A stretch of 64,000 nt of DNA from an uncultured Aquimarina sp. (GTDB lineage: Bacteria > Bacteroidota > Bacteroidia > Flavobacteriales > Flavobacteriaceae). This document shows, in pieces, positions 1 to 64,000 of the stretch (its first letter is position 1; the number at the start of each line of letters is the position of its first letter). The translations under genes were made by a program, and so were the position numbers. The notes under the pieces were generated by a model that saw only the letters and a program-made list of their open reading frames with translations, did no database searches and had not been told where the DNA came from. The DNA lies in the NCBI RefSeq assembly GCF_947495315.1, contig NZ_CANLYD010000019.1, positions 1 through 64,000 on the forward strand, given 5' to 3'.

Positions 1-74
1 ACGCCTTGCCCCTTGCCAACTAACTAGTTAGTTGAGGGCCAAGACGCTGCTGACCGCAGCTCTTGCCCACAACG
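1..74 (+). repeat. Right end of a type-B cassette repeat
   Basis: This is the 3' end of a repeat that recurs, nearly base for base, at 1120-1193 and 3102-3175. It contains the 16-bp palindrome AACTAACTAGTTAGTT and ends in GCTCTTGCCCACAACG directly before the core of the first complete cassette. The left part of this copy lies outside the window, so a further cassette probably precedes it. Confidence 0.85.
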
Positions 75-225
75 TTACCATACATTTCCTACATAAAGAA
101 ACTCTATTAATTTCTTTTGCTAACGTCGACAAAAAAGAATGGAAATTGAGTGATTTTTTAAGGAATTTGACTAAATTTTAAATAACTGAATATCAATATA
201 ATAAATTGACGTTAGTCAGAATTAG

Positions 226-747
226 ATGAAAAAAATTCTATTACTCATGTTACTGATTTCTTTTCTTGGTTACGGTCAAAGAAAAAGGGAAGTAATTGAC
301 AGTATTCACTCTAAAAGATTATGTATTGAATATCCAGGAATAGTGGATATACCTGAGATTTTAAATGAATTTGAAAGATCTGAATATGTATTTACTGGAA
401 AAGTTGTTGAAATTATAAGAAAAGAGACTCTTGAATCATCTGATATTGATGAAAATGGTCCAACTGATTTTCAACCAATCCAAAATTATTGGTATGTATT
501 TGAGGTTTCAGAACTGTTTAAAGGAAAGAATAAAAAACAAATTAAAGTTTTTGCAAGAATTTATAGCAGTACTTCTCCATTATTAATCTTAGATAAAGAA
601 TACTTAGTTTATGCGAAAAAAGTAATTGAACAAGAGAAACGATTTTTGGGACATTCCGACCCTTACATTTATTGTGGAGATAGATCTGGTCATATTAAAT
701 ACGCTGAAAAGGAGATTAATGAATTGAAAAAACTAATTAAAAAATAA
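226..747 (+). CDS. Secreted TIMP/netrin-like domain protein (cassette cargo)
   Basis: A 173-residue protein with an N-terminal signal peptide (hydrophobic stretch about residues 3-15, ending near GYGQ), so exported. The mature part has the pattern seen in bacterial TIMP/NTR-like OB-fold proteins: a YVFTGKVVEI strand near residue 65, a FEVSELFKG strand near 100, YLVYAKK near 130 and CGDRSG near 150. The family assignment rests on pattern only; the cysteines are few (LCIE, YCGD). Its role is unknown. It is the only gene of its cassette, bounded by the inverted cores at 74-83 and 749-758, with a 150-base AT-rich leader that could hold a promoter. Confidence 0.8.
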   Translation: MKKILLLMLLISFLGYGQRKREVIDSIHSKRLCIEYPGIVDIPEILNEFERSEYVFTGKVVEIIRKETLESSDIDENGPTDFQPIQNYWYVFEVSELFKGKNKKQIKVFARIYSSTSPLLILDKEYLVYAKKVIEQEKRFLGHSDPYIYCGDRSGHIKYAEKEINELKKLIKK

Positions 748-758
748 CGTATGGTAAC

Positions 759-917
759 ATCATATATGAAATCAGAGCAAAGTTTAGTGCTGGCTCGAAA
801 AGTCAATTTCTTTTTGCAATGGCGCTAGATTTTTATAAATTAAATAAGAAATAAAAATGCGCAGATAGATCAATTGATTAAGGTGTGCTAGCCTTGCTCC
901 GATTCATATATTTAGCG
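759..917 (+). repeat. Type-A cassette recombination-site-like hairpin
   Basis: The two ends form an imperfect inverted repeat of about 28 bases: the left arm at 763-790 (ATATATGAAATCAGAGCAAA...) pairs with the right arm at 884-914 (...TTGCTCCGATTCATATAT). The imperfect pairing with unpaired bases resembles a folded attC site. The right half recurs at about 3838-3919. It lies between the inverse core of the first cassette and the next GTT core. Confidence 0.6.
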
Positions 918-958
918 TTAAATCTGCAATCTTCGCTTCGCTCGCTTGCAGATTTAAC
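917..958 (+). repeat. Gene-less mini-cassette hairpin
   Basis: A perfect 13-bp inverted repeat, GTTAAATCTGCAA (917-929) and TTGCAGATTTAAC (946-958), encloses 16 bases with no gene. By the rule of this array it is a cassette core and its own inverse core with nothing between them. A near-identical copy is at 2899-2940. It could also act as a factor-independent hairpin, but no T-run follows. Confidence 0.65.
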
Positions 959-1193
959 ATTGTGGGCAAGAGCTGTGATCGGCTCTTCTCGCATATTTAC
1001 ACCTTCTAGGCTACTGCGAAGAGGTTCTGGATACCGATGTTATCGTTGAAATGTTAGGCTTACTTATGGTGGCTCAGCAAAGACAACAGATAACACTAGG
1101 CAAGAAGCAACGGCCAACAACGCCTTGTCCCTTGCCAACTAACTAGTTAGTTGAGGGCCAAGACGCTGCTGACCGCAGCTCTTGCCCACAACG
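959..1193 (+). repeat. Type-B cassette repeat, complete copy 1
   Basis: A 235-base element, visibly richer in GC than its surroundings, with end arms TTGTGGGCAAGAGCTG (960-975) and CAGCTCTTGCCCACAA (1177-1192) that are perfect reverse complements. Near the right end it carries the palindrome AACTAACTAGTTAGTT (1138-1153) flanked by further pairing bases. It is near-identical to 2941-3175; the few differences include GACAACAGATAACACTAG against GACAGCAGATAACAACAG. No reading frame of note crosses it. Confidence 0.75.
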
Positions 1194-1230
1194 TTAGCAA
1201 ACATATAGCGAACGAATCGGGAATTGAATT

Positions 1231-2757
1231 ATGAAAACAAAACTAAATATTCTAATTATTCTTTTTCTTGTAAATATTCAATTACAAGGACAATCAGATA
1301 CTAATTTAATTTTTGATAAAACATTTACTTCGCAAGAATTATCAGAGGATATCGAAGTTCTAAGAACGGGTTTAGAGAAATTACATCCTAGTTTATTTCA
1401 ATATATTGATAAAGAAGAGTTTAATAAATCAATTAATGAGATAAAAAATGAAAGTAGTAACGTAACAAGTTATGGCGAATTTTATAAAAAAATAAGTTCC
1501 GTCATTTCCAAAATAAAATGTCAGCACACTTTGGCAGTTCCTGAATCAGAAGTTTTAAATAGTATTAATAATAAAGGTAAGTTCTTTCCCTTATGGATAA
1601 GGTGGGAATTTGAACCTTTAAATGCTTTTGTAGGTGCAGATTTATCTTTTGACGCTAATCTACTTCCTGGAACAAGGATAATTAGTATTAATGGTCAAAC
1701 CATAGAAGAGATTTATAATTCTTTAATCTCTTGCTTTTCCACCGATGGCAATATACTGACCAATAAACATAGTCGATTGGAAACTGGAGTAGAATTCCAA
1801 TTTTGGTATTACCTCTTAATTAACAGACCAGAAAACTTTATTGTTAAACTAGAGAGTTCGGATGGGAAAATCTTTGAAAAAAACCTCAAGGCTGTAACAT
1901 TTAAGGAATGGACTAAAAATCATAAAAAATATAGAAAGTCGAAGAATTCTAAAATAAGCGCATATATGCGTTATTATATAGACTATGACAAAAAGAACAA
2001 CAAAAATCCAATACGCCATGAGATAATATCTAAAAAAGTAGCCCTTCTTAAAGTTCGAAATTTTGACTCTCATAAATTCACAGAAATCGTTTCTGATGCT
2101 TTCAAGGAATTTGATAAAGAAAAAATTGAGCACCTAATCGTTGATGTAAGAGATAATGGAGGTGGCTCAGACATTCTGGGGCGATATTTGTTCAATTATT
2201 TCATAGATAAACCAACCATTTATTTTGATTCATTATATACGTCGACTGGAATTTCAGACACAACTTTTTTATTTAAGCATACTAACAAGAATATAGAATG
2301 GTATAAATACAATCAAAAACTAGTAAATAAAATGCCTAATGGGAGGTTTGCCACAAAACCAGAAGTAAACGAGGGTTTATTGGTTCAACAACCCAACAGA
2401 CCAAACTTCAAAGGAGAAACATATATTTTAATGAATGGAAGAAGTGCATCTACGACGGCAGAATTCACATCTGCAATGCATATTAATGATTTGGCTATAT
2501 TTATTGGAGAAGAATCTGGAGGTGATTATCACGGCGGGAATGGTGGAGACTTTGCTACTTTAAAATTACCGAATTCGAAAATTGAGGTAAATATTCCTTT
2601 AGTGGATTATGTAATGAACAGCACAGAATCAGAATATATAGGTAGAGGAACAATTCCTGATTATGAAATACGACCAACAATGCAAGACCTTTTAGACCTG
2701 AAAGACGTACAATTGGAATTTGTCTTAAATTTAATAGAAACTAAATCTAAGAACTGA
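1231..2757 (+). CDS. S41 family C-terminal-processing-like peptidase (cassette cargo)
   Basis: A 508-residue exported serine peptidase of family S41. There is a signal peptide (residues 1-20, ending LQGQ). The C-terminal half carries the family's DVRDNGGGSD motif at residues 305-314 and NGRSASTTAEF at 402-412, whose Ser is the expected nucleophile; a weak PDZ-like part (GTRIISINGQ, near 150) precedes it. The length is normal for secreted bacteroidotal S41 enzymes and the reading frame is intact. The substrate is unknown. The ATG lies 38 bases after the cassette core at 1193, and the stop lies 10 bases before the inverse core at 2768, so it fills its cassette exactly. Confidence 0.9.
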   Translation: MKTKLNILIILFLVNIQLQGQSDTNLIFDKTFTSQELSEDIEVLRTGLEKLHPSLFQYIDKEEFNKSINEIKNESSNVTSYGEFYKKISSVISKIKCQHTLAVPESEVLNSINNKGKFFPLWIRWEFEPLNAFVGADLSFDANLLPGTRIISINGQTIEEIYNSLISCFSTDGNILTNKHSRLETGVEFQFWYYLLINRPENFIVKLESSDGKIFEKNLKAVTFKEWTKNHKKYRKSKNSKISAYMRYYIDYDKKNNKNPIRHEIISKKVALLKVRNFDSHKFTEIVSDAFKEFDKEKIEHLIVDVRDNGGGSDILGRYLFNYFIDKPTIYFDSLYTSTGISDTTFLFKHTNKNIEWYKYNQKLVNKMPNGRFATKPEVNEGLLVQQPNRPNFKGETYILMNGRSASTTAEFTSAMHINDLAIFIGEESGGDYHGGNGGDFATLKLPNSKIEVNIPLVDYVMNSTESEYIGRGTIPDYEIRPTMQDLLDLKDVQLEFVLNLIETKSKN

Positions 2758-2777
2758 ATAAAAATACGTTTGCTAAC

Positions 2778-2899
2778 AAAGACGTGTATAATTCATTGCT
2801 AGTTCTGGCATACTTACGAAAATCCTCACGGATTTTCTATTCGGTTTGTATTTGCTAATTTAGTTGCTGAAACACGCAACGAAATCATACACGAACACG
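2778..2899 (+). repeat. Type-C cassette recombination-site-like hairpin
   Basis: The left arm CGTGTATAATTCATTGC (2783-2799) pairs imperfectly with the right arm GCAACGAAATCATACACG (2876-2893). In the middle GAAAATCC (2819-2826) and GGATTTTC (2830-2837) form an inner hairpin. It takes the same place as the type-A site in the first cassette, just after the inverse core, but its sequence differs, as attC sites differ between cassettes. Confidence 0.6.
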
Positions 2900-2940
2900 T
2901 TAAATCTGCAATCTTCGCTTCGCTCACTTGCAGATTTAAC
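2899..2940 (+). repeat. Gene-less mini-cassette hairpin, copy 2
   Basis: Same as 917-958: GTTAAATCTGCAA (2899-2911) and TTGCAGATTTAAC (2928-2940), with a single base change in the loop (CTCACTTG for CTCGCTTG). Confidence 0.65.
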
Positions 2941-3175
2941 GTTGTGGGCAAGAGCTGTGATCGGCTCTTCTCGCATATTTACACCTTCTAGGCTACTGCG
3001 AAGAGGTTCTGGATACCGATGTTATCGTTGAAATGTTAGGCTTACTTATGGTGGCTCAGCAAAGACAGCAGATAACAACAGGCAAGAAGCAACGGCCAAC
3101 AACGCCTTGCCCCTTGCCAACTAACTAGTTAGTTGAGGGCCAAGACGCTGCTGACCGCAGCTCTTGCCCACAACG
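2941..3175 (+). repeat. Type-B cassette repeat, complete copy 2
   Basis: Near-identical to 959-1193, with the same 16-bp perfect end arms and the internal AACTAACTAGTTAGTT palindrome. The mini-cassette and this repeat always occur together, which suggests they moved or were duplicated as one unit. Confidence 0.75.
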
Positions 3176-3201
3176 TTGTAGCACATAATAAGTAATCACA
3201 C

Positions 3202-3792
3202 ATGGATAAAAAATTAACATTAATAATTATTGTAGCATTTACTCTATTAGTTATTGCTTGTACAAAGGGTTTTGATAAAGAAAAAGTCGTGGACAAGACT
3301 GAAAAGGTTATTGAAAACATTAAAATTCTAGAATTAGAAACAAACAATCATTCAATATATACCTCAATTGTAATTAATGCTCCATCAAACGAAGTCTGGC
3401 AGGTTATGACTGATTTTAATACCATGCCAAATTGGAGTAGTACCCTAAAAAAAATCTCTGGAAATTTGACGAATGAAGGAAGAGTTGATGTGACTTATAG
3501 TATTGATGAGAAAGTTAGAATCATCCCACATAATTTTATTTATTCCGAAAATGAGCATTACGGATGGTCGGACACAATACAAGTATTACCAGGAATTATT
3601 GACAGGCATTTATTTCGTATTGAGTCTATAGACAGTATTCACACAAAATTTATCCAATCAGATGAATTTAAAGGTCAAAATAAGAATATTAATACAGTTA
3701 ATTTAGCAAGATATGTTCTTCCGTCATATTTAATTTTCAACAGAGAACTTAAAAAAGAAGTTGAGAGCAGACTTCAAAATTCGAAAAAATAA
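3202..3792 (+). CDS. SRPBCC-fold lipoprotein (cassette cargo)
   Basis: A 196-residue lipoprotein: the signal ends in LVIAC with Cys at residue 20. Residues about 52-180 have the start of the START/SRPBCC ligand-binding fold (SIVINAPSNEVWQVMTDFN, then MPNWSSTLKK), the pattern of polyketide-cyclase-like and bet v 1-like proteins, which bind hydrophobic ligands. The ligand is unknown. The ATG lies 27 bases after the core GTTGTAG at 3175 and the stop 15 bases before the inverse core at 3807, so it is the only gene of its cassette. Confidence 0.85.
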   Translation: MDKKLTLIIIVAFTLLVIACTKGFDKEKVVDKTEKVIENIKILELETNNHSIYTSIVINAPSNEVWQVMTDFNTMPNWSSTLKKISGNLTNEGRVDVTYSIDEKVRIIPHNFIYSENEHYGWSDTIQVLPGIIDRHLFRIESIDSIHTKFIQSDEFKGQNKNINTVNLARYVLPSYLIFNRELKKEVESRLQNSKK

Positions 3793-3816
3793 AACGATAA
3801 GATTACGTACTACAAC

Positions 3817-3919
3817 TATGTATAAGAAACGTTGTAGTCAATTAAACGAGAAATAAAAATACGCAGATAATTCGATTGGTTCAGGTGTACTTGCCTTGCT
3901 CCGATTCATATATTTGGCG
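3817..3919 (+). repeat. Truncated type-A site at the array edge
   Basis: After the inverse core of the third cassette a second GTTGTAG appears at 3831-3837. It is followed by a clear copy of the right half of the type-A repeat (GAAATAAAAATACGCAGATA and CTTGCTCCGATTCATATATT). The left half is missing, so the site cannot fold fully. It ends in GGCG|TTATC at 3919, the core that would open the next cassette. Confidence 0.6.
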
Positions 3920-3948
3920 TTATCTTGCATTTAAAAAATCGAAATGAA

Positions 3949-5349
3949 ATGAACGAAACAAGGCGAGAATATCTCAAACGAATAAATCTCGTCTTGGATT
4001 TTATTGAAAAGAATCTTGATACTGACCTATCACTGAAAAGGCTATCTGAGAAAGCCCACTATTCACCTTACCACTTTCATAGAGTATTTTTAACTGTAGT
4101 TAACGAAAGATTAAACGAATATATCAATAGAAAACGGATTGAGCGTATTGCTTCAATTATACTTATTGAACCAAACATTCCTTTAAAAGATTTAGCTTAT
4201 AAGTACGGCTTCAATAGTGATAATTCTTTTTCACGAGCATTTAAAAAGTACTACGGTGTTAGCCCAACCAAGTTTAAAACTGAAGGAAAAGAATTACTTA
4301 GCAAGATTGGTATAGAACCTTTTTCATCCGAAAAATACATTTGTTCCATTGATAACATTAAACAGTGGATTAAAATGAATACGCAAATAAGAGTAAAAGA
4401 ACTACCAGAGCTAAAGCTTGCCTGTATATCGCATACTGGAGAATTTGATAAAGCTGCTAATATGTTTCAAAGATTGATGGAATGGGGACATCAAAAAAAA
4501 GTATTGGATATTTCGAATTTCAAAGCTATTACTATTTATCACGACAACCCAAATATTACTCAAACCTCAAAATTGAGATTCAGCACTTGTGTAACCATTA
4601 GTGAAAGTGTCAATACGGATGGAGAAATTAGACAAATAGGCTTAAAGAAAGGCATTTATGCTGTTGGGCATTTTGAAATTAAAGCAGAAGAAATTTCAAA
4701 AGCATGGAAAAGTATGTGCACTTGGGTTATTGAAAATGGTTATGAATTTAGAGATGGGGACTATTTTGAAATGTATCATAATGATCATAAAACTCATCCT
4801 GAGCAAAAATTCATATTAGACATTTGTATTCCACTTGAAAAAACAGACAATATTAAACTCGAGGAAACAAGCAATCTAGATTTTTCAGGTACCAAGGCAC
4901 AAAACGGGAAATGCGAAAAAAGATTAGATTATCATCAACTGATAAATTATATGAAAGAATTGAAAGCTTTTTTTCATAAAGAATATGATACTTATTTTAA
5001 ACTTGGAAACGTTTATCAAGGAAATCCTGATTTTTCTTATTTCTCTTTAACAACAGACGAATTGAAAAAACAAAAACTTAAATTTGTTATCATCCTAAAT
5101 CACAAAATGATGTTTTTTTCAATTTGCTTATCTGGTCAAAATAAAAGTATCCGAAAAAAGTATTGGGAAATGTTCAAAGATAGTGATTGGAGTACATATC
5201 ATTTGGCAGAATCAATTAATGATAGTCTGTCAATTATAGACCAAACCATTGTAGAAGAACCTGATTTTAGTAATAAAAGAACTTTAACGGAACTAATTGA
5301 AAAAGAATCATTAAAATTCATAAATGAAATTAAAGACATACTTGAATAA
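3949..5349 (+). CDS. AraC-type regulator with GyrI-like effector domain
   Basis: About 466 residues in three parts: two AraC helix-turn-helix motifs (residues 1-105; LSEKAHYSPYHFHRVF and AYKYGFNSDNSFSRAFK), a GyrI-like small-molecule-binding domain (about 130-305; RVKELPELKLACISHTGEF), and a C-terminal domain of about 150 residues that I do not recognise. AraC-GyrI proteins usually sense drugs or other small hydrophobic molecules. An in-frame TTG at 3925 would lengthen it by 8 residues, but that codon lies inside the cassette core, and MNETRREYLKRIN is the usual family start, so I chose ATG 3949. The core at 3919 has no matching inverse core downstream that I can find. Confidence 0.85.
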   Translation: MNETRREYLKRINLVLDFIEKNLDTDLSLKRLSEKAHYSPYHFHRVFLTVVNERLNEYINRKRIERIASIILIEPNIPLKDLAYKYGFNSDNSFSRAFKKYYGVSPTKFKTEGKELLSKIGIEPFSSEKYICSIDNIKQWIKMNTQIRVKELPELKLACISHTGEFDKAANMFQRLMEWGHQKKVLDISNFKAITIYHDNPNITQTSKLRFSTCVTISESVNTDGEIRQIGLKKGIYAVGHFEIKAEEISKAWKSMCTWVIENGYEFRDGDYFEMYHNDHKTHPEQKFILDICIPLEKTDNIKLEETSNLDFSGTKAQNGKCEKRLDYHQLINYMKELKAFFHKEYDTYFKLGNVYQGNPDFSYFSLTTDELKKQKLKFVIILNHKMMFFSICLSGQNKSIRKKYWEMFKDSDWSTYHLAESINDSLSIIDQTIVEEPDFSNKRTLTELIEKESLKFINEIKDILE

Positions 5350-5352
5350 AAA

Positions 5353-5955
5353 ATGGGGTTGGATTTATCTTTATTAGCCATTCCAAAAGAAGGTGAAATT
5401 ATTTTAAAAAAAGCTGAACTTAAAAAAGGTTCAGAATATAGTGATATCCTATTTTCTCTTCCTCGAGCTTTTGATGATAATTTTACAGATTTTGGTCATC
5501 CCGACTGGATTGAATTCAAGAATGACGCTCGAAATTTGGCTACATATTATCCTGAAAAAAAATTCTTAAAAAAATTCTATATTGATACGATTAGAACATA
5601 CGAAGTTTTTGACTATATATTCGCTAAAATAGAAAATGATGAAAGGAACTTTAAAGAAAGTGAACCGTTCTTTTATGATGGAATAAAATGTGATTACTCT
5701 ATATCAGGACAAGGATATCCTTTAAAATATTGGGATATTGAAATCTTACAAAAGAAAAAAACACTTATAGATTCTCTTAATTTCAAGGAATTTTTCGAAA
5801 ATTATAATTTTCGAAAAATGGTTAATGAAGTTGTATATAAAATTGAGCAAATAAATAATCATCCCGAAAAGATTGAACAGATATTTAATGATGTTAAAAA
5901 GTTTATGGAATATGCTGTTGAATTAGACGGATATGTTTTAGTATTTAAATATTGA
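5353..5955 (+). CDS. Hypothetical cytoplasmic protein
   Basis: A 200-residue protein beginning MGLDLSLLAIP, with no signal peptide or membrane segment. It is rich in Lys, Glu and aromatic residues; I do not recognise a catalytic motif. It starts 3 bases after the stop of the AraC/GyrI gene, so the two are almost certainly co-transcribed and coupled. That makes it a candidate partner or target of the regulator, but nothing in the sequence shows its activity. Confidence 0.8.
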   Translation: MGLDLSLLAIPKEGEIILKKAELKKGSEYSDILFSLPRAFDDNFTDFGHPDWIEFKNDARNLATYYPEKKFLKKFYIDTIRTYEVFDYIFAKIENDERNFKESEPFFYDGIKCDYSISGQGYPLKYWDIEILQKKKTLIDSLNFKEFFENYNFRKMVNEVVYKIEQINNHPEKIEQIFNDVKKFMEYAVELDGYVLVFKY

Positions 5956-6055
5956 TAAAAGGGATCCAAAAGGTTAAAAACTAATTTAACTTACAATTTA
6001 ATCTTTAACTTGTATAAACCCTGTACCTTAATGAACAGCTAAGAAAACAAAAAAT

Positions 6056-6574
6056 ATGACTAATAAATTAGTATCAATATTCTCTGTTGTCTTCTTGCTA
6101 AATATAATAAGTTGTAAAGAGCACAGGACAACCAAAACGGATCACGTAGCAAATCTAGAAATCCATATTGAAAATGAAAAAAAAGCTATTTTAGAAACCT
6201 TTAACAACGAGACCAAAGCTGCTTTTCAAAGAAACTACGAGGACTGGAAAGACAAATGGATACACGACCCTGATATTACGAAAACCTACATTGACTTTGC
6301 GGACAGTACTTTTTCTGAGTCTGTTGGTTGGAGTGAAATAAGTCAATTCGTTAAAACCTTTATCGAAGAACATCCCGAACCAGAGCCCTTACCTAAGTTG
6401 TTGGACAAAATTGATGTAAGACTCTATGGAAATGGAGCTTGGGTAACTTATGAACAACAGGACTCGCTACGAGGACTGAAACGCGAAACAAGGCTTATGG
6501 AAAAAGTAAATGGAGAATGGAAAATTGCTGGAATGCAAACTACTATTTACGGATTCAAAACTGATGAAAAGTAA
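6056..6574 (+). CDS. NTF2/SnoaL-like lipoprotein
   Basis: A 172-residue lipoprotein, with the signal ending LNIISC and Cys at residue 20. The mature part resembles NTF2-like ketosteroid-isomerase-type proteins: an early helix with AILETFNNETKAAFQRNY, then WKDKW, a GWSEISQFVKTFIE segment, and C-terminal strands DVRLYGNGAWVTYEQQ and EKVNGEWKIAGMQTT. Such proteins may bind small ligands or be non-catalytic; the function here is unknown. It stands alone, 100 bases after the previous stop. Confidence 0.8.
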   Translation: MTNKLVSIFSVVFLLNIISCKEHRTTKTDHVANLEIHIENEKKAILETFNNETKAAFQRNYEDWKDKWIHDPDITKTYIDFADSTFSESVGWSEISQFVKTFIEEHPEPEPLPKLLDKIDVRLYGNGAWVTYEQQDSLRGLKRETRLMEKVNGEWKIAGMQTTIYGFKTDEK

Positions 6575-6670
6575 TAAAATCTGTTGCCTGCATAATGTAT
6601 AAATTAATTATGGCAGAATTAATTAAATTTAAGCGTGTGTTCGATTAATAACAGATACAAATAAAAAAGA

Positions 6671-7444
6671 ATGAATAAGCTTATTTTAACAATATTCGTA
6701 TTAATGAACTTTGGATGTATTGGACAGAATGGCAAGAAAGCATTAAACACTTCTGAAAACGATACAACCCAAGTTATTAATTTAGCCAAAAAGGATTTTA
6801 TAAAGACTCTTAAAGAATTAAAATCGAAAAGTGATTCGCTTAAAAGTTATGGTTTGGTAAAAAGTCAAATTAAAAAAGCAAAACTCAAACTAAATAACAA
6901 AGAACTATCAATTGATTCAATATCAAATGTCTTTAAGCATTCTTTGATCAATAGAATAATCCTTTTTTGGGAAGGAACCGAATGGTCGTTTGAAGGGCAT
7001 ACATCAATCCCAAGGAAAGGAAAAATTGCCTGTGGATATTTTGTTTCAACAACATTAAAAGATACTGGAATAAACTTAAATCGATATAAACTTGCTCAAC
7101 AATCTCCAGTGAACGAAGCAAAAAGTTTAGCGCTAAACACTCCAGTAATTGAAATTGCAGAAAGTTCTATTGAACAAAATATATTGATGATTAATAAAAG
7201 TTTAAAAGATGGAATTCATTTCATCGGATTTGATGCTAGCCACGTTGGATATATTCTTAAGGAAAGTGGACACTTATATTTGATTCATTCAAACTATATA
7301 GATTATAAAGGAGTAGAAATCGAAAAAATTGAAGATTCCATTGTTTTTGCCTCTTACAATAAGTTTTATCTTGCAGAGATTAGTACAAACGAGGAACTTT
7401 TGAAAAGTTGGATTAAAGGAAACGAAATCTCAGTAGTGCATTAA
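6671..7444 (+). CDS. Lipoprotein, possible papain-like cysteine hydrolase
   Basis: A 257-residue protein with a lipoprotein signal (LMNFGC, Cys at residue 16). After a Lys-rich, probably helical linker (about 35-90) comes a compact domain with KGKIACGYFVSTTLKDTG, near residue 120, and DASHVGYILKESGHLYLIHS, near 190. A Cys at the start of a helix followed by a His on a strand is the arrangement of NlpC/P60-like and related hydrolases. I do not see the usual NlpC signature, so catalysis is inferred only. It would act in the periplasm or at the cell surface. Confidence 0.75.
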   Translation: MNKLILTIFVLMNFGCIGQNGKKALNTSENDTTQVINLAKKDFIKTLKELKSKSDSLKSYGLVKSQIKKAKLKLNNKELSIDSISNVFKHSLINRIILFWEGTEWSFEGHTSIPRKGKIACGYFVSTTLKDTGINLNRYKLAQQSPVNEAKSLALNTPVIEIAESSIEQNILMINKSLKDGIHFIGFDASHVGYILKESGHLYLIHSNYIDYKGVEIEKIEDSIVFASYNKFYLAEISTNEELLKSWIKGNEISVVH

Positions 7445-7608
7445 AAAAAGAAATGATTCAAATTAACAACACTTGTTTTAATCACATGAGCTGAGTTAAA
7501 TTTTCTCTCAAAAACTCAATCTTATTAGTTATCTTTCGGTTGCGACGGAAAAACACTCTCGTGCTTATCACGTAACTAATCGCATACAAATTAGCATAAC
7601 AATAAAAA

Positions 7609-8283
7609 GTGAAAGAGGAAATTAATCAATACTATAATGAAATAGCTGAAAATTATGATTCTAGTAGGTTTTCTAATTCATATGGAAAATACATCAACAA
7701 TCAAGAAAATAGAATCCTTAGAAAATACTTAAATCAAGAGGATGTCAGCTTAAATTTAGATGTAGCTTGTGGTACAGGTCGTTTTCTAAAATATGCTGAT
7801 CACGGAGTAGATATAAGTTCTGAAATGATTAAAATATCTAAAAATAGATTCCCTTCTAAAGAAATCATCGTAGGAGATGCGGAAGAGCTTCCGTATAAAA
7901 ATGAACACTTCGAAAACGTAATTTCTTTTCATTTATTTATGCATTTAGACCTAACTGCAACTAAAAAAATACTTTCTGAAGTTGGTCGTGTCACAAAAAA
8001 AGAAGGTTTTTTTATTTTTGATATTCCCTCTTTAAAAAGAAGAAAAATATCAGGGTATAAAAGCAAGTCTTGGCATGGTGGAAATCAAATAGAAGTCGAA
8101 AACCTAAAAGAAATTATTGCTAAAGACTGGAATATGGAATGTTTTTATGGAATTGCCTTTTTTCCTATCCATAGAATTCCTAAAAAGATCAGAAAGTTCT
8201 TTATTTTGATTGATAACTTTTTATGTAAATCTTTTTTAAAGGAATATAGCTCTCATTTAATCTTTGTACTTACTAAAAAATGA
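7609..8283 (+). CDS. Class I SAM-dependent methyltransferase
   Basis: A 224-residue methyltransferase (Methyltransf_11 type): motif I LNLDVACGTGRFLKYA near residue 47, an acidic motif II GVDISSEM, motif III VGDAEELPYKNEHF near 88 and ISFHLFMHL near 105. It starts with GTG; no in-frame ATG gives a better start. The next gene overlaps it by 4 bases (ATGA), so the two are translated as a pair. The substrate is unknown; the VanW neighbour points to the cell envelope. Confidence 0.85.
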   Translation: MKEEINQYYNEIAENYDSSRFSNSYGKYINNQENRILRKYLNQEDVSLNLDVACGTGRFLKYADHGVDISSEMIKISKNRFPSKEIIVGDAEELPYKNEHFENVISFHLFMHLDLTATKKILSEVGRVTKKEGFFIFDIPSLKRRKISGYKSKSWHGGNQIEVENLKEIIAKDWNMECFYGIAFFPIHRIPKKIRKFFILIDNFLCKSFLKEYSSHLIFVLTKK

Positions 8284-8978
8284 TAAGAAAAATTATTCCG
8301 GCACATACTAAAATTAAAATTCACTTAGTAAGAAACTTTATTCGTGATATTTTTAATGGCTATTGGTTTTTATATGCTAAAAAACAACAAATGAACGTTG
8401 ATTTTCAATTCTCCAATAAGATATCGCAAGAGTTAAAACCTAATGAAGCCAAAAAACAAAACTTGCTAATCGCTATAAAGTCTATTCAATCTTTTATTAT
8501 TAATCCAGGTGAAATATTCTCATTTTGGAAAACTGTAGGCAATCCTACGCTAAAAAAAGGATATATGGAAAGTCGCTCTTTGGTTAACGGAAAAATAGAA
8601 CCTTCGATCGGAGGAGGACTCTGTCAGCTAGCAGGTCTTATATATTATAGTAGTCTATATGCTAACCTTGAAATTATAGAAAGACATAATCACTCTAAAG
8701 ACATATATACCGATGAAACCAGGTTTACACCCTTAGGTTCTGATGCCACTGTTGCTTACGGATATAAAGACTTGAAAATTAAAAACAGCTTACAAGCTCC
8801 AATTAAATTCACTTTTATAGTAACGGACAAATTACTAACTATACACCTGAATTACAATGAAATAATTAAAAAAAACACCATTGAGTTTAATAAAAAAGTT
8901 ATGAATAATAGTGAAGTAAAAGTAATTACTTTAGTTAATAAAAAACCCACAAACGAATCAATTTATAAAACCCTATAA
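8280..8978 (+). CDS. VanW family protein
   Basis: A 232-residue protein with the VanW core: NPGEIFSFWKTVGNP near residue 77, KGYMESRSLVNG, then PSIGGGLCQLAGLIYYSSL near 105 and ERHNHSKD with TPLGSDATVAYGYKDL near 150. VanW is named from vancomycin-resistance clusters; its biochemical role is not known. It lacks the long N-terminal repeats of Gram-positive relatives and has no clear signal. Its ATG overlaps the methyltransferase stop, and its 3' end overlaps the convergent regulator gene by 6 bases. Confidence 0.88.
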   Translation: MIRKIIPAHTKIKIHLVRNFIRDIFNGYWFLYAKKQQMNVDFQFSNKISQELKPNEAKKQNLLIAIKSIQSFIINPGEIFSFWKTVGNPTLKKGYMESRSLVNGKIEPSIGGGLCQLAGLIYYSSLYANLEIIERHNHSKDIYTDETRFTPLGSDATVAYGYKDLKIKNSLQAPIKFTFIVTDKLLTIHLNYNEIIKKNTIEFNKKVMNNSEVKVITLVNKKPTNESIYKTL

Positions 8979-10022
8979 AGAATTTAATTGAGCCTCTCTG
9001 AATTGTACTGCTGTGGTATTACTTAACTTTTTAAAAGCCGTGTTAAAAGAAGATATACTGTTAAACCCACAATCATACGCAATACTGGATATTTTATAAT
9101 TTTGATATTCCGGCAGCTGTAATAATCGCTTAGCTTCTGTTATTCGATATCTCGCAATAAACTGCGAGTAATTTTCTTTTTTATTCTGATTAATAACCTG
9201 AGATAATTGTTTAGAGGTTATTCCTATTCTGTAACTGAGTTTCGTTAAGGTAATTTTCGGATCCAGAAACAATTTTTCTTCCTCCATTAGATACGTCAAC
9301 TGATCTAAATACGTTTTTGCATTTTCATCATTTAATGAAGAATTAGCATACTTTTTGTTTTCTATCTTAAACAAAAAAGAATTCCTTAAAGCATAGATTA
9401 ATAAAACAAGAATTATCGCTGAGAATAAAAAAGCTGTGCTTAAATACGGGACTATGCGCAAAAACACTCCAATCTGAATTAGTGACATTCCAATAGTCAG
9501 CGCCGTAAAAAACAACAACCAATGATACAACTTATATGATTTATGATTGGATTTGTTTTTATTAGTAAACAACCAGTACAACGTATATAATCCGTATAGC
9601 AAAATATGGAATAATAGTCCTAGAAATATAATTTTGGAAAATGTAGAATCATCATTGGGAATAATCCAACAAAATGTTACGAACAAAAGCAACGGAAGAT
9701 ATTGAATGAAAATTAATCTCTTATTACTTATTTCCTTTATTGAAAATAATCTCGTTGCATAAAACCATAACGAAGGACCAATAGCTAATAACATTCCAAG
9801 AAAAACATTCCGAATTATAGGATCAATTGGAAAATAATTATAAAACAAAGATTTACCAATCCTAAGGCTAAAAGCCAAAAGGTACATCGCTAGAAATACA
9901 TTGGCACTAGCTCGCTCCTTTTTTGTTATTATCAAGAATAGTCCAAAGAATAACGCGATTATAAAACCAATACTGCCTAATAATAATTCTATATGTTTAA
10001 AAACTTCTGGATTCATCGTCAA
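8973..10022 (-). CDS. Membrane-anchored AraC-type regulator
   Basis: A 349-residue protein: seven predicted membrane helices (about residues 10-220) followed by an AraC DNA-binding domain (about 240-345; KLSYRIGITSKQLSQVINQ and IAYDCGFNSISSFNTAFKKL). Such 7TM-AraC proteins are common in Bacteroidota and are thought to sense external signals, but few ligands are known. An ATG two codons later (10016) is an alternative start. A double-glycine-leader peptide gene lies 121 bases upstream on the same strand, so the peptide is a candidate ligand or target. That link is inference. Confidence 0.88.
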   Translation of the reverse strand: MTMNPEVFKHIELLLGSIGFIIALFFGLFLIITKKERASANVFLAMYLLAFSLRIGKSLFYNYFPIDPIIRNVFLGMLLAIGPSLWFYATRLFSIKEISNKRLIFIQYLPLLLFVTFCWIIPNDDSTFSKIIFLGLLFHILLYGLYTLYWLFTNKNKSNHKSYKLYHWLLFFTALTIGMSLIQIGVFLRIVPYLSTAFLFSAIILVLLIYALRNSFLFKIENKKYANSSLNDENAKTYLDQLTYLMEEEKLFLDPKITLTKLSYRIGITSKQLSQVINQNKKENYSQFIARYRITEAKRLLQLPEYQNYKISSIAYDCGFNSISSFNTAFKKLSNTTAVQFREAQLNSL

Positions 10023-10143
10023 ACAAAGTAAGTAATTTTTAATCTTTGTTTATCCTAATGATTCTATAAAGAATAACATAATTATATATTTCAAAATGAA
10101 TCAGAAAATTTAAATAATCATTCTTTAGTAATCCAAACAGTCA

Positions 10144-10278
10144 TTAACATGGCTCATAAGTAATTGCCATTCTACACCATATAACAACGGATTTTTGTTG
10201 AGTACCTCCATTAAGTTTATACTTTTCGTCTCTATCTAATTCTTTATACAGTTTTTTAAGATCATGTAATGTTTTCAT
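10144..10278 (-). CDS. Double-glycine-leader peptide precursor (44 aa)
   Basis: A 44-codon ORF with an ATG at 10278 and TAA at 10144-10146. Residues 1-25 are a charged amphipathic leader (MKTLHDLKKLYKELDRDEK, then YKLNGG), ending in the Leu-Asn-Gly-Gly typical of peptides cleaved by C39 peptidase transporters. Residues 26-44 (TQQKSVVIWCRMAITYEPC) form a 19-residue core with two Cys, the last at the C-terminus. This is the pattern of bacteriocin or signalling peptides. No maturation enzyme or C39 transporter is in the window. The gene is in the same orientation as, and upstream of, the membrane AraC regulator. Confidence 0.7.
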   Translation of the reverse strand: MKTLHDLKKLYKELDRDEKYKLNGGTQQKSVVIWCRMAITYEPC

Positions 10279-10307
10279 AATACGACGCTTAAATTATTAA
10301 TTATCTG

Positions 10308-10351
10308 AAAAATACATTTTATTAATGATAATATTCCCACCCTAAACGGGT
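10308..10351 (-). promoter_or_regulatory. Probable promoter and operator of the leader-peptide gene
   Basis: On the minus strand a -7-like TATTTTTC (10315-10308) lies 30 bases before the ATG. 23 bases further upstream is the inverted repeat ACCC-GTTTA-GGGT (10351-10339), placed as an activator site would be. It stands out as GC-rich in very AT-rich DNA. The protein that binds it is not identified. Confidence 0.45.
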
Positions 10352-10419
10352 AGTTATGTAGTTTTTAACTGAATAAATTATTTTAATTTATTCTCTTCGG
10401 AATTGCACCTAACGATTTA

Positions 10420-11763
10420 CTAAAAAATATACCACAGTAGTAAGGACATTAAAACCCCTGTAATTGCAATTAATGTAGTCATTACTGTCCACGAACGGAA
10501 GGTTTGTTTCTCTGTCATTCCTAAGTATTGGCCTACTAACCAAAAGCCACTATCGTTTACATGGGATAAGATCGTTGCTCCGGAAGCAATCGAGATTACA
10601 AAGAGAGCAATCTGAGCAGCACTAAAATCCCCAGCCAAAATAATTGGTGATGTGATTCCTGCTGCCGCAATCATAGCAGTCGTAGCCGAACCCTGTAAAA
10701 CTCTTATTAAAGCAGCTACTATAAATGCAAACAGCAACGGATGTATATAGGAACTCTGTAATGAAGAAGCTAATAATTCTCCCGCTTTGGTGTCTACTAA
10801 TATTTGTTTAAAAGCTCCTCCAGCACCAGTTAACAAAATAATCGCTCCAGCGGGCCTGAAAGATTTCATGGATAATTTTAATAAATCGTCTCTAGTTACT
10901 CCTCTTTTTATTCCCAAAAAATACCAGGCAATTAAATTTGCAATGATTAATGCGGTAAAAGGATGTCCTAAAAGTGTAATCATATACACCAACGATTTTG
11001 GCAATGCATCTTCATCAAACCAATCTCCCAACAAAACCGTTTTTAGAACGATTAATAAAATGGGTAACGCTATAATTACAATGATACCAACTGGATTTGG
11101 TGGATTATCTATTGTTATATTGGATTCATCAGTTTCAGGAATCACTAAATCTATTTTCTTTGCAAGGTATTTTCCCAATAAAGGTCCACTAATAATCGCA
11201 GCAGGAATTCCAGCCAAAAAACCAAATACTATAACCCAACCAAGATTTGCTCCTAATATATCCGCTACAGCAACTGGACCAGGAGTAGGTGGTATAAAGC
11301 TATGTGTAATTGCTAATCCAGCTAATAAAGGAATTGCATAAAGCAATAAAGATTTCTTAGTTTTTCTGGCAATTGCATATACTATTGGAACTAAAATAAT
11401 AAAAGCTACGTCAAAAAATACGGGTATTGCAATGATGAACCCTGTGATCATCAATGCCCAGGACGCATTTTTTTCTTCAGCTAGTTTTAGTATGTAATTT
11501 GCTAATCCTTGCGCTCCTCCTGAGTTTTCTAACAATCCACCAAATAATGCTCCAAGCCCCACAACAGTTGCCACAAAACCAAGTGTCCCACCCATTCCGT
11601 TTTTAATACTATTAAGAATGTCTTCTGCCGGCAACCCGGCAACAATTCCTACTAATATGCAAACAATAAGCAATGCAATAAATGCCTGCATTCTTAATTT
11701 CAGGATCATAAAAAGTAAAGCAATAATCCCTACTCCTACTGCAATTAATAATTGATACTCCAT
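10420..11763 (-). CDS. GntP family gluconate:H+ symporter
   Basis: A 447-residue inner-membrane permease of the GntP family with about 12-14 hydrophobic segments. Family traits include the loop GLPAEDILNSIKNGMGGTLG near residue 50, THSFIPPTPGPVAVADILG near 155, RPAGAIILLTGAGGAFKQIL near 310 and VLQGSATTAMIAAAG near 360. It would import gluconate or a related aldonate. A longer reading with an ATG at 11835 would overlap the upstream gene by 71 bases; the ATG at 11763 lies one base past that gene's stop, fits the usual GntP N-terminus, and was chosen. It is the last gene of the glucosidase - gluconokinase/dehydrogenase - permease operon. Confidence 0.92.
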   Translation of the reverse strand: MEYQLLIAVGVGIIALLFMILKLRMQAFIALLIVCILVGIVAGLPAEDILNSIKNGMGGTLGFVATVVGLGALFGGLLENSGGAQGLANYILKLAEEKNASWALMITGFIIAIPVFFDVAFIILVPIVYAIARKTKKSLLLYAIPLLAGLAITHSFIPPTPGPVAVADILGANLGWVIVFGFLAGIPAAIISGPLLGKYLAKKIDLVIPETDESNITIDNPPNPVGIIVIIALPILLIVLKTVLLGDWFDEDALPKSLVYMITLLGHPFTALIIANLIAWYFLGIKRGVTRDDLLKLSMKSFRPAGAIILLTGAGGAFKQILVDTKAGELLASSLQSSYIHPLLFAFIVAALIRVLQGSATTAMIAAAGITSPIILAGDFSAAQIALFVISIASGATILSHVNDSGFWLVGQYLGMTEKQTFRSWTVMTTLIAITGVLMSLLLWYIF

Positions 11764-11764
11764 A

Positions 11765-13681
11765 TTAGCTTTTCCAGTTTGTGTGAAAATATTCGTTGAT
11801 TGGTTTATCGATTCGTTGATACGTATGTGCTCCAAAATAATCTCGCTGCGCTTGTATCATATTTGCAGATGATTGAGCAGATGCATATGTTAAAAAATAA
11901 TTGGCTGCGGCAGAAAACACTGGTAAAGAATACCTTGATTTAAGTCCAACAGCAACGGTTTCTGTAAGTGAATCGATATTAGATTTTACGGTTGTGATTA
12001 TATCAGGAAATAGTAACAAAGAGGTATCATTATTATTTAAAAACAAATCCCAAATTTGCTCCATTAAATCACTTCGTATGATACAACCATTGGTCCATAT
12101 TCTGGCTATTTTGGAAAGATTTAGCTCCCAGTTATATTCCTTAGAAGCTTCTTTTAGTAATTCGAAACCGATATGATGATTAATAACACTTGCCGTTCTG
12201 AAAGCCTTTTCTAAATTTTCAATAAATACAGTATCATCTGAAGAAATACTAGATGTTTTTAGCTGATATCTTTCTGAAGCTTCAACACGTTGGGATTTTA
12301 TTCCAGAAATGTTACGGGCCATTACGGACTCAGAAATCGTAGATAAAGGCATTCCAACTTCTAAAGCAGCATTAGTAGACCAACCACCAGTTCCCTTCTG
12401 CCCTGCTTTATCAAGTATTTTATCAATTAGAAAATTATTTCCTTCTTTTTTAATCAGAATACCTATTGTAATCTCGAGTAGATAACTATCTAATCCATTG
12501 TTTCTCCAAATATTAAAAATAGCTGCTATTTGATCCGGGTTTTTTTTTGCATAAAAGCGTAAAATGTGATAGGCTTCTGCTAACAATTGCATTTCTGCAT
12601 ATTCAATTCCATTATGAACCATTTTTACATAATGTCCTGATCCTTCTGGCCCAATATAGTCACAACATGGGTTATTTGCATTATCTCTCGCCGCAATAGC
12701 TTCCAAAAAAAAGCCTGATCTATCATAGGCTTCCTTTGATCCGCCAGGCATAATCGAAGGACCTTTTAACGCACCTTCCTCTCCTCCAGAAATACCTGCT
12801 CCTAAAAAATGAACTCCTTTATCGGATAGTCTATTACTTCTTTCTAATGTTGATTTATAATGAGAATTTCCTCCATCAATAATACAATCACCTTTTGACA
12901 AAAATAGTACTAATGCATCAATCACTAAATCCACCGGTTTCCCAGCATTGACCATAAGTATAATGGTACGAGGTTGTTCTATAGAGTCTACAAATGATTT
13001 TAAATTATCAAACCCTAGTACCATATGGTTATCAGGCTGTTCCTTTACAAACTTTTTTGCGATATCAACCTCATAATCATCCACTTGCCTATTATACACA
13101 GAAAGTGTAAAGTTTTTGGATAAAAGGTTTTTAGCTAAGCTCTTACCCATCACTCCTAATCCTATCAATCCTAACTGCGATCTATTTGTATCCAATTTAG
13201 ATTTAATTTCATTCACAATTTCATCACTACTTTTATCAACTGTTATAACAATCCCTTTTTCTGGTCTTTCTAAGGTTTCAAATTGAGAAATCAGCATTTC
13301 TTTTTTAAAGAAATGGTTTTTCCTTGTTTCCATGCGATTGGCAATCAAATCAAAACTTCCATCCAGAAATATCCATTCTATATATTCCGGATCAATAGAT
13401 TGAAGAGTATCTCTATATTTTATCTTTAAGGCTGAACAGGCTAATACGGCTCCATTTTTAGTGTTCCAATCAATTATTTTATTCGCCAATTTTTGTAACC
13501 AAGGTTCTCTATCGGAATCATTCAGTGGAAATCCATCAGACATTTTTTTGATATTACTTTCTGGATGAAAATCATCTGCATCAAAAAATGGAATATTGAA
13601 ATCTTTAGCTAACTTTTTTCCTATAGTGGTTTTCCCACTTCCAGAAACTCCAAATAGTATATATATAACACCTTTGCCCAC
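11765..13681 (-). CDS. Gluconokinase / 6-phosphogluconate dehydrogenase fusion
   Basis: A 638-residue protein with two enzymes in one chain. Residues 1-165 are a GntK-type gluconokinase (P-loop GVSGSGKT at 11-18; DADDFHPESNIKKM after it). Residues 168-638 are a full-length decarboxylating 6-phosphogluconate dehydrogenase (NADP site GLIGLGVMG at 171-179, then GGNSHY, the signature GISGGEEGALKGPS, GHYVKMVHNGIEY with the catalytic Lys, and YFGAHTYQR at the end). Together they turn gluconate into ribulose 5-phosphate through 6-phosphogluconate. There is no frameshift or stop at the junction. It lies 15 bases after the GH3 gene and one base before the permease start, so one operon. Confidence 0.93.
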   Translation of the reverse strand: MGKGVIYILFGVSGSGKTTIGKKLAKDFNIPFFDADDFHPESNIKKMSDGFPLNDSDREPWLQKLANKIIDWNTKNGAVLACSALKIKYRDTLQSIDPEYIEWIFLDGSFDLIANRMETRKNHFFKKEMLISQFETLERPEKGIVITVDKSSDEIVNEIKSKLDTNRSQLGLIGLGVMGKSLAKNLLSKNFTLSVYNRQVDDYEVDIAKKFVKEQPDNHMVLGFDNLKSFVDSIEQPRTIILMVNAGKPVDLVIDALVLFLSKGDCIIDGGNSHYKSTLERSNRLSDKGVHFLGAGISGGEEGALKGPSIMPGGSKEAYDRSGFFLEAIAARDNANNPCCDYIGPEGSGHYVKMVHNGIEYAEMQLLAEAYHILRFYAKKNPDQIAAIFNIWRNNGLDSYLLEITIGILIKKEGNNFLIDKILDKAGQKGTGGWSTNAALEVGMPLSTISESVMARNISGIKSQRVEASERYQLKTSSISSDDTVFIENLEKAFRTASVINHHIGFELLKEASKEYNWELNLSKIARIWTNGCIIRSDLMEQIWDLFLNNNDTSLLLFPDIITTVKSNIDSLTETVAVGLKSRYSLPVFSAAANYFLTYASAQSSANMIQAQRDYFGAHTYQRIDKPINEYFHTNWKS

Positions 13682-13696
13682 GATATCATTCTTATT

Positions 13697-15970
13697 TTAT
13701 TCTAATGTAAATTCTAATTCATTCGTTTCATCCATCGAATGTTCACTTACCCATAGTTTAAAATCACCTGGTTCTGTCACCCATACCTTATCAGGTCCGT
13801 AAAAAGCTAAATCATCCGTAGAAAAACTAAATATAACTTCTTTAGAAGCACCTGCTTCTAAAGTTACTTTTTTAAATCGTAAAAGTTCTTTAACAGGTCT
13901 GGTTAAACTACCCACCATATCTCTAAAATACAATTGTACGGTTTCTTTGGCTTTAATTTTTCCTGTATTGGTAATCATAGCTTTTACCGTAATTGTATCT
14001 CCAATCTTATGGTTAGTTGATGAAATACTAACATCTGCATATCTAAAATTACTATAACTTAACCCATACCCAAAAGGATATTGTGGTAAAAAACCTGCAT
14101 CCAGATAATGTGATGTATTACCCAGAGAACTTTGCCAAGCCGCAATTGGTATTGAATCCATATGTACAAATTCTTCTGGAATCACAGGTCTACCCGTATT
14201 TTTATGATTGTAATGAATTGGTATTTGCCCTACTTCTTTTGGCCAGGTAACCGGCAGTTTTCCTGAAGGAGAAACTTTTCCGGTTATAATATTTTTCAAA
14301 GCAGGCCCGCCCATAGTTCCAGGATGCCAAGCCATTAAAACGGCATCAACCTTATCTATAATGTTTCCTAATGTAATTGGTCTACCTGCCATAACAATTA
14401 AAACAATAGGCTTTCCTGTCTTATGTAATTCTGTGATTAAATCTTCTTGACCTCCAGGAAGGTTTATACTAGCTCTACTATGCGCTTCTCCAGATAAAAT
14501 AGCTTCTTCTCCAGCAAAAAATAGAATCACGTCAGAAGACTTTGCTGCTTTTATTGCATTACCAAAACCATCGGTTGATTTATCTCTACTGTATGATAAT
14601 CCTTCACTGTATTGAATTGTATACTGATCATCCTGTTGAAATGATTTTAATGGAGTAATGGTATGTTCTTTTTCGCCATCAAAAGTCCAAGTACCTAATT
14701 GTTCGTGAGGAGCATTTGCCAAAGGACCTATAATTGCTAATTTCTTTTTGGAATTTAACGGTAATAAATTATTCGTATTTTTTAGTAATACCGTACTTTC
14801 TGTAGCGGTTTCTTGAGCCGAAGCTAAATGTTTTTTATCATAAAGAATTGCATCATTAGGATCAAAATATGGATTCTCAAATAATCCTAATCGCAGTTTT
14901 ATACGAAGTATATTCTTAACAATTGTATCCAATTGTTTTTCAGAAAATTTACCTTCATTGATTAATTGTTTTAGATGATCGTGATATGAAGTACTAGTCA
15001 TTTCCATATCCAACATTGCATTTATTGATTTCTCTGCTGCTTCTTTTTGATCTTTTGCAAATCCATGATTTACCATCTCTATAATAGAATTCCAATCACT
15101 CACCACAAAACCATCGAATCCCCATTCATCTCTTAAAATATCTTTAAGAATATATTTATTGGCAGACGCCGGAACCCCGTTAAGCTCATTAAAACTGGTC
15201 ATAAATGTTGCCGAACCCGCTTCTACAGCTTTCTTAAATGGCTTCAAATACGTATTATGCAATAAATTTTCATTTATATTCGCCGTATTGTAATCTCTTC
15301 CTCCTTCTGCTGCTCCATATCCAATAAAATGTTTTGCACAGGCTGCCATACTTGTTGGTGATGATAAATCTTCTCCTTGGAAACCTTTTATATATGCTTC
15401 CGCCATTACACTTGTCAAATAGGGATCTTCACCTGCTGATTCAGCAATTCTACCCCATCTAGGATCTCTTGATATATCTAACATCGGAGCAAAAGTCCAT
15501 CTAATTCCACTTGTACTTGCTTCTATCGCCGCTACTCTAGAACCTTCCTTTACCAATAGAGGATTAAATGAAGCCGCCTGCCCTAGTGGAATAGGGAAAA
15601 TTGTTTTGAATCCATGGATCACATCTCGTGCAAAAATTAATGGAATCTTACTAGGGCTTTCTTCTACGGCTATTCTTTGTAATTCTTTAGCATCGTTTTT
15701 ATTCATAATATTAAGAAAAGAACCAATCTGTCCTTTTCTCACGGCTTCTTTAAGATCTGCAGGTAATTCTTTTACTCTACTGGATTTACCTCTTTGAGCA
15801 GTTTGACCAATTTTCTCTTCTAAAGACATTTTAGAAAGAATGCTATCAATTTTATTCTCAATTGGATCTTTTATTACATCCTTTTTTGAAGTATCTAGAT
15901 TTTTAGATTCACAGGATAGAAATACACTAAATATGATTAACAATAATGACAACCTATTATAAATTTTCAT
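13697..15970 (-). CDS. bglX: GH3 beta-glucosidase lipoprotein
   Basis: About 757 residues. The signal ends FLSC, so a lipoprotein, at the periplasmic face or the cell surface. Glycoside hydrolase family 3 N-terminal domain (IPLIFARDVIHGFKTIFPIP; WTFAPMLDISRDPRWGRIAE; nucleophile Asp in GFVVSDWNS), GH3 C-terminal domain (LAIIGPLANAP; WHPGTMGGPAL) and a C-terminal fibronectin III-like domain. BglX-type enzymes release glucose from beta-glucosides. A longer start at 15985 exists, but ATG 15970 begins the lipoprotein signal. As first gene of an operon for gluconate uptake and oxidation it may release an aldonic acid; that is inference. The symbol reflects similarity to BglX only. Confidence 0.9.
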   Translation of the reverse strand: MKIYNRLSLLLIIFSVFLSCESKNLDTSKKDVIKDPIENKIDSILSKMSLEEKIGQTAQRGKSSRVKELPADLKEAVRKGQIGSFLNIMNKNDAKELQRIAVEESPSKIPLIFARDVIHGFKTIFPIPLGQAASFNPLLVKEGSRVAAIEASTSGIRWTFAPMLDISRDPRWGRIAESAGEDPYLTSVMAEAYIKGFQGEDLSSPTSMAACAKHFIGYGAAEGGRDYNTANINENLLHNTYLKPFKKAVEAGSATFMTSFNELNGVPASANKYILKDILRDEWGFDGFVVSDWNSIIEMVNHGFAKDQKEAAEKSINAMLDMEMTSTSYHDHLKQLINEGKFSEKQLDTIVKNILRIKLRLGLFENPYFDPNDAILYDKKHLASAQETATESTVLLKNTNNLLPLNSKKKLAIIGPLANAPHEQLGTWTFDGEKEHTITPLKSFQQDDQYTIQYSEGLSYSRDKSTDGFGNAIKAAKSSDVILFFAGEEAILSGEAHSRASINLPGGQEDLITELHKTGKPIVLIVMAGRPITLGNIIDKVDAVLMAWHPGTMGGPALKNIITGKVSPSGKLPVTWPKEVGQIPIHYNHKNTGRPVIPEEFVHMDSIPIAAWQSSLGNTSHYLDAGFLPQYPFGYGLSYSNFRYADVSISSTNHKIGDTITVKAMITNTGKIKAKETVQLYFRDMVGSLTRPVKELLRFKKVTLEAGASKEVIFSFSTDDLAFYGPDKVWVTEPGDFKLWVSEHSMDETNELEFTLE

Positions 15971-16288
15971 TTGTAAAAACGTCATAAAATAATTTTAGTT
16001 AGAGAAAGATATTTTAAACTTTTCAGTAAGAATACTGTTAAGATTTGCAAGACGAATTTAGATATACTTCAGGATAAGAAAAAAGCGAAACAAACCAATT
16101 CTTTAGTTGTTAAGAAAGTATATAGAACCTTTTTATCGAAATACAGGGAAATCTTTATGGAATCGAGTCCACTTAATAACATTATGATAACATAAGAAAT
16201 ATACTGGGCATAAATCATAACAATCTACTTATAATCAGTTAATTGTTTTTTAATCTATGTGTAGTTAATTTGGGACTTACTATAGTCT
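15971..16288. other. Intergenic region between divergent genes
   Basis: 318 AT-rich bases between the start of the GH3 operon and the metallophosphoesterase gene. They must hold both promoters. I see no gene, hairpin or repeat that I would call; TTAATCTATGTGTAGTTAA at 16250-16268 resembles, with wider spacing, the palindromes found further right. Confidence 0.5.
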
Positions 16289-17134
16289 ATGAAAAAACGT
16301 ATTGTTGAAGTTGTTGTGATTTCTGATGTCCATCTAGGGACATTTGGCTGTCAGGCAGAAGAATTGTTAAATTATCTAAATAGTATAAAACCAAAAACAC
16401 TTATTCTTAACGGGGATATTATTGATATTTGGCAATTCAGAAAACATTATTTTCCAAAATCACACCTTAAAATCATCAAAAAGATTATCAATTTTGCTTC
16501 AAAAGGAACAGAAGTTATTTACATAACAGGGAATCATGATGAGATGCTAAGAAAGTTTAGTGATACCAAAATGGGTAATTTCCAATTAGTGGATAAAGTT
16601 GTTCTGGAGTTGGATAATAAGAAAACCTGGATATTTCACGGCGACATTTTTGATGCTTCTATACAAAATGCGAAATGGCTTGCCAAACTTGGTGGTTGGG
16701 GATATGATCTTTTGATATTAATAAATCAACTTATAAATTGGTGTCTGGTAAAGTTTGGTAAAGAAAAATTCTCTTTATCCAAAAAGATCAAAAATAGTGT
16801 AAAGAAGGCTGTCAAATATATTAATGATTTCGAACAAGTGGCAGCAGATTTAGCTATCGATAATGATTATCATTATGTAATTTGTGGACATATTCATCAA
16901 CCTCAAATAACCAAAAAATCTAATAAAAATGGATCCTGTATGTATTTAAACTCTGGTGATTGGATTGAAAACCTAACGGCTCTAGAGTATAAAAATAAGG
17001 AGTGGGAACTTATAACATACCAAAATGAAGATATTAAAACTGATAAATTAGTAGATGATGAAATAGAAAATCTAGATATTAGTTTAGAAAGTATTCAAGC
17101 TTCTTTTGCAATCAATAAATTGATAAAAAAATAA
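16289..17134 (+). CDS. LpxH-like metallophosphoesterase
   Basis: A 281-residue calcineurin-type phosphoesterase with the metal-binding motifs in order: VISDVHLG (near residue 10), LILNGDIIDIW (near 40), YITGNHDE (near 73), WIFHGDIFD (near 115) and ICGHIHQP (near 200). The set matches the UDP-2,3-diacylglucosamine diphosphatase group, which makes lipid X in lipid A synthesis. The C-terminal extension of about 40 residues is less conserved. No signal; the family works at the cytoplasmic membrane face. It is transcribed alone. Confidence 0.85.
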   Translation: MKKRIVEVVVISDVHLGTFGCQAEELLNYLNSIKPKTLILNGDIIDIWQFRKHYFPKSHLKIIKKIINFASKGTEVIYITGNHDEMLRKFSDTKMGNFQLVDKVVLELDNKKTWIFHGDIFDASIQNAKWLAKLGGWGYDLLILINQLINWCLVKFGKEKFSLSKKIKNSVKKAVKYINDFEQVAADLAIDNDYHYVICGHIHQPQITKKSNKNGSCMYLNSGDWIENLTALEYKNKEWELITYQNEDIKTDKLVDDEIENLDISLESIQASFAINKLIKK

Positions 17135-17240
17135 TAATCAATATACTTCTAATAACGTATCGCTATAACTTCTTTGCAACTTTAAGCAATGTGATCCGTC
17201 CTTTTCTGTAACAACTTTTAATACCCAAAATATTTATTCT

Positions 17241-17248
17241 TAACTTTG
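17241..17248 (+). promoter_or_regulatory. -7 box TAACTTTG of the cyclase gene
   Basis: Matches the Bacteroidota -7 consensus TAnnTTTG and lies 47 bases before the chosen ATG at 17295. No good -33 TTTG is seen at the right distance. Its position argues against the GTG start at 17250, which would be nearly at the transcription start. Confidence 0.45.
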
Positions 17249-17294
17249 AGTGAGCGTGCTCCTCTTTAACCACCAGTTAACATTCATACTTTTG

Positions 17295-18389
17295 ATGAGT
17301 ATACTTTCTCCTTTAAAAAAAAGATTAATATATAGGGTTACTCCTTTCATTATACTTTTTATTATTTCATCTTTAATTTATTTATTTTTAGAAAAAGGAA
17401 TTCTCGGTGATGCAACCCATTACCCTTCTACTAACAATCCTTATAACTTTAATAACAGTATTATTATTTCCATAATTTCTGCTTGTATTTTTGGGTTAAT
17501 TATTGGTTCTTTTGAAGTATTATATTTTAATAAATTCTTTTATTCGAAAAGCTTCCTTAAAAAAATAATCTACAAAATAGCTTTTTATATAGCTATAGTA
17601 ATTATTTTCTTAGTTAGTACAGCTACTATATCATTCATTGTTGAATTTGATACTGATTTATTTGACAAGAACGTATGGATAAATTTGCGCAATTTTGTAA
17701 CTAATATTGCTTTTCTTAGTGTTATATTATATATCATAACAACTATTGGGTTTTCTTTGTTTTATCTAGAAGTAAGTGACAATATTGGTCAAGAAGTATT
17801 ATTTAATTTTTTTACTGGAAAATACCATAAACCCATTGAAGAAGAGCGCATTTTTATGTTTTTGGACATGAAGTCCTCTACTTCTATTGCTGAAAAATTA
17901 GGTCACGTGAAATATTTTGAGATGTTAGCCCAATATTATGCTGATCTATCCAACGCTATTGTAGAACACGCGGGTATTATATATCAGTATGTAGGAGATG
18001 AAATTGTGGTTTCTTGGAGTTTAGATAAGGGACTTAAAAATAATAACTGTATTCATTGTTTTTATTCTATGCAAAAAGCTCTCAAAAATCAATCTACAAA
18101 ATATCTGGAACAATTTGGAGTTTTACCAACTTTTAAAGCAGGGTTTCATTGCGGAATGATTACAGCCGGTGAAATTGGAACAATTAAAAAGGTAATCGTT
18201 TTTACAGGAGATGTACTTAATACTACAGCTAGAATTGAAGGACTCTGTAACACCTATGGTCAAGTCATTCTTATTTCTGATTGCTTAGTGAAAAAATTGG
18301 AAAAGAACTCTGGTTTTACATACAAGACAGTTGATAAAGCTTCATTAAGAGGGAAAAATGAACAAATAGAATTGTTTACAATTGTTTAA
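17295..18389 (+). CDS. Class III adenylate/guanylate cyclase with membrane domain
   Basis: About 364 residues: four membrane helices in the first 170, then a class III cyclase catalytic domain with the metal Asp motifs FLDMKSSTS (near 190) and YQYVGDEIVVSW (near 230), and FTGDVLNTTARIE (near 300) with the Asn-Arg pair used in the transition state. It would make cAMP or cGMP; the sequence does not let me tell which. A GTG at 17250 gives 15 more residues, but ATG 17295 fits the first helix better. It stands alone. Confidence 0.88.
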   Translation: MSILSPLKKRLIYRVTPFIILFIISSLIYLFLEKGILGDATHYPSTNNPYNFNNSIIISIISACIFGLIIGSFEVLYFNKFFYSKSFLKKIIYKIAFYIAIVIIFLVSTATISFIVEFDTDLFDKNVWINLRNFVTNIAFLSVILYIITTIGFSLFYLEVSDNIGQEVLFNFFTGKYHKPIEEERIFMFLDMKSSTSIAEKLGHVKYFEMLAQYYADLSNAIVEHAGIIYQYVGDEIVVSWSLDKGLKNNNCIHCFYSMQKALKNQSTKYLEQFGVLPTFKAGFHCGMITAGEIGTIKKVIVFTGDVLNTTARIEGLCNTYGQVILISDCLVKKLEKNSGFTYKTVDKASLRGKNEQIELFTIV

Positions 18390-18473
18390 TAAGAAACCCA
18401 TATCCACAGTGAACCATCAAACCACTTTTATAATCAATAATTATAATTGTTAAAAAACAAAAGCTGTAATACG

Positions 18474-18481
18474 TATCTTTG
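18474..18481 (+). promoter_or_regulatory. -7 box TATCTTTG of miaE copy 1
   Basis: A good match to TAnnTTTG, 35 bases before the ATG at 18517, with a TTG at 18447-18449 as a possible -33 element. Confidence 0.5.
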
Positions 18482-18516
18482 GTCAAACATTCCAAATCAT
18501 CTAAAACAAAACATTT

Positions 18517-19101
18517 ATGCTTGGTTTAAAATTAGCAACGGATCCTCGTTGGGCCGCATTAGTAGAATCAAATATCGAAGAAATTCTTACGGATCATGCT
18601 TGGTGTGAACAAAAAGCAGCAACCAATGCTATTACTATTATCACACTAAACTCTGAACACGAAGATCTGGTAACCGATTTACTGATCTTAGCTCAAGAAG
18701 AATTAGAGCATTTTCAAATGGTTCATGAACTTATAAAAAAGCGTGGTTATAAACTCGGGCGCGAACGAAAAGATAGTTATGTAAATGAATTATTTAAGCA
18801 TAAAGTAAAACAAGGAGGAAGTCGTCAGCAAGGTTTAGTAAGTAGATTGCTTTTTTCTGCTATGATCGAAGCTCGAAGTTGTGAACGTTTTAAACTTCTT
18901 TCGGAAAAAATAAAGGATCCCGAATTATCAAAATTCTATCATGATCTTATGATTAGCGAAGCAGGTCACTATACAACCTTTATTGGTTTTGCGCGTAAAT
19001 ACGGAAAAGATATTGATGTGGATCAACAATGGCAAGATCTACTGAAATTCGAAGGAGAACTTATTCAAAAATACGGCAAAAAAGAAACGATACACGGATA
19101 A
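18517..19101 (+). CDS. miaE: tRNA-(ms2io6A)-hydroxylase, copy 1
   Basis: A 194-residue ferritin-like di-iron protein of the MiaE family, which hydroxylates the isopentenyl group of ms2i6A37 in tRNAs that read U-codons. Iron ligands are visible as EEILTDHAWCEQKA, AQEELEHFQMVH, IEARSCERFKLLSE and ISEAGHYTTFIGFAR. The start MLGLKLATDPRW is the family start. A second, clearly related copy sits at 39887-40471. Confidence 0.92.
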   Translation: MLGLKLATDPRWAALVESNIEEILTDHAWCEQKAATNAITIITLNSEHEDLVTDLLILAQEELEHFQMVHELIKKRGYKLGRERKDSYVNELFKHKVKQGGSRQQGLVSRLLFSAMIEARSCERFKLLSEKIKDPELSKFYHDLMISEAGHYTTFIGFARKYGKDIDVDQQWQDLLKFEGELIQKYGKKETIHG

Positions 19102-19156
19102 TTTTAATAATCTATCTACATATCGTTTCTATATTTCTTTTTGGTAAAAGCTAAAA

Positions 19157-20821
19157 TTATTCTATTCGTTTAGCAGGCATTTGTCTTCCTCCTTGGTTTA
19201 AAGTCAAACTATCTATGGTTCCTTTATCACTTTTATTGAATGTAATTTCTGCAGGAACTACTTTTAGGAAAAATTGTGTTTCACTTTCTGCAAAAATCTC
19301 AAATTTAGGTTGACCTGTAGCCATTGCATATATAGAATTTCCTTCTAAAGTTATATCAATAATAAAATTTGGTTGTAGTTCATACTTACCTACATAATGT
19401 TTTAAAACATCTGGTGCTACAGTTATTGACTTTCTTTCTGCAGGAGGTGCTTTATCAATTCCTTTTCCCACAAGACTTTCTTGAGCCGTTTTAAAAACGG
19501 TTTGTCGTGTGCCATCATCTGCCAAAGAAAAAGTATATGATATGGTTCCATCATCAAATATAAATGAACCATCTTTCATTGGATATATCTCAAATTCTCT
19601 TGAGTTCTTTCCTTCCTTAAGACTAAATAACTTACCCTCTTTTAGGATAATATGTCTTATCACACCTTCTTCGAACTCATATGCACCAACCCATTTCTTT
19701 GCTTCATCAATGGATAATGGTATAGCATCTTTCTTATCTGGAATTGGTTTACCTATTACCGTAGCGGCTACTTTCATAGTAATTTCACGTATGTTTTTAC
19801 AATTACAATTAGTCAACCCAATTACATACACATTTTCTTTTTCAAGAAAAATTCCATTCGTTGTATACCCAAAAATCCCTCCACTATGAGAATATCCTTT
19901 AGAACCCTGTATATCAGTCTTACGCCAACCATATCCATAATTAATTTCCTCACCACTATTCAATGTAGAACCGTTAATTGCTTTTTCTAAGCTTGTTCTT
20001 TTTATAAAGGTATTTGCATTAATTGCATTTTGCCATTTTAACAAATCATCTATTGTAGACATTAATGAACCAGCGGCATATGGCAATGTCAAACTAAGAT
20101 AATCTGCATTTAAAAACGTATCACCTTCTTGTTTATAACCTAATGCTCTGTTTTTAATAAGCTCACTCATATTTCCATAATAAGAAGAATTCATGTCAAT
20201 CTTTTCAAAAATATTCTTCTCGATAAAATTCTCATAGGTATCCCCCGAAATTACCTCAATGATATATCCTAATAATATGTACCCAGAATTATTATACTTG
20301 AACTCTTCTCCAGGATCAAAATCCATTGGCTCATTTTTAAAAACGTCAATAAGTTCTTTTGGCGTCATATCCGTTCTTGCGGATTTCATGAAGCTTTGCA
20401 TCCCTGTATAACTTTTTATACCCGAAGTATGATTCAGTAAATGATGAATCGTGATCTTTTTACCATTAGTGGGATAATCTGGAATGTATTTCGTGATTTC
20501 ATCATCAATTTTAAGCTTTCCTTGTTCCTCTAACATTAGAATAGCAACTGCTGTAAACTGTTTAGTAATTGACCCTATCTCGAATACATTTTCTGGTTTT
20601 AAAGGAACATCTAACTCTAGACTTGCTTTACCAAATGCCTTGCGATAAATAGATTTACCATCTTTTGCAACTAAAATAGAAACTCCTGGTTCATTCGCGG
20701 TATACATTGAAGAAATAATAGCATCAATATCTTTCTCCATATTTTGACCTTGAACGTGTGTAAAACAGATTGTACAAAGACTTGCAAAAAAGAGTAATCT
20801 AATTTTTTGTAATGATTTCAT
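19157..20821 (-). CDS. Exported serine hydrolase (class C beta-lactamase family)
   Basis: About 554 residues with a signal peptide (MKSLQKIRLLFFASLC..., cleaved after VQGQ). The beta-lactamase/AmpC-type domain has SITK at residues 84-87 (nucleophile Ser and general base Lys), the YNNSG motif near 180 and HSGG near 310. A C-terminal part of about 180 residues resembles the lipocalin-like tail often found in these peptidases and esterases. The substrate is unknown, and drug resistance should not be assumed. An ATG at 20887 would add 22 residues before the signal peptide; 20821 is preferred. Confidence 0.88.
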   Translation of the reverse strand: MKSLQKIRLLFFASLCTICFTHVQGQNMEKDIDAIISSMYTANEPGVSILVAKDGKSIYRKAFGKASLELDVPLKPENVFEIGSITKQFTAVAILMLEEQGKLKIDDEITKYIPDYPTNGKKITIHHLLNHTSGIKSYTGMQSFMKSARTDMTPKELIDVFKNEPMDFDPGEEFKYNNSGYILLGYIIEVISGDTYENFIEKNIFEKIDMNSSYYGNMSELIKNRALGYKQEGDTFLNADYLSLTLPYAAGSLMSTIDDLLKWQNAINANTFIKRTSLEKAINGSTLNSGEEINYGYGWRKTDIQGSKGYSHSGGIFGYTTNGIFLEKENVYVIGLTNCNCKNIREITMKVAATVIGKPIPDKKDAIPLSIDEAKKWVGAYEFEEGVIRHIILKEGKLFSLKEGKNSREFEIYPMKDGSFIFDDGTISYTFSLADDGTRQTVFKTAQESLVGKGIDKAPPAERKSITVAPDVLKHYVGKYELQPNFIIDITLEGNSIYAMATGQPKFEIFAESETQFFLKVVPAEITFNKSDKGTIDSLTLNQGGRQMPAKRIE

Positions 20822-20961
20822 GTGATTCTTTATTTTTGATTGATATATAAAATTACTTAAGAATAAGTACCATATGTATGACGACAAATTGCAGAATAAG
20901 TTACTAGTATCTTAGTAAAAATCAATTTAATAGTTCCACATATAATTCTATTGTAAAAAAA

Positions 20962-21001
20962 AAGTTTTTATATCTATGACAAATCACAGATATAAAAACT
21001 T
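20962..21001. terminator. Factor-independent terminator-like hairpin
   Basis: A perfect 14-bp inverted repeat, AAGTTTTTATATCT (20962-20975) and AGATATAAAAACTT (20988-21001), with a 12-base loop and an A-run on its left (T-run on the minus strand). It lies downstream of the DUF4494 gene on the minus strand. Confidence 0.6.
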
Positions 21002-21056
21002 ATAAAATAGAAAACAGTATTATACCAGATTTCTAATAATAGTATTTAAAAAGAAA

Positions 21057-21611
21057 TTATTCTTCTTCGTCTTTTATAATAAAACCAGGAGCTGCAGGTA
21101 CATTTTCATCTATCTCTACTTCTTCTACAACCTGAATAGAATCTCGTAATGCTTTAAACTTTTCTAATTGATCTTCTTCTCCTGTAAAATAAGGAAACAC
21201 ATCCATGATTGGCGATTCTGTAATAGCTGGTATGGTATAATCTCCTGTGGTACCTTTCATCATACTATTTGTATTATCGAAAGCTTCTTTTACATCATTT
21301 GCCTGTACAAGTAAGTACATATTAGTTTTTCGTTCTTTACCACTTTCTTCATCATAAGCAATCAAAGATACCTTTGACTTGAACCAACGATCAGAATTCT
21401 CAAACGGATGTATCTCAGCAAAATTCGCAACTTTTATATTAGTGATTTTAAATTCTTCGCTAACATAAGCAGCCATTTCTTCATTAATTCTAGTTTCTGC
21501 TTCTGTATAAGATACAGCATCCACCAAATAAGGTTCTGTAGTAACCTTCTGTACTCCGGAATCGTTAATTTTTCTATACTTTACTTTACATTCATACCAA
21601 GTAGCGCTCAT
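21057..21611 (-). CDS. DUF4494 domain protein
   Basis: A 184-residue protein of the DUF4494 family, found in Bacteroidota and of unknown function. Family traits: the start MSATWYECKVKYRKIND, a repeat-like double module (EPYLVDAVSYTEAETRINEEM, then MYLLVQANDVKEAFDN) and ESPIMDVFPY near 150. No signal and no membrane helix. An acidic C-terminus follows. It is transcribed alone, with a terminator-like hairpin downstream. Confidence 0.88.
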   Translation of the reverse strand: MSATWYECKVKYRKINDSGVQKVTTEPYLVDAVSYTEAETRINEEMAAYVSEEFKITNIKVANFAEIHPFENSDRWFKSKVSLIAYDEESGKERKTNMYLLVQANDVKEAFDNTNSMMKGTTGDYTIPAITESPIMDVFPYFTGEEDQLEKFKALRDSIQVVEEVEIDENVPAAPGFIIKDEEE

Positions 21612-21731
21612 ATATTTACTTTTTTAGGATGCCAAATATAAATCTTAAAAAAAAATCTCACAGCGAATTATACCAATAGATATTCACAATTTTTTAATAA
21701 CTTGATTTTAAACAAATTAAACCAATAAAAA

Positions 21732-24653
21732 CTATAGCAAGGTATTTCTTAATATACTAATGGGATGCAACGCAATACGTTGTGTCCCATCTTTTATCTG
21801 ATGTCTACAACTTGTTCCTACAGCAGCAATAATGGCAGCTTTAGAAGCCTTTCTTACGGATGGAAACAACGTCTGCTCGCCTACTTGCATACTGATATCA
21901 TAGTGTTCTTTTTCATATCCAAAAGATCCCGCCATACCACAACATCCGGATGGAATAATAGTAACTTTAAAGTTTTTAGGTAAGTTAAGATATACAAACG
22001 TTGTATGAATAGTAGACAATGCTTTTTGATGACAGTGTCCGTGAAGTTTTATCACCTTTTCTTCATTTGTAAATTGATCAGAAGAAATGTTTCCTAGTTC
22101 GATTTCTGATTTTAAAAATTCATCGATAAGAAAAACATTTTTAGAAAGTGTTTTAGCATCTTCTTTATGGTCTGCTAATCGGAGATATTCATCTCTAAAT
22201 GTTAATATAGCTGAAGGCTCTAAACCTATTAACGGTATACTCTCTGAAATCAAATTACCAAAAACACCTACATTGTGATTTGCCAAAGCTTTGGCTTGCT
22301 TTAACAAACCTTTCGAAATAAAAGTTCTACCACTTTCTTTATGCTTGGCTATTTTTACTTCATAATTCAATTTAGTTAGTAGTTCTATAGCATCAATTCC
22401 GATATTGGAGTCTAAATGATCTGTAAATTCATCTATGAAAAAGTAAATAGTTTTTATTGGATTTTTTGGTTGAATGGATACTAAATTTTTACTGCACCAA
22501 TTTCTAAGAGATTGCTTACTTAACAGAGGTAAATCTCTTTCTTTAGCAATACCTAATGTAGATTTTAAAATTCCAGAAGTAATTGTATTTTTAAAAACAA
22601 AATTTGTTACTCCAGGAGCAATTCTTCCTAGATTATTTAATTTATTATTATTTGCAAATAGCTTCGTTCTTAACGAAACTCCATTCTCTTTTTGGTATTG
22701 ATATTCAAACTCAGCTTTTAAAGTAGCCACATCTACATTAGAAGGACATTCACTAGAACATCCTTTACAACTAAGGCATAAATCAAAAACTTCTTTTAAC
22801 TCCTTTTGATTAAATTTATTTTTACTTGTATTATTAGTTAACACTTCTCTTAGAGCATTTGCTCTACCTCTGGTGGTATCTTTTTCATTTTTAGTTGCTC
22901 TATAACTTGGACACATCGTTCCACCTGCTTCTACAGATTTTCTGCAATCACCACTACCATTACATTTTTCTGTAGCCCTTAATATTCCTTGCGAATCCGT
23001 AAAATCAAACAATGTTTTTATTTCAGGTTCTTCACGATCAATTTCATATCGTAGATGCTCATCCATAGCATAGGCATCTACGATTTTACCAGGATTGAAA
23101 ATACTTTTAGGATCAAAAGCATTTTTAATTCGCTTTAGCAATTCATAATTCTCATCACCAATCATAAAAGGAATATATCCTGCACGCACAATTCCGTCTC
23201 CATGTTCTCCACTCATGGATCCTTTATACTTCTTTACTAAAGCAGCTACATCATCGGTTATTTTTTTAAAAAGCACCACATCTTCTTTCTTTTTAAGATC
23301 TAAAATAGGTCTTAGGTGAAGCTCTCCGGCTCCGGCGTGTGCATAATACACTGCTTGCTGATCGTGTTTCTTCATAAGATCAGAAAATTCTGCAATATAA
23401 TCTGCCAAATCAGGCAAAGCGACTGCTGTATCTTCTATACATGCAACTGCCTTCTTATCACCAACAATATTACCCAATAGTCCTAGTCCTGCTTTTCGAA
23501 GTTCTAAGGCTTGATGTATTTCTTCGCCTAATAAAATAGGATTTGCATATGATAATTCTGAAGTTTCTAAAGTAGATAAAAGCGATAACTTTTGTTTTTC
23601 AAGACTTTCCTTATTATTTGCTCTTAGCTCTAGCATCAAAATTGCTTGCGGATCCTCTTTTATAAAGAAACGATTTTTAAGCTGTTCTATATTATTCTTA
23701 GTACAATCCAAAATCGTTTTATCCATCATCTCACAGGTAAACAATTTATGTTGCATTACAGGCGCTACAGCATTAAGACAATCTTCAATAGAACGAAAAT
23801 GCGAAGCAATCATCATTGATTCTTGTGGAGGTAATTCATCTAATTGTAAAGTAATGCGAGTGGTAAAAGCTAACGTTCCTTCACTACCGGATAATAACTT
23901 ACACATATTAAAGCTTTCCTTCTCATCAGAAAAAACAGCAGAGCTTATGAGTTCATCTATGGCATATCCAGTATTACGTCTATGTATGTCTGGTTTTGGA
24001 AAATTTTCAATTATTCTTTGCTGTATATTTTTAGGTGAAAGTTCTTGGTAAATGGTTTTGTATATTTTTCCTTCTAAAGTATTTTGATTCGTTTTATATT
24101 CAAAATCTTCCTTAGAAATATTAGAAAAAACTGCTTCGCTACCATCAGAAAGCACCGCCTGTAATTCAATTACTTTGTCTCTTGTAACACCATACTGTAT
24201 AGATGTGGTACCACTACTATTATTACCAACCATACCGCCAATCATACATCGATTAGAAGTAGATGTATTAGGGCCAAAAAACAAACCATATGGTCTTAAA
24301 AAACGATTAAGGTCATCCCTAATAACTCCCGGTTGAACGGTTACTGTTTTATTAGTTTCATCAATAGCAATTATCTTGGTAAAATGTTTGGAAACATCCA
24401 CCACAATACCTTCTCCTACACATTGTCCTGCTAATGAGGTTCCTGCAGTTCTTGGGATCAAACCACAATTATGATTATTAGCAAAATCAATAATTTTCTT
24501 TATATCTGATATACTCTCTGGAAAAGCCACTGCAATAGGAATTCTACGATATACAGACGCATCTGTCGCATATAATGATTTCGTAAGTGAATCAAATTCT
24601 AGTGCTCCTCTTAACTGATCTTTTAAAACTACTAAGTCAGCTTCTTTAATCAT
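21732..24653 (-). CDS. FAD/Fe-S oxidoreductase, YdiJ-like (D-2-hydroxyacid dehydrogenase)
   Basis: A 973-residue fusion: FAD-binding domain (PRTAGTSLAGQCVGEG near residue 72; GGMVGNNSSGTTSIQYG near 140), FAD-oxidase C-terminal domain (near 270-520; YAHAGAGELHLRP), Fe-S cysteines (CNGSGDC and MCPSYRAT near 562-582; CLSCKGCSSECP near 625) and a C-terminal CCG domain (HGHCHQKAL, PSGCCGMAGSF near 900). This layout and length match YdiJ, reported as a D-2-hydroxyglutarate dehydrogenase; D-lactate dehydrogenases of the Dld/GlcDF type are the alternative. It overlaps the Lrp gene by 4 bases and diverges from a DUF1338 gene whose family makes D-2-hydroxyglutarate. Confidence 0.88.
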   Translation of the reverse strand: MIKEADLVVLKDQLRGALEFDSLTKSLYATDASVYRRIPIAVAFPESISDIKKIIDFANNHNCGLIPRTAGTSLAGQCVGEGIVVDVSKHFTKIIAIDETNKTVTVQPGVIRDDLNRFLRPYGLFFGPNTSTSNRCMIGGMVGNNSSGTTSIQYGVTRDKVIELQAVLSDGSEAVFSNISKEDFEYKTNQNTLEGKIYKTIYQELSPKNIQQRIIENFPKPDIHRRNTGYAIDELISSAVFSDEKESFNMCKLLSGSEGTLAFTTRITLQLDELPPQESMMIASHFRSIEDCLNAVAPVMQHKLFTCEMMDKTILDCTKNNIEQLKNRFFIKEDPQAILMLELRANNKESLEKQKLSLLSTLETSELSYANPILLGEEIHQALELRKAGLGLLGNIVGDKKAVACIEDTAVALPDLADYIAEFSDLMKKHDQQAVYYAHAGAGELHLRPILDLKKKEDVVLFKKITDDVAALVKKYKGSMSGEHGDGIVRAGYIPFMIGDENYELLKRIKNAFDPKSIFNPGKIVDAYAMDEHLRYEIDREEPEIKTLFDFTDSQGILRATEKCNGSGDCRKSVEAGGTMCPSYRATKNEKDTTRGRANALREVLTNNTSKNKFNQKELKEVFDLCLSCKGCSSECPSNVDVATLKAEFEYQYQKENGVSLRTKLFANNNKLNNLGRIAPGVTNFVFKNTITSGILKSTLGIAKERDLPLLSKQSLRNWCSKNLVSIQPKNPIKTIYFFIDEFTDHLDSNIGIDAIELLTKLNYEVKIAKHKESGRTFISKGLLKQAKALANHNVGVFGNLISESIPLIGLEPSAILTFRDEYLRLADHKEDAKTLSKNVFLIDEFLKSEIELGNISSDQFTNEEKVIKLHGHCHQKALSTIHTTFVYLNLPKNFKVTIIPSGCCGMAGSFGYEKEHYDISMQVGEQTLFPSVRKASKAAIIAAVGTSCRHQIKDGTQRIALHPISILRNTLL

Positions 24654-25129
24654 AACTGTTTTCCTTTTACCAATGAATCTAAGGTAATTTGTCTTTTGAA
24701 ATTAGTATCAAAACAAATAAAACTATCTGTTCCCCCTACACCTTCTATTTGGTGTACCTGTTCATACAATATATTGCGTAGATGATGATTGTCGTATGCA
24801 AATATCAGAATAAAAAGTGCATAATTACCCGAAACATAATTACATTCTAATATCTCAGGTATTTTAGCCAGATCATTGACTACAGATTTTGCATACCTTG
24901 CTTCCTTTAACCTAATGCCAACATAAGACTTGGTCTTATATCCTATCTGTTTTTCATCAATGACAAACTCTGCTTTATTTATAACACCATTTTCCTTTAA
25001 CTTTCTAATTCTTTGATGTACTAACGAATTAGAAATCTTTAACTCTTCTGCGATCTGAGAAAAAGGTTTTCTGGCGTCTTTACGGATCTGTAATAATATC
25101 TGCTGGTCTATATAATCAAAATGATTCAT
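24650..25129 (-). CDS. Lrp/AsnC family transcriptional regulator
   Basis: About 159 residues: an N-terminal helix-turn-helix (FSQIAEELKISNSLVHQRIRKLKENGVI) and a C-terminal RAM ligand-binding domain (VGIRLKEARYAKSVV onward). Lrp/AsnC proteins sense amino acids or related acids and often control the adjacent gene. Its TGA overlaps the ATG of the YdiJ-like gene (ATGA, 24650-24653), so they are coupled. ATG 25129 was chosen over 25165 because it gives the usual family start. It faces the DUF1338 gene across the intergenic region. Confidence 0.9.
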   Translation of the reverse strand: MNHFDYIDQQILLQIRKDARKPFSQIAEELKISNSLVHQRIRKLKENGVINKAEFVIDEKQIGYKTKSYVGIRLKEARYAKSVVNDLAKIPEILECNYVSGNYALFILIFAYDNHHLRNILYEQVHQIEGVGGTDSFICFDTNFKRQITLDSLVKGKQL

Positions 25130-25259
25130 AATTAATGAAATTTTGAAAGATCTATACCCAAACAAGAAATCTTGTTTTTAAGTAAAATCAATTTGACATA
25201 AAATAAAACTATAAATAGCTAAATCATTTGTATTTCAAAACAAAAGTAGTCAAAATTAG

Positions 25260-25267
25260 TATTTTTG
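25260..25267 (+). promoter_or_regulatory. -7 box TATTTTTG of the DUF1338 gene
   Basis: Matches TAnnTTTG, 24 bases before the ATG. The same 160-base intergenic region must hold the promoter of the divergent Lrp gene, so an Lrp site here could control both directions; I cannot pick one out by eye. Confidence 0.45.
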
Positions 25268-25290
25268 CGCTAAAAACAAACAAATAACAA

Positions 25291-26103
25291 ATGAATTCTA
25301 CACTTTTTTTATCAGCACTTTGGAAACAATATGCCAGAAAAACCCCATCTGCATATAAGGTAAAATCTCTTTTAGAAGGAGAAAACGAAACAGTTTTTAA
25401 TGATCATATTGCTATTAGAACATTTGATGATCCTAGAACCAATATCGAAGTTATTGCTAAACCATTTATAGCAATGGGATATAAAGAAATGGGTGAATAT
25501 CATTTTGAAGCTAAGAAATTATATGCAAAACACTATGAGCATATTGATAACCCAAATGCTCCAAAAATCTTTATAAGTCAACTATTAACTCACCATTTCT
25601 CTGATGAATTGCAAACAACAGTAAAGGAAATATTAGATAATTGTGATAACAATATTTTCCATGAAGATGACCTTGTTTTAAAAGGTAGAGTTTGGGAAAC
25701 ACCTTCTTATGAAATCTACAAAGTGTTACAAGAAGAATCAGAATATGCTGCTTGGATGTATGTTAATGGATTTTGTTCTAATCATTTTACAGTAGATGTT
25801 AACAAACTAAAAGGATTTGAAAATTTAAGTAGTTTAAACGAGTTTCTGAAAAACAATGGTTTCTCGATGAATTCATCAGGAGGAGAAATCAAGGGTACTC
25901 CTTCACAATTACTAGAACAATCTAGTATTCTTGCTGACAAAGTTGAAGTAACATTTATAGAAGGGATTAAAGAAATCACTTCTTGTTATTATGAGTTTGC
26001 TTATCGGTACAAGCAGGAAAATGGAAAACTTTTTACTGGGTTTATTGCAAACTCGGCAGATAAAATTTTCGAAAGTACGGATATGAGACTTCAAGAAGTA
26101 TAA
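25291..26103 (+). CDS. DUF1338 protein, 2-oxoadipate dioxygenase/decarboxylase-like (HglS family)
   Basis: A 270-residue protein of the DUF1338 family. The characterised member, HglS of Pseudomonas putida, is an Fe(II) enzyme that turns 2-oxoadipate into D-2-hydroxyglutarate in lysine breakdown. The expected 2-His-1-Glu ligands can be placed at H39 (NDHIAIRTF, with R43 four residues later as in HglS H70/R74), H165 (SNHFTVD) and E235 (YYEFAYRY). It is shorter than the Pseudomonas enzyme. Substrate assignment is inference, strengthened by the neighbouring D-2-hydroxyacid dehydrogenase and Lrp regulator. Confidence 0.85.
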   Translation: MNSTLFLSALWKQYARKTPSAYKVKSLLEGENETVFNDHIAIRTFDDPRTNIEVIAKPFIAMGYKEMGEYHFEAKKLYAKHYEHIDNPNAPKIFISQLLTHHFSDELQTTVKEILDNCDNNIFHEDDLVLKGRVWETPSYEIYKVLQEESEYAAWMYVNGFCSNHFTVDVNKLKGFENLSSLNEFLKNNGFSMNSSGGEIKGTPSQLLEQSSILADKVEVTFIEGIKEITSCYYEFAYRYKQENGKLFTGFIANSADKIFESTDMRLQEV

Positions 26104-26222
26104 ATGATGCCTTCCTTATATTAGGAAAATGTTAACTAAATTAACAAAATCTTAAGCAATTGTATTACATTAAAATATAGTATCTAACGTTATACTGGGA
26201 TAACAATAAAAACAAAAGCACA

Positions 26223-26714
26223 ATGACGAAGCGTATTTTTATTATTACCACATTATTATTAGCTTCTATCTTTACTATCCAAGGACAGGATATTTCCGAA
26301 CATGCGATTGGTTTGCGACTAAGTGAAAGTGATGGTTTCTGGGCGGAAGCCACCTACCAAGCTAAATTAAGTTCTGATACAAGAATTGAATTAGATCTAG
26401 GAGTACAGGGAAGAAATCGATTTAATGCAGTAAAGATTACAGGAATGTATCAATGGGTTTTTAATATTGATGGTGGTCTTAATTGGTATGTAGGTCCAGG
26501 AATCGGTGGTGGTCTGGTAGATTTTGATAATGACCTTGATAATAGAGACGATTTGGAAACTTTTGGTTTTGTAACTGGAGATGTAGGTATCGAATATAAT
26601 TTTGATTTCCCATTAATGATTTCGTTAGATTTCAGACCGGAAATTTATTTTGACGACTACAGTAATGACGATATCATATTTAATCTTGGTCTTAGTGCTA
26701 GGTATAAGTTTTAG
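26223..26714 (+). CDS. Small outer-membrane beta-barrel protein
   Basis: A 163-residue protein with a signal peptide (about 1-20, ending IQGQ) and alternating hydrophobic strands ending in an aromatic residue (LSARYKF), the mark of an outer-membrane barrel of about eight strands. Conserved stretches HAIGLRLSES and NWYVGPGIGGGLVDF match the next gene (SAIGIRISEG; NWFAGPGIGAGYIDF), so they are tandem paralogues. Function unknown. A terminator follows, so the two are separate units. Confidence 0.82.
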   Translation: MTKRIFIITTLLLASIFTIQGQDISEHAIGLRLSESDGFWAEATYQAKLSSDTRIELDLGVQGRNRFNAVKITGMYQWVFNIDGGLNWYVGPGIGGGLVDFDNDLDNRDDLETFGFVTGDVGIEYNFDFPLMISLDFRPEIYFDDYSNDDIIFNLGLSARYKF

Positions 26715-26740
26715 TATATCCTAAATAGTACTTTACTTAC

Positions 26741-26776
26741 AAACCCTGAACATAAACGTTCAGGGTTTTCTTTTTC
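26741..26776 (+). terminator. Factor-independent terminator
   Basis: The stem AAACCCTGAAC (26741-26751) pairs with GTTCAGGGTTT (26758-26768), followed by a T-rich run. It ends transcription of the first beta-barrel gene. Confidence 0.75.
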
Positions 26777-26850
26777 ATTTTTTTCTATGCAAATGTTAAC
26801 CTATGAATTCTTTAACATACAAAAGGTAAATTAAAAAAAACCTTATAATC

Positions 26851-27387
26851 ATGAAGAAATTATTTTTTGGAGTACTCTTAATCGTAACAAGTATTAACCT
26901 ACTAGCTCAGGATATCCCTAAAAGCGCCATTGGTATCAGAATATCAGAAGGTGTTGTAGGTGATGAAGGATTTGGTCCAGAAATCACATATCAACGACAA
27001 ATGTTTGGAGAACATAATCGAATTGATGTTAATTTAAGCTGGAAAACTAACTCTTTTATTAATACCTATCGAGGAGGTGGATATTTTCATTGGAGTTATA
27101 ATATTTGGGATAACCTTAATTGGTTTGCAGGTCCTGGGATTGGTGCTGGATATATCGATTTTAAAACTAGTTTCTTTGGTATAGGAATAACTAACAATAG
27201 GGATAGTGAATTCTTTCCTTATGTAGGAGCGGATTTTGGAGTAGATTATCGTTTTGATTTCCCATTACAAGTAGCTTTTAGCATTCGCCCTACTTATGAC
27301 ATTCATAATATAGAAAATACCTCAGGGTTTAACGATGTTGATAATTTTGGAGTAAATATCGGTATAGCAGCAAGATATATCTTTTAG
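26851..27387 (+). CDS. Small outer-membrane beta-barrel protein, paralogue
   Basis: A 178-residue relative of the preceding gene: signal peptide (ending LLAQ), barrel strands, C-terminal IAARYIF. It differs mainly by a longer loop near residues 108-118 (TSFFGIGITNNRD). Tandem duplication followed by divergence is the simplest explanation. Confidence 0.82.
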   Translation: MKKLFFGVLLIVTSINLLAQDIPKSAIGIRISEGVVGDEGFGPEITYQRQMFGEHNRIDVNLSWKTNSFINTYRGGGYFHWSYNIWDNLNWFAGPGIGAGYIDFKTSFFGIGITNNRDSEFFPYVGADFGVDYRFDFPLQVAFSIRPTYDIHNIENTSGFNDVDNFGVNIGIAARYIF

Positions 27388-27428
27388 TTACCCCTATAGA
27401 TTAATTGATTTGATTTATGTTTAGTTGT

Positions 27429-27460
27429 AAAGCACTATCGTATTTACTGATAGTGCTTTA
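27429..27460. terminator. Bidirectional terminator
   Basis: AAAGCACTATC and GATAGTGCTTT form an 11-bp stem with a short loop, with A- and T-rich flanks, between the convergent ends of the beta-barrel gene and bshA. Confidence 0.75.
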
Positions 27461-27463
27461 TTA

Positions 27464-28591
27464 TTATACCGTTTCCAATGCATTTTCATACAACTCAACA
27501 TACATAGGGACAATATTATCTATATCAAACCTTAATGCTTGGTCAAATGCTCCTTCTTTAAAGGTATTCAAAGTATTATCATCCTTTAGAATTTGAATAG
27601 CATTTTCAGACATTTCTTTTACATTACCAACATCACTTAAATAACCTGAAACTCCTTCTACATTAACCTCTGGAATACCACCTGCATTACTAGATATTAC
27701 CGGTACTTTATTGACCATAGCTTCTAACGCAGCCAGCCCAAAACTTTCGCGTTCTGATGGCAACAAGAATAAATCTGAGAAACATAATATTTTGTCAATC
27801 TCATTACTATTACCCAAAAAGATGACTTTATCCTTAATTCCTAATTCTTTACATTTTTTTTCTGCAGGTTCGCGTTCCGGTCCATCACCTACCATCAACA
27901 ATTTAGCAGGAATCTCTTTCTGAATATTATAAAATATATCTACAATATCCATAATTCTCTTTACTGGTCTAAAATTACTAATATGAGTAACTATTCTTTC
28001 TTCTGGAGTTGCCATTAACTCTCTCTGACAATCCGTAAAGTCAGTTTTACGAAGACTGGCATCAATAAAATTAGGAACCACTTCTATACTTTTCTTAATA
28101 TCAAAAAGTCGCAACGTATCATCCTTTAAACTTTGTGAAACAGATGTTACAATATCACTATTATTTATACTAAAAGTAACCGCCGGTTTGTAAAACGGAT
28201 GGTTACCAACTAAAGTAATATCTGTACCATGCAAGGTAGTCACCATTGGAATATGTATTCCTTCTTCTTCTAACATTTTTTTAGCCATATAACCTGCATA
28301 CGCATGTGGTATCGCATAATGTACATGTAATAACTCGATATCATACTTCTTTATAGTATTCACTAGTTTACTAGATAAAGCTAATTCATACGGCTGATAC
28401 TGAAAGAGTGGATACTCTGGCACTGTAACTTCATGAAAATGTATGTTTGGGTTTAACAGTCCAAGTCTTACAGGTTGTTTATAGGTAACAAAATGTACTT
28501 GATGATTTAGTTTAGCAAGTGCAATCCCTAATTCAGTGGCCACTACTCCACTACCTCCAAAAGTTGGATAACAAACAATAGCAATATTCAT
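27464..28591 (-). CDS. bshA: N-acetyl-alpha-D-glucosaminyl L-malate synthase BshA
   Basis: A 375-residue GT4-family glycosyltransferase, first step of bacillithiol synthesis (UDP-GlcNAc plus L-malate). BshA traits: the start MNIAIVCYPTFGGSGVVATE with the glycine-rich loop, HVHYAIPHAYAGYMAK near 96, TTLHGTDITLVG near 120, NFRPVKRI near 205 and SERESFGLAALEAM near 280. Cytoplasmic. Other bsh genes are not in the window. It is transcribed alone. Confidence 0.93.
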   Translation of the reverse strand: MNIAIVCYPTFGGSGVVATELGIALAKLNHQVHFVTYKQPVRLGLLNPNIHFHEVTVPEYPLFQYQPYELALSSKLVNTIKKYDIELLHVHYAIPHAYAGYMAKKMLEEEGIHIPMVTTLHGTDITLVGNHPFYKPAVTFSINNSDIVTSVSQSLKDDTLRLFDIKKSIEVVPNFIDASLRKTDFTDCQRELMATPEERIVTHISNFRPVKRIMDIVDIFYNIQKEIPAKLLMVGDGPEREPAEKKCKELGIKDKVIFLGNSNEIDKILCFSDLFLLPSERESFGLAALEAMVNKVPVISSNAGGIPEVNVEGVSGYLSDVGNVKEMSENAIQILKDDNTLNTFKEGAFDQALRFDIDNIVPMYVELYENALETV

Positions 28592-28755
28592 CTATTTACT
28601 TTATTTTTCAAATAGGTTAGATGGAATTCGCCAATAATCCTAGAAATTAATAACAACTCTGTTATTATGGCTCATTTCATAAATACAATTTTCTTTTCAT
28701 CGCACAATGTACGAGAAAATTAGTATTGCTCCTTGTTAAAGGATTTGTAAAAAAA

Positions 28756-29214
28756 TTATTCCACTTTTGTCAAAAGAATATTTCCAGAATCTAATTTTCT
28801 AACCGAAAGTCTCGTATGTCCAAAAACATTATTGGAGGATATTTCTAAAATCCCCTCACTTTTATTGTAAACCATTGGCGTCTTATGTTTACCATATATT
28901 CTATTATGTATATATCTATGATCATTACCACATATTGGTCCTCCAAGAATATATTTTTTGGTTATTCCTTCTTCTGATATAATAATTTTTGCCCCCATAG
29001 GTAGATCATTCCTTGTAAGATCATTCCTTGTAAGATCATTCCTTGTAAGATTTTTTCTGCCGGAATAAAGAATATATTTTGTATTTCCAGAACGAAAATC
29101 GCTAAGGGCTAAACTCCATTCTCCAAATAATTCTTCCTTATTAGGAATTTGATCTTGAGCAGACACTGATAGAATAGTTACTAATAAGAAAATAAATGTA
29201 ATTTTGGTTGGCAT
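28756..29214 (-). CDS. Hypothetical secreted protein with in-frame tandem repeat
   Basis: A 152-residue protein with a signal peptide (1-19, ending SVSAQ), so exported. The mature part starts with NKEELFGEWSLAL, which recalls lipocalin-like small barrels. At about residues 55-69 the pentapeptide LTRND occurs three times, coded by a perfect 15-bp tandem repeat (29003-29047). I do not recognise the family. Confidence 0.7.
   Translation of the reverse strand: MPTKITFIFLLVTILSVSAQDQIPNKEELFGEWSLALSDFRSGNTKYILYSGRKNLTRNDLTRNDLTRNDLPMGAKIIISEEGITKKYILGGPICGNDHRYIHNRIYGKHKTPMVYNKSEGILEISSNNVFGHTRLSVRKLDSGNILLTKVE
29003..29047 (-). repeat. 15-bp tandem repeat, three perfect copies, in frame
   Basis: AGATCATTCCTTGTA on the plus strand is repeated three times without a change. 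The unit is a multiple of three, so gain or loss of copies would change the protein length without a frameshift. Confidence 0.9.
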
Positions 29215-29279
29215 GTCTGAATATGTTTGGTTTAAACAATACCATCAAATTATATGCCTAAAACTTATCTATAATAAAA

Positions 29280-29647
29280 AAGCAGATCATAAGCCGGATT
29301 CTGTAATCCGCCTATGGCGGACTCCTTATCATTTATCTAGTATTGACATTACTATCAACATCAAACCGCCTACCCTCCAACATTGGGCGTGCAACCCTCA
29401 AAAGCTGGTTTACGTGGCGTTGCACCGCATAGAGTTTACCTGGTTTCACTACAGCCTTACCTGTACATACTTTCTGCTGCACTTGTCCTCATCTCACGAC
29501 GGACGGGCGTTACCCGCTATGCTGCACTACGGTGTCCGGACTTTCCTCCTTGTCCCAAACTTGATTTGGGATCTTTTCATTCTACCTCTCGATATCCTTA
29601 TAAGATGCCGAAACAAGTTCGGCACACGGCGATAAGGTGATCTGCTT
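29280..29647 (-). ncRNA. rnpB: RNase P RNA (class A)
   Basis: On the minus strand the ends pair as P1 (AAGCAGATCA with TGATCTGCTT, 29647-29638 and 29289-29280). The universal cores are present: GAGGAAAGTCCGGAC (P4/CR-I; about 29546-29532) and ACAGAATCCGGCTTA near the 3' end, with GTGAAACCAGGTAAAC in the middle. It is the catalytic RNA that cuts tRNA 5' leaders. The P3 region between P2 and P4 is enlarged by a pair of palindromes related to repeats in the histidine operon. Protein-like reading frames across it on the plus strand are not genes. Confidence 0.95.
29551..29626. repeat. Paired-palindrome element inside the P3 region of rnpB
   Basis: Two palindromes face each other: CCCAAA-CTTGA-TTTGGG on the left and TGCCGAA-ACAAG-TTCGGCA on the right. 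The flanks and spacing match the element at 60713-60790: TTGTC before the left palindrome and ATCTTTT after it are the same in both. See the findings. Confidence 0.7.
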
Positions 29648-29651
29648 GCTG

Positions 29652-29659
29652 CAAAAATA
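29652..29659 (-). promoter_or_regulatory. -7 box TATTTTTG of rnpB
   Basis: On the minus strand it ends 5 bases before the first base of P1, the right place for transcription to begin at the mature 5' end. Confidence 0.55.
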
Positions 29660-29761
29660 GAATAATTCATATACCTGCATTCAGAATTCAACAATATTTT
29701 TATCTGTTAATAACTCGGTATAAAAACCAAAAGCAACAATTCTTTATTTCCAATCAATTTT

Positions 29762-29769
29762 TAACTTTG
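29762..29769 (+). promoter_or_regulatory. -7 box TAACTTTG of dnaX
   Basis: Matches TAnnTTTG and ends only 5 bases before the dnaX ATG at 29775, so transcription would start at or within a base or two of the start codon. This suggests a leaderless message, unless another promoter lies further upstream. Confidence 0.45.
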
Positions 29770-29774
29770 TATCG

Positions 29775-31583
29775 ATGGAACATTTTATAGTATCTGCACG
29801 TAAATACAGACCCCAAACATTTAAGGATGTTGTGGGTCAACAGGCTATTACCAATACGCTGCTTAATGCTATAGAAAATAACCATCTCGCTCAAGCCTTA
29901 TTATTTACAGGGCCTCGTGGAGTAGGTAAAACGTCTTGTGCGAGAATTTTGGCAAAAACCATCAACCAAGAAGGTCACGAAAATCCAGACGAAGATTTTG
30001 CTTTTAATATATTTGAACTAGATGCTGCTTCTAATAATTCTGTAGATGATATCAGAAGCCTCATTGATCAGGTTCGTATTCCTCCTCAAGTAGGTACTTA
30101 TAAAGTATATATTATTGATGAGGTGCATATGCTCTCTCAAGCGGCCTTTAATGCATTTCTAAAAACATTAGAAGAACCGCCTAAACACGCTATTTTTATT
30201 CTAGCAACCACAGAGAAACATAAAATCATACCAACGATATTATCACGTTGTCAGATTTTTGATTTTAAAAGAATAACTGTTACCGATGCCAAGAATCATC
30301 TAATGCAAGTAGCTGAGCAAGAAGGGATCACTGCTGATGAAGATGCACTACAGATTATTGCTCAAAAAGCTGATGGTGCTATGCGTGATGCTTTATCTAT
30401 TTTTGATAGAGTTGTTAGTTTCAGTGGAAAAAACCTTACCAGACAAGCTGTTACCGAAAATCTTAATGTTTTAGATTACGAAACGTATTTTAAAACTACT
30501 GATTTAATACTTCAAAATAACATTCCTCAGCTATTATTGGAATTTAATGAAATTCTAGCGCAAGGATTTGATGGTCATCACTTTATTGCTGGATTAGCAT
30601 CACATTTTAGAGATTTATTAGTTTGCAAAAATCAGGCAACTATTAACCTTCTTGAAGTTGGAGAACAAACAAAAGCAAAATATCTGGAACAATCACAAAA
30701 ATCTCCTCATCCTTTTCTGATTAAAGGTATTGAACTGGCTAATGATTGTGATCTAAAATACAAAACCAGTCGTAACCAACGACTACTGGTCGAATTATGC
30801 CTAATGCAACTTGCCTCTGTTCTTACTAAAGACGGAGAAAAAAAAAATGACCAACCCTACATAATTCCACCTAATTATTTTAAGGAGAAAGGAATAAAAC
30901 CGATAAAAATTTCTGCAGAGCTTAAAGAAAAAGCTCAAGAAAAAGCAACTCAAAACATTCCTGAAGATGTAACTTCTGCAGAAAACCCTGAAAAATCTGT
31001 TACATCTAATCCAGTAGTTGACCACAAAAAAGAAGAATCGCCATCACAACTTAGCAATTCTCAACAAACAGTTACTATACCCCCTACAGCTACAGAAAGC
31101 AAACCTGCAATACGTAACAGACAGGGTCGAACTTCTGGTTTATCACTTAACAGTATTCGAAAGAAGAAGGAACATGAAGAGAAAAAAGTAGATACGATTG
31201 TTGACCCAAAAAATCTTCCAAGTGATACGTTTACAGAAGCTGAAATGCAGGCTGGTTGGGAAGAATATGGTAAAATGCAGGACAAAAAAGGAGAACGGAT
31301 TATCGGGTCTATGTTCGCGATGAATATTCCGACGCTTACAGATGGTAAAATTCATTTAGAATTACCTAATCAATCTATGAAAGTTGATATGGAAAGTGCA
31401 CTTCCTGGCTTATTTCAGTTTTTGTATAAAAAGTTGAACAATTACAGTGTTGCGCTTGACATAACAGTAAATGAAGAAGCTTCAAAAAAATATGCATTTA
31501 CACCGCAGGATAAATACGAAAAACTACGCGAGAAAAATCCTCTTATAGATAAGCTACGTTCTGATTTTGATTTGGATATTTAA
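29775..31583 (+). CDS. dnaX: DNA polymerase III subunit gamma/tau
   Basis: A 602-residue clamp-loader ATPase. P-loop LLFTGPRGVGKTSCA at about residues 42-56, DEVHMLSQAAFNAFLKTLEEPP near 115 (Walker B and switch) and STILSRCQIFDFKR with the arginine finger near 155, then the collar and a low-complexity linker (about 375-475), and a C-terminal tau-like part. The four zinc-binding Cys normally placed between the P-loop and LDAASNN are missing: the segment reads TINQEGHENPDEDFAF. A slippery A-run is visible at 30838-30846, but I cannot show that it frameshifts. Confidence 0.95.
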   Translation: MEHFIVSARKYRPQTFKDVVGQQAITNTLLNAIENNHLAQALLFTGPRGVGKTSCARILAKTINQEGHENPDEDFAFNIFELDAASNNSVDDIRSLIDQVRIPPQVGTYKVYIIDEVHMLSQAAFNAFLKTLEEPPKHAIFILATTEKHKIIPTILSRCQIFDFKRITVTDAKNHLMQVAEQEGITADEDALQIIAQKADGAMRDALSIFDRVVSFSGKNLTRQAVTENLNVLDYETYFKTTDLILQNNIPQLLLEFNEILAQGFDGHHFIAGLASHFRDLLVCKNQATINLLEVGEQTKAKYLEQSQKSPHPFLIKGIELANDCDLKYKTSRNQRLLVELCLMQLASVLTKDGEKKNDQPYIIPPNYFKEKGIKPIKISAELKEKAQEKATQNIPEDVTSAENPEKSVTSNPVVDHKKEESPSQLSNSQQTVTIPPTATESKPAIRNRQGRTSGLSLNSIRKKKEHEEKKVDTIVDPKNLPSDTFTEAEMQAGWEEYGKMQDKKGERIIGSMFAMNIPTLTDGKIHLELPNQSMKVDMESALPGLFQFLYKKLNNYSVALDITVNEEASKKYAFTPQDKYEKLREKNPLIDKLRSDFDLDI

Positions 31584-31626
31584 GCAGATATTATTCTAAA
31601 AACTTCATAACAATTTTGCCAATTTC

Positions 31627-31640
31627 TTAATCTATGTTAA
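31627..31640. promoter_or_regulatory. Palindromic operator-like site 1
   Basis: TTAAT-CTAT-GTTAA within ATTTCTTAATCTATGTTAAT, 122 bases before the AI-2E-type transporter gene. It is one of three sites sharing TTTCTTAAT-N4-(A/G)TTAATGCA in this part of the window. Confidence 0.5.
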
Positions 31641-31762
31641 TGCAAAAAGGTTTATAGTTTCTCATCTTTACTTCTTATTAAAAAATTAATTATCTCGTCA
31701 ATAGTATTAAAACATTAGCAAAAATTAGAAGGTGTTTTAACACTAACAGTGTTTAATACCAT

Positions 31763-32878
31763 ATGAAAAACTATAAGTCGCACTTTGTTTTTATTTGCTT
31801 ACTAGTATTCTTTACTCTAGCATTCTATTATCTTGGAGAAATTATTTTGCCATTCATTATCGGGTTGTTTCTTGCTTATCTTTTAAATCCTCTAGTAAAA
31901 AAAATTCAGAAAAATATACCTAATCGTAATGTTGCAGTTACAGTACTTCTGGCAGCATCTATCGGAATTTCCTTAGGCTTTATTACGCTATTCGGGAGTC
32001 AGGCTATGCATGATTTTAAAAGACTAAACAACGCATTTTCAATTTTTGCAGAGAATAATAGTCAAGAAATTAATACTACCGCAAACAAGGTAAAGTCATA
32101 TATCCAAAAAATATACTCAGAAGTAGAATTACTAAAACAAAATGAAGAAACAGAAGCCAAAACAACTTCTCAAAATATAGATACGGAAACTATAGCGGAG
32201 ACCTTATCTCAAATCACTTCCTTTTTTAAATCTGGTGCTTCGGATGATGATAAAGACCACAACTTTAATTGGTTTCTTATTATGCTATATTCAATAGGTT
32301 ATTTTGTATGTATACTCTACACCTATCCATATTTTGAAACTCGGTTTGCTAAATATTTTAGAGGAAACAAAAAACAAAATCAACTTTGGAATGAGCTTAT
32401 CACAGATTTTAATCAAACATTTTTAAAGTATTTCAGACAGCGCAGTACTGTTGTTATAATTTCCTCAATAATTTTCATTCTATCGTTTCTAATCATTGGA
32501 ATTCCAGGAGCTATCATACTTGGTCTTATCGCTGGATTATTATGTTATATCTCTCATTTTCATTATCTGGCATTAATCCCATTGTCTATAAGTTGCTGGG
32601 CATTATCGATTGAACAGGAACAAAGTTTCTTTATCTATTTTGGTTTGGTACTATTGATTTTTATCATCGTATCTATCCTGGAAGAACTTGTTTTTTTTCC
32701 ATTTATAATGAAAGGAGTTTCTAGTATGAATCCTGCGATAATGATGATTTCTTTTTCTTTATGGACGTATATATTTGGTGTTATCGGACTTTTAATTGCA
32801 TTGCCACTAACCTCTATGCTCCTGCTTTATATGGATCGCGTATTAACGAGTTTTGATACAGACATTGGTGAAAATTAA
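31763..32878 (+). CDS. AI-2E/PerM family membrane transporter
   Basis: A 371-residue inner-membrane protein of the AI-2 exporter/PerM family: early helices (IILPFIIGLFLAYLLNPLVKKIQ), a central soluble segment (about 85-165), then about five helices with IIGIPGAIILGLIAGLLCYI near 250, and the C-terminal FGVIGLLIALPLTSMLLLYMD. Substrates differ within the family (autoinducer, Na+/H+, others) and cannot be read from the sequence. The next gene follows after 18 bases. Confidence 0.87.
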   Translation: MKNYKSHFVFICLLVFFTLAFYYLGEIILPFIIGLFLAYLLNPLVKKIQKNIPNRNVAVTVLLAASIGISLGFITLFGSQAMHDFKRLNNAFSIFAENNSQEINTTANKVKSYIQKIYSEVELLKQNEETEAKTTSQNIDTETIAETLSQITSFFKSGASDDDKDHNFNWFLIMLYSIGYFVCILYTYPYFETRFAKYFRGNKKQNQLWNELITDFNQTFLKYFRQRSTVVIISSIIFILSFLIIGIPGAIILGLIAGLLCYISHFHYLALIPLSISCWALSIEQEQSFFIYFGLVLLIFIIVSILEELVFFPFIMKGVSSMNPAIMMISFSLWTYIFGVIGLLIALPLTSMLLLYMDRVLTSFDTDIGEN

Positions 32879-32896
32879 CACATAGATTTTGAGCAT

Positions 32897-33466
32897 ATGA
32901 AAACAACCAGATTAGAAGCTTTTAGTGATGCCGTTATGGCTATCATTATCACCATTATGGTATTGGAACTAAAAGCACCTGAAGAAACTGATTTTAGTTC
33001 ACTTATTCCGAAAATACCTATATTTTTAAGTTACCTAGTTAGTTTTGTTTACATCGCTATTTATTGGAATAATCATCATCATTTATTTCAGGTAACAGAA
33101 AAAGTTAATGGTAAAATTCTTTGGGCGAATATGCACGTTCTTTTCTGGGTATCTCTAATACCATTCAGCACATCTTGGTTAGGAGAAAACCATGAAGCTT
33201 CCGTTCCTGCCGCGCTATATGGAATCATACTATTAATGATTGCAATTGCTTCCATTATATTACAACAAGCAATTTTAAAACATCATGATCATGATTTTAT
33301 GCTTCGAGATGCAATTGGAAACGACCTAAAAGGAAAACTCACAATTCTGATCTATGTTATCGGAATTATTACCTCTTTTTTTAATACATGGTTTGCTGTT
33401 TTGTGTTATATTATCGTGGCGATTATCTGGTTCATTCCTGATAAAAGGATTGAAAAAAACGTTTAA
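32897..33466 (+). CDS. TMEM175-family potassium channel-like protein
   Basis: A 189-residue membrane protein (former DUF1211) with six predicted helices and the family signature RLEAFSDAVMAIIIT at residues 4-18. Bacterial TMEM175 proteins form K+-selective channels as tetramers. The signature is intact. It lies 18 bases after the transporter gene, so probably in one operon with it. Confidence 0.88.
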   Translation: MKTTRLEAFSDAVMAIIITIMVLELKAPEETDFSSLIPKIPIFLSYLVSFVYIAIYWNNHHHLFQVTEKVNGKILWANMHVLFWVSLIPFSTSWLGENHEASVPAALYGIILLMIAIASIILQQAILKHHDHDFMLRDAIGNDLKGKLTILIYVIGIITSFFNTWFAVLCYIIVAIIWFIPDKRIEKNV

Positions 33467-33492
33467 TTAAAAACAACGATTTATTATATAAC

Positions 33493-33507
33493 ATGAAACC
33501 GTTTCAT
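33493..33507. repeat. Perfect short palindrome ATGAAAC-C-GTTTCAT
   Basis: A 15-base palindrome in the intergenic region, 29 bases left of operator-like site 2. It could be a regulator site or a weak transcription stop for the TMEM175 gene; nothing decides between these. Confidence 0.35.
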
Positions 33508-33535
33508 AAAAATTGAAATTTCTAGGATTCATTTC

Positions 33536-33549
33536 TTAATCTACATTAA
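33536..33549. promoter_or_regulatory. Palindromic operator-like site 2
   Basis: TTAAT-CTAC-ATTAA within TTTCTTAATCTACATTAATG, 70 bases before the secreted protein gene at 33620. Confidence 0.55.
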
Positions 33550-33619
33550 TGCATAGGTTTATTTAATAGTAGATTTTTGTGTAATAAACTCACAAATTAT
33601 TAACATCAAAAATCACACA

Positions 33620-34843
33620 ATGAATTTTAAGTCAACACTATTCGTCATAATGATGTCAATTTATTCGATATCATTTGCCAGTACACCTCAATCTGCAAAC
33701 GTTATAAAATTTGGTGATGCCAATACATTATTCATTGGTGATAGTAAATCTGCTACCTTATACGCATACAACATAAAAAGCAATGATAATCCTACTGCAC
33801 AGCAAGGATATAACATCCATGATCTAAGTAGTAAGATTGCACAATTTTCAAAAATTAATCCATTTGATATCCTGATTCGTGACATGGCAATTCGTCCTAC
33901 ATCCAAAGAAGCTTACATCGCTTTTGACACGAAAACTAGAACAGGGTATGCTCCGCAAATAGTCATTGTAAATCAAGCCGGAAGTATCAAAAAATTTGAT
34001 TTAGAAAAAACGAAACATACAGAAATACAATTGAACGATGCTCCCACCAGTGACTTCAAATTTTGGGATAAGACTCCAATGAGAACATTAACCTTTACAG
34101 ATATCGATTTTTATAACGGAAAAGTATATATCAGCGGAATGTCTAATGCCGAGTTTTCATCTGCTTTACGAATTGTAGATTATCCTTTTAACAAATCTAA
34201 GGTGGCTACATCTTCTGTTGAAATATTTCATGCCGTTCACGGTCAGATGGAAACTCGTGCACCAATCCAAACATTACAGTTTGTTACGCTGAATAATGAA
34301 GATTACATCTTGGCAGCTTATACATGTACTCCTTTAGTTTTGATTCCTGTAAAAGACTTAAAGAATGAAGCACATATTGTTGGAAAAACCATTGCAGAAA
34401 TGGGGTATGGTAATACTCCTGTTGACATCATTAAGTTTACGTCTAAAGATGCTGATAAAAATCCTTATGAAACCATTATTTTATCTAATCGAAATCAATC
34501 CGCTCAATCTATAAATCTAACAGATATTACTACTAGTAGCAAAACAGAAAGTATCGGATATGTTGGTGCAGCAGGTCAATCGGGAACCCCTGCTACGAAT
34601 TTACCATTAACTGGATTAATGCAAATAGATGATCAAGATGACTCTCACTTTACAGCAGTTAGAAGAGACCAATTAACAGGTGAGTTAGAGCTAATTTCTT
34701 TTCTAAAAAACGTTAACCTAAGATTAGATGAATATATATCAGAATACGATCAGCCGTCTTATAAATACGAAGGAGAACAGGCGCAAATGAAAGACGCGCA
34801 TAATATGATGTTGAAAGATTTAGGTTTACCGCTTAAAAAATAG
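33620..34843 (+). CDS. Secreted beta-propeller-like protein
   Basis: A 407-residue protein with a signal peptide (1-20, ending SFAS). The rest has repeated strand patterns (NTLFIGDSKSATLYAYNI; MAIRPTSKEAYIAFDT; FYNGKVYISGMSNAEFSSALR) like a beta-propeller of the SMP-30/NHL kind, without metal-ligand motifs that I can confirm. Function unknown. It is preceded by the palindromic site at 33536, and the next gene begins 33 bases later. Confidence 0.75.
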   Translation: MNFKSTLFVIMMSIYSISFASTPQSANVIKFGDANTLFIGDSKSATLYAYNIKSNDNPTAQQGYNIHDLSSKIAQFSKINPFDILIRDMAIRPTSKEAYIAFDTKTRTGYAPQIVIVNQAGSIKKFDLEKTKHTEIQLNDAPTSDFKFWDKTPMRTLTFTDIDFYNGKVYISGMSNAEFSSALRIVDYPFNKSKVATSSVEIFHAVHGQMETRAPIQTLQFVTLNNEDYILAAYTCTPLVLIPVKDLKNEAHIVGKTIAEMGYGNTPVDIIKFTSKDADKNPYETIILSNRNQSAQSINLTDITTSSKTESIGYVGAAGQSGTPATNLPLTGLMQIDDQDDSHFTAVRRDQLTGELELISFLKNVNLRLDEYISEYDQPSYKYEGEQAQMKDAHNMMLKDLGLPLKK

Positions 34844-34876
34844 CAACCATAATATGAGCATATTGATTAGTATCTT

Positions 34877-35671
34877 ATGAAATACTTTTTTTTGTTTTTG
34901 TGTCTATTCTTTGATACAAACATTTTTGCGCAAAAGGATATGCCTCCTAATGTTATTGAAATTTATCCAACAACAGATTCTATCCCTGTTAACATTTTAC
35001 GCTTTTATATTCAATTTTCTCAACCCATGCAGGAAATGAATATTTTGAAACATGTGAGGTTGACAAATCAAGATGGAAAAAATATTACCGGTGTATTTTA
35101 TGAAAATCAATATGAATTATGGAATCAAAACAGAACTAAAGTTACGCTAGTTATCGATCCAGGCAGAGTAAAAACAGGTTTACTAGCTAATAACACAATG
35201 GGACGAGCTTTTGATAACGGTCAATATTACACGCTTAATGTTGATAGTTTATTATTGGATTTTAATGATCGTAATTTAGCTCGAAGTCATACTAAAACGT
35301 TTGTAGCTGTCGGCGAAGATATAATTGCACCAAATCAAAAAACATGGAGTGTTTCTGCCCCAAAACCAATGTCAAAACAAGCGTTGCACATAAGTTTTGA
35401 TGACAAAATTGATCACATATCGGCAAAAACGTTCATAAAGGTTCTACATAAAAATAATGAGGTTACAGGTGATATTGAATTAAGAAACGGGGAGCAAGAA
35501 TGGTACTTCTATCCAAAAAAGGAATGGAAAAAAGGAGATTATCAAATTCTTATCCACCCAGCGTTAGAAGATATTTGTGCTAACTCATTGAATCAAATAT
35601 TTGATCACCAAATTGAAGGTTTTAAACAAAATAGTAAAGAAATTTCAATATTGAAATTCACTATTCATTAA
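34877..35671 (+). CDS. Secreted protein with bacterial Ig-like domain
   Basis: A 264-residue protein with a signal peptide (ending NIFAQ). Residues 23-100 look like an SbsA/Big_5-type Ig-like domain (PNVIEIYPTTDSIPVN, FYIQFSQPM, ITGVFYENQ), and a second similar module follows the stretch DIIAPNQKTWSVSAPKP (near residue 150). Function unknown. It is probably co-transcribed with the propeller protein before it and the flavin enzyme after it (15-base gap). Confidence 0.72.
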   Translation: MKYFFLFLCLFFDTNIFAQKDMPPNVIEIYPTTDSIPVNILRFYIQFSQPMQEMNILKHVRLTNQDGKNITGVFYENQYELWNQNRTKVTLVIDPGRVKTGLLANNTMGRAFDNGQYYTLNVDSLLLDFNDRNLARSHTKTFVAVGEDIIAPNQKTWSVSAPKPMSKQALHISFDDKIDHISAKTFIKVLHKNNEVTGDIELRNGEQEWYFYPKKEWKKGDYQILIHPALEDICANSLNQIFDHQIEGFKQNSKEISILKFTIH

Positions 35672-35686
35672 TCGTATATTAAAATA

Positions 35687-36697
35687 ATGGAAATAGGAAT
35701 TGATAGTTTTGCCACCTCACCAAATACACAAATCAGTGATTCGCAAGCACTAAATGAACTGATCGCAAGAATAGAGCTTGCTGATCAAGTAGGCTTGGAT
35801 GTTTTTGGTATCGGAGAACATTACAGAAAAGAGTTTTTGGATTCTGCACCGGCCATTATTCTGGCAGCTGCAGCAGCTCGTACAAAAAAAATACGTTTAA
35901 CTAGTGCAGTTACCGTGCTTAGTGTTGCTGATCCTGTAAGAGTATTTCAAAACTTTTCTACACTAGACCTAATTTCTAAAGGAAGAATAGAAATCGTAGT
36001 AGGTCGAGGGTCCTTTACCGAGTCCTTTCCGTTATTTGGGTACAATCTTAATGAGTATGATGCTATTTTTTCTGAAAAACTCGATCTTCTATTAAAAATA
36101 CGTGATAACGAATTTGTGAATTGGTCCGGTAGATTTCGACCGACACTACGTGAACAAGCGGTATATCCTAGACCTTTTCAGGAAACATTGCCTATCTGGC
36201 TTGGAGTTGGCGGAACTCCAGCTTCTGTTATACGTGCAGGCACATTAGGATTACCACTTATGATTGCCGTTATTGGTGGAGAAACACATCGGTTCAGACC
36301 ATTAGTTGATTTATACAGAGAAGCCGGAGCAAAAGCCGGTCATTCTCCAAAACAGTTAAAAGTGGGGTTACATTCCTTAGGATATGTGGCAAATACTACA
36401 GAAGAAGCTGTTAAAGATTATTATCCCGGATATGCAGAAGTCTTTACTAAAGTTGGAAAAGAACGAGGATTTCCTCCTGTTACCAAAGCTAGTTTTGATG
36501 CTCAAAACGGATCTAAAGGGGCATTACTGGTTGGAAACCCTGAAGAAGTAGCAGCAAAAATACTTCGACACAATGAAGCGCTAGGAGGAATTTCGAGAGT
36601 AACTTTTCAAATGGACGTAGGATTATCTCATGAAAAATTATCTAAATCCATCGAATTAATCGGTACAAAAGTATCACCCATAATTAATAATCCATAA
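35687..36697 (+). CDS. LLM-class flavin-dependent oxidoreductase
   Basis: A 336-residue luciferase-like monooxygenase: MEIGIDSFATSP at the start, the acid-rich FGIGEHYRKEF near 42, ILAAAAARTKKIRLTSAVTVL near 60, GRIEIVVGRGSF near 102 and PIWLGVGGTPASV near 170. Such enzymes use FMNH2 from a separate reductase; an FMN reductase gene lies 615 bases downstream. The substrate is unknown. Cytoplasmic. Confidence 0.88.
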   Translation: MEIGIDSFATSPNTQISDSQALNELIARIELADQVGLDVFGIGEHYRKEFLDSAPAIILAAAAARTKKIRLTSAVTVLSVADPVRVFQNFSTLDLISKGRIEIVVGRGSFTESFPLFGYNLNEYDAIFSEKLDLLLKIRDNEFVNWSGRFRPTLREQAVYPRPFQETLPIWLGVGGTPASVIRAGTLGLPLMIAVIGGETHRFRPLVDLYREAGAKAGHSPKQLKVGLHSLGYVANTTEEAVKDYYPGYAEVFTKVGKERGFPPVTKASFDAQNGSKGALLVGNPEEVAAKILRHNEALGGISRVTFQMDVGLSHEKLSKSIELIGTKVSPIINNP

Positions 36698-36770
36698 CAT
36701 TCCAGAATCCTGCAAATATTGGTGTATATTATAACGAGGCAGTAAATTAATTAATATCTAAAAATAGTTA

Positions 36771-37247
36771 ATGAATCAACTAAAAGTAAAAAAAGGTGAT
36801 ATTCTACAAAGAAAGGGTGACTTAAATACTAAAATATATTACGTAAAAAGTGGATTACTGCGTAGTTATGCCATTGATAAAAAAGGAAAAGAACATATTT
36901 TTCTATTCGGTCCAGAAGGTTGGGCCATAGCAGATAATTTACCTCCGGATACGCCTTCCGATCTATATATCGATGCAATAGAAGATTCTACAGTGACTGT
37001 AGCGCTAAAGCAAGAAAATATAAATAACGCTGTAATAAAAGCTGCACCGATTCTTAAACGCTTATCAGTACTACAAAAAAGAGTTATTATGTTAATGAGT
37101 GCTTCTGCCATAGAGCGATATGAACATTTTATGGAAGTGTATCCCGAAATAGCCAAAAGAGTGCCGCAAAGAATGATCGCCTCATATCTCGGTATCACTC
37201 CAGAAGCTTTAAGTAAAGTCAAAGGAGATAAAATAAGAAGTAAATAA
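36771..37247 (+). CDS. Crp/Fnr family transcriptional regulator
   Basis: A 158-residue protein: cyclic-nucleotide-binding-type fold (KVKKGDILQRKGDLNTKIYYVKSG onward), a long dimer helix, and a short C-terminal helix-turn-helix (QRMIASYLGITPEALSKVKG). It is shorter than typical members (about 190), lacking the first helix; a TAG lies in frame just upstream, so a longer start is not possible. No Cys cluster, so not an oxygen-sensing Fnr. It lies beside the third palindromic site and is the best candidate to bind all three. Confidence 0.85.
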   Translation: MNQLKVKKGDILQRKGDLNTKIYYVKSGLLRSYAIDKKGKEHIFLFGPEGWAIADNLPPDTPSDLYIDAIEDSTVTVALKQENINNAVIKAAPILKRLSVLQKRVIMLMSASAIERYEHFMEVYPEIAKRVPQRMIASYLGITPEALSKVKGDKIRSK

Positions 37248-37264
37248 ATATCAATTGTTATTTC

Positions 37265-37278
37265 TTAATGTAGATTAA
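37265..37278. promoter_or_regulatory. Palindromic operator-like site 3
   Basis: TTAAT-GTAG-ATTAA, a perfect inverted repeat within TTTCTTAATGTAGATTAATG, 34 bases before the FMN reductase gene and just after the Crp/Fnr gene. Confidence 0.6.
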
Positions 37279-37312
37279 TGCATATTACTTCCAATTATAT
37301 CATTTTTACGTT

Positions 37313-37846
37313 ATGAAAAAAATAATTGCTCTCGGCGCAAGTAATAGTAAAAATTCTATTAACAAATTATTTGCCACCTATGTCGCCAATCATCTGGAAA
37401 ATACAATCACCACTACACTAGATTTAAACGATTATACCTTACCGCTGTACAGTCCTGATTTGGAAGTCGATATCGGTATACCCAAAAATGCGGTGGATTT
37501 TAATCAATTAATAAGCTCGACCGACGGTATCGTTCTTTCTATGGCAGAATACAATGGCTTACCAACTGCAGCTTTTGTAAACCTATTTGATTGGCTATCC
37601 AGAATTGATCAAAACGTTTGGCAGAACAAACCTATACTCCTAATGGCGGTTTCTCCTGGAGGAAGAGGTGGTGCCAATGTTCTTAAAATTATTAATGATC
37701 TCATGCCTTTTTTTGGAGGTAAAGTAATTACATCCTTTTCTCTTCCCTCATTCCCCAAAAATTTTCAGGAAGGGCGTTTAATCAATGAGCAGCTCTATAA
37801 AGAGTTATCTGAAAAAATTGAACTTTTTCAGCAGTCTTTGAATTAA
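37313..37846 (+). CDS. NADPH-dependent FMN reductase
   Basis: A 177-residue flavodoxin-like reductase. The phosphate loop is GASNSKNSINKLFA (residues 8-21), followed by the flavin-site stretch SMAEYNGLPTAAFVNLFDWLSR (near 76) and AVSPGGRGGANVL (near 112). It would reduce FMN or quinones with NAD(P)H and could supply FMNH2 to the LLM oxidoreductase upstream; that pairing is inference. The palindromic site at 37265 sits where a regulator could control it. Confidence 0.88.
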   Translation: MKKIIALGASNSKNSINKLFATYVANHLENTITTTLDLNDYTLPLYSPDLEVDIGIPKNAVDFNQLISSTDGIVLSMAEYNGLPTAAFVNLFDWLSRIDQNVWQNKPILLMAVSPGGRGGANVLKIINDLMPFFGGKVITSFSLPSFPKNFQEGRLINEQLYKELSEKIELFQQSLN

Positions 37847-37875
37847 AAAACAACTAATTATAACTTCAATGTATT

Positions 37876-38325
37876 ATGAAAAATTTAAACATTCTATTCA
37901 AAATTTCAACCATTTTATGGATTATCTGGGGTCTTGTGCATGTGCTTGCCGGAGTATTAACCATGAATTTTATACTATCTGGAGATATTGCTTCTGCCAT
38001 TAGTGGTATTGCTGACGCAGTAGACCCAGCTATACTACAAATGGAATATCCAGACGCAGCTGGTGCTGTTATAGGACAACATGGGTTTAATCTATTTTGG
38101 ATTGGATTAGTAACAATTATATCTGCCTTATTTATTTGGAAAGGAAATAAAAATGCCATTTTTCTTGCAGCGATAACAGGTGGTTTAGCAGATTTAGGGT
38201 ATTTCTTGTTTATGGATTTAGGAGGTTATGTCAATTTTGTTCCAGGAACAATCATGACATTTGTTTCCTCTGCGGCTATTATTTTAAGTTTTTATGCTTA
38301 CTTCAAAGGGGATAAAACTTTATAA
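37876..38325 (+). CDS. Small four-helix membrane protein
   Basis: A 149-residue protein with four predicted membrane helices (about 8-30, 70-90, 95-115, 122-142) and a short loop after the first. No motif that I recognise. It begins 29 bases after the FMN reductase, so likely in the same operon. Confidence 0.78.
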   Translation: MKNLNILFKISTILWIIWGLVHVLAGVLTMNFILSGDIASAISGIADAVDPAILQMEYPDAAGAVIGQHGFNLFWIGLVTIISALFIWKGNKNAIFLAAITGGLADLGYFLFMDLGGYVNFVPGTIMTFVSSAAIILSFYAYFKGDKTL

Positions 38326-38370
38326 TTTTTTCTCATCGAAAATAGCAAGTCTTACTGTAAAATTCACTTT

Positions 38371-39789
38371 ATGTCAATATCCACAATCGTCAAATTTTTC
38401 ATTGCTTGTATAGCTATAATTGGTATTCATACAAAGGTAGTTGCACAAGAAAAGGAAGATCCTCCAGCCCTTAAAACAAATAGAGCCGACGAAAACTACG
38501 AATACCTAAAAGATGAGGATAGTAATCCCTATAAAAAAGGCTTTGGGGATGCCTTAAAGCATATAAATCTAAATAACAGCAAATCGATTTATCTCACATT
38601 AGGTGGTCAGTATAGACCCCGTGTGGAACATTTTACGAATAAGAATTGGAGCACTGAAGACGAGACTTTTTACTCACAGCGATTAAATGTACACACTAGT
38701 CTAAATTTAGGAAAATATGTCAGATTTTTTGGCGAGTTATATCATGGGTATACCAGTAATGAAGAACAATCCCCTGAAACTGATGCTATTGATTGGCATC
38801 AAGGATTTATAGAAATCAAATTTATAGCTAAAGAAAATAATAACCTATCATTTTTATTTGGACGTCAGGAAATGACATTAGGAGCCAGTAGATTAGTAGG
38901 CAATCGAGAAGGACCAAATATCAGGAGAACTTTTGACCTTGGTGCCATAAAATACAAACATGGTAATACTACTGCAAAGGCTTTTTATGGTAAAGAAGTT
39001 TCTCCGGAATTTGAAGCCTTTGATAATGATTTTGAGCTTTTTAATGGAAATTCAACTAATCCCGAAATATGGGCGGTTGGAGCACAGTTTCCTATCAAAA
39101 ATCTAAATGGTACCAATGAATTATATTATCTGGGATTTAGATCAAAAGCAGCAGGATTCAATGATGTTTTTGGAGAAGAAGTAAGGCATAGTGTTGGACT
39201 AAGAAGATTTGGAATGATAGGAAAAAAAGTGAGCTATAATACCGAAGTTATATATCAATTTGGTGACCTGGATGGTAGCACTATTAGCGCTTTTAATATT
39301 GAAACAGATTGGAAGTATGTTTTCATTAACACTACATGGAGAACTACAATTGGTTTAAAACTCGATTGGTCTAAAGGTGACAATGAAGCAGGAGATGGAA
39401 AAATACAGACGTTTAATCCGTTATTTGTCAATCCTGCAATATACAGTTTGGCAAGTGTAAATACTCCTGCTAATCTTACTAGTTTTCATCCTAACGTAAC
39501 CGTTTATCCGGCAGAAGGGTTTTCAGTGTATATGGATTACGCTCTATTTTATAGAACATCTAGCGATGATGGCCTTTATACTCCTCCACGTTTTCAGATT
39601 CGAGAGGCAAATGGGATTACAGAAAAACATATTGGCGATGCCATAGGTTTACAGATAATGTATGAGTTTAATAGGAATATATCTTTTGATCTTAGAAGCA
39701 CCTACTTTATTCCAGGGAAATTTATCAAAGCATCCGGAGATTCAGAATCTATATTTTATATCGCTCCAACATTGAGCTTTAAGTTTTAA
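38371..39789 (+). CDS. Alginate-export-family outer-membrane porin
   Basis: A 472-residue protein with a signal peptide (ending KVVAQ) and a long beta-barrel domain (LGGQYRPRVEHFTNKNW near 82; FLFGRQEMTLGASRLVGNREGPNIRRTFD near 165), ending FYIAPTLSFKF, a typical barrel C-terminus. The pattern matches the alginate_exp (AlgE-like) family, whose bacteroidotal members are mostly of unknown substrate. No alginate synthesis genes are near. Confidence 0.85.
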   Translation: MSISTIVKFFIACIAIIGIHTKVVAQEKEDPPALKTNRADENYEYLKDEDSNPYKKGFGDALKHINLNNSKSIYLTLGGQYRPRVEHFTNKNWSTEDETFYSQRLNVHTSLNLGKYVRFFGELYHGYTSNEEQSPETDAIDWHQGFIEIKFIAKENNNLSFLFGRQEMTLGASRLVGNREGPNIRRTFDLGAIKYKHGNTTAKAFYGKEVSPEFEAFDNDFELFNGNSTNPEIWAVGAQFPIKNLNGTNELYYLGFRSKAAGFNDVFGEEVRHSVGLRRFGMIGKKVSYNTEVIYQFGDLDGSTISAFNIETDWKYVFINTTWRTTIGLKLDWSKGDNEAGDGKIQTFNPLFVNPAIYSLASVNTPANLTSFHPNVTVYPAEGFSVYMDYALFYRTSSDDGLYTPPRFQIREANGITEKHIGDAIGLQIMYEFNRNISFDLRSTYFIPGKFIKASGDSESIFYIAPTLSFKF

Positions 39790-39854
39790 AAAAATGACGA
39801 AGTATTGCTAATCTATTTTTCATAGCTCCATTAGCATTAGATATTTCAAAACAT

Positions 39855-39862
39855 TAATTTTG
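39855..39862 (+). promoter_or_regulatory. -7 box TAATTTTG of miaE copy 2
   Basis: Matches TAnnTTTG, 24 bases before the ATG at 39887. Confidence 0.45.
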
Positions 39863-39886
39863 CTCTCTATAACCGATAAAAAATAG

Positions 39887-40471
39887 ATGATGTTAGGCCT
39901 AAAACTTCCAACGGATCCAAGATGGGTAAATATTGTAGAAAAGAATATTGAAGAAATCCTAACGGATCATGCCTATTGTGAGCAAAAAGCTACATCAACA
40001 GCTATATCTTTAATCGTTAGTTTTCCTGAGTATACTGAGTTAGTTCAGGAAATGACAAAATTAGTAAAAGAAGAAATTAGCCATTTTAAAATGGTACACG
40101 ATAAAATTATTGCAAGAGGATGGACATTGGGCAGAGATCGTAAGGATGATTATGTAATACAATTAGTTACATTTTTCCCTAAAGGTGGTAGCAGAACTAC
40201 TCAATTAGTACATCGATTATTATATGCAGCTTTGATTGAAGCCAGAAGTTGTGAGCGTTTCAAACTACTTTCTGAAGAATTAGAAGATCAAGAACTTGCA
40301 AAATTTTATAAAGATCTAATGGTGAGCGAAGCTAACCATTATACTATGTTTCTTGGCTTTGCTCGTCAATATGGTGACCGTGAAGAAGTTGATAAAAAAT
40401 GGCAGGATCTACTCATTTATGAAGCTGAGATTATGAAATCCTTAAGTAAAAAAGAATCTATCCACGGATAA
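39887..40471 (+). CDS. miaE: tRNA-(ms2io6A)-hydroxylase, copy 2
   Basis: A 194-residue MiaE paralogue, at roughly half identity to the copy at 18517 by eye. All iron-ligand motifs are kept: EEILTDHAYCEQKA, VKEEISHFKMVH, IEARSCERFKLLSE and VSEANHYTMFLGFAR, and both proteins end in a Lys-Glu-Ser/Thr-Ile-His-Gly tail. Two ATGs are adjacent; the second (39890) aligns with the start of the other copy. Its own promoter and terminator flank it. Confidence 0.92.
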   Translation: MMLGLKLPTDPRWVNIVEKNIEEILTDHAYCEQKATSTAISLIVSFPEYTELVQEMTKLVKEEISHFKMVHDKIIARGWTLGRDRKDDYVIQLVTFFPKGGSRTTQLVHRLLYAALIEARSCERFKLLSEELEDQELAKFYKDLMVSEANHYTMFLGFARQYGDREEVDKKWQDLLIYEAEIMKSLSKKESIHG

Positions 40472-40472
40472 T

Positions 40473-40508
40473 AAAAATGCCCTCCATCTAGTGAGCATTT
40501 TTATTATA
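40473..40508 (+). terminator. Factor-independent terminator
   Basis: AAAAATGC (40473-40480) and GCATTTTT (40495-40502), followed by ATTATATT, just after the second miaE gene and before the convergent barrel gene. Confidence 0.6.
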
Positions 40509-40527
40509 TTTATATATAGTTGTTTAA

Positions 40528-41085
40528 TTATAGTCTATACCCAACAGATAATTGAATATTTCTACTATTACCATCTATATCTATAGAAGAGCCATCTTCA
40601 TCAAAAACATTAGATAACCCAAAAGCATATCGCAAATCGACAAAGAAATTGTCTGTAACATTAACTCCTATTCCTGCAACAGCTGCAAAATCGAACGTGC
40701 CAAAGTCAACAATATTAGCTTGATTATCTTCCCATTCCCATATCTTAATTCCCGCCTGAGGTCCTAATTGAACATTAAAAAGATCTGTAATATTATATTT
40801 TAATAAAATTGGCACTTGAAGATAATTAACGCGTAGATCTTTATCTTTATTCCCTTGTCCAGAATATTGAAATTCAGGTTGTAATCTTAATTTCTCGGTT
40901 AAAGCAAAGTCTGCTAAAAAACCTACAACAACTCCTATCCTACTTTTATCTAAATCTCCAGTTATGTCATCAGAACTTATCGAACTTAAATTAGCTCCTA
41001 TTCTAATTCCGTATCTGGATTCTTGCGCATTAATAGTAATAGTTCCAATTAATAAAGCAAAAACAAAAAGTAAAGTTTTATTCAT
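40528..41085 (-). CDS. PorT-type outer-membrane beta-barrel protein
   Basis: About 185 residues with a signal peptide (MNKTLLFVFALL..., ending INAQ). RYGIRIGANLSSI at the mature N-terminus, QPEFQYSGQGNKD, and LRYAFGLSNVFDE near the end are typical of the porin_2/PorT-like barrel group (DUF2490-like size). The C-terminus is LSVGYRL. Function unknown. ATG 41085 was chosen because it begins the signal peptide; 41124 adds 13 unlikely residues. Confidence 0.83.
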   Translation of the reverse strand: MNKTLLFVFALLIGTITINAQESRYGIRIGANLSSISSDDITGDLDKSRIGVVVGFLADFALTEKLRLQPEFQYSGQGNKDKDLRVNYLQVPILLKYNITDLFNVQLGPQAGIKIWEWEDNQANIVDFGTFDFAAVAGIGVNVTDNFFVDLRYAFGLSNVFDEDGSSIDIDGNSRNIQLSVGYRL

Positions 41086-41181
41086 AGCGTAAGTATTTAT
41101 TATACATTTGGTTAAGAAGTCCAAGTTAAAACAAAAAAATGAGTTTTTTCAATCTTTTCAGGCGATTAAGGGAATTTTCTC

Positions 41182-42081
41182 TTAAATTTCATTTAATTTT
41201 TCACTATATAGTGATTTTATAATTCCATCAGAGAGACCAATTTTAGGAACAAAAATTTCTTGAGCACCACTCCATTTCATAGCGGACAAATATATCCTAG
41301 TAGCTGGTAAAATCACATCTGCTCTATCTTGATTCAGGTTTAACTCCCATATCCTCTCTTCATATGACAGCGACTTCAATAAGTCATAATAGGAACTTAG
41401 ATATAAGAATGAAAGTGGTTTTCCATTACCTTTTCCACTGTTTTTAAAAATGTTATTTATGTTTCCACCAGATCCGATCAAAGATAATCTAGAATATCCT
41501 TTAGTTACATTTTCAATCCATTCTTCTACTTCTTTCCAAGTACTTTCGGAAACAACATTGTTTAACAACCTAACTGTTCCCAATTTAAATGATCTGGAAG
41601 TTATCGTTTTACCATTATGATATAAAGTAAACTCAGTACTACCACCTCCAACATCTACATATAGATAAGTCGCATCAGAATTAATTAAATCATGAAGATC
41701 CGTCATTGCGATAATTGCTGCTTCATCAGAACCATCAATAATATCAATCTTTATTCCTGTTTTTTCTTTAATCAGATCGGCTACTTCTTTACCATTTTCT
41801 GCTTCTCGCATTGCAGATGTAGCGCATGCTTTATATCGAACTACTTTATGCGTTTTCATTAATAGATGGTATGCTTGCATGGCATCTATCATTCTAGTAA
41901 CATTCTCTTCGGAAATTCTATTCGTTAAAAATACATCTGCACCTAATCGAATTGGAACACGAACTAAACTGGTTTTTTTAAACCGAGTAGTTTTTCCATT
42001 TTCCTCGTGGACACTACTGATTAATAATCTAACTGCATTAGAACCTATATCAATGGCTCCATATTTTTCTATAGTCAACAA
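41182..42081 (-). CDS. ppx: Ppx/GppA family exopolyphosphatase
   Basis: A 299-residue protein of the ASKHA fold: GAIDIGSNAVRLLIS (phosphate loop) at 8-22, a Glu/Asp-rich DGSDEAAIIA near 118 and YVDVGGGSTEFTLY near 140. It is the short form, without the C-terminal HD-like domains of E. coli Ppx. It would remove phosphate from polyphosphate or (p)ppGpp-related pentaphosphate. It begins 5 bases after the stop of the polyphosphate kinase gene, which supports the Ppx role. Confidence 0.9.
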   Translation of the reverse strand: MLTIEKYGAIDIGSNAVRLLISSVHEENGKTTRFKKTSLVRVPIRLGADVFLTNRISEENVTRMIDAMQAYHLLMKTHKVVRYKACATSAMREAENGKEVADLIKEKTGIKIDIIDGSDEAAIIAMTDLHDLINSDATYLYVDVGGGSTEFTLYHNGKTITSRSFKLGTVRLLNNVVSESTWKEVEEWIENVTKGYSRLSLIGSGGNINNIFKNSGKGNGKPLSFLYLSSYYDLLKSLSYEERIWELNLNQDRADVILPATRIYLSAMKWSGAQEIFVPKIGLSDGIIKSLYSEKLNEI

Positions 42082-42086
42082 AATAT

Positions 42087-44192
42087 TTAATTTCCTAGTT
42101 TTCTTAAATAATAGTCATACGTTGCAATCTGGGATCTTACTTTCGTATTATCGTTTCGAATATACCCATTATCTTGATTCTCTGAAAGTTTTCGGGCCTT
42201 CACATTATCACTCCAACAAATTTCGAAAGTATCCATTAGCTCTTCTTTAATATCATCATCATATATAGGACACGTTATTTCTACTCGTCTATCCAGGTTT
42301 CTTCTCATCCAATCGGCGGATGATATGTATACTTTAGGATTTCCTCCATTCTTAAAAATCAAGAGTCTTGGGTGTTCCAAAAACTTATCGATTACACTTA
42401 TCGCCCTAATATTTTCGCTCATTCCAGAAATTCCAGGAATCAAGCAGCATATTCCTCGAATAATTAGATCAATCTTTACTCCAGCTCTACTAGCCTCATA
42501 TAATTTATCGATCATTGAATAATCGCTAAGGCTGTTTAACTTTAGTTTAATACCTGATGGCTTACCTTCCTTACTATTCTGTATTTCGATATCTATTAAT
42601 TTTACCAAAGAACTTCTAGTATAATGCGGAGAAACTAACAAATGTTTATATCTACTTACCTTATAATTAATCTCAAAAAACTTAAATACCTTATTTGTCT
42701 CCTTCAGAATTGCTTCATTTGTTGTAAACAATGTATAATCAGTATATATTTTTGCGGTAGATTCGTTAAAATTTCCAGTGCTTATAAACCCATATCGTTT
42801 TAATTTTCCTTTTTCTTCTCTCTCAATTACACATGCTTTGCAATGCACTTTTAAGCCAGAAACTCCAAAGATAAGGTTTACACCTTCTCTTTGCATTTGT
42901 TCTGCATAACCAATATTTGCCTCTTCATCAAATCGCGCTTGAAGCTCAATCTGTACAGTCACATTCTTTCCATTCTTTGCCGCATTAATTAAAGAACTTG
43001 CAATGTGCGAGATACTGGCTAATCGATATATAGTAATTTTAATCGTTTTTACTTTTGGATCAATTGCCGACTCTCTCAAAAATTTTACAGTATAAGAAAA
43101 GGTGTGATAGGGTGTGTACTGTAAATAATCTTTTTTTGCAATCTTATCTAATAAACTACCTTGTAAACTTAAACCCGGAATGGTTAACGGCAATAAAGGT
43201 TGATATACCAATTCTTTTTTATCTAAATCCGGAAAATTCATATAATCCCTACGATTATGATATCTACCTCCTGGAATAATGCTATCCGCATTATCTACCC
43301 CCATTTTTTCCATTAAAAAATTAAGCGTATCCTTATCTATGGTTTTATCGTATACAAATCTTACAGGTTCTCCATCTCTTCTGGATTTTACACTGCTCGA
43401 AATTTTTTGTATAAAACTTTTACTAAAATCGTTATCAAAATCTAGCTGTGCATCTCTGGTAATTTTAATCATATGTGCAGAAGCACTGATATAGTCAAAA
43501 ATACTGAAGTTAATTTGCATACAGTACCTAATCAAGTCATCTAGTATAATAATGTATTTCTTACCATCTTTTTCTGGCAATACTACAAAACGATCCGTAT
43601 TTTTAGGTATCTCAATTAAGGCGTAAATTTTTTCCTTAGTTTTCTGATGTAAGATCTTAGATATCGCTCCTTCTTTAGGTACACTATCTTTTAGTACCAA
43701 TTTCACCGCAAGATAAGCAACACTATCTTTAAGGTGTGGAAACTTATCAAGGTCATTTAATATATAAGTTACTAATGCAGGACTAACTTTATCGACAAAA
43801 TATCTACGTATAAAACTATCTTGCTCTGTAGTTACTTGATTTTCATCAATAATAAAAATGTCGTGTTCTTTTAGTTTTTCTCCAATAGTATTAATGGTTT
43901 TTAAACTTTCAGACTGTTGCTTAATTACAATTTTGGTGATTTGTTCCAGCAATTCACTTGCCGTTTTTCCTTTAAGGACATTTTTACCATCACGACCGGC
44001 AAGATCTATTCGTTTAATTGCCGCATATCGTACCTTAAAAAATTCATCTAAATTATTAGAAAATATACCTATAAACCGTAACCGTTCTAACAATGGCACA
44101 CTGTCATCAGATGCTTCTTGTAATACTCTAGCATTAAATTGCAGCCAGCTTAACTCTCTATTTATATACTTATTAACTTGATTTTCTGTCAT
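42087..44192 (-). CDS. ppk1: Polyphosphate kinase 1
   Basis: A 701-residue PPK1: the N-terminal domain begins NRELSWLQFNARVLQEA (near 11) with FFKVRYAAIKR, the two phospholipase-D-like catalytic domains include KVHCKACVIER with the phosphorylated His (near 450) and GFISTGNFNESTAKIY, and the C-terminal one has LIIRGICCLIPGISG near 585. It makes polyphosphate reversibly from ATP, at the membrane. The gene sits between sixA and ppx with gaps of 6 and 5 bases. Confidence 0.95.
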   Translation of the reverse strand: MTENQVNKYINRELSWLQFNARVLQEASDDSVPLLERLRFIGIFSNNLDEFFKVRYAAIKRIDLAGRDGKNVLKGKTASELLEQITKIVIKQQSESLKTINTIGEKLKEHDIFIIDENQVTTEQDSFIRRYFVDKVSPALVTYILNDLDKFPHLKDSVAYLAVKLVLKDSVPKEGAISKILHQKTKEKIYALIEIPKNTDRFVVLPEKDGKKYIIILDDLIRYCMQINFSIFDYISASAHMIKITRDAQLDFDNDFSKSFIQKISSSVKSRRDGEPVRFVYDKTIDKDTLNFLMEKMGVDNADSIIPGGRYHNRRDYMNFPDLDKKELVYQPLLPLTIPGLSLQGSLLDKIAKKDYLQYTPYHTFSYTVKFLRESAIDPKVKTIKITIYRLASISHIASSLINAAKNGKNVTVQIELQARFDEEANIGYAEQMQREGVNLIFGVSGLKVHCKACVIEREEKGKLKRYGFISTGNFNESTAKIYTDYTLFTTNEAILKETNKVFKFFEINYKVSRYKHLLVSPHYTRSSLVKLIDIEIQNSKEGKPSGIKLKLNSLSDYSMIDKLYEASRAGVKIDLIIRGICCLIPGISGMSENIRAISVIDKFLEHPRLLIFKNGGNPKVYISSADWMRRNLDRRVEITCPIYDDDIKEELMDTFEICWSDNVKARKLSENQDNGYIRNDNTKVRSQIATYDYYLRKLGN

Positions 44193-44198
44193 TTAACT

Positions 44199-44684
44199 TT
44201 ACCTTAATTCCTTAGGAAACAGAGTTAGTACGGTTTTTCCTACTTCTATATCGCTCCAATTATCGACATTAAACTGAATACCTACAACTCCTGCAGTAGG
44301 CAAGTTATCTATTACTTTACTCCCATAAAGATTTGCAATAGATGTAAATGCATGATTATGTCCAAAAATCATTAAAGTATCAATAGTATCATTACAACTT
44401 TTAATCACTTCTATAACCTGATGACCACTAAAGTCATAAAGTTTTGATTCTAAACTAAATACATTTTCATTAATATCAAGATTGTCTAAAATAATTTTTG
44501 CAGTAGTTTTCGCTCTTTCAGCATCACTACTTAATACCTTATCCACAGTATTAACAAGGGTTTTCAGCCTTTTACCAACTAAATCTGCATCTCTTAATCC
44601 TCTTTTATTAAGAGGTCTTTGGTGATCTTCTAAATCAAATTCCCAAGAAGATTTAGCGTGTCTAATAATATATAAAGTTTTCAT
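44199..44684 (-). CDS. SixA-type histidine phosphatase
   Basis: A 161-residue histidine phosphatase: LYIIRHAKSSW with the catalytic RH at residues 8-9, then HQRPLNKRGLRDADLVGKRL, a mid-chain Glu region and FGHNHAF near 107. In E. coli SixA acts on the phosphotransferase NPr; other family members remove phosphate from other molecules. As the first gene of the polyphosphate operon here it may act on a phosphate product or enzyme of that pathway; that is inference. Confidence 0.88.
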   Translation of the reverse strand: MKTLYIIRHAKSSWEFDLEDHQRPLNKRGLRDADLVGKRLKTLVNTVDKVLSSDAERAKTTAKIILDNLDINENVFSLESKLYDFSGHQVIEVIKSCNDTIDTLMIFGHNHAFTSIANLYGSKVIDNLPTAGVVGIQFNVDNWSDIEVGKTVLTLFPKELR

Positions 44685-45078
44685 ACCTCAGGATTATTTT
44701 AACCAATATAGATTATATATACGCAAGTTTAAGAATAAGCATTTACAATTCTAAGTATAATATCATAAAAAAAGTTCTTTGATAATAAAAAATGTTTAAT
44801 CAAAAAATATTTCAGATTAAGTTAATGATATACCTATCATATCATAAATTATTGTGAAAAAAATCGCTAATTCAATGAAAATGAGTTAAATAATTAAATG
44901 CATTTAATCGATAAAACCGTATTTTATATCGAAAAGAACAATTTTTACTTACATAATCAGATGTTAAAATTTAAATTTACCTACGGTTTCCCCTTAAAAT
45001 GAAGACAAGTACCCTAATTAATTAAACACAATTTAAGAACAAAATTTAAGTTAACCTATAGGGATTAAAAAAGGAAAA
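44685..45078. other. 394-base intergenic region between divergent genes
   Basis: Very AT-rich, with no gene or strong hairpin. It separates the sixA-ppk1-ppx operon from the OmpA-family gene and must hold both promoters. One GC-rich island, ACCTACGGTTTCCCCTTAA (44979-44997), stands out about 90 bases before the OmpA-family start and may be a regulator site. Confidence 0.5.
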
Positions 45079-47259
45079 GTGGAAAAAAATTGTAGACAAA
45101 TAATAGATTTTAAAAAGGTGAATTTTAGCCTTGTCATTGCTATACTATATTTTTCGTTGAATATATATGGTCAGGTTGAAGTTCCTCTTGAAAAAAGAAC
45201 TGAGTTTACTATTAAAGGAGATTTTAAGTTCGTTTCTAATACTATTTTAGGAAAAGTAAGTAATGATGATGGAACTGATGTTTTTAACCCAAATAAGAGC
45301 TATAACAATGGTGGGTTGAACAATCAATTTAGAATGGGCTTTATAGATATAGATAATGATCCATCTACTTTTAACTCTAGCAGTGCAGATTTAGACATTA
45401 CTTCGGGCTGTGCCTCTATTAAGCACGTAGGTTTATATTGGACAGCTTCTTATGCAGACGAAAACCGGGAAAACGATATTACTTCAATAAAAATTAAATA
45501 TCCAGGTAATGAATCTTATACATCCATTACCGATGCCACTGTGATCCATGATTACTACAATGATTCTAAATCCTTGTTTAAGCAATATTCTTGTTATAAA
45601 GATATTACTGATCAGGTTATGAATCTTGATAATCCAACAGGAACATATACTGTAGCTAATATTCCGGCTACAACATCAGAGGTTAATGACGATGCTACTC
45701 TTGGAAATGGTTTAGCAGGTGGTTGGACAATGGTTGTTATTTATGAAGATAACTCTAAACCTAGGAAACGTTTTTATGTATACGACGGTTTTGTAAATAT
45801 TGATTCCAAGGCCAAACCTGTAGAGTTTTCTTTCGATAACTTTCAAACGATTCCGGAAGGCGCTGTACATGGAAAAATCGGGGTTATTTCTTATGAAGGT
45901 GATAAAGGTATACGAGGAGATCGTTTTCAGGTATTGTCTAATGAAACTAATAAGTACAAAGGTATTACAGACAATACCAACCCTATGAACAATTTCTTTA
46001 ATGCTAATATAACCGAAAATGGAAAGAACATTACGTCCAGAGTTCCTGCTAGTCAGAACACACTGGGGTATGATGCGGATCTATTTGAAATCAAAAATCC
46101 AAGAAATAGTATAATAGGTAACAATCAAACAAAATCAAGCTTTAGATTGCTTACAGATAATGATGGATATTCTGTTATGGCTGTAGCTTTTAGTGTAGAA
46201 ATATATGAACCGGCTATTCAAATTATAAAAAGATCACGTTATACCGACAATAGTTTTGTTTTTCCGAATGATATGGTTGCACCTGATCAGGATATAATTT
46301 ACAGTCTAACTATTAATAATGATGGTAATGACGATGCTAAGAATACTATTATAAAAGATATTTTACCGGAACATGTAATATTTACCAAAGAATCGGTTGT
46401 CCTTCCTTCTAAAAGAATTAAAGTATCATACGATGAGCCTTCAAGAACGTTGAGTTTTTCGGTACCAAACAAAATGGTGAAAATTGATAGCGAACCTTTT
46501 GATATTAAGTATTCAATCAAAGTAAATACTAGTTGTGATCTATTAAATGAAACAGGAGAAATTACTATTGTAGATCAGCCAGTTACAGCAGAATTTAATG
46601 GCTCTTTTAATGAAACAAAGAAATATTCTAAAGGTTACAATTATATGAATAAATGTAATCTTCCAGATTATTACCAGCTTAAGTTAGCTGTTGACATGAG
46701 TGGGTTAAATTGCCCTAATGCTAATACTAATTTTGTAGACAGAACAAAAGAACTCGATAAAAATCTTGTTGAATTAAACACATCTAACAAATCAGAAAAT
46801 ACAGAAAGTACAGGAATCAACAATGATGATGTAGTTAAAACAGGACGAGATCCAAAATCCGGTTTAACATCCGATATAGAATTAAGCAAAACCCTAAATG
46901 ATCTAATCAAATTAAATGAAATCTATTTTGAATTTGATAAATGGGATATTACCGAAAGAGCGATCGTAGAACTTGATAAAGTCGTATCATTAATGAAAGA
47001 AGAATATCCTGATATGATTATCAAAATAGAAACACACTCTGATAGTCGTGGAGATACTGATTATAATTTAGTATTATCGCAAAAAAGAGCGGAGTCTATA
47101 TTCAGATACCTAGTTAATCAAGATATCTCTGAAAACAGAATACTTTCTTATCGAGGTTTTGGAGAAACAAGACCTGTAAATAACTGTCTTGATGGCCAGG
47201 ATTGTGAAGAAGATGAATATCGAAAAAACAGAAGGTCTAACTTTGTTATAATGGACTAA
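45079..47259 (+). CDS. OmpA-family surface protein with conserved-repeat domain
   Basis: A 726-residue exported protein (signal about 1-31, ending NIYGQ). A large N-terminal secreted part (about 35-390) is followed by a DUF11/TIGR01451-type module (DQDIIYSLTINNDGNDDAKNT near 400-490), a linker, and an OmpA peptidoglycan-binding domain (about 610-726; EIYFEFDKWDITERA, THSDSRGDTDYN, LSQKRAESI and YRKNRRSNF). It therefore links a surface domain to the cell wall. GTG start after AAGGAAAA, the only good start. It resembles the OmpA partners of type IX secreted proteins. Confidence 0.85.
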   Translation: MEKNCRQIIDFKKVNFSLVIAILYFSLNIYGQVEVPLEKRTEFTIKGDFKFVSNTILGKVSNDDGTDVFNPNKSYNNGGLNNQFRMGFIDIDNDPSTFNSSSADLDITSGCASIKHVGLYWTASYADENRENDITSIKIKYPGNESYTSITDATVIHDYYNDSKSLFKQYSCYKDITDQVMNLDNPTGTYTVANIPATTSEVNDDATLGNGLAGGWTMVVIYEDNSKPRKRFYVYDGFVNIDSKAKPVEFSFDNFQTIPEGAVHGKIGVISYEGDKGIRGDRFQVLSNETNKYKGITDNTNPMNNFFNANITENGKNITSRVPASQNTLGYDADLFEIKNPRNSIIGNNQTKSSFRLLTDNDGYSVMAVAFSVEIYEPAIQIIKRSRYTDNSFVFPNDMVAPDQDIIYSLTINNDGNDDAKNTIIKDILPEHVIFTKESVVLPSKRIKVSYDEPSRTLSFSVPNKMVKIDSEPFDIKYSIKVNTSCDLLNETGEITIVDQPVTAEFNGSFNETKKYSKGYNYMNKCNLPDYYQLKLAVDMSGLNCPNANTNFVDRTKELDKNLVELNTSNKSENTESTGINNDDVVKTGRDPKSGLTSDIELSKTLNDLIKLNEIYFEFDKWDITERAIVELDKVVSLMKEEYPDMIIKIETHSDSRGDTDYNLVLSQKRAESIFRYLVNQDISENRILSYRGFGETRPVNNCLDGQDCEEDEYRKNRRSNFVIMD

Positions 47260-47269
47260 CGATATTTAT

Positions 47270-47914
47270 TCAAGGGGCTAGTCTTTCTCTTTTCCAAGTC
47301 TTTTTTTCAGAAATATATCTAATTCTATCGTGTAGTCTATTTGGTCTGCCTTGCCAAAATTCAAATTCGATTGGCTTGACACAGAAACCTCCCCAGAAAT
47401 CAGGTTTTGGTATTTCCTTATCCTGGTACTTCTTTTCTAATGATGTAAGTTTTTCCTCTAAAACTTCTCGTGATTCAACAATGCTACTCTGATCAGATGC
47501 CCAAGCACCTAACTGACTTCCTCGTGGACGAGATTGAAAATATTTATTACTTCCTTCTTCAGGTATCTTATTAACCTCTCCTTTAATTATAACCTGACGT
47601 TCTAAATTGGGCCAGAAAAAAGAAATACAAACTTTATTATTATTAGCAATAGCTTTTCCTTTTTCGGATTGGTAATTGGTATAAAACACAAATCCATCAT
47701 TATCTAAATGTTTCAATAAAACGATTCTTGCCTTAGGAAAACCGTCTAAGCCAAAGGTAGTTAGTGTCATTGCATTAGCTTCTTCTACTCCTCCAGCTTC
47801 TTCAACCTCTTTAAACCAATTGGAAAACAACTGAAAAGGGGATTCAGGCAACTCGCTTTCTTCCAATGCTTTTTTATCATAAGATTTTCTATAACCTGTA
47901 AGATCTCTATTCAT
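47270..47914 (-). CDS. pdxH: Pyridoxamine 5'-phosphate oxidase
   Basis: A 214-residue FMN enzyme, standard length, which makes pyridoxal 5'-phosphate from the pyridoxamine or pyridoxine phosphates. Family motifs: RKSYDKKALEES at the start, NAMTLTTFGLDGFPKARIVLLK near 45, FYTNYQSEKGKAI near 80, FFWPNLERQVIIKGE near 100, QSRPRGSQLGAWASDQSS near 127 and the C-terminal FWQGRPNRLHDRIRY. It lies 53 bases after rnz in the same direction. Confidence 0.95.
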   Translation of the reverse strand: MNRDLTGYRKSYDKKALEESELPESPFQLFSNWFKEVEEAGGVEEANAMTLTTFGLDGFPKARIVLLKHLDNDGFVFYTNYQSEKGKAIANNNKVCISFFWPNLERQVIIKGEVNKIPEEGSNKYFQSRPRGSQLGAWASDQSSIVESREVLEEKLTSLEKKYQDKEIPKPDFWGGFCVKPIEFEFWQGRPNRLHDRIRYISEKKTWKRERLAP

Positions 47915-47967
47915 CGTTATTTAATTAGTTTTTATTTAGTTTAACCCAAAATATCAAATTCTTCCAT

Positions 47968-48873
47968 TCAGAATTCAAAAACTTTACCGTCATCTCCAAT
48001 TTCTACATGGTCAAAAACCGTTAATGCCTCATCTTTAAATTGTTCAATATTATCATACCTTGTAGAATAATGACCTAAAATCAAGTTTCTTACACTTGCC
48101 TTTTTCGCAATAGTTGCTGCTTCGATAGCTGTACTATGTCCAGTTCTATAACATAAATGTTTATGACTCTCCAAAAAGGTAGATTCGTGATATAAAGCAG
48201 TAACTTCATTAATTAAAGAGATCTTATCCTCATCATATCTAGTATCACTACAAAAAGCATAACTTTTAACAGGTATAGGGTCCTCAGTTAATTCTGCATT
48301 CGATATCACGCTCCCATCATTTAATACAGCATCCTTACCTTTCTTAATAGACTTATAATATGCCTTATCAATATCATAATTAAGCACCTTATTCATTACT
48401 AGTTTTCTGTCGCCTGGTTTCTCCCGAAATAAAAATCCATTACAATAGATACGGTGCTGAAGCGGTATTGTATGAACAGTCACCCTATCATCCTCGTATA
48501 CTAGTTCAGAACTTGAACTAGTTAGTTCATGGAAATGCAAGGGATAATCCGTCCAGGAATTAGAAAGTTTTAATTGTAATGTAATCGCTTCTTTTATTCC
48601 TTTTGGTCCATATATATGAAGTGGGTTTTCTCTATTTAGCATTCTAAATGTAGAAACTAATCCTACTAAACCAAAAAAATGATCTCCATGAAGATGAGAA
48701 ATAAAAATATGATTGATCCTGGAGAACTTTACCTTATTTCTTCTAAGTTCTACCTGAGTACCTTCTCCACAATCGATAAGAAAAATGTGATTGTTTATTT
48801 CTAATACCTGAGAAGTTGGGTTCGTAAACGTTCTGGGTGTTGCCGAATAGCAGCCTAAAATTGTTACTTTCAA
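47968..48873 (-). CDS. rnz: Ribonuclease Z
   Basis: A 301-residue metallo-beta-lactamase-fold endonuclease which trims the 3' ends of tRNA precursors. Zinc motif HLHGDH at residues 60-65, LIDCGEGTQVELRR near 33, the exosite LFREKPGDR near 147, AFCSDTRYDE near 205, the LYHESTFLESH motif near 228 and LGHYSTRY near 270. Length and motifs are those of a functional short-form RNase Z. Confidence 0.95.
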   Translation of the reverse strand: MKVTILGCYSATPRTFTNPTSQVLEINNHIFLIDCGEGTQVELRRNKVKFSRINHIFISHLHGDHFFGLVGLVSTFRMLNRENPLHIYGPKGIKEAITLQLKLSNSWTDYPLHFHELTSSSSELVYEDDRVTVHTIPLQHRIYCNGFLFREKPGDRKLVMNKVLNYDIDKAYYKSIKKGKDAVLNDGSVISNAELTEDPIPVKSYAFCSDTRYDEDKISLINEVTALYHESTFLESHKHLCYRTGHSTAIEAATIAKKASVRNLILGHYSTRYDNIEQFKDEALTVFDHVEIGDDGKVFEF

Positions 48874-48935
48874 TTGTCTTTACTTCTTAATTTAAAAGAG
48901 TGTGAAGATACTCTAATCTTATATATTAATCAATC

Positions 48936-49388
48936 TCAGTGTCCAAAAGAATCAAAAGTAGTAAGCAATTCTATATAACGTTTTGCAGACATTTTTCTAT
49001 ACCCAGTTGCACCAAGAACTTTGCCTTCCTTATCAATTACCAAAATAACCGGAAAGACCATTTTTCTATTGTATCGTTCCGCAAGTTCTATATTCTTCTG
49101 TTGTTGAATTTCTGGTAACCTATTTTTTTTACGTTTAGGAAAATCTGCTTTTACCCAAACGAAATTTTGATTCGCAAATTTATTAAATTCAGGATCAGAG
49201 AATATCTTCCTTTCTAATTTTATACAAGGAGGACACCAATCGGATCCTGTAAAGAGTAAAACAATATTTTGATCTTTTTCTTTTGCTAAAGTTTTTGCTT
49301 CACCAAAGTCGTATTTCCAATCTTGTGCATAAGTAATACCAGAAAATATAAATACAAACACAAGAATAAATGGGGCTAATTTATTCAT
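48936..49388 (-). CDS. Exported thioredoxin-like protein
   Basis: About 150 residues with a signal peptide (MNKLAPFILVFVFIF..., ending TYAQ) and a thioredoxin fold with the redox pair C52-P-P-C55 in FTGSDWCPPCIKLE. It would act in the periplasm as a disulfide reductase or be a relative of DUF255/YyaL-like proteins. ATG 49388 begins the signal; 49412 adds 8 residues. It sits between the pyr genes and rnz. Confidence 0.88.
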   Translation of the reverse strand: MNKLAPFILVFVFIFSGITYAQDWKYDFGEAKTLAKEKDQNIVLLFTGSDWCPPCIKLERKIFSDPEFNKFANQNFVWVKADFPKRKKNRLPEIQQQKNIELAERYNRKMVFPVILVIDKEGKVLGATGYRKMSAKRYIELLTTFDSFGH

Positions 49389-49440
49389 AGGCATTAAGAC
49401 GTAAAAAAACACTTTAGATTACAGACCAAACGAAAAAAAA

Positions 49441-49773
49441 TTAAAAATCTAGATCTCTTTCTATTTCCTCCATTTCGATCAAATCTAATGCTTCTATTAA
49501 AGTTGGCACAATTGTAATCTCTTTTGGAGTTTCATCATATGACACTTTATCAGTTACAATAACAAACGAGCGTTTATTGGTCTTATGTTTTTTCGAAACT
49601 CTTAGAAATTCATTAATATCGCTTACGGATAATTCTTTTAACGAAAAAAGATTAACCACAATGTTATCATTTTTCAGGGATTCATATTTATCCTCAATTC
49701 CTTTTACAAAATCTACTATGGTAGCTTTTTCTTGTGTAATTATTGTTGTTGCACCTTCTTTATTAAATATCAT
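49441..49773 (-). CDS. STAS-like small protein
   Basis: A 110-residue cytoplasmic protein: KATIVDFVKGIEDKYESL, NIVVNLFSLKELSVSDINEF and SFVIVTDKVSYDETP give the strand-helix pattern of STAS/SpoIIAA-like domains. In related genomes this small gene is found next to rnz and pyrB; its role is not known. It starts 4 bases after the pyrB stop, so it is in the pyr operon. Confidence 0.75.
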   Translation of the reverse strand: MIFNKEGATTIITQEKATIVDFVKGIEDKYESLKNDNIVVNLFSLKELSVSDINEFLRVSKKHKTNKRSFVIVTDKVSYDETPKEITIVPTLIEALDLIEMEEIERDLDF

Positions 49774-49777
49774 AAGT

Positions 49778-50707
49778 CTATTGTTTTATTTTTGAAGCTA
49801 AAAGATAAATAACCGCCATCCTCACTGCTACTCCGTTCTGCACCTGATCTAATATTATGGCTTGCTTAGAATCAGCAACATCACTCGTGATTTCTACGCC
49901 ACGATTGATAGGTCCCGGATGCATTATTACAATTTCTTTATCAAGGCTATCTAATAACCTTTTATTTACTCCAAATTGCTGGGTATACTCTCGAGTAGAT
50001 GGAAAATAACTTATTTCCATTCGTTCATTTTGAACCCGTAACATATTAGCAACATCACACCATTGCAAAGCTTTAGTAAGATCCGTTTCTACGGTAACCC
50101 CAAGTTTTTCAATATACTTCGGTATTAACGTTTTCGGACCACATACTTTTACCTCTGCTCCTTGCAATTTAAGTGCGAAGATATTTGATAGTGCCACTCT
50201 AGAGTGCAAAATATCTCCAACAATAACTACTTTTTTCCCCTGTATTTCTCCTAATTTTTCTCGTATAGAATACGAATCTAATAAAGCTTGAGTTGGATGC
50301 TCGTGAGCTCCATCACCTGCGTTTACAATACTTGCATTTACGTGCTTAGAAAGAAAAACACCTGCTCCAGGATTTGGATGTCTCATTACGACCATATCCA
50401 CTTTCATAGAAAGGATATTATTAACCGTATCAATCAGAGTTTCTCCTTTTTTAACTGAAGATGACGCCGCAGAAAAATTAATAACATCGGCAGATAATCT
50501 TTTTTCAGCAAGTTCAAATGACAACCTGGTTCTTGTGCTATTTTCAAAAAACAGATTAGCAATCGTTATATCTCTAAGCGAAGGAACTTTTTTTATCGGT
50601 CTGTTAATCACTTCCTTAAAATGATCAGCAGTTTCAAAAATGAGGTTTATATCTTCTTTTTTAAGATATTTAATTCCTAGTAAGTGATTTACACTTAATT
50701 CGCTCAT
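49778..50707 (-). CDS. pyrB: Aspartate carbamoyltransferase catalytic subunit
   Basis: A 309-residue enzyme of pyrimidine synthesis: carbamoyl phosphate plus aspartate to carbamoyl aspartate. Carbamoyl phosphate site FFENSTRTRLSFE near residue 54, the 80s-loop Ser/Lys in SSVKKGETLIDT near 82, GDGAHEHPTQALLD near 130, and MHPGPINRGVEI near 263. No pyrI regulatory gene is present. It follows pyrR by 62 bases on the same strand. Confidence 0.95.
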   Translation of the reverse strand: MSELSVNHLLGIKYLKKEDINLIFETADHFKEVINRPIKKVPSLRDITIANLFFENSTRTRLSFELAEKRLSADVINFSAASSSVKKGETLIDTVNNILSMKVDMVVMRHPNPGAGVFLSKHVNASIVNAGDGAHEHPTQALLDSYSIREKLGEIQGKKVVIVGDILHSRVALSNIFALKLQGAEVKVCGPKTLIPKYIEKLGVTVETDLTKALQWCDVANMLRVQNERMEISYFPSTREYTQQFGVNKRLLDSLDKEIVIMHPGPINRGVEITSDVADSKQAIILDQVQNGVAVRMAVIYLLASKIKQ

Positions 50708-50769
50708 TCGTTTATATTCTTATTATACTCCCAAAATGTTTTTGATAGCATTTCAGAAATTATTTAACT

Positions 50770-51309
50770 TTAATTACTTATTAAATACACAGCATCTTCT
50801 CCACCATTTTCCAACCAATGCACTTTTACTTTTTCCTGATTAATCGCATCCACTTGTCTTCCACGATAATTAGGCTGTATTGGTAAATGCCTGCTAAAAC
50901 GTCTGTCAATTAACGTAAGTAACTCTATTTCTCTAGGTCTTCCAAAAGATTGTATCGCTGTTAAAGCAGATCTTATACTTCGCCCTGTATATAAGACATC
51001 ATCTATAAAAACAACTCTCTTATCTTCTACAGTAAAATCAATATGTGTTTTATTCGCTTCCAAAGGTTTTTCTCCTCTTCTGAAATCATCACGATAAAAG
51101 GTGATATCAAGATACCCCATTTTAAGCTCAGTTAATTGATAATCTTTAACTAAAATATTCTTTATCCTATCTGCTAAAAAAATTCCTCTTGGTTGAACCC
51201 CTACCAGAACTGTATCTTCAAAATGTGTATGGTTTTCTATTAATTGACAAGCCAAACGGTGCAGAATAATATCTATCTCTTTTGCACTAAGTAGTAATTT
51301 TTGACTCAT
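50770..51309 (-). CDS. pyrR: PyrR regulator / uracil phosphoribosyltransferase
   Basis: About 179 residues. Type I phosphoribosyltransferase fold with VGVQPRGIFLADRI near 40 and the PRPP loop RVVFIDDVLYTGRSIRSAL near 96. In Gram-positive bacteria PyrR binds pyr mRNA in response to UMP and causes termination; here it heads the pyrR-pyrB operon. ATG 51309 (MSQKLLLSAKEI) is the family start; 51318 is the next alternative. A small palindrome lies just before the start codon. Confidence 0.93.
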   Translation of the reverse strand: MSQKLLLSAKEIDIILHRLACQLIENHTHFEDTVLVGVQPRGIFLADRIKNILVKDYQLTELKMGYLDITFYRDDFRRGEKPLEANKTHIDFTVEDKRVVFIDDVLYTGRSIRSALTAIQSFGRPREIELLTLIDRRFSRHLPIQPNYRGRQVDAINQEKVKVHWLENGGEDAVYLISN

Positions 51310-51314
51310 AATCT

Positions 51315-51342
51315 CCAAATAGATATTTGGTATACAAAGTTA
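51315..51342 (-). promoter_or_regulatory. Promoter -7 box and leader palindrome of pyrR
   Basis: On the minus strand TAACTTTG (51342-51335) is a -7 box. CCAAATATCTATTTGG (51330-51315) follows it within the short leader, 5 bases before the ATG, and could hide the ribosome start site. Whether PyrR uses it is unknown. Confidence 0.45.
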
Positions 51343-51437
51343 ATAAATTTTAGAGTTATAACATCAGTTGATCATCATAAGTTTTAACAATTCTAAATAC
51401 ACATTGGTAAGAATTCTGTGGCAAATCTACAAACAAA

Positions 51438-51463
51438 AAAGACCGTTCTCTCGAACGGTCTTT
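51438..51463 (-). terminator. Factor-independent terminator of rpsA
   Basis: AAAGACCGTTC and GAACGGTCTTT form a perfect 11-bp stem with a 4-base loop (TCTC on the plus strand), followed by T's on the minus strand (A-run on the plus strand at 51431-51440). It lies 24 bases after the rpsA stop. Confidence 0.85.
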
Positions 51464-51487
51464 CATTATATATTGAAATTAAGAAGT

Positions 51488-53314
51488 TTAGTTACCTCCT
51501 TTTTCCATTTTAGCTTTAAGATCAGCTAATGCATCGATATCACCAAGAGTGGTTTTTTCAGATGAACTTGCAGCAGCTTTCTTAGCAGCTTGTTTAACGA
51601 TCTTAGCTTCTTCTTCCTTAAATAAAGCTGTATGAGAAGCTACAACTCTTTTGAATTCTTTGTTGAACTCAATGATTTGAAATTCTGCTTCATCACCTTT
51701 AGTAAGCTTCTTGCCGTCTTCTTTTTCTAGATGACGAGATGGTACAAAAGCAACAATATCCTCATTAAAATCAATAGTAGCACCTTTGTCTACAATCTCA
51801 GTAATGGTGTTCGTGTGCTTAGTTCCAACAGCAAACTCTTTTTCATACTTATCCCAAGGATTATCCTCAGTTTGTTTATGTCCAAGGCTTAATTTACGTC
51901 CTTCTACGTCTAACTCAAGAACTACAACATCAAGCTTATCACCAACATTAGTAAAGTCCGATGGGTGCTTAATTTTCTTAGTCCAAGAAAGATCAGAGAT
52001 ATAAATCAATCCGTCGATACCTTCTTCTAACTCTACGAATACTCCAAAGTTAGTGAAGTTACGAACGATACCTGTGTGCTTAGAACCTACAGGATATTTA
52101 GTTGTAATATCAGTCCAAGGATCTGGAGTTAATTGTTTAACACCAAGAGACATTTTACGCTCTTCTCTATCCAGAGTAAGGATTACAGCTTCTACTTCAT
52201 CTCCAACTTTTACGAAATCTTGTGCAGAACGTAAATGTGTTGACCAAGACATTTCTGAAACGTGGATCAATCCTTCTACTCCTTCTTCAACTTCGATAAA
52301 TGCACCGTAATCAGCGATAACAACTACTTTACCTTTTACTTTGTCTCCTACTTTAAGTTCATTATTAAGAGCTTCCCACGGATGTGGTTTCAACTGCTTA
52401 AGACCTAATTGGATACGAGTCTTAGCCTCATCAAAGTCTAAGATTACTACGTTTAATTTCTGATCAAGCTCAACGATCTCATTTGGATGGTTAATTCTAG
52501 ACCAAGAAAGATCTGTAATATGGATAAGTCCATCAACTCCTCCAAGATCAACGAATACACCATAAGAAGTAACATTCTTAACAGTACCTTCTAATACCTG
52601 ACCTTTTTCTAATTGACCGATAATCTCTTTTTTCTGCTCTTCTATATCCGCTTCGATAAGTGCTTTGTGAGACACAACAACGTTTTTAAATTCATGGTTA
52701 ATTTTAACCACTTTAAATTCCATTGTTTTACCAACATAAGCATCATAATCACGAATAGGCTTCACATCGATCTGAGAACCTGGCAAGAACGCTTCGATAC
52801 CGAATACGTCCACAATCATACCACCTTTTGTTCTACACTTCACAAAACCGTTTACGATTTCGCCTGTATCGTGAGCATTATTTACTCTATCCCAAGCCTT
52901 GATCACACGTGCTTTACGGTGAGATAAAATTAATTGACCTGTAGCATCTTCACGCACATCAATTAATACCTCAACCTTATCACCTACTTTAAGGTCTGGG
53001 TTGTAACGAAATTCATTTAATGAAATAACACCTTCACTCTTTGCATTAATGTCAATAATAGCATCACGATCAGTAATATTAATTACAGTTCCATCAACTA
53101 CTTCATCATTTAAGGTGTCAACAAAATTTTCTGCAACTAGCTTTTCAAACTCTTCAAGTTTTGAATCTTCGATTGGGTCAATACCTTCCTCGTAGTTGTG
53201 CCAGTTAAAATCTTTTAAAAATTGCTCAGGGTTTTCTTGTTGAGGAGATACAGCTGGAGCTGCCTTTGGAGCCTCTACTTCCTGAACGTCTGTGTTTTTT
53301 GTTTCTTCAGACAT
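51488..53314 (-). CDS. rpsA: 30S ribosomal protein S1
   Basis: A 608-residue S1 protein with six S1 RNA-binding repeats after an acidic, Pro/Ala-rich N-terminus. Repeats 3-5 are the most regular (TVKNVTSYGVFVDLGGVDGLIHITDLSW, KVVVIADYGAFIEVEEGVEGLIHVSEMSW and the like, each near 85 residues apart). It binds mRNA on the small subunit; in Bacteroidota, with few Shine-Dalgarno sites, S1 is likely important for start selection. The C-terminal 30 residues are Ala/Lys-rich. Its own promoter and terminator are present. Confidence 0.95.
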   Translation of the reverse strand: MSEETKNTDVQEVEAPKAAPAVSPQQENPEQFLKDFNWHNYEEGIDPIEDSKLEEFEKLVAENFVDTLNDEVVDGTVINITDRDAIIDINAKSEGVISLNEFRYNPDLKVGDKVEVLIDVREDATGQLILSHRKARVIKAWDRVNNAHDTGEIVNGFVKCRTKGGMIVDVFGIEAFLPGSQIDVKPIRDYDAYVGKTMEFKVVKINHEFKNVVVSHKALIEADIEEQKKEIIGQLEKGQVLEGTVKNVTSYGVFVDLGGVDGLIHITDLSWSRINHPNEIVELDQKLNVVILDFDEAKTRIQLGLKQLKPHPWEALNNELKVGDKVKGKVVVIADYGAFIEVEEGVEGLIHVSEMSWSTHLRSAQDFVKVGDEVEAVILTLDREERKMSLGVKQLTPDPWTDITTKYPVGSKHTGIVRNFTNFGVFVELEEGIDGLIYISDLSWTKKIKHPSDFTNVGDKLDVVVLELDVEGRKLSLGHKQTEDNPWDKYEKEFAVGTKHTNTITEIVDKGATIDFNEDIVAFVPSRHLEKEDGKKLTKGDEAEFQIIEFNKEFKRVVASHTALFKEEEAKIVKQAAKKAAASSSEKTTLGDIDALADLKAKMEKGGN

Positions 53315-53394
53315 TGAAGATAAAATTTGTATCCTGTACTTATTTGAGAATCAATGCGAAAACTTATACAGAAGTGTTAAATTAAATTGTTTTA

Positions 53395-53430
53395 ACCCCT
53401 TTTTTATTCTCTTACTCGCTAAAAAGGGGT
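53395..53430 (-). promoter_or_regulatory. Hairpin at the 5' end of the rpsA message
   Basis: ACCCCTTTTT and AAAAAGGGGT form a 10-bp stem with a loop of about 16 bases, ending 80 bases before the ATG. It starts within a few bases of the predicted transcription start, so the first bases of the mRNA would be in the stem. This is a candidate autoregulatory or stabilising leader. Confidence 0.5.
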
Positions 53431-53431
53431 G

Positions 53432-53464
53432 CAAAAATACAATTTAATTCATTAGAAAGCAAAC
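53432..53464 (-). promoter_or_regulatory. rpsA promoter, TTTG-N21-TATTTTTG
   Basis: On the minus strand TTTG (53464-53461) and TATTTTTG (53439-53432) are 21 bases apart, the best full match to the Bacteroidota promoter consensus that I found in the window. Confidence 0.65.
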
Positions 53465-53523
53465 TACTGCATATTTATAAAACAAAGAAAGTTATATAAA
53501 ATGTATAATCCCTTTTATTTACT

Positions 53524-54105
53524 CTAATTATATTTTTTAATTTCCAAAACAGCATTTTCAAAACCATCTACAGGTTGATAAAGGTTTGTTCTAACTCTAT
53601 TATGTAAAAGAATAGTCATTGAATCAAAAAACTCACTCGTAGATAAAATATTTTCATCTTTAACCTGAAATATTAATGTAGTTTTCTCATCGATTGGTTC
53701 AGATAGAGTACCTTGATATTCTCCTTGATCTAATCGCACCCAATCTATAGATATATTTAATTCATTCAACAAAATTGTCTCTATTGGATTATTTTCATCG
53801 TTTTGAGTTAGAAGTGCGGCATATGTTCTATATAGTTTTTCGTCATTACAAACATATTCCGTAGAAGTTATCTCATTTGATTCTAAGGTTCCATTTAAAT
53901 TGGCATCCAAACCTGAATCTATTTTCACTCCTCCATTTTCACAATTAACACCTGTTGGCTCGCCTGTTGTCTCAATTAAACTATTTAAACCATTTCCTCC
54001 ATTAATTCCATCCTCTCCATCGGAACAACTTATTAACAAAATTATTATTGAAAAGAAAAGAAATGCATTTCTTTTAAAAACACTAAAATTTTTATACATA
54101 TTCAT
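53524..54105 (-). CDS. Lipoprotein with DUF7151-type domain
   Basis: A 193-residue lipoprotein: the signal ends LLISC, with SDGEDG after the Cys, the export signal common in surface lipoproteins of Bacteroidota. Residues 35-90 are a collagen-like/DUF7151-type segment (NGLNSLIETTGEPTG, CENGGVKIDSGLDANLNG). The C-terminal half (about 100-193) has no motif I recognise. Function unknown. Confidence 0.78.
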   Translation of the reverse strand: MNMYKNFSVFKRNAFLFFSIIILLISCSDGEDGINGGNGLNSLIETTGEPTGVNCENGGVKIDSGLDANLNGTLESNEITSTEYVCNDEKLYRTYAALLTQNDENNPIETILLNELNISIDWVRLDQGEYQGTLSEPIDEKTTLIFQVKDENILSTSEFFDSMTILLHNRVRTNLYQPVDGFENAVLEIKKYN

Positions 54106-54174
54106 TTTAATTATTTATTTATAATTCTCTAAGCTTTTATTTTATGATATCCGTACAATAAAACTTTAGACATC

Positions 54175-56232
54175 TTAATACTTAACAATCTCAAACTCAC
54201 TTCTTCTATTGATTTGATGTTCTTCTTCTGTACATATTTTATCTTCACAACTTATTAAGGGTTGCGATTCTCCAAGCCCTTCAAACTGCATTCTTCTGGC
54301 ATTCACATAACCAACCAATGCCAGATAATTACGAGTAGATTCTGCTCTTTTTTCTGATAAAACCTTATTATACGAATCAGTCCCTCTACTATCTGTATGA
54401 GAATCAATCTTAATATAAACAGTTTTATATTTATCCAGTTTTAGCGCAAACTCATCTAGTACCTTTTTAGAATCTGCTCTAATATTCCATTTATCATAGT
54501 CAAAATAGATAGGTGGTAAATCAAAATAGAGCTTTCCGTTCTTTTCGATAACCTGAGGGCCTTCTTTATCAGAAAGTAACTTCAGTCTTAGTTCCTCGGC
54601 CGTAAGCTCTTCTCTCTTTGTTCTTTTATTATCTTTAGAAGTATTAACAGCTTCTGTTTTAGTTTCTTCAGGATTTTCGACAATAACAGGTTCTTTCTTC
54701 TTTTCTAAATAAATAATATAAGTCTCCTCATCTTTTTCCTTAATCAAAATAGGCTTGATTTTAGTTTCATATCCACTAGAAGAAGCTTTAAAATCATACT
54801 TTCCTGGAAAAACACTTAGATTGAAAGACGCTATAGAATCTAGTTCTTTTTCATAAACCGTCTTCTTATCCGCGTCATATAGGGTCACACTTGCATTAGG
54901 AATATAATTATCTGTAGCAAATTCTCTTACCTCAAATCTCGCTGGGTACTCCTTTAAAAATATCTCTCCAATCTGCGAAAAAGAATAGATATCATCTTCT
55001 ATTTTATTTTTTCTATTAGAAGCAAAAAAACCATCATTTTCATCATAATAGGTCAAAGAAAAATCATCGTAACTAGAATTGATCGGTGCTCCCAGATTTA
55101 TAGGTTTGGTAAACGTTCCTTCTTTTGCTTCTGAAACAAAAACATCCATCATTCCTAATCCCAAATGACCATTAGAAGAAAAGAACAGATGTCCTTCTTT
55201 AGAAATAAAAGGAAATTGTTCTCTATTTATGGTATTTACCATAGGTCCAAGATTAACTGGTGCTCCATAAGTTCCGTCTATATTAATTTCTGTAACATAA
55301 ATATCGAAATCTCCGTATCCTCCAGGCATATTAGAAGAAAAATACAACATTGTATCATCCTCAGAAATAGAAGGATGCTCAATAGAATAGGTAGTATTAT
55401 TAAACGCTAACTTTTCTGGAGTCTGCCAAGAACCATCAACTTTTAGAGCTTTATACAAATGAATTGAATTGTTTCTTAAGCTGTCAAACTTCTTTTTTCC
55501 TTTCTCTGAATTACTTTTTGAAAAATAAATAGTATTACCATCAGAAGTAAAACAAAAATTACCTTCGTGTAGCTTAGAATTAATTTCTCCAGAAATAGCT
55601 TCAATCTCTGAAACAGCCACATTTTGTTTATTCACTTTTACAGCATATATATCCAAAAAAGGCCGGTGTGTCCATTTATAATTCTTACTCATAAAACCAC
55701 TAGAACTTCTATCTGAGGTAAAATACAAAGTGCTATCAAGTTTGACAGCACCAAACTCTGATGCTTTAGAATTAAACTCAAGAGGTTTTATAGTATAATC
55801 ATCATCTTTAAGCTTAAAAGCTTCTATGATAGCTATTGCGTTTGATTTATTTAACTCGACTGTTTCTTCGTTCTTTTTATATAACGCTAGAAAATCAATG
55901 GCTTTTTCATATTTACCCAATGCAGAAAGCACCTGATACATCATGAAATTGTATGAATTATCAAAAGTCTTATCCTTTCCATAAAACTTTCCGGAAGTCA
56001 AAATTTTAAGATATCTATACGCTTCTTTAAACTGAAATGTATTGTAATATGAGGTAGAAATATTCTTAAGAATATGTTTCTCATATCCTTCTTGGTTTAA
56101 TTCTTCTTCATATCCCAACGCTGCATTTATATAGTCTCCTTTTTCGAAAAAACGATCAGCTCTACTCTTTTTTTGAGAAAAAGTGATCTGTGTAATCAAT
56201 AAGATTAATACGAGTATTATTTTAGTTTTCAT
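54175..56232 (-). CDS. OmpA-family protein with TPR and PD40 repeats
   Basis: A 685-residue exported protein (signal ending ITFSQ). TPR-like helices (about 25-140) are followed by WD40-like PD40 beta-propeller repeats (about 160-410; SEDDTMLYFSSNMPGGYGDFDIYV is a clear one), a carboxypeptidase-regulatory-like domain (about 425-510) and an OmpA domain (about 570-685; IYFDYDKWNIR, DSHTDSRGTDSYN, INRRSEFEIV). It is the usual partner of PorP/SprF in type IX secretion clusters and anchors the complex to the cell wall. Its start is 3 bases after the PorP/SprF stop. Confidence 0.9.
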   Translation of the reverse strand: MKTKIILVLILLITQITFSQKKSRADRFFEKGDYINAALGYEEELNQEGYEKHILKNISTSYYNTFQFKEAYRYLKILTSGKFYGKDKTFDNSYNFMMYQVLSALGKYEKAIDFLALYKKNEETVELNKSNAIAIIEAFKLKDDDYTIKPLEFNSKASEFGAVKLDSTLYFTSDRSSSGFMSKNYKWTHRPFLDIYAVKVNKQNVAVSEIEAISGEINSKLHEGNFCFTSDGNTIYFSKSNSEKGKKKFDSLRNNSIHLYKALKVDGSWQTPEKLAFNNTTYSIEHPSISEDDTMLYFSSNMPGGYGDFDIYVTEINIDGTYGAPVNLGPMVNTINREQFPFISKEGHLFFSSNGHLGLGMMDVFVSEAKEGTFTKPINLGAPINSSYDDFSLTYYDENDGFFASNRKNKIEDDIYSFSQIGEIFLKEYPARFEVREFATDNYIPNASVTLYDADKKTVYEKELDSIASFNLSVFPGKYDFKASSSGYETKIKPILIKEKDEETYIIYLEKKKEPVIVENPEETKTEAVNTSKDNKRTKREELTAEELRLKLLSDKEGPQVIEKNGKLYFDLPPIYFDYDKWNIRADSKKVLDEFALKLDKYKTVYIKIDSHTDSRGTDSYNKVLSEKRAESTRNYLALVGYVNARRMQFEGLGESQPLISCEDKICTEEEHQINRRSEFEIVKY

Positions 56233-56235
56233 AGC

Positions 56236-57153
56236 CTAGTAAAATCTTGGAGATGTATATTTATTACTAAAGTTGAGTAAATCGAAATTATATAGTAAAA
56301 TAATTTCGTGACTTCCGTTGTTATATCCACTTAGTTCGCTTGTACTAAAATCATATGAATATCCAACTTTTAGGTTTTTTGTTATATTAAAACCTGCCAA
56401 TGCAATAAAAGCATCTTCATAGCGATAAGAAATCCCTAATTCGAATTTATTATAAATCAAAGAATTCAATGAAATATCGAATGTTAGCGGCGAATCTAAT
56501 ACTTGTTTTATCACCATTGATGGCTTCAGTTTAACCTCATCTACCAGATCAAATACGAAACCTGTTACTCCATATAAATGTGTTTTTGATTGTGAAACTC
56601 CAATTCCACTAATATCTACATCATTAGGCAATAAATTTGGAGATGATATTCCTGCATAAAAATTATTAGAAAATAAGAATAGTCCTGCTCCAATATTAAG
56701 TTGCAGTTTAGAGTTATTGCTAGCAAATGCAGGATCATCTGCTACATCAGAGCCAGAAGCATCCAGTTTAAAACTATTGATTCCGGCTTTTAATCCATAG
56801 GACAACTTAAAACGATCAGAGACACGAGTGATATACGCAAAATCAACATTGAAAAAATTGTTATTTGTACTAATTGCCTCACCGATTCTATCATTTACAT
56901 AATTAACACTTAACTCAATCTTTTCACTTAATGGAATATTCCCAAAAACATTTGCTGTTTCTGGCGAACCATCGATTCCAGTCCATTGTTTTCTATATAA
57001 TAAACCTGTGGAAATCAATCCACTTTGGTTCGTAACATAAGCAGGATTAACTGTGCTCATGTTATACATGTATTGAGAATACTGTGGATCCTGCTGTCCA
57101 TATAATACTGAGCAGAAAACTATAGCTATACTAAAAATTAATCGTGATTTCAT
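56236..57153 (-). CDS. PorP/SprF family type IX secretion membrane protein
   Basis: A 305-residue outer-membrane barrel with a signal peptide (ending VLYGQ), then QDPQYSQYMYNMSTVNPAY and GLLYRKQWTGIDGSPET, the classic PorP/SprF start. SprF-type proteins attach type B-sorted adhesins to the cell surface. It lies between the type B protein and the OmpA protein, with 3-base gaps on both sides. Confidence 0.93.
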   Translation of the reverse strand: MKSRLIFSIAIVFCSVLYGQQDPQYSQYMYNMSTVNPAYVTNQSGLISTGLLYRKQWTGIDGSPETANVFGNIPLSEKIELSVNYVNDRIGEAISTNNNFFNVDFAYITRVSDRFKLSYGLKAGINSFKLDASGSDVADDPAFASNNSKLQLNIGAGLFLFSNNFYAGISSPNLLPNDVDISGIGVSQSKTHLYGVTGFVFDLVDEVKLKPSMVIKQVLDSPLTFDISLNSLIYNKFELGISYRYEDAFIALAGFNITKNLKVGYSYDFSTSELSGYNNGSHEIILLYNFDLLNFSNKYTSPRFY

Positions 57154-57156
57154 TGT

Positions 57157-59937
57157 TTATCTGCTTAGGTAAAAGCTTCCTTGAATTGGAAAATTATTTT
57201 CAAAATTGGGAGTGAAAATATAGAAATAGGTACCAGATGGAAGATCATCTCCTAATCGTATTGAAACATTACTTTCTCCTCTAAATTCCTCTGTATTTCG
57301 ATTACCCTCAAAGACAGTGGCTCCATATCTATTATAAATTTTCAAATCAAAATCCGGAAAAGCGACTGGAATATTAAACTCGTCTTCTATAAATAGCTCA
57401 AAAGTATCATTTTGGTTATTTCCATCTGGAGAAACTCCATCTTGAAAATCTAACGAACATAAATCTCCATTAGAGAATCGCTCACCCATATTGAGTATAT
57501 TGATAGCAACAGTCACCCTTTCGGATTCACAATTATCTGCATCCACAGTCGCTATATAATAAATTTGATTATCAACAAGTAATGGATTATCAATAATTGG
57601 CATATCACTTTCTAGTGTAGGGTACCAATTGTAATTTAAGACATCTACTTCTATATCATCTAACCTTTTTGCATCCAAAATACAAAACTCCTGATCCGGT
57701 ACATTGGGTTCTGGCAAATCTATAATTTGCACTTCTACATTGAGAGCCGATTCATCACAAGGAGCAGTATTAGGTATTACATATCTAAAATTATATATTT
57801 TGTTGATTTCGTTATCGGGATTAGGCAATAAATCAAACTCTACAACTCCTTCTGGCGTTAATGCGCCTGTATTTTCTATATCCTCAAAACTTCCTATTCT
57901 TGGTGTATCATTATCTAAAATTGTAAATAAATTTACGCGTCCATCAATTTCACAAAAAGAATCGCTTCTATCGTTACCTATTTCCACGGGTTCAACAATT
58001 TCAATAGTTACTGTTGCCTGATCCGAACCAACACAACTTTCATTTCCCATTACGCTATATACATAATCTCCAGGTCCTAAAATCGGTAAAGTCAGGTCCG
58101 AAGCATCAAAAACACCTAGATGATCAGGAGAAGTATATCCAAAAGGACCTGTCCAAATACCTGTTGTATCAGGATCACCTTCTAATAAATCAAAAAGAGT
58201 AACGGTTAAATCATCAGAGCATAATGTTATTGGAGTCCCACTTCCTGCTCCCGCATTAGCGTTCTCATAAATTGTAAAAGTTAGATCCGCACTATCCGAA
58301 CAATTATCTGCACTTACGGTACTATATGTAAATGCAAACTCCTGCGGCGATTGTATTAATGTATCTGGAAATACAAAAAGATTATCAATTTGATCACCAT
58401 TTTGGTTGGTCCAAATACCGGTTTCTACAATATCATCAATTCCATTAGTAATTAATAAACTTCTTAGGTCAACTGATCCTTGGTCAATACAGAAACTTAA
58501 CCCCGAAGTATCTTCTCCCGCATGATCTTCTGCTAAAATTTGTAAAACTACTTCTGCTTCTAAATCCGGACATGCATTTCCACCACACCCCACAATGCTG
58601 GAACATACATAATATCTAAACCTATATTCTCCAGGTCTCGCTCCATTGGTTCTTACCGGACCATTAGCATCGTAATAAGGTGGTAGTAAATCATCATCAG
58701 TGATTGCTGGATCCGCTATACATCTCAGTAGCGTAGGATCTGTTAATCCAGTTCTTCTTTTAGACACTAATCCTAGGTCACTTGGCCCTGAAACAAACTC
58801 CCAATGAGTAGCGACATTGTTCTTGTACTCAAAACCTGGGGTAAACTCTAATAAATCAAAAAGATTTATAATTACAGGAGGTTCCTCTATTTTACCTGGA
58901 CAAACTACTGGAAATTCTGATTGCTGAAAAGGTCTAAGTTGTTCATATAGACTAAAACTCACTGTAGATGTTTCATCACTACAAACGACCGATCGTTTTT
59001 CTACTTTATAACTAAAACTATATGTTTCACAACCAAATCTTAGATTGTTACCATTATCAATTAATTCTTCATATAAATCTTTTATGTTTATAGTTAAGTT
59101 TTCCGGATTTCCATTTTGTTCTTCAATCCAAAAACCTTCTATATCCTCTCCATCTAAAAAATCTCTAACATTAATATCATTATCCCATTCTCCAGCAAGA
59201 ATACTACTTTCACAAATTGATTGATTATCTGGTATACCAGCATCTACTTGTCTTACCACAGACACTCTTATTGTTGTTTGAGTACTTTGGCTACAAGGTG
59301 TTATTCCAGGAACAACATAGCTTATCTCATATACGTTTTGATCCACTCTTGGAAGTCCTGGTTGATATTCTACAGGCCCTCCAGTAAAAACATTACCTGA
59401 TACAGATCCTCCATCTGGATTGTTTCCAGTAAAAGTCCAAAATCCATTTATATGAGCTCCAGGTGTTACGCTATTAGTTACTAAAACTGTATTAAGATCT
59501 AATTGCCCAGTAGTTTCACAGATATAATAATTGATATCATCATCATCCGGTGGTAGTGCCGTGCCAGAATAAGGACCCAAAATAAGACTTACAACTAAAA
59601 CAGGATCATCACCACAATCGGGACTTGATAATATAAATTGATAGTCCGTTATACTCTCTGAAGCATCTCGTAATTCCCAAGTTGGTAAACTTCCAGTAGT
59701 TTCGTCTAAAACAACAGAAATATTAGGTGTAGTTGACCAAACACCATCGGCGGTAGTAGTACCTGTTTCAGTATACAAATTAATGATACCATCAGGTACA
59801 CCATCGATATCAAAATCGATGGTAGTCATATCACATATTGATATCACCTGAGTTTGATTGCATTGAGATATAATTTTCCCAAAGCTTCCAAATAATATCA
59901 ATAAAATGAATAGTAATTCTGTTCTATATTCTTTCAA
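57157..59937 (-). CDS. Type IX secreted surface protein, type B (gliding-motility C-terminal) sorting domain
   Basis: A 926-residue protein with a signal peptide (about 1-25; LLFILLILFGSFGKIIS), many Ig-like/SprB-like repeats with the pattern C-xxD...G-x-W (for example CSDDLTVTLFDLLEGDPD, CEIDGRVNLFTILDND), and a C-terminal type B sorting domain from about residue 835 (FQDGVSPDGNNQNDTFEL, then DLKIYNRYGATVFEGN, ending GSFYLSR). It is carried over the outer membrane by T9SS and kept there with PorP/SprF. The start codon is TTG at 59937; no ATG occurs before residue 33. Confidence 0.9.
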   Translation of the reverse strand: MKEYRTELLFILLILFGSFGKIISQCNQTQVISICDMTTIDFDIDGVPDGIINLYTETGTTTADGVWSTTPNISVVLDETTGSLPTWELRDASESITDYQFILSSPDCGDDPVLVVSLILGPYSGTALPPDDDDINYYICETTGQLDLNTVLVTNSVTPGAHINGFWTFTGNNPDGGSVSGNVFTGGPVEYQPGLPRVDQNVYEISYVVPGITPCSQSTQTTIRVSVVRQVDAGIPDNQSICESSILAGEWDNDINVRDFLDGEDIEGFWIEEQNGNPENLTINIKDLYEELIDNGNNLRFGCETYSFSYKVEKRSVVCSDETSTVSFSLYEQLRPFQQSEFPVVCPGKIEEPPVIINLFDLLEFTPGFEYKNNVATHWEFVSGPSDLGLVSKRRTGLTDPTLLRCIADPAITDDDLLPPYYDANGPVRTNGARPGEYRFRYYVCSSIVGCGGNACPDLEAEVVLQILAEDHAGEDTSGLSFCIDQGSVDLRSLLITNGIDDIVETGIWTNQNGDQIDNLFVFPDTLIQSPQEFAFTYSTVSADNCSDSADLTFTIYENANAGAGSGTPITLCSDDLTVTLFDLLEGDPDTTGIWTGPFGYTSPDHLGVFDASDLTLPILGPGDYVYSVMGNESCVGSDQATVTIEIVEPVEIGNDRSDSFCEIDGRVNLFTILDNDTPRIGSFEDIENTGALTPEGVVEFDLLPNPDNEINKIYNFRYVIPNTAPCDESALNVEVQIIDLPEPNVPDQEFCILDAKRLDDIEVDVLNYNWYPTLESDMPIIDNPLLVDNQIYYIATVDADNCESERVTVAINILNMGERFSNGDLCSLDFQDGVSPDGNNQNDTFELFIEDEFNIPVAFPDFDLKIYNRYGATVFEGNRNTEEFRGESNVSIRLGDDLPSGTYFYIFTPNFENNFPIQGSFYLSR

Positions 59938-60071
59938 AGTTTATTAGTTTATATGTAAGTGTCATAATTCTCCTATTTGTTACCTATCAAAATGAAATAA
60001 ATTAATTGACTGGGTCTCAAAAAAGCCAGGCAAAAATATAAAATTATGTTAAAAATCAACTATTAACAGAC

Positions 60072-60116
60072 AAAAAAGAGCTTCATTGATTATCGAATCA
60101 TATTAACTAAGCTCTT
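60072..60116 (-). terminator. Terminator of the histidine operon
   Basis: On the minus strand AAGAGCTT (60116-60109) and AAGCTCTT (60083-60076) pair over a loop of 25 bases, followed by TTTT. The stem's left side overlaps the hisIE stop. Confidence 0.6.
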
Positions 60117-60703
60117 GATTTTAAAACCTCTACAATATCATTCATTTTATATCCTTTGGCTTGTAGTAAAATCAGATAATGAAAAAGCAAGTCAGCACTT
60201 TCGCTTAGAAATAAATCATCATTATCATCTTTAGCTTCTATCACTACTTCTACAGCTTCCTCTCCAACTTTTTGGGCTACTTTATTAATTCCTTTTCTAA
60301 ATAGAGAAGCTACATATGATTCATCATTGTCTTGATTCTCTTTTCTATTTTGTATGATATCCTCTAAATCCGTTAAAAACCCAAAAGATTGATCGTTACT
60401 TTCATTCCAGCACGTATCCGATCCTCTATGACAAGTCGGTCCTACTGGATTAACAGTAATCAATAAGCTATCTTGATCACAATCATTCTTAATATCCACT
60501 AGGTTTAAAAAGTTGCCACTCTCTTCTCCTTTGGTCCATAATCGATCCTTTGTTCTACTAAAAAAAGTAACTTTTTTTGAGTCTAAGGTTTTTTGATATG
60601 CCGCCTCATTCATATATCCCAGCATTAGTACATTCTTAGTAGTTGCATCTTGGATAATTGCAGGAACTAGTCCGTCGTTATTTTTATTGAAATTTATTTC
60701 CAT
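60107..60703 (-). CDS. hisIE: Bifunctional PR-AMP cyclohydrolase / PR-ATP pyrophosphohydrolase
   Basis: About 198 residues: HisI (about 1-110; MLGYMNEAAYQKTL, TKGEESGNFLNLVDIKNDCDQDSLL and CHRGSDTCW with the zinc Cys) and HisE (about 115-198; VGEEAVEVVIEAKDDN). It performs steps 2 and 3 of histidine synthesis. An ATG at 60718 would add MTTIT, but that ATG lies within a palindromic repeat, so I prefer 60703 (MEINFNKN). Last gene of the operon. Confidence 0.94.
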   Translation of the reverse strand: MEINFNKNNDGLVPAIIQDATTKNVLMLGYMNEAAYQKTLDSKKVTFFSRTKDRLWTKGEESGNFLNLVDIKNDCDQDSLLITVNPVGPTCHRGSDTCWNESNDQSFGFLTDLEDIIQNRKENQDNDESYVASLFRKGINKVAQKVGEEAVEVVIEAKDDNDDLFLSESADLLFHYLILLQAKGYKMNDIVEVLKSRA

Positions 60704-60712
60704 TGTTATAGT

Positions 60713-60790
60713 TGTCATTCCGGACTTGATTCGGAATCTTTTAATTTATACTTAATTTCTTATGGATTCCAGATCAAGTCTGGAATGACA
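60713..60790. repeat. Paired-palindrome element between hisF and hisIE
   Basis: A 78-base element with outer inverted ends TGTCATTCC (60713-60721) and GGAATGACA (60782-60790). Each half is itself a palindrome: loops CTTGA on the left and TCAAG on the right, with stems of about 8 bp, and with ATCTTTT just inside the left one. This two-palindromes-facing arrangement is that of REPINs. It begins 6 bases from the hisF stop codon. Confidence 0.75.
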
Positions 60791-60795
60791 TTTAA

Positions 60796-61551
60796 TCATA
60801 ATCTTACCGGAATTTTGTTTGCTTTTAATTCCTCTTTTAAATCTTTAATCTCTATTTCTTTAAAATGAAAAACACTCGCTGCCAAAGCTGCGTCTGCCTT
60901 TCCCTCTTTAAAAGTATCCACAAAATGCTGCATATTTCCTGCTCCACCAGAAGCTATTATCGGAATATTCAACTCATTTGATAACTTAGCTAATGCTTTA
61001 TTTGCAAAACCATCTTTGGTCCCATCATTATCCATTGAGGTAAATAATATTTCTCCGGCACCTCTTTCTTCTACTTCTTTTGCCCAATCAAATAGATCAA
61101 GCTCAGTCGGCACTTTCCCTCCTACTAAATGTACTATCCACTTTCCGTCAATCTGTTTAGCATCTATCGCAACAGTAATGCATTGACTTCCGAATTTACC
61201 AGCTAAATCATTGATAAGTTGCGGATTTTTTACAGCAGATGAATTTACAGAAACTTTGTCTGCTCCGTTCTGAAGTAATATATCTACATCTTCTATTGAT
61301 GAAATTCCACCACCTACGGTAAAAGGTATATTCACTTTTTCTGCAACTCGCAGCACTAGATTTGCTAATGTTTTTCTCCTTTCCTCTGTAGCTGAAATAT
61401 CTAAAAAGACCAATTCATCTGCTCCAGCTTTAGAATAGGCATCAGCTAACTCTACAGGATCTCCGGCATCTCTTAAATCAACAAAATTAACTCCTTTTAC
61501 GGTTCGGCCATTCTTAATATCCAAACATGGTACAATTCTTTTTGTAAGCAT
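60796..61551 (-). CDS. hisF: Imidazole glycerol phosphate synthase subunit HisF
   Basis: A 251-residue TIM-barrel cyclase subunit: [17 protein letters not shown] with the catalytic Asp at 11, [12 protein letters not shown] near 50, PFTVGGGI near 77, VAIDAKQ with the second Asp near 130, and [11 protein letters not shown] near 200. It works with HisH, here encoded at 63331. Full length. Confidence 0.96.
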
Positions 61552-61645
61552 CTCCTTTGTTAATAGTTTATGGTTATTAGTTGTTAGTTGTTAGTTGATG
61601 GACTCTTTACTTAATACTCTATACTATTTACTAACTACTAATTAC

Positions 61646-62155
61646 TTATTTATTTTTAATATTTAGATCCATACCATCATAAAAACCTAAATCTTTATTT
61701 TTTAATTGTTTTGTCCAAAAAGCTATCTGTCCTGTATGATACGACAAGTGTTCTGTAACATGAATTGCGATACCAATTCCGGAAAAAGTAAACCCTTGTA
61801 CTTCTCTTTTTCTCATTAATTCAGAAAAAGAACAGTCTAACAATGTTGTTTTTGCTTGTTTAACTGTGTTATTAAGTTTTGATAACAACTGTGCTTTAGA
61901 GAAACCTTCAGTAGCTTCAAACTCTGCATAACGATCACGTTTATCTTCTAAGTTTCCTAAAGAAGCGATAGCATACTGAGTAATATTACCACATAAATGC
62001 AAAATCAAATTCCCTATACTATTAGAAGATTCGTTAAATCGTTTCCAAATATCATCCTCTGCAAGTTGATCAAAACTGCTAGAGACCATCCTGATACTTT
62101 CATCTAACCTATAAATGATTTGTTCTTTAAACTCTTTAGCTATCTCCTCGTTCAT
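61646..62155 (-). CDS. DinB-family protein within the histidine operon
   Basis: A 169-residue four-helix DinB/DUF1572-type protein with the metal-ligand His pattern: NLILHLCGNI near 50, IAIHVTEHLSYHTGQIAFW near 130-148. DinB-fold proteins include thiol transferases (for example bacillithiol transferases); BshA in this window shows that bacillithiol is probably made. It lies between hisF and hisA; I see no reason from pathway logic, so a passenger is likely. Confidence 0.83.
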   Translation of the reverse strand: MNEEIAKEFKEQIIYRLDESIRMVSSSFDQLAEDDIWKRFNESSNSIGNLILHLCGNITQYAIASLGNLEDKRDRYAEFEATEGFSKAQLLSKLNNTVKQAKTTLLDCSFSELMRKREVQGFTFSGIGIAIHVTEHLSYHTGQIAFWTKQLKNKDLGFYDGMDLNIKNK

Positions 62156-62229
62156 TATTTTAAAGTATTAGATCCTGCTCTGCAGCAAGATTAGTCCAAC
62201 TTACAATTTTGAGTTCGTTCTTAAACTTC

Positions 62230-62961
62230 TTAAAATTGAGTTCCACTAATATAATTCTCTAGTTGTTTCAAGCTAATTCGGTTTTCGTAAATAGCTTTTC
62301 CAATAATAGTTCCTTCGCATCCTAATTCAGCCAATTTTGGTAATTCATCAAAAGTTGAAATGCCGCCGGAAGCAATTAGTTTTATATCATTTATTTCTGT
62401 CAACATCTTTTTATACAAATCAAAAGAAGGTCCTTCTAACATCCCATCTTTACTTATATCAGTACAGATCACATATGAGATCCCTTCTTTCTGGTATTTT
62501 TTAACAAAAGGTATTAACTCTTTATCACTTTCTTCTAACCAACCGCTAACAGCAATCTTTTCATTTTGTGCATCTGCACCCAAAATAATCTTATCCTTAC
62601 CAAACTTTGATAACCAAGATTTAAAAATGTCTGCATTCTTTACAGCAATACTGCCACCAGTAATTTGATTTGCACCACTATTGAAAGCAATTTTTAGATC
62701 TTCATCGGTTTTTAAACCGCCTCCAAAATCAATTTTTAAGCTTGTTTTAGAAGCTATTTGCTCTAACACCTTATGATTTACAATATGTTTAGACTTAGCC
62801 CCATCGAGATCTACTAAATGTAAATATTGAATTCCGTGTGCTTCAAACTCCTTAGCAACTTCTAATGGGTTTTCGTTATATATTTTCTTAGTATCATAAT
62901 CTCCTTTCGAGAGTCTAACGCATTTTCCGTCTATGATATCTATTGCTGGTATTATTCTCAT
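62230..62961 (-). CDS. hisA: ProFAR isomerase HisA
   Basis: A 243-residue TIM-barrel isomerase: [20 protein letters not shown] with the catalytic Asp at 8, HLVDLDGAK near 48, [13 protein letters not shown] near 77, [15 protein letters not shown] with the second Asp near 167, and [12 protein letters not shown] near 195. It catalyses step 4 of histidine synthesis. Full length. Confidence 0.96.
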
Positions 62962-62980
62962 TGATTAACTTATTAATCAA

Positions 62981-63329
62981 CCCTGAACTTGTTTCAGGGT
63001 CTATTTTGTATTATTAGTGTCTTTAATTTTGGATTTGATTTCTTTACCAAATTCCATTTCCATTCTTTATGCCAATTTTTTAATTGTTTTTCTCTAGCCC
63101 TTGCCAAATTACCTTCTTCGTATTCTTCAAAATAAACTAAGTCAAATGCACCATATCGTTTTGTGAAATACGCTCCATTTCCAGACTTATGTTCCTTAAG
63201 TCTCCTAATGATATCATTAGTAAAACCAACGTAAATAACTGTTCTATTTTTATTTGACAATATGTAACAATAATACTTCAACTATAAGTTATTATCTAAT
63301 TAGTAAGGATTCTGAAACAAGTTCAGAAT
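62981..63329 (-). mobile_element. GIY-YIG gene flanked by facing palindromes
   Basis: The 95-residue GIY-YIG gene lies exactly between two palindromes sharing a perfect 15-bp inverted repeat: CTGAACTTGTTTCAG (62983-62997) and CTGAAACAAGTTCAG (63312-63326). The gene's stop codon lies inside the left palindrome. The right palindrome ends one base before the hisH stop codon. The palindromes have the same CTTGT/ACAAG loops and inner flanks (TCTATTTT; AGGAT) as the short elements at 60713 and in rnpB. Confidence 0.6.
62994..63281 (-). CDS. GIY-YIG endonuclease-like protein
   Basis: A 95-residue single-domain GIY-YIG protein: CYILSNKNRTVIYVGFTNDI at the start (the CYI...YVG pair), IRRLKEHKSG with the catalytic Arg and His, YFEEYEEGNLARAREKQLKNW with the metal Glu, and a Lys-rich C-terminus. 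These small URI/YhbQ-like proteins are often annotated without a role. It breaks the hisH-hisA link and is bounded by palindromes, so a part in moving or cutting them is possible. The last codons are provided by the repeat. Confidence 0.88.
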   Translation of the reverse strand: MKYYCYILSNKNRTVIYVGFTNDIIRRLKEHKSGNGAYFTKRYGAFDLVYFEEYEEGNLARAREKQLKNWHKEWKWNLVKKSNPKLKTLIIQNRP

Positions 63330-63330
63330 G

Positions 63331-63912
63331 TTACAGGTTCAAAAAATTCTCTAGAATTTTTGAACCTGTAACACTACTCTTTTCAGGATGAAACTGAGTT
63401 CCATAGAAGTTATCTTTTTGCAATGCTGTACTATAGGTTATTCCATAGCTTGACTGTGCTATGGTTTCTTCCATTACCGGAGCATAATAACTATGCACTA
63501 AATAGATATACTCTTTTTCTGCTACTCCATCAAACAATTTAGATTTTAAAGATTCTATTTGGTTCCACCCTATTTGTGGAACTTTTACACCGTGATTAAA
63601 CCTCACTACATCCGTATGAAAAATCCCTAATCCTTCAGTATCACCTTCTTCCGTATAGTTACACATTAACTGCATTCCTAAACAAATACCTAATACAGGT
63701 TGTTTTAACTGTGGCACCAAAGTATCCAAACCAGATTCTCTTAATTTTTTCATAGCGCTACTTGCCTCACCAACTCCCGGAAAGATAACTTTATCCGCGG
63801 CTCTAATTTCATCAGGATCATCACTTAAAATCGCTTTATATCCTAATCGTTGAATTGCAAATTTGATTGATTGGATATTTCCTGCTCCGTAATTTATGAT
63901 TACTATTTTCAT
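63331..63912 (-). CDS. hisH: Imidazole glycerol phosphate synthase subunit HisH
   Basis: A 193-residue glutamine amidotransferase: VIINYGAGNIQSIKFAIQ at the start, FPGVGEAS near 44, LGICLGMQLM with the nucleophile Cys at 77, and GTQFHPEKSS with His 175 and Glu 177. It supplies ammonia to HisF. Full length. The earlier genes of the operon lie beyond the window; a run of AGTATTAAGTAC-like repeats is upstream (63920-63955). Confidence 0.96.
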   Translation of the reverse strand: MKIVIINYGAGNIQSIKFAIQRLGYKAILSDDPDEIRAADKVIFPGVGEASSAMKKLRESGLDTLVPQLKQPVLGICLGMQLMCNYTEEGDTEGLGIFHTDVVRFNHGVKVPQIGWNQIESLKSKLFDGVAEKEYIYLVHSYYAPVMEETIAQSSYGITYSTALQKDNFYGTQFHPEKSSVTGSKILENFLNL

Positions 63913-64000
63913 TTTTACAATTAGTATTAAGTACTAAGTACAAAGTATTAAGTATATTTTCTTTGTCACCAAAAAACTTTGTGCTCAATATTAATTACTT

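Follow-up and report, generated by a model that had tools for sequence, protein, structure and literature searches.

The window, i.e. the whole analysed stretch of 64,000 nucleotides from an uncultured Aquimarina sp. (contig NZ_CANLYD010000019.1, positions 1 to 64,000), opens at the contig start, inside a repeat. Positions 74-3918 are spanned by five head-to-tail cassettes, each of which opens with a core of GTT plus seven further bases and closes with an inverse core, the reverse complement of these ten bases. The agreement between core and own inverse core is 10/10 in four cassettes and 9/10 in one. This confirms the own-core/inverse-core pairs on which an earlier note had based its claim of integron-like cassettes, with five cassettes instead of the three gene-bearing ones counted there. 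The cassettes are followed by hairpin sites in four cases and by a degenerate site behind the last one. The features are as follows.

1-73, plus strand: 3' end of a putative recombination site of the 234-nt type, truncated by the contig start; repeats 1120-1192 and 3102-3174 (100% match to query positions 165-240)
74-758, plus strand: cassette 1, core GTTACCATAC, with an ORF at 226-747 and the inverse core at 749-758 (10/10)
759-916, plus strand: hairpin of 158 nt and of the commonest class, putative recombination site for cassette 1
917-958, plus strand: ORF-less 42-nt cassette, core GTTAAATCTGC, inverse core at 949-958 (10/10)
959-1192, plus strand: 234-nt site of the ORF-less cassette, repeat, hairpin
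1193-2777, plus strand: cassette 3, core GTTAGCAAAC, with an ORF at 1231-2757 and the inverse core at 2768-2777 (10/10)
2778-2898, plus strand: hairpin of 121 nt, putative recombination site for cassette 3
2899-2940, plus strand: ORF-less 42-nt cassette, copy 2, inverse core at 2931-2940 (10/10)
2941-3174, plus strand: 234-nt site, copy 2 in the window, repeat, hairpin
3175-3816, plus strand: cassette 5, core GTTGTAGCAC, with an ORF at 3202-3792 and the inverse core at 3807-3816 (9/10)
3817-3918, plus strand: degenerate last site, with the right part of the 158-nt class and a non-complementary left arm

The ORF of cassette 1 encodes a protein of 173 aa with a signal-like start (by eye) and without any Pfam family above cut-off. 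Cassette 3 encodes an S41 peptidase of 508 aa and has a 79% relative in another species, where it is flanked by other neighbours, and cassette 5 encodes a Polyketide_cyc2 protein of 196 aa with a lipoprotein-like start (by eye). The two cassettes without a gene are two copies of the 42-nt ORF-less cassette with its 234-nt site. A hairpin fold on at least one strand is found for the sites 759-916, 959-1192, 2778-2898 and 2941-3174, the arms of 2778-2898 pairing on the bottom strand only, while the last site is a degenerate hybrid with mismatched left and right arms. No inverse core for the core at 3919 was found within about 10 kb, so that the array seems to end at this GTT. Cassette 1 and a cassette of another contig (C31) have an identical core, but their similarity is confined to the site, and they are not a duplicated cassette.

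Four linked cassettes were detected in window positions 1-4000, compared to a mean of 0.03 in 300 dinucleotide shuffles, of which seven contained at least one linked cassette and none more than three. The rest of the window (58 kb, both strands) contained no cassette links. A simple hairpin scan of these 58 kb gave eight matches on the plus strand and seven on the other; hairpins alone are thus not specific. With Rfam, no attC-like family was found in window positions 1-6000, and the two matches below gathering scores were at chance level. A chain search with loose criteria produced long false chains in ordinary sequence, among them a chain of 19 in the whole window. This search is strand-symmetric by construction and was excluded as evidence, though its matching steps indirectly seeded later site searches.

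For a test of core co-variation beyond the window, sites were located by hairpin similarity with the cores left out. Cores and own inverse cores agreed in at least 8 of 10 positions in 135/159 cases of a first set and in 249/316 cases of an extended set, or in 246/308 when the added loci were read on the main strand only. We read the 67 of 316 delimited intervals below 8/10 as missed sites, degenerate sites or no cassette. Wrong core partners agreed exactly on the seven variable bases in 0.46% of cases and linear neighbours in 2/183; these bases agree inside a unit and seldom across units. The cores thus co-vary with their cargo, as the earlier note had supposed for a mobile cassette system. 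In the 249 cassettes, the longest ORF lies in sense orientation in 213 and in antisense orientation in 5, and 31 have none.

Different species carry cassettes that are identical at 992/993 and 725/726 bases, while the identities of the rpoB regions in the respective species comparisons are 97.4% and 90.2%. These cassettes have unrelated flanks and end at GTT; the proposal that cassettes would be differently placed in different species is therefore borne out. Near-identical sequences in different surroundings show past exchange but do not identify the responsible enzyme, and recombination of the cassettes would be the probable basis of this exchange.

Predicted folding was more stable for the bottom strand in 221 of 245 sites. 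A.C on the top strand, corresponding to a G.T wobble on the bottom strand, was found 485 versus 99 times in the L stem and 206 versus 10 times in the R stem. In the 157 class, 122 of 130 sites have an extra base in the left arm, which is present in a minority of sites in the 54, 118 and 181 classes. Core position 11 is an unpaired A. In these predictions, the sites of this system resemble folded bottom-strand attC sites.

The canonical GTTRRRY consensus fits only 16 of 219 distinct cores of this system, in line with the misfit described in the earlier note. As an argument for a separate system, this misfit did not hold, because GTTRRRY was also found in only 4 of 20 cassettes chosen from arrays that are linked to IntI in this phylum, where the own-core stem also extends to about 10 nt. 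The odd core is consequently not what is new and does not separate the systems, and the long non-GTTRRRY core had to be dismissed as a special feature. This control comprised 13 IntI stretches, from which cassettes were picked for exact 7/7 own-core matches. Ten stretches gave no chain of at least five, and the other three gave 24 listed chain steps, four of which were dropped as chance by eye. With two earlier detectors, this control had yielded no canonical cassettes. Own-core units are also present in a Polaribacter phage.

The earlier note had described the array as being without an integrase, which applies to the contig of the window but not to the genome, where a tyrosine recombinase of 397 aa is encoded immediately upstream of another array (C23). 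This enzyme looks like the cognate recombinase of the window cassettes. Its best NCBIfam match is NF040815 (recomb_XerA_Arch; 221.9 bits, cut-off 220), described as 'site-specific tyrosine recombinase/integron integrase', while TIGR02249 was matched with 188.9 bits, below the cut-off of 265 and split into two stretches. The two best structural matches are XerA (5hxy) and an integron recombinase (2a3v). An IntI-specific insert of about 45 alignment columns is thought to be essential in integron enzymes. It is filled in 11 IntI sequences and almost empty in 28 aligned recombinases (10 of the 28 rows being listed), and the I2 region that marks IntI was not found in the recombinase. An enzyme that stands at an array and lacks this part may represent a second mode of integron operation. 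In a quick tree, the 11 IntI sequences group together (SH-aLRT 99), and 43 recombinases form a separate group (98) with four more outside (L107, L203, L209 and L210, at least three of them with arrays). The recombinase does not fall inside the IntI clade of this tree, which has flagged long branches and does not decide a sister relation to IntI. With neither the insert nor a place among the IntI sequences, the enzyme differs from a canonical IntI. Six candidate catalytic residues are invariant across the 28 sequences and, by our own assignment, probably represent the R-K-H-R-H-Y set.

The N-terminal part of the recombinase (residues 1 to about 78) lies outside the cover of aligned Xer chains. 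The top Foldseek matches of this domain were weak (XPB, E 0.19 and 0.22; MutSbeta, 0.42; HARP 4o66, 0.47), as were those in a structure comparison (XPB, best with Z 6.2; HARP, Z 3.9), in which no chain reached Z 8. Matches to PF07443 stayed below its cut-off and occurred in two of the 28 recombinases (best E 0.0011) and in none of 24 N-terminal pieces (set A4), and a sequence-profile search against the PDB gave no match under E 0.4.

The search for a shared recombinase in related genomes, as proposed in the earlier note, revealed arrays downstream of its relatives in 29 of the 38 named loci that have at least 3 kb of downstream sequence. In the named loci, 113 cassette links lie downstream of the recombinase and one upstream, and over 80 loci 114 links are on the recombinase strand and none on the opposite one. 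No linked cassette was found downstream in 9 of the 38 named loci, nor with a relative on a Persicobacter plasmid. An own-core start no more than 160 nt past the stop codon was found for 51 of 103 recombinases (some few of these appear to be chance pairings), and in 25 of those 51 an inverted repeat with arms of at least 7 nt lies between stop and own-core start. In many cases this putative attI contains a palindrome of some 18-32 nt. In one genome, two near-identical recombinase copies (L089 and L118) have the same attI except for one base, and the sequences behind them differ from GTT onward. There is thus a fixed position by the recombinase gene with differing sequence behind GTT, which suggests that cassettes are inserted at attI. 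For the two recombinase copies of another genome (G020), no own inverse core of the first cassette was found within 3.5 kb.

Taken with the unit structure, we regard these arrays as an integron-like, gene-collecting cassette platform that is widespread in Bacteroidota and is moved by an Xer-like recombinase without the IntI insert, with a probability of roughly 0.83. This is close to the undescribed cassette system of the phylum that the earlier note had considered. In our reading, it would be a new variant of the integron, with its recombinase and the detailed structure of its sites, and not the core consensus, as the novel features. A cassette unit would consist of one gene or none and a hairpin site. 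In the circular cassette, the first 10-13 bases would pair with the own inverse core and so complete the stem of the hairpin site. As the probable mover, an Xer-like tyrosine recombinase that lacks the IntI-specific insert would swap a single strand between G and TT, most likely acting on the folded bottom strand. Hairpin recognition may fall to its additional N-terminal domain. Cassettes would enter the palindromic attI about 50 nt past the recombinase stop codon and would be removed by site x site exchange.

It is improbable that these are ordinary integron cassettes (CALIN) whose true IntI is encoded elsewhere or was lost, the Xer-like neighbour being incidental. Similar long own-core stems in the IntI-linked arrays of the phylum would agree with this, as would one Polaribacter phage site that is reported, in excerpts of PMC9892861, to recombine with attI1 by IntI1, although this site may differ from the own-core units. 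However, no IntI match at 1e-40 was found in the own genome (10 of 19 first-look candidates scored), the IntI cut-off was passed by 57 of 198 genomes of the phylum sample, none of which belongs to the family of the window, the C23 array adjoins the Xer-like recombinase, and an Xer-like gene precedes arrays in many genera. A movement of the cassettes by chromosomal XerC/XerD, with the neighbour gene otherwise employed, e.g. in resolving arrays, appears slightly less probable still. The neighbour recombinase is Xer-related, and elements of the CTXphi type exploit Xer via a folded single strand and would share with the present arrays this kind of substrate and a recombinase without the I2 helix. 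In contrast to the present arrays, CTXphi has no recombinase of its own, and cassette arrays are absent from its description in the parts of PMC4792948 considered here. The neighbour gene regularly stands immediately before the first cassette, and the attI palindromes vary with its lineage (by eye); both observations argue against XerC/XerD.

Static REP- or MITE-like hairpin repeats that spread around genes, with cores matched by gene conversion within units, are the least probable explanation, and a very unlikely one. Several site classes are indeed repetitive, and one 276-nt unit is present in the genome in 11 full, near-identical copies, but gene-bearing units are near-identical between species with unrelated flanks and GTT ends, the variable core bases agree within and rarely between units, and the units are one-sided, following the recombinase.

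The platform proposed here shares with integrons the one-strand single-gene cassettes, the own-core/inverse-core pairing, the G/TT exchange boundary, the bottom-strand-biased hairpin sites, an attI beside the recombinase, and whole cassettes in different surroundings, and with the IntI-linked integrons of the phylum the long own-core stem. It differs from integrons in a recombinase that lacks the IntI-specific insert, stands apart from the 11 IntI sequences and has an extra N-terminal domain, in an array downstream of the recombinase and co-directional with it, in the often palindromic attI and in the unpaired A of the core. With XerA, XerC, XerD and XerH it shares the affiliation of the recombinase described above, but this recombinase heads cassette arrays and extends beyond the Xer chains. 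On the 'integron-like' subgroup among the simple tyrosine recombinases, the sections of PMC8138268 concerned describe neither arrays nor sites or cassettes from Bacteroidota for members that lack the insert. According to the relevant parts of PMC9024848, IntegronFinder recognises the integrase by profile, the extra domain making IntI easily distinguished, and its second version names one complete integron for Bacteroidetes, in Salinibacter ruber. Searches of the open-licence PMC literature, preprints excluded, brought up no account of such arrays or of a recombinase at their head that lacks the insert. If our reading is true, a large class of Bacteroidota integrons and their cargo has been missed so far.

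The origin of integrons from Xer recombinases has been discussed, in parts of PMC4792948, as the gain of an I2-like domain, and would become testable in a living I2-less system. It is possible, though somewhat less likely than not, that the present arrays represent a second integron lineage, in which an I2-less Xer-like recombinase came to recombine folded single-stranded sites, either separately from IntI or at a time before the IntI insert arose, with a HARP/XPB-like domain and bottom-strand G.T wobbles replacing I2 and extrahelical bases. Such a lineage might occur throughout Bacteroidia, perhaps extending to at least one further phylum. Within the genus, a confinement of the sites to recombinase-bearing genomes is unsupported, since a recombinase match at 1e-30 is absent in 7 of 33 genomes and at least one site match is present in all 33. 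At the order level, three genomes without a recombinase match at 1e-30 (G044, G046 and G052) carry one or two site matches.

The genome of the uncultured Aquimarina sp. comprises 6.5 Mb in 72 contigs, of which the window is the initial 64 kb of contig C19. Direct reading of positions 1-6000 and a scan for own-core pairs, in which the first ~10 bases of a cassette (the core, GTT and seven further bases) return as reverse complement at its end (the inverse core), revealed five consecutive cassettes. Three of these carry genes, for an S41 peptidase and a Polyketide_cyc2 protein according to Pfam, and for a 173-aa protein that matches no Pfam family over its cut-off. The remaining two are identical and consist of 42 nt without an ORF, each with a 234-nt site.

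74-3918: array of five cassettes, with its end at 3919
917-1192: ORF-less mini-cassette, 276 nt
2899-3174: second copy of the mini-cassette
3949-5349: directly behind the array, gene for an AraC-type regulator with GyrI-like/Cass2 and DUF7000 domains

Cass2 is named 'integron-associated effector binding protein' in Pfam, and no recognisable cassette surrounds the AraC/GyrI/DUF7000 gene beyond 3919.

The association of cores with their cargo was analysed on sites found by hairpin similarity alone, with the inverse core and the next core left out to limit circularity; the search was seeded with cassettes with matching cores, and the test rows comprised every interval between adjacent sites that it then returned. 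A first set, drawn from five arrays of this genome and from 17 loci in relatives, gave 159 cassettes flanked by two sites, and their own inverse core matched at 10/10 in 77, at 9/10 in 51 and at 8/10 in 7 cases. Among wrong partners, all seven variable bases agreed in 0.46% of 25,122 pairings, and the inverse core of a site agreed with the core on its right in 2/183 cases. The earlier note had proposed testing across hits whether cores are complementary to their own inverse cores, and such complementarity was borne out in an extended set (20 more loci of relatives and nine more regions of this genome; 406 sites, 316 cassettes) by matches of at least 8/10 in 249/316 cassettes, with random pairing giving 10/10 in 0.4%. 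As 33 of the 406 sites had entered on both strands, the main strand of each locus was also counted alone, giving 246/308 cassettes at ≥8/10.

The same note had described the array as lacking an integrase, which does not hold for the genome as a whole. A DNA search of this genome with the last site of the window gave 28 matches, mostly to the 158-nt-class right part of that site. On contig C23, several of them follow immediately after a tyrosine recombinase gene, which heads an array of more than 20 cassettes; 48 nt separate its stop codon from the start of the first cassette. Because contigs break at repeats, the window array is possibly part of the same region. The mini-cassette also occurs on C1, C4, C16, C23 and C31, and on C23 it is the first unit behind attI, the palindromic putative insertion point. 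Its 234-nt site is present in 11 full copies (98-100% identical) and five cut copies, four of the latter at contig ends. A 24-mer of the mini-cassette was absent from all loci of the other genomes compared. The mini-cassette possibly provides a promoter, or it may be a selfish unit.

The recombinase matches model NF040815 just over the cut-off and scores well under the cut-off of the IntI model. Candidate catalytic residues are kept, the IntI insert is lacking, and the recombinases form a tree group separate from 11 IntI proteins. The full-length model (pLDDT 84.7, pTM 0.58) resembles two structures to a similar degree, XerA (5hxy) and the integron recombinase 2a3v. An N-terminal stretch of about 100 residues lies ahead of the usual domains. 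For the first 88 residues modelled alone (pLDDT 86), the top Foldseek rows, all weak, were the N-terminal part of XPB, MutSbeta and the HARP domain of SMARCAL1, and XPB chains lead in a second structural alignment (Z 6.2). PF07443 (HARP) matched 2/28 recombinases below the cut-off and none of 24 N-terminal pieces. Such folds read junctions of single- and double-stranded DNA or distorted DNA, and we infer a role of the N-terminal domain in reading the folded site.

Cassette movement with ends at GTT, another suggestion of the earlier note, is supported by near-identical gene-bearing units shared between species, 992/993 bases in genomes G001 and G002 and 725/726 bases in G014 and G032. The neighbours differ in both cases; agreement continues for 0 and 2 bases to the left, and to the right for the next GTT only. 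Over 4.5 kb around rpoB, identity is 97.4% (G001/G002) and 90.2% (G014/G032). The cassette C31:8922-9579 of this genome is ~91% identical to one of G002 over its whole length, again with different neighbours, and tandem near-copies occur in G026 (about 99%) and G004 (98%). The two recombinase copies of G020 have the same attI but for one base, and the sequence differs from GTT on; no inverse core was found within 3.5 kb for either first cassette.

By anatomy and history, the system works like an integron. It is not one by the usual IntI-based definition, since the IntI insert was tested and found absent. We therefore call this integron-like platform with an Xer-like recombinase a new variant of the integron. 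Its position at the array head makes the neighbouring recombinase the probable mover of the cassettes; its catalysis of the exchange, the choice of strand and the function of its N-terminal domain are putative.

Within the genus, a recombinase match of ≥59% identity, in some cases broken or cut by contig ends, was present in 22/33 genomes, and any match at 1e-30 in 26/33. The proposed covariance-model scan, performed with the 54-nt class, recovered at least one site in 33/33 genus genomes and sites in 6/23 order-level genomes. G002, G004, G011, G012 and G023 have site hits without a recombinase match at 1e-30; own-core matches of ≥9/10 were nevertheless found in 10/23 cassettes of G002 and 13/21 of G004, and in 1/4 of G011 and 0/2 of G012. 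The best 80 of 578 loci from named genomes were by title mostly Bacteroidota (Flavobacteriales, Cytophagales, Bacteroidales and others) and one Halonatronum, with Aquimarina algiphila as the closest named relative among them (72%). Linked cassette pairs lie downstream in 29 of the 38 named loci with at least 3 kb downstream, totalling 113 links downstream and one upstream. In Halonatronum saccharophilum, outside Bacteroidota, the recombinase relative is followed by a palindrome with 16-bp arms and a cassette-like start; no linked cassettes were found behind it.

Of 198 genomes drawn from the phylum, 57 carry true IntI genes (TIGR02249 over cut-off), and 3 of 13 fetched IntI stretches show chains with a length of at least five. 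From these three, 20 cassettes with an exact 7/7 own-core match were picked as control. Core positions 8-10 pair in 85-100% of them and GTTRRRY fits 4/20 cores; thus, a long variable core is common to both kinds of array, and the non-canonical core loses its weight as an argument for novelty. The difference lies at position 11, where the control has mixed bases (60% paired) and the present arrays a near-invariant unpaired A. Among 126 distinct cassettes picked at ≥8/10, which biases positions 1-10 only, position 11 is A in 124 and this A is unpaired in 121 (95 A:C, 19 A:A, 7 A:G), before pairing resumes at positions 12 (92%) and 13 (79%).

Left-arm A against right-arm C is also the commonest mismatch of the L stem (n=454) and ranks first in all site classes but the 234-nt class, where it is tied at 2. 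In counts that take related sites as separate and carry no significance test, mismatches that read as G.T wobbles on the bottom strand are more frequent than those of the opposite kind (485 vs 99 in the L stem, 206 vs 10 in the R stem), and for the circular form the bottom strand is predicted to fold more stably in 221/245 cases. Left-arm extra bases, which we liken to classical extrahelical bases (PMC2727003), are regular in the 157-nt class only (122/130). Most sites belong to discrete length classes of ~54, 118, 157, 181 and 234 nt, each with its own loop sequence, and the 54, 118, 157 and 181 classes share an L-box mismatch pattern. In the lytic marine Polaribacter phage P12002L, own-core units whose position 11 is A were seen at 30952, 39242 and 40552, in a looser pair scan that also returned other, chance-like pairs on both strands. 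A published study describes this phage as carrying a CALIN and one of its attC sites, possibly other than these units, as recombined by IntI1 (PMC9892861).
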